A DNA stretch of 25,113 bases from a virus: positions 1-25,113 of IMG/VR virus record IMGVR_UViG_3300032241_002441; one strand, written 5' to 3'. Of this stretch, positions 1 through 25,113 are shown one piece after another. The position numbers were made by a program, and so were the translations under genes. The first letter of the stretch is position 1. Every line of letters begins with the position of its first letter. The notes under the pieces are model-generated. The model worked only from the letters and a program-made list of their open reading frames with translations. It did not search any database and was not told where the DNA came from.

Positions 1-1073
1 CATTTGGTAGGAAAAGAATTGGTGATATAATTGTCGGTGATAAAGTTATTGGTTCAGATGGTAAACCATATAATGTTGTTGGTGTTTTTCCACAAGGTAA
101 TAAAGAATTATTTAAGGTAACCTTTAATGATGGTTATTTTATTTTAGTCGGTGGTGAACACCTTTGGTCTGTTTCAACTAATTGTAATGGTGAAAATAAT
201 AAAAATAGAAAAAAAAGATATATTACATTAAGTACAAATCAAATGCTTGATAAAAATTTGATTTTACAACAAAATGGTTCGGATTGGAATGAAAAAAAAC
301 CCTACAAATACTCAACATACTATAAAAAAAATAATGGCGCATCTAAATGGCAGATACCTATCGTTAAACCGATAGAATTTTACAATAATTATGAATTACC
401 TATTGAACCATATTTATTAGGTGTTTGTTTGGGTGATGGTAACATAAAAAATTCATCAGTAAAATTTGAGATACATAAAGATGATTTTGAAGAATTATTT
501 ACAGGTGTTGAATTTAATGAATTTTCACCTGTTGGCAATAGACGATCATGTAATTTAAACTTCGGTAATAAATTACAATTATTAAATATTAATAATAAAA
601 CTTCAGATACTAAATTTATACCAGATAAATATAAATATAGTTCAATAGTTAATAGAATTGCGATTTTGCAAGGTTTGATGGATACTGATGGTCATTGCAT
701 GAAATCAAAAAAAGGTTTGTTTGCTGGTACGGAATACGCTACGGTATCTGAAAAATTAGCTGACGATATTGCTGAGATAGTTCATAGTTTGGGTGGTATT
801 GTGCGTAAAAAAAGTAAAATTGGTTCCTATAGAAAGCCAGATGGAACTAAGGTTATTTGTAAAAAATGTTATCGTTTAAATATAAAGATGCCTACAGGTA
901 TTAATCCTTTTAGATTAAAACGTAAAGCTATATTATATAAAGAACCTGAAAAATATAAAGTTGGTAGATATATTAAGGATATCCAACCTTGTGGTACTGG
1001 TGAAGCTGTTTGTATATCAGTAGATAGTCCAGATAAATTATATGTTACAGAACACGCAATTGTAACACATAAT
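1..1073 (+). mobile_element. Intein with LAGLIDADG homing endonuclease, 5' partial
   Basis: Starting at base 3, the translated IGDIIVGDKVIGSDG matches the region just after intein block A, so roughly 15-20 residues including the catalytic first residue lie outside. Block B is LVGGEHLWSV, with the conserved His at 159-161. Two LAGLIDADG motifs are intact: YLLGVCLGDG (411-440) and LQGLMDTDG (666-692), so the homing endonuclease looks functional. The C-terminal splice block reads LYVTEHAIVTHN, followed by Thr. The terminal His-Asn ends at 1073, with +1 Thr at 1074. The usual Thr in block B is Gly here. Insertion in a P-loop is a classic conserved-site choice for inteins. Confidence 0.93.
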
Positions 1074-2363
1074 ACAACATCTACCATTCTTGCTGCGATA
1101 ACTGGTGGATATAAAAGGATTTTGGTTGTCTGCCCAGCATCTCTTAAATTGAACTGGAAAAAAGAAATAAGTTTGTATGACAATCCAAACGATATAAGTA
1201 TTGTAGAAGGTTCTGATTTTACATTCAAAAAATGGACTATTGTAAACTATGATATCCTTAAAAACTTCCATAATTTGAAAGAAAAAGGTCAAGATCCAGA
1301 AGATGTAAAAGAATCAATAATCGATTTTTATAAATTTGATTTAGTTATAGCTGATGAAGCGCATTACCTAAAAAATGCTACTGCAAATAGAACAAAATTA
1401 TTTAATGATTTTGCGATGAAAATTGGTACCAGATGGTTACTAACTGGTACACCAATAACTAATAAACCAATTGATTTATATAACTTATTGTACCTTTGTG
1501 AATCCCCACTTAGTACAAATTGGGTTGGGTATGTTAGGCGTTATTGTGCTGGTAGACAATTCAAAAGGAAAGGGTCAACACAAAAATATTGGGTAACTGA
1601 TGGTGCAACAAATCTCGAGGAATTAAAAGAATTTACAGATGATTTGATCCTTAGAAGGCTTAAAAAAGATGCTGTTGATTTACCACAAAAGACAATAAAA
1701 CCAATATATTTACCATTATCCTCTTCAAGAAGATATCAGGATTATATGGAAGAGTATCAAAATTGGTATGATGAACAAGTAGAAAATGGGATAGAACCTA
1801 AACCAACAGAACATCTTACACAATTGATAAAGGTTAGACAGTTACTTTCTGAAGACAAATTAAGTACAACAATCAATCTTGTAGAAGATATAATTGAAAG
1901 TGGTAGAAAAGTTATTATTTTTTCATGTTTTTCTAATAGTATTAGAACAATTCATGACCATTTTGGTAAAAAGTCTGTTTTAATTGATGGTGCTGTAAGC
2001 GCTAAAAATAGAGATATTGCCGTTGAAAAGTTTCAAAACGATGATAAAATCAAAGTTTTTTGTGGTAACATTGTTGCGGCAGGTGTTGGTTTAACTTTAA
2101 CTGAAGGTTCTGTGGTGATATTCAACGATGTTGACTGGACACCAGCAAATCACTTACAAGCTGGTGATCGTGCACACAGAATGGGACAAACCAATGAGGT
2201 ACATATAATTTATCCTTTGATAGATGGTACTTTAGATACGGTTATGTATAACAAACTACAGGATAAAATTAAAAATATAAGTACTGTAATGGGAGATGAA
2301 AATAATGATATTTTCAATGATACATCTATGATTTCTGATGTTATAAAGTCTTTGAAAGATTAG
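1..2363 (+). CDS. SNF2-family DNA helicase/ATPase, 5' partial, interrupted by an intein
   Basis: The reading frame is open from base 3, so the gene enters from the left. The first 1073 bases are intein. The extein resumes at base 1074 with TTSTILAAITGG, which is the continuation of a Walker A GKT, so the intein sits between GK and T. Helicase motifs follow in SNF2 order: Ia ILVVCPASLKLNW, II DEAH (1353-1364), III LLTGTPITNKP, and in the C-terminal lobe AAGVGLTL and motif VI QAGDRAHRMGQ (2157-2189). About 429 residues of extein follow the intein. Family knowledge: phage SNF2 helicases remodel forks or branched DNA, a role like T4 UvsW; that role here is inference. The N-terminal extein with the rest of motif I lies outside the window. 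The annotated-looking ATG at 243 is inside the intein and is not a start. Confidence 0.95.
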   Translation, partial: FGRKRIGDIIVGDKVIGSDGKPYNVVGVFPQGNKELFKVTFNDGYFILVGGEHLWSVSTNCNGENNKNRKKRYITLSTNQMLDKNLILQQNGSDWNEKKPYKYSTYYKKNNGASKWQIPIVKPIEFYNNYELPIEPYLLGVCLGDGNIKNSSVKFEIHKDDFEELFTGVEFNEFSPVGNRRSCNLNFGNKLQLLNINNKTSDTKFIPDKYKYSSIVNRIAILQGLMDTDGHCMKSKKGLFAGTEYATVSEKLADDIAEIVHSLGGIVRKKSKIGSYRKPDGTKVICKKCYRLNIKMPTGINPFRLKRKAILYKEPEKYKVGRYIKDIQPCGTGEAVCISVDSPDKLYVTEHAIVTHNTTSTILAAITGGYKRILVVCPASLKLNWKKEISLYDNPNDISIVEGSDFTFKKWTIVNYDILKNFHNLKEKGQDPEDVKESIIDFYKFDLVIADEAHYLKNATANRTKLFNDFAMKIGTRWLLTGTPITNKPIDLYNLLYLCESPLSTNWVGYVRRYCAGRQFKRKGSTQKYWVTDGATNLEELKEFTDDLILRRLKKDAVDLPQKTIKPIYLPLSSSRRYQDYMEEYQNWYDEQVENGIEPKPTEHLTQLIKVRQLLSEDKLSTTINLVEDIIESGRKVIIFSCFSNSIRTIHDHFGKKSVLIDGAVSAKNRDIAVEKFQNDDKIKVFCGNIVAAGVGLTLTEGSVVIFNDVDWTPANHLQAGDRAHRMGQTNEVHIIYPLIDGTLDTVMYNKLQDKIKNISTVMGDENNDIFNDTSMISDVIKSLKD

Positions 2364-3463
2364 TGTTCAGTATGTATTATTTTCTTAACATCTGATCTAT
2401 AAACAGCATCGTCACCATCATCTGGTGTTATAATAACATAATATTTTGGAATACCTTTATCTTTTGTACTCATCATTTCGTCATAAGAAAGTATATTATC
2501 TATGTTAGTTATACCATAGTATTCGGCAACTCTTTCCTTTAAGATTTCAAAATCATCTAATCTCGATAAATCTAAATCTCTAAATTGACTATAAGGTAAT
2601 CTATCAGAAATTTTTTGTTTTTCAGGATTGATTTTACTTAATTCCTTTTTGTTAGCGTCAGCTGAAAAACTGGTTGAATCGAAATCTGGGTTTTTAGTAA
2701 CAGCAGCAATTTTAGTATGAGCGGCGCTAATAATATTGTAACCCTCAGATTTCAATCGATTCATTACGTTATTTGCTATTTTTACATATTTTTCAGTAAA
2801 AAAATCACCAGAATCATTCCATCTGAACATAACTCTATGTTTATATCCTTTGATAGCCTTATGTTCAACACATTTTTCTTTTAATTCTATATATAACCTT
2901 TCCTCATATTCTTTTGGAAAGTTCAATAAATAATTTAATCTTCTTGTCATACTATCATATGACGCTGGATATTGAATATAATTTCCAGATAATGCATAAC
3001 AACCTTGCCTGCATTTACCAGCCCCTGGACAAGTGTTAATTATATAGAACTTTTTACTTTGAATATCATAAGCTAATCCTCTAAATGCTGGTAAACCAGT
3101 TTTATAAACAAAATCATTTCTACTACCACTTTTTAACATTTTATCGTTGGTATTCACCAAATTATTAGGTGGTGTAGTCATTCTTTCAATAAATGTTGGG
3201 ATATCCACTTCCTCAAATTCTGTTCCAATCAATCTTGATTTTGCGTGTACAAATGGCATACCTGTACTAAATTTTTCCCTATCTGCGGTACTTAATTCTC
3301 TATTAGCTATCACACGATTTAAATAATCAACAACTTCTGGTAAAGGCATACATGTAGCCTTTACATCATTGAAATCCTTTTTCCAATCAATTTCATTTAT
3401 CTGAATTCCAGATATTTTTTTGATTTTATCAATTGACTCTTGAAGAGATAAAGCTTTTTTCAT
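2360..3463 (-). CDS. gp88-like phage protein with CPGAGKC-x3-C motif
   Basis: A 367-residue protein and the only minus-strand gene in the window. I place the start at ATG 3461-3463 (MKKALSLQES); a longer frame exists, but its extra residues (YYIYIYKYF) come from the A/T-rich intergenic gap. It carries three closely spaced Cys in TCPGAGKCRQGCYA (C145, C151, C155) and the segment MFRWNDSGDFFTEKY (about 212-226). I associate both with the mycobacteriophage gene-product-88 family, whose function is not established. The Cys cluster suggests metal or Fe-S binding (inference). The C-terminus is charged. The gene converges on the helicase with overlapping stops and diverges from the structural genes, sharing a palindromic promoter region with them. 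Confidence 0.8.
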   Translation of the reverse strand: MKKALSLQESIDKIKKISGIQINEIDWKKDFNDVKATCMPLPEVVDYLNRVIANRELSTADREKFSTGMPFVHAKSRLIGTEFEEVDIPTFIERMTTPPNNLVNTNDKMLKSGSRNDFVYKTGLPAFRGLAYDIQSKKFYIINTCPGAGKCRQGCYALSGNYIQYPASYDSMTRRLNYLLNFPKEYEERLYIELKEKCVEHKAIKGYKHRVMFRWNDSGDFFTEKYVKIANNVMNRLKSEGYNIISAAHTKIAAVTKNPDFDSTSFSADANKKELSKINPEKQKISDRLPYSQFRDLDLSRLDDFEILKERVAEYYGITNIDNILSYDEMMSTKDKGIPKYYVIITPDDGDDAVYRSDVKKIIHTEH

Positions 3464-3485
3464 ATAATATTGTTGTAAATAGAAG

Positions 3486-3503
3486 TATTTATAGATATAA
3501 ATA
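3486..3503. promoter_or_regulatory. Divergent T4-type late promoter boxes (palindrome)
   Basis: The 48-base divergent gap contains TATTTATA-GA-TATAAATA, a perfect inverted repeat with a 2-base centre. Read rightward, TATAAATA (3496-3503) ends 8 bases before the ATG at 3512. Read leftward, TATAAATA (3493 down to 3486) ends 22 bases before the gp88 ATG. TATAAATA is the T4 late promoter -10 consensus, recognised by a gp55-type sigma, and a gp55-like gene lies at 24235. Promoter function is inferred. The same octamer also occurs by chance in coding sequence (630-637). Confidence 0.55.
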
Positions 3504-3511
3504 TAATAAAC

Positions 3512-4603
3512 ATGAGAATAAGTCCAACCGAAAGGCAAAAAATATACACGCAAGCCAAGCATAGATTAGGGGCACCAACCAGAAAAATACAGTTGGAGAC
3601 CGAAACTTTGGATAGTTTATTGGAAATTGCAACTGAAGACTATGTCGAATATATACAAAATTATTTAATAGAACAACAGTGGCCTTCACTTGTTGGTGTA
3701 AATGTTACAGAAGCAGATCTTACCAGAGCTTTTGTGATTAGAAATTATGATCTTTTGACACAATACACTTACTCCTACTCAAAAATAGTTGGTTTGGGAG
3801 CTGGAGAAGGTGGATATATATTAAAAAAAGATTATGTGACATTACAATCTGGTGTGCAAATGTATGAAATTCCAGCTAATCGTGAAATTAACGAAGTTCT
3901 TTGGTATAACCCAGCAACATTGGATCAATCGGTTATTGATCCTTTTTTGGGTGTTTGGAACAATCAATTTGGCGCAGAATATATTGGATTAGGTTCATAT
4001 TATATATTACCTGCATTTGATATTTTAATGAGGGCTTCAGACAGAGATTTAAAAAACCGTTTGGTTAAGGGTGAATTATTATATAAAATCACAAACGCAC
4101 CAAATGGAAAAAAATATTTACACCTTTTAAATACACCTGGTGGTCAATATGACCAAAACCAGGAAATATTACAATATGGTAGGGTTTGGTATTGGTATTA
4201 CGATATTAATGGAAATAAAGAAGATTGCCTGGAAAAAAATAAAGATATTATTAAGACACCGTCTGACGTTCCTCTTGATAATTTATCTTTTGATGATTTA
4301 AATGATCCATCTAAAGTTTGGATAAGACGTTATTTTGTGGCATTATGTAAAGAAACTTTAGGTAGAATCCGTGGTTATGCAAACGGAAAAATTCCTTCAG
4401 GAGAACAGCAAGCTTTAGAACTTGAATACCAATCTTTATACACTGAAGCTAAAGATGAAATGAGTACACTTAAAAAAGAGTTGGAAGATAGATTAATTAA
4501 ATTCCACCCAACAGCAACATTAGAAAGAATGTCGAAAGAAGCTGAATTTATTAACACTGGTCTTAAATACAGACCAATGCCAAGACCAATTAGATTGATA
4601 TAA
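3512..4603 (+). CDS. Virion structural protein, probable neck/head-tail connector
   Basis: 363 residues. The N-terminus is helical and rich in charge (PTRKIQLETETLDSLLEIA), followed by an aromatic beta-rich middle (YEIPANREINEVLWYNPA). The C-terminal helix WIRRYFVALCKETLGRIRGY (about 270-290) is followed by a Glu/Lys coiled-coil-like stretch. The WIRRY...LGRIRG plus acidic-helix pattern resembles neck or connector-type structural proteins I know from T4-like phages, but I cannot assign a T4 gene number. The ATG at 3512 is the first in frame after the promoter palindrome. The next gene begins one base after this stop, so the two are probably co-transcribed. Confidence 0.6.
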   Translation: MRISPTERQKIYTQAKHRLGAPTRKIQLETETLDSLLEIATEDYVEYIQNYLIEQQWPSLVGVNVTEADLTRAFVIRNYDLLTQYTYSYSKIVGLGAGEGGYILKKDYVTLQSGVQMYEIPANREINEVLWYNPATLDQSVIDPFLGVWNNQFGAEYIGLGSYYILPAFDILMRASDRDLKNRLVKGELLYKITNAPNGKKYLHLLNTPGGQYDQNQEILQYGRVWYWYYDINGNKEDCLEKNKDIIKTPSDVPLDNLSFDDLNDPSKVWIRRYFVALCKETLGRIRGYANGKIPSGEQQALELEYQSLYTEAKDEMSTLKKELEDRLIKFHPTATLERMSKEAEFINTGLKYRPMPRPIRLI

Positions 4604-4604
4604 C

Positions 4605-6764
4605 ATGTATAATGTATTTTTAGTTGAAAATGATTTCGATTTTGAACTTGCGGACGATGTTACAGAATACAGTCGTGATTATAGTTCATATGAAGCATTT
4701 TATATTGATGTGACAAAATCTTTATATTCAACAGGCGGAACTACTCAACAAACAAGTGTTTTACTAAATAATATTAGTTTAACTGGTTTTGATAATGGAT
4801 TTTTGGGTGATGATATACCCAAACAATATCAAGGAATTGTAGTTGCAAATAGTTATACATCTTATACACTTTCTGGTGACATGAATTGGGCATATATATT
4901 TAATGATTATACATATGATTATACAGGATATACAGGACAAAAAGATTTATTAATAGAATTTAAACCACCTATTATCAGAAATACTTACGATTCACTATTT
5001 TTTGTTGTTTATGATAATAATAATAATTACTTTTACGAATATATACCATTTGCATACGAAGATGGTATATCAAATTTTTATACTTGTTATGATAATAATG
5101 GTTCTTCAAATGGTATAATAAATTCAGGTGATACTATATCTTTTTATATCAGTAACAACACACTATATGTACAAGTTAATGGTACAACAATTAGGGTAAA
5201 TAATAACCCAAATACCAATAATGACTATAGATTCGAATTTGGCGCATTAGCTAATGTCAGCGGTGAAACGTATACAGTTAATGATTTTTCTATATATTCA
5301 CAAAGAATAGTTTATACTGGAACATCAAACAATATTACAGACTTAAATCCTCAATTAACAGGAACAACTTATACTTGGGGTAAAACCAAATTTAAATTAC
5401 TACCTGTTTCAACTTTAAATATTGGGCAAAACAACAATATAAAATATGATATTATTCCTCAATATGATTACAAAGAATTGAATGGTGGATTCTATCAAGG
5501 TGTTTTTAAACTTTACAACTACCCTGTCCAATACTTCAAAACAAGAGCAAATAAAGGTTGGACAATTAATACTTTGATAACAAATCCTTCTGTTGTAACT
5601 GGTTCAACTAATTACTTGAATTTTTTACATCCTGATAATAGCGGAATTATATTTTATATCGGAACAAGAGCTGAAAATAAATATTGGTCAGTTACAGGTT
5701 CCGCAATAAATGTAATGAAAACCCAATATAAATTACCTACAAGTGGTGATACTGCAAGTGTCTTTAATTATAATAATAATTACAATAACACAGATTATGA
5801 GAACACTTACTACTATGAAGTACCAAATGATATTTCAAATAATGTTATAACTGGAATCACGGAACCAATTAGTAAAATCAATGACGAAATTGACCATGGT
5901 TTGATTGATGAAAATAATATGTACACCGTTGACGCTATTTTCACCTTAAATAATCAACCTTATTCTGGATATTATAATAGTAAAAATGGTTTATATTATT
6001 CTGGTACAACATATGACGGAACAGGCAATGGTTTATTAAAGAAGATCAATTTTTATAAAGATGTTATTGATAATTCATTTGGAATCTTTTTAGATAAACA
6101 TGGTAATATAGGATATAAGTTGATTTATGCTACAGATCCTTGTTATACTGGAACATGTCAAGACCCATTAACAATCACTAATAATAGTTTCATAGATTAC
6201 ACAACTGATTCAGATACGAATAAAATTCAAGAAATTAGAACAAAGTATTTTTCGATAAAAAAGGTCACTTCTAAAACACCAATTATAAATACTGGTGATA
6301 CAATGAATAGATTTATATATTTGACAACAATTTTTGAAAGAGATTTTACTTATGACACTGATTGTATGTTAAAATATGGAAAGTATAAAAATGGTACTTT
6401 GAGTATATTCATTAACGGTAAAAAGGTTTTCGAAGATAAAAATTGTAATGAAATTATCCCACATGAGTTAGATACCGATTCGTTTTACCAAGAAGGTGTC
6501 CCATTCAACATATCATTTGGGGGTGGTACTCAAGGATTAATAAACTCCGTAGATATTTTAGGTAATTATACAAGTCCATATAATAAACTTATAATTGATG
6601 AATTTTTTAGTGGTACATATTTTGGTGGTGTTAAATCTATACAAATGTTAATGGTGCCGCTTGATGTGACAGAAATAAAATCAAATGTGGATAAAATAAA
6701 AAATATATATAATTTACCAACAATAACTGGTGGTAGATATGTTAAATTAAAACAATTATACTAA
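4605..6764 (+). CDS. Large virion structural protein with LamG-like C-terminal region
   Basis: 719 residues, very rich in Asn, Tyr, Thr and Ser and predicted mostly beta, with no signal peptide or membrane segment. Near the C-terminus, GTLSIFINGKKVFEDKN followed by GVPFNISFGGGTQGL resembles the closing strands of a concanavalin/LamG-type jelly roll. I recall similar GVPYNISWGGGTQGL-type segments in structural proteins of Bacteroidota T4-like phages. A tail, baseplate or adhesin role, possibly glycan binding, is plausible inference. Its stop and the next ATG share a base in TAATG (6762-6766), which suggests translational coupling with the small structural gene that follows. Confidence 0.6.
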   Translation: MYNVFLVENDFDFELADDVTEYSRDYSSYEAFYIDVTKSLYSTGGTTQQTSVLLNNISLTGFDNGFLGDDIPKQYQGIVVANSYTSYTLSGDMNWAYIFNDYTYDYTGYTGQKDLLIEFKPPIIRNTYDSLFFVVYDNNNNYFYEYIPFAYEDGISNFYTCYDNNGSSNGIINSGDTISFYISNNTLYVQVNGTTIRVNNNPNTNNDYRFEFGALANVSGETYTVNDFSIYSQRIVYTGTSNNITDLNPQLTGTTYTWGKTKFKLLPVSTLNIGQNNNIKYDIIPQYDYKELNGGFYQGVFKLYNYPVQYFKTRANKGWTINTLITNPSVVTGSTNYLNFLHPDNSGIIFYIGTRAENKYWSVTGSAINVMKTQYKLPTSGDTASVFNYNNNYNNTDYENTYYYEVPNDISNNVITGITEPISKINDEIDHGLIDENNMYTVDAIFTLNNQPYSGYYNSKNGLYYSGTTYDGTGNGLLKKINFYKDVIDNSFGIFLDKHGNIGYKLIYATDPCYTGTCQDPLTITNNSFIDYTTDSDTNKIQEIRTKYFSIKKVTSKTPIINTGDTMNRFIYLTTIFERDFTYDTDCMLKYGKYKNGTLSIFINGKKVFEDKNCNEIIPHELDTDSFYQEGVPFNISFGGGTQGLINSVDILGNYTSPYNKLIIDEFFSGTYFGGVKSIQMLMVPLDVTEIKSNVDKIKNIYNLPTITGGRYVKLKQLY

Positions 6765-7165
6765 TGGTTTTTACAATCAGAAAAAATGCGACTCTACCTA
6801 TATTAAAATTGAAAATATATAAAGATGGTAGAAATGATTTTTATAAATTGATGGACTTATTGCCAACAGCATCTATAACTTTTGCTATGAAGGATAATAT
6901 TACTGGTATCTATAAGGTTGCAAATAGTGCCGCTCAGATATATCTCAAAGACCCTTCAGTTACAGATGGTGTAAAGGAATATTATATAGGTTATCAATTT
7001 ACATCTGAAGATACAGATACACAAGGAGTATATACTGGAAGTTTTAAGATAAATTGTTTTAATTCAGATAATTCATTATACGGTGAATTGGTAGTCCCAA
7101 TTAGAGAAGAATTATATATTCATGTTATAGATAACTTTGTCAAATCTGACGTAGTCTATATTTAA
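6764..7165 (+). CDS. Small beta-rich structural protein (baseplate/tail-like)
   Basis: 133 residues starting in a TAATG overlap with the preceding structural gene. The sequence NATLPILKLKIYKDGRND...ASITFAMKDNITGIYKV...YYIGYQFTSEDTDTQGVYTG...LVVPIREELYIHVID reads as a single beta-sandwich. It resembles the Ig-like N-terminal domain of baseplate or upper tail proteins (strand pattern only, no catalytic motif). It ends the structural trio; the polymerase unit starts 48 bases later under its own promoter. The exact position in the virion is unknown. Confidence 0.55.
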   Translation: MVFTIRKNATLPILKLKIYKDGRNDFYKLMDLLPTASITFAMKDNITGIYKVANSAAQIYLKDPSVTDGVKEYYIGYQFTSEDTDTQGVYTGSFKINCFNSDNSLYGELVVPIREELYIHVIDNFVKSDVVYI

Positions 7166-7197
7166 TTTGTTTTTTGACTTTATTTTTATTATATTTG
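7166..7197 (+). promoter_or_regulatory. Bacteroidota-type host promoter (TTTG-N20-TATATTTG)
   Basis: TTTG at 7166-7169 and TATATTTG at 7190-7197 are separated by 20 bases. They match the Bacteroidota primary sigma consensus (-33 TTTG, -7 TAnnTTTG). The polymerase ATG follows 16 bases later, at 7214. This is the best host-type promoter I see in the window and supports early or middle expression of the polymerase by host RNA polymerase. Confidence 0.65.
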
Positions 7198-7213
7198 TGC
7201 TCAAAATAGTGTT

Positions 7214-10200
7214 ATGAGTGAATATAGTATCCCAATGGAGTCTGTGGAAAAGTTTCTTTCTGGTCATGGTGAAGAGAAATATATTGTAAATATTGAATAT
7301 GAATCTGACACAAATACAATATATAAAATCAAAGATATACCAGAACAAGGGATTGTTATTGAGAAAGAATTCTTAAAATCTTTCATGTGGATTAAAAACC
7401 TTAATGAAGTTAAAAAGATTTGCAACTTTTATCATAACAACGATCTTACCATTAAAATCAAAATGAAGGAGTATGGTATTCAAATTAAAAAGCTAAGACA
7501 CGATGACCACCCAAGATTAGTGAATGGTTACACATATTTAGTTACATGTGAACAAGGACACAAAAGAATGCTATCATTTTTTGCTGATGGTGGTATAAAT
7601 TTCTACAACAAGTTCGAAAAGAGAATTAATTTAAAGGAATATTTTACAATATTATCCCCAATTGAACAGTATTTTATCAGTACTGGTAATCGTTTATATA
7701 AAGGTATTGAAGATTATAATGAGTTGACAAAACTTATTTTTGACTTGGAAACAACAGGTTTGGATCCAAATACAGAAAAAATATTTTTGATTGGTTGTAA
7801 AACTAATAAAGGGTATGAAAAATTGATTGAAATCGAAATAAACGACCCTGAATCTGAAAAAAATGGGATTATACAATTCTTCAATGAAATCGATGCAATA
7901 AAACCAACTATCATTGGTGGTTACAATAGTGCAAACTTTGACTGGTATTTCATATTCAAAAGATGTCAAATTCTTGGTATTGATATTGAAAATATCGCAA
8001 AGACTCTAAAAAAAGATAAACAAATATACGTTACTGAACAAATACTAAAACTTGGTAACGAGGTTGAAAGATATATCCAAACAAATATGTTCGGATATAG
8101 TATTATCGATATTAACCACTCAACCAGAAGAGCACAAGCTATTGATTCTGATATGAAATTTACCAGATTGAAATATGTTTGTAAATATAATGATGTTGCT
8201 AAATCAAATCGTGTATACATCGTTGGTGAAAATATTGGAAAATATTGGAAAAGCGACAAGAAATATTACTTTGATGATAAAAGTGGTTCATATTCTGAAA
8301 TTAAACCAAAAGTTGAGTATATGGATTTTATCACGAGACAGATTGTTAAAGATAATCCAGACAAAATATTTATTTTCGGTGATAATGATCTAAGAGAAGG
8401 TTTTGGTGGTCAGGCCAAAGAAATGAGAAACGAAAAAAACGCTATTGGTATTGTCACAAAAAAAGCGCCAAGTACAACTGATGATTGTTATTATAATGAT
8501 GATGAGTTCGAATTAAATAAAAAGAAAATAAATCTCGACCTAAAAATTATAATTAACGAAATAAAGAAAGGTAAATGTATTGTTATACCTTCTTCTGGTA
8601 TTGGTACAGGTTTAGCTAAATTACAGGAAAAAGCTCCAAAAACCTTCAAATTTTTACAAAATTCTTTAAACTTATTAAAGCTTTATTGTGATAGTTTTGT
8701 AGAATGTGATGGTAAATATATTGTTAACAGATACTTGATGGATGACCTTTGGGAAACACTCGAAGTTGATAATATTTACAATCAATCATCATTTATGTTG
8801 GCTAAATTAATACCAACAAGTTATCAAAGAGTATCTACAATGGGTACTGCTGGACTATGGAAAATGTTGATGTTAACATGGTCTTACGAAAATGATTTAG
8901 CAATTCCAATAAATGATGAAAAACGAGATTTCGTTGGTGGATTATCAAGACTGTTTAAAGTTGGTTTTTCTAAGAAATTAAGAAAGATGGACTATTCATC
9001 TCTTTATCCTTCTATACAGCTTGCACATGAGGTGTTCCCATCTTGTGATATAACACATGTAATGAAATCTTTACTTAAATATTTTCACTCTGAACGTTTT
9101 AAAGCAAAGAATCTCGCTAAGAAATACGGTAAAGCTGGTGATAAACAAATGAAAAGTTTTTATGACCGTAAACAATTACCTCTGAAAATATTCATCAACT
9201 CAATGTTCGGTGCCCTTGGAGCACCAACAGCATTTAACTGGGCTGAAATGGATGTTGCTGAAGGTATTACTGCGAGAGCAAGACAATACTTAAGGATAAT
9301 GGTTAAATTTTTTATGGCTAAAGGTTATGAACCATTAGTACTTGATACGGATGGTGTTAACTTTATGGCACCAGAATCTGGAGAGGAAAACTTTAGATAC
9401 ATTGGTCTGGGTAATAATGAAGCTGTTACTAAAGATAAAGAATACACAGGAGTTGATGCAGTGATTGCTGAATTTAATGATTTATTCATGAAAGGTGAAA
9501 TGGCATTAAGTTTGGATGGTACATGGCCGTCAACCATAAATCTTGCTCGTAAAAACTATGCCTTACTTGAAGATAGTGGTAAAGTAAAATTGACTGGTAA
9601 TAGCATCAAATCTAAAAAAATGCCAGCCTATATTGAAGAATTTTTGGATAAAGCCTTGGTTTTACTATTAAATGAAAAAGGTTCTGAATTTGTTAACTAC
9701 TACAATACCTACGTTCAAAAAATATATAATAAAGAAATTCCACTTTCAAAAATTGCAACAAAAGCAAGAGTTAAAAAAACTTTAGAAGATTATAAAAATC
9801 GTGAGCTTAACAAGAACGGTAAACCATTACCAAAGCAAGCTCATATGGAATTAGCCATAATCAATAAATTAAATATTAATCTTGGAGATACTTTATATTA
9901 CGTTAATAATGGTACAAAATTAACCCAAGGCGATATTCAAACAGTAAAAGTTACAAAAAAAGGTTGGTCAGAAAAAGATATAGAAGATCATATAACTCAT
10001 TATGGTAAATCACCAGTGGGTCTAACATCGATAAATAAATTAAATTGTTATATGTTAGATAGCAAAGAATTGGAAGATAAACCAGATATGTTAGGTGAGT
10101 ACAATGTAGCAAAATATTTGGATGCTTTTAACAAGAGAATCAAACCACTTTTAGTTGTATTTAGTGAAGATATTAGAGCTGGTTTATTATTGAAAAACCC

Positions 10201-10420
10201 TTCAGATAAAAAGGATTATTTAAAAAATGAGTTGAAGTTAATCAATGGTATACCATATAAAGAGGCTGACCAAGACACTATACAAGATTTATTTACACCA
10301 TCGGATCTTGAAAATGATTACTGGAAAAAAATGAATTATGATCCAAATTTCTGGTTTAACGATAAAATAAACTTTACTGTTCCAGGGTTAGATAGGGTGG
10401 TTGAGATAGAAAATATATAA
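7214..10420 (+). CDS. Family B DNA polymerase with inserted macro-like domain
   Basis: 1068 residues; T4 gp43 has about 900. The proofreading exonuclease has Exo I FDLETTGLDP (D177, E179), Exo II GGYNSANFDWY (D243) and Exo III RYLMDDLWE (Y507, D511). Polymerase motifs are A MDYSSLYPSI (D593), B KIFINSMFGALG (K658) and C LDTDG (D711, D713). The Exo II-Exo III spacing is about 268 residues, against about 105 in RB69/T4 polymerase, because a foreign-looking domain occupies about 370-485. Motifs A and B are only 65 residues apart (about 149 in RB69), so the palm-fingers region is compact. Motif C has Gly where DTDS is usual. This is the replicative polymerase by family inference. It sits alone behind a host-type promoter. 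Confidence 0.95.
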   Translation: MSEYSIPMESVEKFLSGHGEEKYIVNIEYESDTNTIYKIKDIPEQGIVIEKEFLKSFMWIKNLNEVKKICNFYHNNDLTIKIKMKEYGIQIKKLRHDDHPRLVNGYTYLVTCEQGHKRMLSFFADGGINFYNKFEKRINLKEYFTILSPIEQYFISTGNRLYKGIEDYNELTKLIFDLETTGLDPNTEKIFLIGCKTNKGYEKLIEIEINDPESEKNGIIQFFNEIDAIKPTIIGGYNSANFDWYFIFKRCQILGIDIENIAKTLKKDKQIYVTEQILKLGNEVERYIQTNMFGYSIIDINHSTRRAQAIDSDMKFTRLKYVCKYNDVAKSNRVYIVGENIGKYWKSDKKYYFDDKSGSYSEIKPKVEYMDFITRQIVKDNPDKIFIFGDNDLREGFGGQAKEMRNEKNAIGIVTKKAPSTTDDCYYNDDEFELNKKKINLDLKIIINEIKKGKCIVIPSSGIGTGLAKLQEKAPKTFKFLQNSLNLLKLYCDSFVECDGKYIVNRYLMDDLWETLEVDNIYNQSSFMLAKLIPTSYQRVSTMGTAGLWKMLMLTWSYENDLAIPINDEKRDFVGGLSRLFKVGFSKKLRKMDYSSLYPSIQLAHEVFPSCDITHVMKSLLKYFHSERFKAKNLAKKYGKAGDKQMKSFYDRKQLPLKIFINSMFGALGAPTAFNWAEMDVAEGITARARQYLRIMVKFFMAKGYEPLVLDTDGVNFMAPESGEENFRYIGLGNNEAVTKDKEYTGVDAVIAEFNDLFMKGEMALSLDGTWPSTINLARKNYALLEDSGKVKLTGNSIKSKKMPAYIEEFLDKALVLLLNEKGSEFVNYYNTYVQKIYNKEIPLSKIATKARVKKTLEDYKNRELNKNGKPLPKQAHMELAIINKLNINLGDTLYYVNNGTKLTQGDIQTVKVTKKGWSEKDIEDHITHYGKSPVGLTSINKLNCYMLDSKELEDKPDMLGEYNVAKYLDAFNKRIKPLLVVFSEDIRAGLLLKNPSDKKDYLKNELKLINGIPYKEADQDTIQDLFTPSDLENDYWKKMNYDPNFWFNDKINFTVPGLDRVVEIENI
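8321..8668 (+). other. Macro-like GDN/GGQA domain inserted in the polymerase
   Basis: Polymerase residues about 370-485. It begins at a Met (MDFITRQIVKDNPDKIFIFG), continues with FGDNDLREGFGGQAKEMR (from residue 388) and NAIGIVTKKAPS, and closes with IPSSGIGTGLAKLQEKAP (about 458-475). I recognise this GDN-x2-R-x-G-x-GGQA...GTGLA pattern from free-standing phage proteins. The glycine loops resemble ADP-ribose-binding macro domains, but that fold assignment is inference. It lies between Exo II and Exo III, after GSYSEIKPK and before GKYIVNRYLMDDLW. No intein splice residues flank it. Confidence 0.75.
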
Positions 10421-10438
10421 TTTTTACCTTTTCTTTGA

Positions 10439-10453
10439 TATTTATAATAAATA
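10439..10453 (+). promoter_or_regulatory. Candidate late-type promoter before the 10463 gene
   Basis: The 42-base gap after the polymerase contains TATTTATA (10439-10446) running into AATAAATA (10446-10453). The latter is one mismatch from the TATAAATA late box and ends 9 bases before the ATG at 10463, close to the 8-base spacing at the 3512 gene. A TACCTTTT at 10425-10432 could be a weak host -7 box. Function is inferred in AT-rich DNA. Confidence 0.35.
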
Positions 10454-10462
10454 TATTTATAA

Positions 10463-11011
10463 ATGCAAAAAAAGGTTTTAAAAGAGTTTATAGATGGCGA
10501 TGGCAATATTCCAGACTCTAAAATACCGCCAGGACTTAATGCTAAATCAACCTCGCATATAACATCTGACAAGATGATGAGGATGGTTGCACAGCCATTT
10601 GTGTTCGTTAACTACAGACGTTATTATGGTGAATCTGAACTCCCATATAATGAGGAGGCTGATAAACACGCTAAAGATCCTAAAAAATTCTACGAGTTTT
10701 TGAAAACTAAAGGTGCTGAAGCTACCTTTGAAGAATATTTTACTAAAGACGAAAAATCCCTTCAAGAAACTTTAAAAGACATTAGAAAACAAAAAGCTAT
10801 TGATCTTATCGAAGATATATTAACAAAAAGACAAATATATAATGATGTTTTTGCTAAACAAGCTGAAAACACAAAAAGTATCGATGAAATCAAAAATGAT
10901 AATAAACTAATTTTTGGTCAACTTGACAAAATATTAGAATTTATTAAATATAATATGGATACAGGTGAAAAACATTTGATTTTATCTCATATTATGGAAA
11001 ATCTAAAATAA
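10463..11011 (+). CDS. Conserved-looking phage protein, unknown function
   Basis: 182 residues. The N-terminal 60 residues (VLKEFIDGDGNIPDSKIPPG, then SHITSDKMMRMVAQPFVFVN) look like an ordered conserved segment. The rest is charged and helical, with a coiled-coil-like stretch (KDIRKQKAIDLIEDILTKRQ) and a helical tail. No catalytic motif, signal peptide or membrane segment is visible. I do not recognise the family beyond a general impression of T4-like Bacteroidota phage proteins. It is first in a run of six small genes and overlaps the next by one base (TAATG at 11009-11013). An assembly or head-tail role is possible but unsupported. Confidence 0.75.
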   Translation: MQKKVLKEFIDGDGNIPDSKIPPGLNAKSTSHITSDKMMRMVAQPFVFVNYRRYYGESELPYNEEADKHAKDPKKFYEFLKTKGAEATFEEYFTKDEKSLQETLKDIRKQKAIDLIEDILTKRQIYNDVFAKQAENTKSIDEIKNDNKLIFGQLDKILEFIKYNMDTGEKHLILSHIMENLK

Positions 11012-11487
11012 TGGCAAATTCTCAGTTAAGAGGTATGGTTTTCAACATACCTGAAAAAATATACTTAGAATTGACTGGAATATACAACAAATATCCAGAC
11101 AGAAAAGATACGTCTGGTTACAAAAGATTACAATTTTTGTTGAAAAATCGTTCCTGTACATATGAACAAATGAAAAGGATTAAAAACTTTTTTGACCATT
11201 TCATTCCTGACCAAAATAACAGTGTTGAATACGAATTAAATGGTGGCCAGAATTTTAGGAATTGGGTTGAAAGAACCTTAGCAGATGCAAGAGGTGAAAT
11301 TAAGGATAGGAAAACTCACCATACCAATGCTGGATTAACAAATCAATTCAGACAACATTCAGACAACAATAAATTAATAAATGCTATAAAACCTCCACAA
11401 GTTAGAGCTTATCCAGATATAATGACTAATAGCGCATTGATGGAGCAAATTAATAAAATAAAAAAAATAATATATTTAATTGATTAA
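11011..11487 (+). CDS. Small basic helical phage protein, unknown function
   Basis: 158 residues, starting in a TAATG overlap with its neighbour. The protein is basic and helical: SGYKRLQFLLKNRSCTYEQM, then KRIKNFFDHF, then NFRNWVERTLADARGEIKDR. It has a His-rich stretch (KTHHTNAGLTNQFRQH) and a basic Lys/Ile tail. The composition would suit nucleic-acid binding or a virion-internal role, but I see no defined DNA-binding fold or catalytic residues. It lies between genes of equally unknown role in one transcription unit, with two bases before the next start. Confidence 0.72.
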   Translation: MANSQLRGMVFNIPEKIYLELTGIYNKYPDRKDTSGYKRLQFLLKNRSCTYEQMKRIKNFFDHFIPDQNNSVEYELNGGQNFRNWVERTLADARGEIKDRKTHHTNAGLTNQFRQHSDNNKLINAIKPPQVRAYPDIMTNSALMEQINKIKKIIYLID

Positions 11488-11489
11488 TT

Positions 11490-11717
11490 ATGGATAATAG
11501 AACACCAGCGTCAACTCAACTTAGAGATACCGCTAAAATTCAAGAAAACACACTTGAAGCTGTAAATAAATTCAAGCCAAACTCAAATGAGTATGGTGCA
11601 ACAAATAATGAGGTAATTAGTGAAGGTAACGGTACACCAATTGATATTCAACAAAGAAACACCCTCGAGGCTATCAATTATTACAGTGCAAACAACGAAT
11701 ATAAAACCCCAGAATAA
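11490..11717 (+). CDS. Small protein with an internal duplicated module
   Basis: 75 residues, polar and probably disordered. It contains two copies of a short module: residues 5-35 (TP...Q-x-R...NTLEAVN...NSNEY) and 49-71 (TP...QQRNTLEAIN...NNEY). The NTLEA core is at 20-24 and 57-61. There is no hydrophobic core, transmembrane segment or Cys. It begins two bases after the preceding stop and ends before a 37-base gap, so it is the last gene of that sub-cluster. Function unknown; repeated short motifs in a disordered protein suggest binding to a repeated partner surface (inference). Confidence 0.65.
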   Translation: MDNRTPASTQLRDTAKIQENTLEAVNKFKPNSNEYGATNNEVISEGNGTPIDIQQRNTLEAINYYSANNEYKTPE

Positions 11718-11737
11718 CTTTACAAATTAATAAAAAC

Positions 11738-11745
11738 TATTAATA
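11738..11745 (+). promoter_or_regulatory. Weak candidate promoter box TATTAATA
   Basis: The 37-base gap before the 11755 gene contains TATTAATA (11738-11745), one mismatch from the TATTTATA found in three other gaps. TATAGATA follows, 2 bases before the ATG. The match is weak in AT-rich sequence and I offer it only as part of the motif series. Confidence 0.2.
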
Positions 11746-11754
11746 TTATAGATA

Positions 11755-12474
11755 ATGAATAATACAATACCAACTGATAAAGAGGCTTTATTACAATTTG
11801 CCATAGAACGTGGTATTGAAATTGTGTTTTTTTATAAAGGTGTTGATTTTACTCAAAGGCAGAAAAGAAACGCTGACCGAAAAGAACAAGGTTTACGATA
11901 TGTACAACCCACACAATTGTTTATTCATAAAAATAGTAAAAATATGTTATTATCTGCTTTTCAGTGGGGTGGTATTACAAATACAGATACAAAAGCTGTT
12001 GGTGGTACAACCAAAGGTGGTAAACCACACTGGAAAAGTTTCAGACTTGACGAAATGAGTAATGTTCAGTTGAGATATAAAGGTAATAATGAATTTGATT
12101 ATTTTGATGTTCCAGGTAAAAAGGGTGCCACTGGAAATAATGTGTCAAGTGGTTTTCCTGTTGGAAATTATACTGGACAAAGTAATATAAATGCGCTTGG
12201 CGGTAAAGCTTTAGTTTATTTTGATTTAAATAAAGCTAAGGTATTAAGACAACAAGACAAATCATTAGAGGAACCAAAAGAACCACAAGAACCTAATTTA
12301 CAGAAGGAACCTGAAAAACTTAATCAACCAAAGAAACAAGGTTTATATACACCAGATGAAATTAAAAAGGTTCAAAAAATAAAACAAAACCTTGATAGCT
12401 ATGAGCCTATAGAGGAAAGCTATAGCTCAGGGTTCTTTAAATGGGTACAAAATTTGTATGGAAAGACAAGATAA
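11755..12474 (+). CDS. Protein with WYL-like N-terminal domain, unknown function
   Basis: 239 residues. The N-terminal 110 residues run GIEIVFFYKGVD ... RYVQPTQLFIHKNSKNMLLS ... WKSFRLDEMSNVQL. They follow the strand pattern of WYL domains (basic P-x-x-L strand, a long hydrophobic strand, then FRLDRI-like), an SH3-like fold that senses nucleic acids or nucleotides in bacterial regulators. No helix-turn-helix is present. A disordered Pro/Glu/Lys linker (about 168-195, PKEPQEPN type) leads to a short helical tail ending in GFFKWVQNLYG. The WYL assignment is tentative. The next gene overlaps by 17 bases. Confidence 0.6.
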   Translation: MNNTIPTDKEALLQFAIERGIEIVFFYKGVDFTQRQKRNADRKEQGLRYVQPTQLFIHKNSKNMLLSAFQWGGITNTDTKAVGGTTKGGKPHWKSFRLDEMSNVQLRYKGNNEFDYFDVPGKKGATGNNVSSGFPVGNYTGQSNINALGGKALVYFDLNKAKVLRQQDKSLEEPKEPQEPNLQKEPEKLNQPKKQGLYTPDEIKKVQKIKQNLDSYEPIEESYSSGFFKWVQNLYGKTR

Positions 12475-13144
12475 AATAGATTTTATTGCTCAAAGTATAG
12501 CAAGAGCAAAAAAAGTTATAGAAAAAACTGAAACCATCTCACCAACAGGTAATAAATCTATTGGTGGTGGTAAACAAGTATATACTGAAGAGCAGTATGA
12601 TAATATGGATGTTGATAATACACAATATCTAAATGAAGAGCAAGTTAGACGTATGGGAGCGCCAGCACCTAAACAACAACAAAGATATGAATTATATGAG
12701 GATAATGAGAGAGAAATCCCAATGATACCTCAACAATCATCACAACAAACCCCACAATATAGACCTTATAAGAATTTAAACAGTACAAACATGCCAAAAG
12801 AAATAGTAGAGTCTTTTTTAAAGAAACCAATGATTGATCCTACTCAACCACTTGGTATGGAAACAATTTTTGAAAAGGTACATCAAAAAGAACAAGCTGC
12901 TCGACCAGCACCATCATATGAACAAAAACCAAAAGCTAAACCGCAACCAGTTTACGAAGAAAGACCAACACAGTCTGGAGGTGGAATGGATATGCAATTA
13001 CTTGAATTTGTAATCAAAAAAACTGTCGAAGAAACATTAAAACAAGTTAGTGAACAAACTAATATAAATGAAAATATTCAAATTAAAATTGGAGAAAAAA
13101 CCTTTGGTGGTACAATAAAAAGTTTAAAAACAATAAAAAAATAA
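12458..13144 (+). CDS. Gln/Pro-rich disordered phage protein
   Basis: 228 residues. A short N-terminal helix (DKIDFIAQSIARAKKVIE) is followed by about 140 residues of low-complexity Gln/Pro/Glu sequence (QQSSQQTPQYRPY, PAPSYEQKPKAKPQP). An ordered C-terminal segment has a helix (MQLLEFVIKKTVEETLKQV) and a strand pair (IQIKIGEKTFGGTIKSLK). That architecture suits a flexible tether or scaffold-type virion protein, but no family is recognised. It overlaps the preceding gene by 17 bases and ends one base before the next ATG. Confidence 0.68.
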   Translation: MERQDKIDFIAQSIARAKKVIEKTETISPTGNKSIGGGKQVYTEEQYDNMDVDNTQYLNEEQVRRMGAPAPKQQQRYELYEDNEREIPMIPQQSSQQTPQYRPYKNLNSTNMPKEIVESFLKKPMIDPTQPLGMETIFEKVHQKEQAARPAPSYEQKPKAKPQPVYEERPTQSGGGMDMQLLEFVIKKTVEETLKQVSEQTNINENIQIKIGEKTFGGTIKSLKTIKK

Positions 13145-13145
13145 T

Positions 13146-13334
13146 ATGAGTAAGACTATCACTTTTTGCAAAGCAAAATGTTGCCCAGTTGTTGAAATCT
13201 ATGAAAATGAAATTAAACTTGGTGACGAAAAAGGCCCTGAAGGCGTAACAACCTGGTCAAAAAAACAATTTAAAGATTTTATCGATGCCGCCAAAGAAGG
13301 AAAATTTGATGAAGCTGTAAAAGATGTAAATTAA
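13146..13334 (+). CDS. 62-residue protein with Cys cluster
   Basis: Short acidic protein with CKAKCCP at residues 8-14, then a predicted strand (VVEIYENEIKLGD) and a C-terminal helical stretch (KKQFKDFIDAAKEGKFDEA). Three Cys in seven residues could bind metal or form a redox site, but there is no second Cys pair for a full zinc ribbon. Tight spacing with the upstream gene and an intrinsic terminator directly after the stop make it the last gene of its transcription unit. Function unknown. Confidence 0.7.
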   Translation: MSKTITFCKAKCCPVVEIYENEIKLGDEKGPEGVTTWSKKQFKDFIDAAKEGKFDEAVKDVN

Positions 13335-13335
13335 T

Positions 13336-13365
13336 AAAAAGGAGCCTTTAAAGCTCCTTTTTTTT
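13336..13365 (+). terminator. Rho-independent terminator
   Basis: AAAAAGGAGC (13336-13345) pairs with GCTCCTTTTT (13353-13362) around a 7-base loop CTTTAAA, with an eight-T run at 13358-13365. It begins one base after the stop codon of the 62-residue gene. It is the clearest terminator in the window and separates the small-gene cluster from the glycan cluster. Confidence 0.9.
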
Positions 13366-13417
13366 ATACAAAACTTGTTTTTTACGTGTTTTTTTATTAC
13401 TATTATTAAAAGTAATT

Positions 13418-14644
13418 ATGAATACGTATAAAATATTAGTTGCACCTGGCGATAATGCTGGATCTGGTAAATATAGATGTGTAGATCCACATATTAAATT
13501 ACAAGAATTATTTCCGAATGATTTTTTCGTAGAAATAAATAATGCTGTTGATTTCAGTGATTTCACATATTTGAAACAATTCAGCGCTGTGTTTATACAC
13601 AGAGTGCCACAACACAATTATAAAGATGCTATCAACATCATTACCAATTTAAAAAAACTTGGCATAAAAGTTATTATTGATATTGATGACTATTGGCATC
13701 TTGACCCTTCTCACGGTTTGTATGAACAAGTGAAAAGAGAGGGTATTCCACAAATATCTATAAACTGTTTAAAATTAGCTGATTTGGTTGTTGTACCAAC
13801 AAGTATATTAGCTAACGAAGTTAAACAATTCAACCAGAATGTTGTTGTCTTAGCCAATGCTTTAGATCCAACAGAGGAACAATTCAAAAGTAAACCATCA
13901 GAAAGTGATAAATTAAGAATAGGTTGGTTAGGTGGTAGCTCCCATATTAAAGACTTAGAGTTAATCAAAGGTATATCATCAATTGGTGAATACAATAATA
14001 AATCACAAATTGTTTTATGTGGTTTTGACACAAGGGGTACTGTAAGAGAAATAGATCCGCAAACAGGTCAAGTTCAAGAAAGACAAATGAATCCAACAGA
14101 AACTGTTTGGTTCATGTACGAGTTATTCATGACAGATAATTATCGTATGTTAGAGTCATATCCTGATTATGTAAAATTCCTTGTACAATTTAAAGAGGAT
14201 AAATCTTTTGATGATTCCAATATGCCTTATAGAAGAGTTTGGACTAAATCTATCAATCAATATGCTAAGAACTATAATCTTTTTGATGTATCATTAGCAC
14301 CACTTGTAGATAATAAATTTAACTTATATAAATCTCAACTTAAAGTTATTGAAGCTGGATTCCATAAGAAAGCAATTATTGCTCAAAATTACGGCCCTTA
14401 TACTATCGATTTAGTAAGTGCAATAAAATCAGGTGGTGAAATAGACCCTAATGGTAATTGTTTACTCGTTGACCCATCTAAAAATCATAAACAGTGGCAA
14501 AAATATGTTAAGAAGTTAATCGATAACCCACAAATGGTTAAAGATCTTGGTGAAAAATTATATGAAACCGTAAAAGATAAATACGACCTTAATAATGTTA
14601 CTAAAACAAGAGGTGAAATATATTTAAATTTATTAAATAAATAA
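13418..14644 (+). CDS. GT-B glycosyltransferase, GT4-like
   Basis: 408 residues. The N-terminal Rossmann lobe begins YKILVAPGDNAGSGKYRCVDP and includes KVIIDIDDYWHLDPSH and an LADLVVVPTSILANEV segment (typical of GT4 lobe boundaries). The C-terminal lobe has LRIGWLGGSSHIKDLEL and the nucleotide-binding LKVIEAGFHKKAIIAQNYGP, equivalent to the GT4 K-x-E-A-x-A-x-G-x-P region. It is expected to transfer a nucleotide-activated sugar; acceptor and sugar unknown. It is the first gene after the terminator, and the 83-base gap before it holds AT-rich boxes (TATTACTA at 13395-13402) that might be a promoter. The next gene starts two bases after its stop. Confidence 0.85.
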   Translation: MNTYKILVAPGDNAGSGKYRCVDPHIKLQELFPNDFFVEINNAVDFSDFTYLKQFSAVFIHRVPQHNYKDAINIITNLKKLGIKVIIDIDDYWHLDPSHGLYEQVKREGIPQISINCLKLADLVVVPTSILANEVKQFNQNVVVLANALDPTEEQFKSKPSESDKLRIGWLGGSSHIKDLELIKGISSIGEYNNKSQIVLCGFDTRGTVREIDPQTGQVQERQMNPTETVWFMYELFMTDNYRMLESYPDYVKFLVQFKEDKSFDDSNMPYRRVWTKSINQYAKNYNLFDVSLAPLVDNKFNLYKSQLKVIEAGFHKKAIIAQNYGPYTIDLVSAIKSGGEIDPNGNCLLVDPSKNHKQWQKYVKKLIDNPQMVKDLGEKLYETVKDKYDLNNVTKTRGEIYLNLLNK

Positions 14645-14645
14645 T

Positions 14646-15239
14646 ATGAAAAGGAAGAACGATAAAAAAACATTTTTAGCAATAGCTAACAAATATAATG
14701 TATGCTCAAAAGATTTATTGGATTTTTTGGAATTAAATGGCTTATTTGAATGCCCAGCATCAACAACCACATCTATGCATTATGCATATGAAGGTGGTCT
14801 TGTTGATCATATAATAGAAACAACAAAAATTGCTTTAAACCTTTTAAATGGTGTACCAGAACCTTTAAGACCATCTAAAGAAAGCGTTGTAAAAGTTTGT
14901 TTTTTACATGATTTAGGTAAATTAAATTTATACACACCAAACAAGAGTGAATGGCACAAAAAGAATCTTGGTAAAATGTATGAATTTAACGAAGATCTTG
15001 TATCTATGACAAATGGTGAAAGATCTTTATGGTATATCTATAATTGTGGAAATAACGATAAACTAACACAGGAAGAACATCAAGCAATACTTAGTTTTGA
15101 TAAAAATGATAATTCAGATTTGATGGTTAAATGGCACTCTGAATCACTTTCAAGATTATTGAGACACTCTCTTGAATGGGCTATTATGCTTGAAAAAAAA
15201 GAATATAAAGATTCAACCAAACCTAATACAAATGAGTAA
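14646..15239 (+). CDS. HD-domain phosphohydrolase-like protein
   Basis: 197 residues. It has the HD signature in order: HYAYEGGLVDH (H45, H55), FLHDLGK (H88, D89), a later His in KWHSES (H164) and RLLRHSLEWA (H174). HD enzymes hydrolyse phosphate esters, often of nucleotides, with bound metal. The arrangement resembles HD domains of nucleotidases or RNA-processing proteins such as YhaM, but the substrate is not visible. Its neighbour is a dUTPase two genes on, which fits nucleotide metabolism (inference). The next gene starts inside its last codons. Confidence 0.8.
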   Translation: MKRKNDKKTFLAIANKYNVCSKDLLDFLELNGLFECPASTTTSMHYAYEGGLVDHIIETTKIALNLLNGVPEPLRPSKESVVKVCFLHDLGKLNLYTPNKSEWHKKNLGKMYEFNEDLVSMTNGERSLWYIYNCGNNDKLTQEEHQAILSFDKNDNSDLMVKWHSESLSRLLRHSLEWAIMLEKKEYKDSTKPNTNE

Positions 15240-15459
15240 TTTTTTAAACGCTTTAATTGAAAAAAGACCAGAATTAGAATTGAAAGTCAAAGAGTTCGAG
15301 CACCCATTGGATAAACAAAATAAATACTTTTCTTTGTATATTAATGGTATTGACTCAAGATTTATATTACCTGAAACTGAACTTAATATTGAAGACCCTG
15401 AACAAATTAATGAATTAGTTGACATAACTTTAATGTATATAAATAAAAATGGAAAATAG
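15232..15459 (+). CDS. Small acidic protein, unknown function
   Basis: 75 residues from ATG 15232 (MSNFLNALIEKRPELEL). A longer in-frame version starting at 15172 is possible, but it would overlap the HD gene by 68 bases with a low-quality N-terminus, so I prefer the later start, which overlaps by 8 bases. The protein is a small alpha/beta unit (YFSLYINGIDSRFILPETEL) with an acidic C-terminal helix. No motif is recognised. It overlaps the dUTPase start by 11 bases and is likely co-translated with it. Confidence 0.62.
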   Translation: MSNFLNALIEKRPELELKVKEFEHPLDKQNKYFSLYINGIDSRFILPETELNIEDPEQINELVDITLMYINKNGK

Positions 15460-16003
15460 TTTAAATGAGTTGAATATCTTAGACCAAGATATCAAAAAAA
15501 TACTTGAAAACGCAAATAATTTAGTTAAAGACTGGGTTTATGTTGACAATGTAATGAAACTTAAGATTAGATTTGTAAATCAGTCAACAAATCAGGATCC
15601 AGCTTACGCTAAACAAGGTGATAGCGGTTTTGATTTGAGAGCATTCTTAAAAGAAGATGCTGTTTTGAAGCCATTTCAAAGAGCTTTAGTACCAACTGGT
15701 TTGTATTTTCAAATCCCAGAAAACTTTGAGTTACAAGTTAGACCAAGAAGTGGTTTAGCTTTGAAAAATGGTATTACTGTATTAAATACTCCAGGTACAG
15801 TTGACTCTGGATATCGTGGTGAAATTTGTGTAATACTAATTAATCTTGGTTCTGAAGATTTCATAATCAAAAACGGTGATAGAATTGCTCAAGCTGTTAT
15901 TGCCCCAGTTCAAACAAATAATAACCTCGTATTTATGAAGTCTTCTTCGTTAGAATCAAGCGAAAGAGGTGATACAGGATTCGGAAGTAGCGGTGTCAAA
16001 TAA
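15449..16003 (+). CDS. dut: Trimeric dUTPase
   Basis: 184 residues with all five dUTPase motifs: 1 KQGDSGFDLRA (55-65), 2 RPRSGLA (98-104), 3 GTVDSGYRGEI (116-126; catalytic D119, Y122), 4 GDRIAQ (143-148) and 5 RGDTGFGSSG (173-182, the closing P-loop-like tail). It hydrolyses dUTP to dUMP and pyrophosphate, limiting uracil incorporation and feeding dTMP synthesis. An N-terminal extension of 35 acidic residues precedes MKLKIRFVNQ, where many dUTPases begin (ATG 15554); the longer start overlaps the upstream gene by 11 bases and is more consistent with local packing. The stop overlaps the next ATG (TAATG). Confidence 0.95.
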   Translation: MENSLNELNILDQDIKKILENANNLVKDWVYVDNVMKLKIRFVNQSTNQDPAYAKQGDSGFDLRAFLKEDAVLKPFQRALVPTGLYFQIPENFELQVRPRSGLALKNGITVLNTPGTVDSGYRGEICVILINLGSEDFIIKNGDRIAQAVIAPVQTNNNLVFMKSSSLESSERGDTGFGSSGVK

Positions 16004-16299
16004 TGGAATGTTTTAACCAACAAATAAGAGCGTATAAAGCCGTAACTGCTGATATATACGACCAAATAATGTATAAAAGAGTATGGTCTGGAGATATGAT
16101 TCAAGTTGGGGATAAAGTACTTTATGCATTTGTATTTGACCCAACAGACGATGCTCTGAAATTAATATCTGTGTTAGATAGAGAGTTGGGTTTGATTCAA
16201 AACACCTTTTCTTTTGTTGCTTTCAAAAATAAAATAATACCAGTTTTAAAATTTAAAACGGATGCAAAGAATAGGCAATATACAGAGCAAGAAGATTAG
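16003..16299 (+). CDS. Small protein, unknown function
   Basis: 98 residues. An N-terminal segment (MECFNQQIRAYKAVTADIYD) is followed by a beta-rich core (GDMIQVGDKVLYAFVFDPTD and NTFSFVAFKNKIIPVLKF). No catalytic motif or membrane segment is visible. It starts in a TAATG overlap with dUTPase and overlaps the next glycosyltransferase gene by 38 bases, so it belongs to the same transcription unit. No family recognised. Confidence 0.68.
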   Translation: MECFNQQIRAYKAVTADIYDQIMYKRVWSGDMIQVGDKVLYAFVFDPTDDALKLISVLDRELGLIQNTFSFVAFKNKIIPVLKFKTDAKNRQYTEQED

Positions 16300-16954
16300 T
16301 GTTGTTTTTTCTACCAGAGCTTTGGATGAAGAATATATTGATCATATAAAAATGACATCTGGCCTTGGGAATAAAATTGAGATTTTACCCTTTGTGAATA
16401 ATGGTGAAAAATCGTTAACACAAATATATAACGAAGGTTTAGAAAAAGCGAAAAATGATATTGTTGTTTTTTGTCATGATGATTTAATATTTCATACAGA
16501 AAATTGGGGAATGGCAATAGGTGACCATTTTACAAGGAATCCTGGATTCGGTATAATCGGTATAGCTGGAACTAATAAGTTAGTCAATGGAAGATGGTGG
16601 GAAATAAAAGAGAACATGCATGGTATTGTTAATCACTCAGATGGTAAAAAAATTTGGGTTAGCGAATATTCTAAACCACAAGGAATTACCCTCAAAAAAA
16701 TGATCACAATTGATGGTTTATTTTTTGCTGTACATAAAAATAGAATTAGATGTACTTTTGATGAAAATGTTAAGGGTTTCCATTTCTACGAATTAACGTT
16801 TTGTATGGACAATCATATTAATGGTGTTAAGATAGGATTATGTACAAATATACGTGTTACACACCTTTCAATTGGTGAAACTAACGACCTTTGGGAAGAA
16901 AATAAATTAGTATTCGAAGAAAAATATGGGCATTTATTACCATTAGAAGTATGA
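16262..16954 (+). CDS. GT-A glycosyltransferase, GT2/StrF-like
   Basis: 230 residues. After a short lead, KKISVVFSTRALDEEYI starts the Rossmann-like nucleotide-binding half. SLTQIYNEGLEKAKNDIVVF and CHDD (71-74), the metal-binding D-x-D equivalent, follow. Later come GIIGIAGTNKLVNGRWW, the MITIDGLFFAVHKN acceptor segment and a C-terminal RVTHLSIGE with the His typical of this fold. The layout resembles the StrF-like branch of GT2. Sugar and acceptor are unknown. The ATG at 16262 lies inside the preceding gene (38-base overlap) and I see no better start. The stop overlaps the next start as ATGA. Confidence 0.82.
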   Translation: MQRIGNIQSKKISVVFSTRALDEEYIDHIKMTSGLGNKIEILPFVNNGEKSLTQIYNEGLEKAKNDIVVFCHDDLIFHTENWGMAIGDHFTRNPGFGIIGIAGTNKLVNGRWWEIKENMHGIVNHSDGKKIWVSEYSKPQGITLKKMITIDGLFFAVHKNRIRCTFDENVKGFHFYELTFCMDNHINGVKIGLCTNIRVTHLSIGETNDLWEENKLVFEEKYGHLLPLEV

Positions 16955-17616
16955 TCAAGTCAATTAAAGAATTAAAAGATATCCATAGAGATGAAGATAT
17001 TTATGTAATCGGTGCTGGAGCAAGTGTTGATTATATTAATGAATCTTTTTTTGATGGTAAGATAACAATAGGTACAAATCAAGTTTATAAGAAAATTAAA
17101 TGTGATTATCTTGTTAGAAAAGAAACTAAATTTTTGAAACAAGCTTTGAATACTGGTTCAAAAGTTATTGTATCTGAATACGATAGCGGTAATCTTGATA
17201 CTGGGCAATTTAAATTAAACACCAATAAAATTGATCACGAAAACCTTTATTATTTTGAACATCTTGATAATCTACATGATAAGGTTGATACATCTGTTAT
17301 TGGAACAGATAAATTAGTTGTTAGTTATTCAACGATTACATCTGCGTTACATCTTGCTGCATATATGGGTGCATTCAATATTTACCTTGTTGGTCATGAT
17401 TGTGGTTCATTGAATGGTAAAATGACATTTGATAAATATTATGATTCAATCAACGATACACCATGGCAAAATTGGAACCAATATAAATCCTGGTTAAAAA
17501 TCATTGAGTCACAAACTGTTTCTGTTAGAAATAAACTTGTTGAAGTTTATGAATGTAATGTGGTGTCAATAAATCCTTTTGTTTCATTAAATTTAGAAAA
17601 CAACCTTTTCATGTAA
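16951..17616 (+). CDS. Sialyltransferase/DUF115-like putative glycosyltransferase
   Basis: 221 residues. The N-terminus DIYVIGAGASVDYINESFF with IGTNQVYKKIKCDYLV parallels the G-x-G-x-S-x...N-Q segment shared by GT42 (CST-type) sialyltransferases and DUF115/Maf proteins. VSYSTITSALHLAAYMGAFN followed by IYLVGHDCG parallels the second conserved block of those families. GT42 and Maf proteins transfer sialic, pseudaminic or legionaminic acid from CMP donors, so this is a good candidate transferase for the NeuB and cytidylyltransferase products encoded downstream. Family choice is not certain; the evidence is motif-level. It starts in an ATGA overlap. Confidence 0.62.
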   Translation: MIKSIKELKDIHRDEDIYVIGAGASVDYINESFFDGKITIGTNQVYKKIKCDYLVRKETKFLKQALNTGSKVIVSEYDSGNLDTGQFKLNTNKIDHENLYYFEHLDNLHDKVDTSVIGTDKLVVSYSTITSALHLAAYMGAFNIYLVGHDCGSLNGKMTFDKYYDSINDTPWQNWNQYKSWLKIIESQTVSVRNKLVEVYECNVVSINPFVSLNLENNLFM

Positions 17617-17617
17617 T

Positions 17618-18277
17618 ATGAGTTTTAAATTTATTATACCAGCCAGAAGAAATTCAAAAGGTTTACCATTTAAGAATCGTAGATTATTTGATATATTTTT
17701 AGATAAAACACCTGAAAATCTATTAACAGGATTAATTCCTTCTCATTCTTTGATTGTATCTACAGATGATGAATCAATCATTGAAAAATGTGTATCAAAA
17801 AGTATAAATTATCTTAATAGAGATAGTAATTTAGCTTTAGACACAACCTCAACTAAAGAAGTTATGATTGATTTATATAACAAGAATTACATTTTTAATG
17901 ATGATATTGTTGTTATGTTATATTTGACATATCCTGAAAGAAATTGGGATGATATAGGAAATGCTATCGATACTTTTATCAAAAATGGTTCAAGATCTCT
18001 TTTATGTAAAAAAGAAATTACAAGTACCCACCCATACCTTTACATGCTTGAAATCGATAAAAATAAAGGTAAACAACTTGTTGCACACGACCTTTATCGT
18101 AGACAAGATTATCCAAAGGTATTCGAAATTTCACACTATATTTGTATTTTTAAAGGTGGTGAATTAAAAAATTTGAATAACAATCTTTACAACGAGGATA
18201 CATTTTTTTTACCAATTAACTCTGTTATAGATGTTGATACGGAAAATGATTTATTAAAATATAATGGGGATTTATGA
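17618..18277 (+). CDS. CMP-sialic/nonulosonic acid synthetase-like cytidylyltransferase
   Basis: 219 residues. It has the nucleotide-binding IPARRNSKGLPFKN (7-20), equivalent to IPARGGSKGIPRKN, then VSTDDE (47-52), DTTSTKEVM (75-83), THPY, RRQDYP (161-166) and VIDVDTENDL (203-212) with metal-binding aspartates. This is the acylneuraminate cytidylyltransferase (NeuA) pattern: CTP plus a sialic-type acid gives CMP-sugar and pyrophosphate. The usual LQPTSP is replaced by YLTYPER, so the sugar specificity may be unusual. The downstream gene starts in an ATGA overlap. Together with the NeuB-like gene at 19637 it supports nonulosonic acid activation. Confidence 0.83.
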   Translation: MSFKFIIPARRNSKGLPFKNRRLFDIFLDKTPENLLTGLIPSHSLIVSTDDESIIEKCVSKSINYLNRDSNLALDTTSTKEVMIDLYNKNYIFNDDIVVMLYLTYPERNWDDIGNAIDTFIKNGSRSLLCKKEITSTHPYLYMLEIDKNKGKQLVAHDLYRRQDYPKVFEISHYICIFKGGELKNLNNNLYNEDTFFLPINSVIDVDTENDLLKYNGDL

Positions 18278-19029
18278 AATGTATATTAGGTATAACAACA
18301 TATAATAGGAGAAAATATTTAGAACATCTTTTAGATAGTTTTACACCAACTCATAACACAAATTATGAATGGGTAATCATTATCAATGATGACTGTTCAA
18401 CAGATGACACAGTTAAATTCATTGAAAACTATAATTTTCCATGTGAATATCATTTAATCAAAAATGAGAACAGAAAGGGTGTTTCATGGGGAACAAATAA
18501 TATTTTTGACTTATCTCAAAAGATTGGATTTGATGTTTTATTCAGAAGTGATGATGATAATTTTTTCTTGAATAATGGTTGGGATGATCTTTATATTAAT
18601 GCTATGAATAATTCTGGATTTAAACACCTAAGTTATTATAATAGTAGATGGAAAGGGGAAAATAAAAAAATAATAGAGAATGATGGTTTAATTGCCGCTT
18701 CTAATGTTATGGAATCTATGGGTAATTTCTACACAATAACACCTGAAATCTTAGAAAAAGTTGGTTACATGGATTATCAAAACATGGGTATGTGGGGTGT
18801 TGAACATATTGATTATTCATTAAGATGTTGTAGGTTCAATTATAACAATCCACAAACATTTTGGTGCCCAAAGGATTGTAACAAATTTATTGGTATGAAA
18901 GCTGGAAATACCTATACAAGCTCAATGAGTACAATTGAGTTAGCTAATGAAAGGAGCAGAGATTATCAAAAAAGAATGATAGCAAATAATAATAATAGAA
19001 TTTATATACCGAATCAGAATGCTCAATAA
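18274..19029 (+). CDS. GT2-family glycosyltransferase
   Basis: 251 residues. The GT-A signature is ITTYNR (7-12), VIIINDDCSTDDT (34-46) and LFRSDDDNFF (89-98), the latter carrying the D-x-D metal site. An acceptor-side MGMWGVEHIDYSLRCCRF follows. The C-terminus is Asn-rich and disordered. Expected to transfer a sugar from a nucleotide donor; acceptor unknown. It overlaps the cytidylyltransferase by 4 bases and the next glycosyltransferase by 11, placing it within the nonulosonic acid cluster. Confidence 0.88.
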   Translation: MKCILGITTYNRRKYLEHLLDSFTPTHNTNYEWVIIINDDCSTDDTVKFIENYNFPCEYHLIKNENRKGVSWGTNNIFDLSQKIGFDVLFRSDDDNFFLNNGWDDLYINAMNNSGFKHLSYYNSRWKGENKKIIENDGLIAASNVMESMGNFYTITPEILEKVGYMDYQNMGMWGVEHIDYSLRCCRFNYNNPQTFWCPKDCNKFIGMKAGNTYTSSMSTIELANERSRDYQKRMIANNNNRIYIPNQNAQ

Positions 19030-19633
19030 TTATTTTGAAAAAATATATTGTATAAACCTTGAAAAAAGAAAAGATAGGTGGAATGAGGTTAGTAAAGAAT
19101 TTCAAAAAATTAATTGCAATGTTGAAAAATTTGTAGCAATTGATGGTGAAAAATTGGAAGCCAGTGCATACATTTATAGAGGTGAACTTGGTTGTTACAT
19201 GTCACACATGGTAATCTTAAAAGACATGATTAATAATAACTATAGTAAAATTTTAGTTTTTGAGGATGATGTTGTTTTCAACGATGATTTTAACGCAAAA
19301 TTTGATTACTATTATAATCAATTACCTAATGATTGGGATATTGTTTATATGAGTGGAAATCATACAACAAGTTTAGAAAAAATTACTGATAACATATATA
19401 AAACTAATGGTACTTTAGCTATGCATAGTTATTTCATTAGCTTGGAAGGTGCAAAAAAATTATACAACTTATTAGTCGCTAAAAATATGACAGACCCAAT
19501 AGATGTTATAGGTATAGAGTATCAAAAAAATAATAATTGTTATACGTTTAGGCCACACCTTACGTATCAAAAAGAAGGATTTAGTGATATACAGAAAAAA
19601 GTTGTAAATTACGATCACCTATTAAAACGTTAA
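19019..19633 (+). CDS. GT25-family (LPS-type) glycosyltransferase
   Basis: 204 residues with the GT25 signature: IYCINLEKRKDRW (9-21), GELGCYMSH (55-63), ILVFEDDVVF (78-87, with the E-D-D metal motif) and GTLAMHSYFISLEGAKKL. GT25 enzymes add galactose or similar sugars to lipooligosaccharide or to protein-bound glycans. The 11-base overlap with its upstream gene and a three-base gap to the NeuB-like gene show co-transcription. Confidence 0.9.
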   Translation: MLNNYFEKIYCINLEKRKDRWNEVSKEFQKINCNVEKFVAIDGEKLEASAYIYRGELGCYMSHMVILKDMINNNYSKILVFEDDVVFNDDFNAKFDYYYNQLPNDWDIVYMSGNHTTSLEKITDNIYKTNGTLAMHSYFISLEGAKKLYNLLVAKNMTDPIDVIGIEYQKNNNCYTFRPHLTYQKEGFSDIQKKVVNYDHLLKR

Positions 19634-19636
19634 TAA

Positions 19637-20479
19637 ATGAATAAAGTAAAAATTATAGCCGAAATAGGCCTCAATCACAATGGGGATATAGATATCGCCA
19701 AACAACTTATAATGGTTGCTAAAGCTGCTGGTTGTGATTATGTTAAATTTCAAAAAAGAAATCCTGATGTTTGTGTACCTGAAGATCAAAAATCTAAAAT
19801 AAGGCAAACACCTTGGGGTGAGATGACCTATATTGATTATAGATGGAGAGTAGAGTTTAATCAAGAACAATATCAACAAATACATAATTTTTGTCAAAGT
19901 ATTGGAATTAAATGGTTCGCTTCAGTTTGGGACAAAGATTCGGTTGATTTTATACAAAAGATCAACTTGGATAATAACTACCATAGTATAATGAAAATAC
20001 CATCAGCTCTTATAACCGATACCGAATTATGCAAATACGCATCAACAAGATGTAATCAATTACTGATTTCTACAGGAATGAGCACTGAAGAAGAAATTGA
20101 AAATTGTGTACGTACTTGTAATCCAGATGTTATAATGCATACAAATTCAACTTATCCCTGTCCTGTTGAGGAATTAAACTTAAACTATATTTTATGGTTG
20201 AAGAATAAATATAGAGATAAAGAAATAGGGTATAGTGGCCATGAATATGGTTTAGTTACAACATTTGCAACAATACCTATGGGAGCTACTTGGATTGAAA
20301 GACACATAACGCTTGACCGTAATATGTGGGGTTCAGACCAATCATCATCAATCGAACCATCTGGTGTTTTTAAATTGGTTAAGGGTATAAGAGATATTGA
20401 AAAATCTTTGTCTTTTGCACCAAGTGAAAGATATGTATTAGGAGGAGAGTTGCAAAAAAAACAAACGCTTAGAAAATAA
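19637..20479 (+). CDS. NeuB-like sialic/nonulosonic acid synthase, SAF domain absent
   Basis: 280 residues forming a TIM-barrel synthase: IIAEIGLNHNG (6-16), DYVKFQKR (34-41), LLISTGMST (142-150), TYPCPVEE (172-179), GYSGHEYG (198-205), ERHITLDRNMWGSDQ (221-235). The metal-binding His pair H202 and H223 has the 21-residue spacing of meningococcal NeuB (H215/H236). The reaction is condensation of phosphoenolpyruvate with an N-acyl hexosamine to a nine-carbon nonulosonic acid. Typical NeuB is about 340-350 residues with a C-terminal antifreeze-like (SAF) domain; here the protein ends soon after the barrel. Exact product unknown. Co-transcribed with glycosyltransferases. Confidence 0.88.
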   Translation: MNKVKIIAEIGLNHNGDIDIAKQLIMVAKAAGCDYVKFQKRNPDVCVPEDQKSKIRQTPWGEMTYIDYRWRVEFNQEQYQQIHNFCQSIGIKWFASVWDKDSVDFIQKINLDNNYHSIMKIPSALITDTELCKYASTRCNQLLISTGMSTEEEIENCVRTCNPDVIMHTNSTYPCPVEELNLNYILWLKNKYRDKEIGYSGHEYGLVTTFATIPMGATWIERHITLDRNMWGSDQSSSIEPSGVFKLVKGIRDIEKSLSFAPSERYVLGGELQKKQTLRK

Positions 20480-20485
20480 ATATAT

Positions 20486-20809
20486 ATGAAAATATTTGTA
20501 GATATTGATAATACAATTTGTCATACCGAAGGTACTGATTATAAAAATGCTAAGCCGTATTATGAAAAAATAAATATTATTAATGATCTTTTTGATCAGG
20601 GGCATGAAATAACCTATTGGACTGCAAGAGGATCTGGGTCTGGTATTGACCATAGTTTTTTAACTATGTTTCAGCTGAAAGAATGGGGTGCAAAATATCA
20701 TGAACTTAGGTTTAAGAAACCAGTTTTTGATATATTTATTGATGATAAAACAATCAATTCTATTGACAAATTAGGACTATGGGTTCAAGAACAAGAAAAA
20801 AGAAGCTAA
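20486..20809 (+). CDS. Small HAD-superfamily phosphatase-like protein
   Basis: 107 residues, a minimal uncapped HAD fold. Motif I is VDIDNT (5-10; nucleophile D6, acid D8), motif II is YWTARGS (44-50), then RFKKPVFD with a candidate motif III Lys, and IFIDDKT (84-90) supplies motif IV acids. All catalytic positions are present, so it is probably active on a small phosphorylated substrate. Its place directly after the NeuB-like gene suggests a sugar phosphate (for example a sialate-9-phosphate type substrate), but that is inference. The last 31 bases overlap the PhoH gene. Confidence 0.8.
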   Translation: MKIFVDIDNTICHTEGTDYKNAKPYYEKINIINDLFDQGHEITYWTARGSGSGIDHSFLTMFQLKEWGAKYHELRFKKPVFDIFIDDKTINSIDKLGLWVQEQEKRS

Positions 20810-21525
20810 CGCACGAGGAAATAAACGATGCGTATGTGGATATCGAAACATCACATAATGAAAATATCCTCAAATCAATCCATTTCAATTTAAAAGCAAA
20901 AACACAGAATCAAAAAGAATTAATTAAGTTAATTCGTGAAAAGGATATCATTATTTGTTCTGGATTTCCAGGTACAGGTAAGACGTATGTCGCATGTGCT
21001 ATGGCTTTAGAACTATTGAAAAAAGATCCTAAATACAAGAAAATTGTAATAGTTAAGTCTGTTACACCTTTAAAAGATGAAGAGGTTGGATATCTTAAAG
21101 GAACTCTCAGGGAAAAATTGGAACCATTTATGTATTCTTTTATCCATAATTTCGAAAAAATTATTGGTAAAGATATGGTTGAAAAATTAAAAATTAATGG
21201 TTTTTTAGAAGAAATGCCATTAACTTATATGAGAGGTATCAATATTGATAACGCTATTGTTATTATAGATGAAGCCCAAAATATCAAGAAAACAAACATG
21301 AAGACTATCATGACTCGTTTGGGTGAAGATTCTAAAATGATATTTTTAGGTGATGAAGGTCAAATTGACTTGAAAAATCCACAAGAAAGTTCATTATCAT
21401 TTATCATCAAAAGATTTAAAGAAAAGGATTTTTTTGGTACAATTGCTTTTGGTGAAGAAGATATTGTTAGACACCACCTCATCAAAATCATAGAGCAAGG
21501 TTTTGATGAAATAAATTATCCATAA
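20779..21525 (+). CDS. phoH: PhoH-like ATPase
   Basis: 248 residues. Walker A is GFPGTGKT (62-69), Walker B is VIIDEAQN (161-168) and LGDEGQID (190-197) is the sensor-like segment of PhoH. KSVTPLKDEEVGYLKG is a conserved PhoH internal block. PhoH-like proteins are NTPases common in large phages; roles in RNA metabolism or phosphate stress are proposed but not settled. The first ~40 residues are charged and may be an extension. The start lies within the preceding HAD gene. A 52-base gap with an inverted repeat follows. Confidence 0.92.
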   Translation: MGSRTRKKKLTHEEINDAYVDIETSHNENILKSIHFNLKAKTQNQKELIKLIREKDIIICSGFPGTGKTYVACAMALELLKKDPKYKKIVIVKSVTPLKDEEVGYLKGTLREKLEPFMYSFIHNFEKIIGKDMVEKLKINGFLEEMPLTYMRGINIDNAIVIIDEAQNIKKTNMKTIMTRLGEDSKMIFLGDEGQIDLKNPQESSLSFIIKRFKEKDFFGTIAFGEEDIVRHHLIKIIEQGFDEINYP

Positions 21526-21550
21526 ATAGTTTATTTTCGTACAAAGGTTT

Positions 21551-21580
21551 CATAAATTTATTTAAAATAATAAATTTATG
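21551..21580 (+). promoter_or_regulatory. Inverted repeat containing the start codon of the 21578 gene
   Basis: CATAAATTTA (21551-21560) and TAAATTTATG (21571-21580) are perfect reverse complements separated by TTTAAAATAA. The last three bases are the ATG of the next gene. In RNA this could form a 10-pair, weak, all A-U-rich hairpin that hides the start codon, or the DNA could be an operator. Symmetry is seen directly; function is inference. Confidence 0.45.
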
Positions 21581-22231
21581 GTTATTGGTATTACAATAAA
21601 TAATATAATTAGGGATCATATTTCTAAGTTATGTGAAGCTTACGAAATCATTACGGAACAACAACCGATAATGCCTATAAACCCTTATGATCTTGAAAAA
21701 TCATTTCCTGACAAAGCTCCACAGGAATTCGAAACTGTTGAGTTATCGGCATCTAATATAGATAATGAGTATGAACTGACTCCAATGGATGTTGAAAAAA
21801 CAAATTTCAACGTAATCGAGTTTATGTATATGGACGCATCCTTTGAAGTATTTGGTAGGGCTGGTCAATTAGAAAACAATTTAATCACAAAACTTGCTGA
21901 ACTACAATCTGATGATGTAGATATTATTCTTTTAAACAAAGAATCAACAAGGTCAAAAAACGCAACTTTATTCTTTTTGTCTAAGAATAATTTCGACTTG
22001 AAACAAATAGTATTTCCTGACAAATACGAAGATTTTTACATGTATTGTGATGTCCTTATCACAGATAATCCTAAATTGATGGATATCAAACCAAAAGACA
22101 AGATATTAATTAAGGTTGAAAACGAATTTAATATTGATTATATATCAGATTTTACTATTATTAAAGTATCTGATATATTTGAATTAATTGAAGAAATAAA
22201 AAATAAACATAATTCATTAAAAAATAGTTAA
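21578..22231 (+). CDS. Degenerate HAD-like protein, probable pseudoenzyme
   Basis: 217 residues. The N-terminus MVIGITINNIIRDHISKLCE aligns by pattern with HAD motif I (IGIDIDGVIRD), but both catalytic aspartates are replaced (Thr and Asn). ATLFFLSKNNFDLKQIVFP followed by DVLITDNPKLMDIKP echoes the C-terminal half of 5'-nucleotidase-like HADs, where the motif IV acid D is retained in ITDN. It is probably non-catalytic: a scaffold, nucleotide sensor or regulator (inference). Homology is at motif level only. It starts inside an inverted repeat and ends one base before the next glycosyltransferase gene, so it is likely co-expressed with it. Confidence 0.6.
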   Translation: MVIGITINNIIRDHISKLCEAYEIITEQQPIMPINPYDLEKSFPDKAPQEFETVELSASNIDNEYELTPMDVEKTNFNVIEFMYMDASFEVFGRAGQLENNLITKLAELQSDDVDIILLNKESTRSKNATLFFLSKNNFDLKQIVFPDKYEDFYMYCDVLITDNPKLMDIKPKDKILIKVENEFNIDYISDFTIIKVSDIFELIEEIKNKHNSLKNS

Positions 22232-22232
22232 A

Positions 22233-23294
22233 ATGGCTAAAAAACAAGAAGTTCTACAAAATATTGATTCGTCAATAGAAAAAATTAAGAACAAAGAACA
22301 AAAAATAATTTTCTTAATACCAGATACAAAAGGTAATGCGAGAGCAAGTGTTAGTGTTTTGTATAGACAAGCTATGTCTCTTAAAAATTTAGGTTATAGT
22401 GTTGCAATGCTAAACGAAAAGAAAGACTCTATAAATGCATCAACATGGTTGGGTTCTGAGTATGATACTTTGGATCAATTTTCAATTGAAGAAAATAATC
22501 TAACAATGGGGCCTCAAGACTTTTTAATAGTACCAGAAATTTTTGGTAATGTTTTTGAACAACTTGAAAAATTACCGATGGAAAAGATTTTATTTGTGCA
22601 ATCATTTGAATATATGTTAGACGCATATGCACCAGGTAAAAGTTTTATTGATTTTGGTGTAACTGAATGTATGACAACAAGTGATACGCTTTCTAAATTG
22701 ATTACAGATGTTTTACCTTTAAATACGGTACAAGTTATACCAATTGGTATTCCTGACCTTTTTAAACCAACAGAAAATCTTACAAAACCTATTGTTGCAA
22801 TACATTGTAGAGATGCAAGAAAAGCAGCTAAAATTATTAAAACTTTTTATTTGAAATACCCAATCTACAGATTCGTATCATTCAAAGATATGCATACTAT
22901 GACCGAGGTTGATTTCGCTAATAACCTTAAAGATTGTTGTTTGTCTATATGGGTTGATGATGATTCATCATTTGGAACTTTCCCAGTTGAATCAATCAAA
23001 TGTAATGTTCCAGTTATAGGTAAAGTACCAAACATTATAGGTGAGTGGATGGATGATAATAATGGTATGTGGGTTTACGATGAGAATCAGATTGTTGATT
23101 TAACCTCTGCATATGTTAAAAATTGGTTGGAAGATAATATTCCTGAAAATTTACAAAACGTATCAACAACTCTTGACGGAAAATATGGTATGGTTGAATT
23201 TGAAGAAAAAACTAAACAGGTTTATGAATATTATTTCCAAAACAGAATTGACAAATTGGAAAAAATAAAAGAGGATTATATGAAAACCGCTTAA
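22233..23294 (+). CDS. GT-B glycosyltransferase-like protein
   Basis: 353 residues. After a charged start, IIFLIPDTKGNARASVSVLY begins a Rossmann lobe. The LIVPEIFGNVFEQLEKLPME and ILFVQSFEYMLDAYAPG segments, CMTTSDTLSKLITDVLP and QVIPIGIPDLFKP mark the lobe boundary typical of GT4 proteins. The C-terminal SFGTFPVESIKCNVPVIGKV matches the donor-binding E-x-x-x-x-x-P-V-I region. The N-terminus (about 25 residues) looks like a coil. Sugar and acceptor are unknown. It is followed by a very small ORF. Confidence 0.78.
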   Translation: MAKKQEVLQNIDSSIEKIKNKEQKIIFLIPDTKGNARASVSVLYRQAMSLKNLGYSVAMLNEKKDSINASTWLGSEYDTLDQFSIEENNLTMGPQDFLIVPEIFGNVFEQLEKLPMEKILFVQSFEYMLDAYAPGKSFIDFGVTECMTTSDTLSKLITDVLPLNTVQVIPIGIPDLFKPTENLTKPIVAIHCRDARKAAKIIKTFYLKYPIYRFVSFKDMHTMTEVDFANNLKDCCLSIWVDDDSSFGTFPVESIKCNVPVIGKVPNIIGEWMDDNNGMWVYDENQIVDLTSAYVKNWLEDNIPENLQNVSTTLDGKYGMVEFEEKTKQVYEYYFQNRIDKLEKIKEDYMKTA

Positions 23295-23295
23295 T

Positions 23296-23385
23296 ATGGA
23301 TAAATTAATAGAAATGGTAAAAATTATTGTAAGAATATCTGATGATTCATACGCAAAAAAAAACTATAAAACAAAGAGAATTTAA
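23296..23385 (+). CDS. Possible 29-residue small ORF
   Basis: ATG 23296 to TAA 23383-23385 fills the gap between two glycosyltransferase genes. The product MDKLIEMVKIIVRISDDSYA plus a basic tail would be a small, mostly helical, basic peptide. It starts one base after the preceding stop, as real genes here do, but length and composition are not convincing. No family recognised. Confidence 0.3.
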   Translation: MDKLIEMVKIIVRISDDSYAKKNYKTKRI

Positions 23386-23396
23386 AACTATATAAT

Positions 23397-24242
23397 ATGG
23401 CAGAAAATACTAAAACACTTGACATTACCGTAATTATACCAATACATTCGGTAGCAAATGAAAAAACTGGCGAATACCTTGATATTGCTTTGAATAGCAT
23501 ATCTGTTAATGAAGTAAAACCTAAGGAAGTTTTGATTGTTAGATGCGGATGCGGAGATGTGAGAGAATTTTTGAATGAATTTGACCTCACCAAATATAAC
23601 TTGAACGCTCGTGTAATCGAAAACATAACTGGTAAGTCATTCCAGAATCAAATGAATTACGCTGTATCTCAGGTTACAACCGAATATTTCAGCTTACTTG
23701 AATTTGATGATGAGTATGCTTCGAATTGGTTCAAAAATGTTGGTAAATACATGGAGAAAAACCCTGATATCGATATGTTCCTACCTATCGTATCTGATGT
23801 TGATCAAAATAATAAATTTTTGATGATGACAAATGAAGCTGCGTGGGCATATAATTTCTCAGAAGAAATGGGTGTTATTGATAACGAAACTTTAATGAAC
23901 TTCCCTAATATCAATATTGATGGTATGGTTACAAAGAAAGAATCATATTTAGCAGCTGGTGGTATAAAACCTTCAATAAAATTAAGTTTCAATTACGAAT
24001 TTCTTTTAAGATTTACAAAGAATGGTTATAAAATCATGGTTGTGCCAAAAATTGGTTACAAACATGTGAACATGAGGACAGATTCTCTGTTTTGGAATTA
24101 TAAAAATGATCCAGTTGAAAAAATTTCACCAGATGAAGCGAAATTTTGGATGGAATTAGCGCAAAAAGAATATTACTACAAACAAGATAGAAATGTTATC
24201 TATGCGCCAACAACACAAGACACAGAAGTAAGTAATGGTTAA
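23397..24242 (+). CDS. GT2-family glycosyltransferase
   Basis: 281 residues. The opening strand is VIIPIHSV (12-19), then KEVLIVRCGCG, SFQNQMNYAVSQVTTEYFSL and the metal-binding EFDDEYASNWF (102-112), the GT-A D-x-D equivalent. Later NIDGMVTKKESYLAAGGIKP followed by FNYEFLLRFTKNGYKIMVVP matches the acceptor half of GT2 enzymes. It is expected to use a nucleotide sugar; acceptor unknown. The C-terminus is disordered. The last 8 bases overlap the start of the sigma-like gene (ATGGTTAA). Confidence 0.88.
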   Translation: MAENTKTLDITVIIPIHSVANEKTGEYLDIALNSISVNEVKPKEVLIVRCGCGDVREFLNEFDLTKYNLNARVIENITGKSFQNQMNYAVSQVTTEYFSLLEFDDEYASNWFKNVGKYMEKNPDIDMFLPIVSDVDQNNKFLMMTNEAAWAYNFSEEMGVIDNETLMNFPNINIDGMVTKKESYLAAGGIKPSIKLSFNYEFLLRFTKNGYKIMVVPKIGYKHVNMRTDSLFWNYKNDPVEKISPDEAKFWMELAQKEYYYKQDRNVIYAPTTQDTEVSNG

Positions 24243-24942
24243 TAAAAAAAACAAGAACTATTATGATATCGACCAAGAACAAGCCGTTTTATTATTCTTA
24301 AAATCAAAATCTAATGAAGAAAGAACTAAAATCTATAGAGAACATCTCCAGGATCCAATCAATAAAATGATTGAAATTATCATCAGAAGATATAAACTGG
24401 AAAGAAAATCTGAAGATTTTCCTGATATTCATGCTGACGCTTTATCATTTTTGATGACCAAATTTGATAAATTCAAACCAGAGAGAAACAAAAAATCGTA
24501 CTCATATTTTGGAACGATTTGCAGAAATTACCTAAAAGGTGAATTGATTAAAGAATATAAAAAAAATAGGTTACATACAGATATCGAAACAGCTGAGAGT
24601 GAATTACTTGAGAGAGCTGACCAAAAATACAGAATTGATGATGACGGATTTAACACCAGCGTTTTTCTCGAAAAATTGATGGATAAGTTAAAAGAAGAGA
24701 TAAATTCCGAAAATTTGAACGATAATGAGTTCAAAGTAGGCCATTCATTAATTAAAATTTTAGAGGATTGGGAAGAACTTTTTGCTGATGCCAGTAACAA
24801 AAGTCACACTAAATTCAATAAAAATCTAATATTACTATATATTAGAAATATGACTGGACTATCAACAAAAGAGATAAGAAACAGCATGAAAAGGTTCAAA
24901 ACTCTTTATTTTATTTTCAAAAACGATTTTATAGAAGAGTAA
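24235..24942 (+). CDS. gp55-like late transcription sigma factor (putative)
   Basis: 235 residues. A helical N-terminus (YDIDQEQAVLLFLKSKS) leads to MTKFDKFKPERN (74-85) and SYSYFGTICRNYLKGELIKE (88-107), followed by YKKN. This is the sigma region 2 pattern (FD-x-F-x-P...YF-x-x-I-x-R-N...I-K-E-x-K-K) seen in T4 gp55-type late sigma factors. The C-terminal half includes an ISTKEIRN-like helix (TGLSTKEIRNSMKRF) that may be a promoter-contact or clamp-binding element. Its expected role is directing host RNA polymerase to TATAAATA-type late promoters, of which one lies at 3496-3503. Assignment rests on motifs only. Confidence 0.68.
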   Translation: MVNKKNKNYYDIDQEQAVLLFLKSKSNEERTKIYREHLQDPINKMIEIIIRRYKLERKSEDFPDIHADALSFLMTKFDKFKPERNKKSYSYFGTICRNYLKGELIKEYKKNRLHTDIETAESELLERADQKYRIDDDGFNTSVFLEKLMDKLKEEINSENLNDNEFKVGHSLIKILEDWEELFADASNKSHTKFNKNLILLYIRNMTGLSTKEIRNSMKRFKTLYFIFKNDFIEE

Positions 24943-24950
24943 TATTTATA
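24943..24950 (+). promoter_or_regulatory. TATTTATA box before the last gene
   Basis: TATTTATA directly follows the stop of the sigma-like gene and begins 19 bases before the ATG at 24962. The same octamer stands at 3486 and 10439 ahead of other genes. Read on the minus strand it is TATAAATA, so orientation is ambiguous. Function is inferred. Confidence 0.3.
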
Positions 24951-24961
24951 TTAAAAGAGCT

Positions 24962-25113
24962 ATGAACATGATTAACAGAAAGAAAAAGGTAGATATCAGT
25001 GAGGATTCATTGAAAGATCTTATGCAAGAAACTTATAATGAGATTGTTGATGAAAGAAATAGAGCTTTAAGCGCTTATAAGAAGTTCACAAAGGATATTA
25101 ATGAGAATACTGA
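24962..25113 (+). CDS. 3'-truncated gene, unknown function
   Basis: The frame opens at ATG 24962 (a second ATG at 24968 is also possible) and runs off the window after 50 codons: MNMINRKKKVDISEDSLKDL, then MQETYNEIVDERNRALSAYK. The visible part is basic then helical with heptad-like spacing, as in a coiled coil. No family can be assigned from this fragment. It starts 19 bases after the sigma-like gene. Confidence 0.6.
   Translation, partial: MNMINRKKKVDISEDSLKDLMQETYNEIVDERNRALSAYKKFTKDINENT

Follow-up and report, generated by a model that had tools for sequence, protein, structure and literature searches.

The family-B DNA polymerase encoded within a 25,113-nucleotide stretch of viral DNA (the window) carries a complete DUF7831 domain, built in frame into the loop that precedes its Exo III helix. 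That a whole domain sits in a loop of this polymerase had been proposed in an earlier note on the same DNA, and is borne out by a strong family match and by the shortness of the loop in relatives. By the tests made, the insert is DUF7831: Pfam PF25176 aligns over profile positions 2–117 of 118 at 148.1 bits against a curated cut-off of 27 (E 1.3e-43), and the window copy keeps all 13 residues that are invariant in a 63-member DUF7831 alignment, of which it is itself one member. The same position is matched by phrog_2072, of unknown function (PHROGs, E 1.9e-14). At the replication fork the domain may bind ADP-ribose or remove it, against DarT-like defence, an interpretation to which we give a probability of a little under 0.4. 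It is unusual for the proofreading module of a replicative polymerase to house a whole domain, and for a clade to keep it (this is our judgement and not the outcome of a survey). That phage DNA polymerases shuffle domains is known generally (PMC10684548); the open-licence PMC literature searched yielded no description of a DUF7831-type insertion in a polymerase, nor DUF7831 by name.

The enzyme is a family-B DNA polymerase by profile, fold and catalytic residues. DNA_pol_B scores 47.2 bits against a cut-off of 23, it and exonuclease-type Pfam families flank the DUF7831 match, and phrog_262 (DNA polymerase) matches at E 3.6e-47. The predicted model of the full polymerase (mean pLDDT 86.8) aligns with family-B polymerases at VIA-align Z scores of up to 26.2, with RB69 gp43 at 22.6. 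In exonuclease and polymerase residues and in overall fold it is like other phage family-B polymerases; what it has, and 71 of 87 relatives in a polymerase tree lack, is DUF7831. By motif name we take D177/E179 to be Exo I, N238–D243 to be Exo II and Y507–D511 to be Exo III. As the catalytic acids D177, E179, D243, D511, D593 and D711 are invariant across 48 aligned polymerase rows, and D713 is present in at least 90% of them, the polymerase looks active in both its exonuclease and its polymerase function. No intein or homing endonuclease was among the six Pfam families found in it at E ≤ 1.

Table 1. Features of the window, with coordinates counted from its first nucleotide.
Feature	Position	Strand	Basis
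Gene for the 1068-aa family-B DNA polymerase, inserted domain included	7214..10420	+	Open frame; Pfam DNA_pol_B and DNA_pol_B_exo1 over cut-off; phrog_262; model against PolB structures
Exo I residues D177 and E179	7742..7750	+	Invariant, 48-row alignment
Exo II residues N238 to D243	7925..7942	+	N238, F242, D243 invariant, 48-row alignment
Inserted DUF7831 domain, residues 368–483	8315..8662	+	PF25176; phrog_2072; absent from 38/38 aligned insert-free relatives
First glycine-rich loop FGDN...GFGGQA, residues 388–401	8375..8416	+	F, G, D, N, G396, Q400 63/63 in DUF7831 alignment
T415-K416, proposed counterpart of DarG T79-K80	8456..8461	+	T 63/63, K 61/63; hhalign onto DarG-like T-K
Second glycine loop PSSGIGTG, P459 to G466	8588..8611	+	G464, G466 63/63; P459 62/63; G462 60/63 (3 gaps)
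Exo III residues Y507 to D511, just 3′ of insert	8732..8746	+	Y507, D510, D511 invariant; match Y-x-x-x-D of archaeal PolB
Polymerase active-site residues D593, D711, D713	8990..9352	+	D593, D711 invariant; D713 in at least 90% (48-row alignment)
Glycosyltransferase	13418-14641		
Glycosyltransferase	16262-16951		
MptE-like	16951-17613		Weak match
Cytidylyltransferase	17618-18274		
Glycosyltransferase	18274-19026		
NeuB family	19637-20476		E 5.5e-63

Alignment to archaeal PolB places the insertion directly before the Exo III helix. In the related phage polymerases, whose alignment the earlier note had suggested, the loop is short: from G358 to Y507 there are 30–50 residues in all 38 insert-free rows and 148–149 in all ten rows with the insert, and the net gain of about 116 residues is the size of a DUF7831 domain. 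The distance of 268 residues from Exo II D243 to Exo III D511, from which an insertion was originally deduced, is confirmed; the figure of about 105 with which it was compared is wrong, the spacing being 150–173 in 38/38 insert-free aligned relatives. Likewise, the block that had been set at 8321–8668 is real, with the domain spanning approximately 8315–8662 and so reaching slightly further at its start. The Met at which the block was said to begin (M370) varies between polymerases, its column in the ten insert rows reading M L M M M M I T M M. Because this Met is not conserved and no stop follows the domain, a separate internal protein starting from the Met at 8321 is unlikely. GC content (0.292 in the insert, 0.284 and 0.311 in the flanking parts of the polymerase) is uninformative.

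A chance match or frameshift artefact is ruled out by the open frame, by the Pfam E value and by the finding that in 13/13 insert-bearing contigs tested the domain lies inside an open frame of 1034–1080 aa. That the segment is an ordinary part of the exonuclease fold, one of two outcomes named in advance as refuting an insertion, is also ruled out: it is absent from 71/87 tree tips, the insert-free rows have only the short linker, and it models as a separate domain. The other, presence in all homologous polymerases with no separate relatives, was not found either, given those 71 tips and the existence of separate DUF7831 genes.

The domain is present in 25 of the 115 polymerase loci examined (overlapping and near-identical contigs counted), 80 of these loci being the best 80 of 565 confirmed relatives. 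Insert-bearing alignment rows are 60–69% identical to the window polymerase, and polymerases without the block 38–58% at their best segment. In a FastTree phylogeny of 87 distinct polymerases of at least 850 aa, built with the insert columns left out, the 16 with the insert form a single clade (support 1.0) and 71 lack it. The whole clade retains the domain, a pattern such as one old insertion would give; support for the sister group is 0.49 only. In a tree of the domain itself (75 sequences, midpoint root) the 16 embedded copies fall in a 17-tip clade, supported at 0.659 by FastTree and by an IQ-TREE bootstrap of 100, that includes one copy (L105) from a giant protein. The fused form was not found in the phage-record collection searched: 114 records match when the whole polymerase is the query, and in all of them coverage at any one place stays below 80%. 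DUF7831 occurs once only in each of 13 insert-bearing contigs. A search that matched all 13 of these found no DUF7831 in 19 insert-free contigs, in a run that gave no match anywhere, its controls among them, and an ordinary Macro gene was found in none of 31 contigs (12 insert-bearing and 19 insert-free, with the short contig G009 left out); these absences are weak evidence because many of the contigs are fragments. NADAR was matched in 2/31 contigs at E ≤ 0.01, with one match, in an insert-free contig, over cut-off.

What kind of fold has been inserted? The structure prediction and fold search proposed in the earlier note gave a separate domain with a confident model (pLDDT 96.3 for the domain alone, from 63 sequences), the elements of which recur in the same order in the full-polymerase model. 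Its top four solved structures in VIA-align are all macrodomains, at modest scores: Poa1p (Z 6.2), Mtb DarG (6.0), Taq DarG (5.8) and human C6orf130/TARG1 (5.5), with 102–107 residues aligned at an rmsd of 3.4–3.9. After these come unrelated rows at Z 5.0 and below, with viral macrodomains at ranks 10 and 12. This ranking is suggestive, not proof, and values of 5.5–6.2 may reflect only a common arrangement. With Foldseek the domain model has no PDB match at E ≤ 0.001 (the best is a phosphatase, E 0.095), a search of PDB chain sequences gave chance-level matches only (best E 0.42), and Pfam Macro PF01661 matches 0/63 DUF7831 members at E ≤ 10. The macrodomain core is described as six-stranded (PMC5179494), whereas the DUF7831 model has four strands of at least three residues. 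Because of the four-stranded model and the lack of any Pfam Macro match DUF7831 is not filed as a macrodomain, and ‘macro-like’, the term of the earlier note, is kept here for a resemblance to a class outside which DUF7831 is set: the top four folds bear the term out, the modest Z scores and the Pfam result do not. It is supported but not proven that DUF7831 is a compact macro-like fold similar to the ALC1/TARG1/DarG class, having two loops rich in glycine and, where DarG has its catalytic T79-K80, a T-K pair.

Profile comparison bears on the same question. The 63-member DUF7831 alignment includes four embedded copies, those with worn loops being left out. DarG-type proteins were picked in bacterial genomes by an N-F-P-T-K motif and length, and 20 of them, with more distant sequences, made up an ALC1/DarG-like profile of 32 rows (from 33 loci, one pair being duplicates). 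Against this profile DUF7831 scores 24.9 in hhalign, above 100/100 column shuffles (maximum 20.7). The unguided alignment sets the T-K pair of DUF7831 on that of DarG and carries on through the next helix, strand and glycine loop, so that the second glycine loop falls near the G-x-G-x-G loop of DarG-like macrodomains; the first glycine loop falls outside the confident local alignment. With the DarG-type rows alone the score is 20.8, reached by 0/60 shuffles, and with a first five-sequence DarG profile 20.3, reached by 1/40. The score against MacroD-type sequences is 13.7 (8/60 shuffles as high; 24 of 30 loci, the rest being too short) and against ten polymerase slices at most 19.7. In all macrodomain comparisons the HHalign probability is at most 17%, and it is at 17% that K416 is placed on K80 of DarG. 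In Taq DarG, T79, G117, G119 and G121 are among the ADP-ribose contacts, and K80 serves as the chief catalytic residue, the K80A mutant being inactive (PMC5179494). Another protein of this class, SCO6735, lacks that lysine and is reported to work nonetheless (PMC9411070). DarG, TARG1/C6orf130 and Poa1p are the nearest known counterparts in form, by fold match and, for the T-K pair and one glycine loop, by alignment to the DarG-like profile; the weak scores and the difference in strand number set DUF7831 apart. These differences, the lack of a Pfam Macro match and the low Foldseek and HHalign values would suit a domain that is not of macro type and handles another nucleotide or phosphate ligand. 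We think this distinctly improbable, given that macrodomains fill the first four VIA-align rows and that hhalign gives a signal with the ALC1/DarG-like set but none with MacroD.

With a macro-like fold, ADP-ribose handling by the embedded domain would fit what is known of one host defence. Single-stranded DNA is ADP-ribosylated by DarT-type enzymes, a modification that TARG1 and DarG undo (PMC5179494, PMC8501950). Mutations in phage DNA polymerases are stated to be able to overcome DarTG (PMC11481870, PMC11348598), one of the two papers adding that bypass is likely (PMC11481870). Macro domains are described as common in large phages (PMC9503650, PMC7824862). A macro-like domain fixed beside Exo III could meet DarT-modified single-stranded DNA, and would bind or remove ADP-ribose at the place where the polymerase meets such DNA. 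Bases that DarT-like host enzymes had ADP-ribosylated might in this way be cleared or tolerated by the phage polymerase, with the counter-defence (and, in the case of removal, DNA repair) carried in cis at the fork. The stricter version, in which the proofreading domain houses a DarG-like DNA de-ADP-ribosylating activity and the blocked enzyme also removes ADP-ribosylated bases, is by itself doubtful. If the domain does handle ADP-ribose, phage DNA synthesis would be tied directly to an ADP-ribosylation defence such as DarTG.

The position next to Exo III would also suit a sensor, in which ADP-ribose, NAD or a related defence signal would be bound by the domain and would tip the enzyme towards polymerisation or proofreading, with nothing removed from DNA. 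Some macrodomains act as sensors, and the sensing of NAD or ADP-ribose derivatives has been proposed for SLOG domains fused to a 3′-5′ exonuclease and to other DNA enzymes (PMC9503650). The phage SLOG–exonuclease fusions are similar to the present case in that an NAD/ADP-ribose-linked domain is joined to a DNA-processing enzyme; they differ in the domain, and in being described as fusions where the window has an insertion into a replicative polymerase (PMC9503650). Mere sensing has no need of the T-K pair, however, which is kept in 15/16 embedded copies, and we regard a sensor as unlikely.

The state of the embedded copies is mixed. Ten of the 16 retain every one of the 14 residues that are key in the separate family; L119 departs from them by G398A, and five have worn glycine loops (L123, L125, L127, L128 and L129, with K416R in addition in L125). 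Twelve pairs had enough changes for an estimate of dN/dS. In ten of them the value for the domain is 0.03–0.25, and in seven of these ten the remainder of the polymerase has a lower one; the ratios are rough because dS is high in many pairs. The comparison of the window with its 99% twin rests on three domain changes and is uninformative. On these ratios the embedded domain is under purifying selection and somewhat less tightly kept than the polymerase around it. A structural role is possible for the five copies because their glycine loops are worn. Extended to the clade, this would mean that the insertion was tolerated and then became part of the polymerase fold, with no ADP-ribose function. 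The five have kept the domain despite the wear, at a dN/dS of ~0.11–0.12 in two pairs of them; a spacer would not need the 14 residues that most copies preserve, and we hold such an origin of its retention to be rather improbable. For ADP-ribose handling, the clade offers a natural contrast, in which most embedded copies keep the proposed site and five wore it down. The domain tree groups the five worn copies (0.992) and the polymerase tree does not, placing L127 and L128 with L044, L122 and L126 (0.807); the conflict may be due to parallel decay, recombination or tree error.

Elsewhere in phages DUF7831, a family of unknown function, forms either a short gene of its own or a section of other giant proteins. 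As the earlier note had suspected of the block, it exists as a free-standing phage protein: the window copy matches 98/50,697 phage records, and among the 60 of these listed the annotated ones are ‘hypothetical protein’, with one ‘conserved domain protein’. Examples are gp282 of Caulobacter phage phiCbK (450 bp) and phiM9_155 of Sinorhizobium phage phiM9 (408 bp), both PF25176 and phrog_2072. They have the same domain as the window at near full length with all invariant residues kept, as a small separate gene where the window copy is built into a DNA polymerase. In phiCbK (L281, 157-4438) the gene is immediately downstream of rIIA and rIIB.

Relatives of the domain were sought by profile in viral contigs (the best 80 of 139 confirmed were kept) and in genome contigs (4). 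Of 93 loci fetched, 13 were polymerase loci and 5 repeated the same contigs; removing these, with no further thinning, left 75 non-polymerase DUF7831 loci. In 34 the domain is in a frame of <260 aa and in 41 in one of ≥600 aa, many of them cut by locus ends. Ten large DUF7831 proteins were scanned with Pfam and 5/10 had no other domain at E ≤ 0.001. A giant protein (L028) also has a cpYpsA SLOG domain (E 1.6e-26), a partner that speaks for ADP-ribose handling, and a large one (L097) an AAA_30 helicase-type domain (E 1.4e-27). Another giant protein (L046, 1-6366) combines DUF7831 with a virion RNA polymerase domain (E 9.7e-9) and is a second, unrelated polymerase-type carrier. In two Acidobacteria-type MAGs (L115:4908-9569 and L117:4926-8936) DUF7831 is followed by DUF488 in one long frame. 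L066 and L069 have NADAR and YspA-type SLOG matches that fall below Pfam cut-offs (E 0.055–0.17), and these were dropped as evidence. When viral proteins were searched by structure, nine matched at E ≤ 0.001. Six of the nine carry the name DUF7831, Tupanvirus, Hyperionvirus and Yasminevirus being among them; giant proteins from phages named ‘cr’ also occur. PADLOC matched no known defence family in the window copy; among other DUF7831 members it matched four families in one or two members (best E 0.0032).

The separate genes, and the giant proteins including the one with the virion RNA polymerase domain (L046), would be expected of an enzyme whose substrates are soluble ADP-ribose signals or ADP-ribosylated proteins (the polymerase itself perhaps among these), and which rides on the polymerase for dosage or location only. 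The best fold match points the same way, Poa1p being an ADP-ribose-1''-phosphate phosphatase. Against this, position is suggested to matter because the domain is fixed at one exonuclease loop throughout the clade, and in our estimate a passenger enzyme is rather improbable. Should the domain handle ADP-ribose, this would be the first function for DUF7831, a family whose members are encoded on their own in phages, lie within giant phage proteins or come from giant viruses.

The window has other genes of note. A protein encoded at 243-2360 matches terminase large subunit families in its N-terminal part (E 1.9e-18) and the phrog_62 DNA helicase in its C-terminal part (E 5.8e-92), and a dUTPase gene is at 15449-16000 (E 1e-27). 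From 16262 to 20476 there is a sugar cluster, unusual for a phage, which looks like one for sialic-type sugar synthesis (Table 1).
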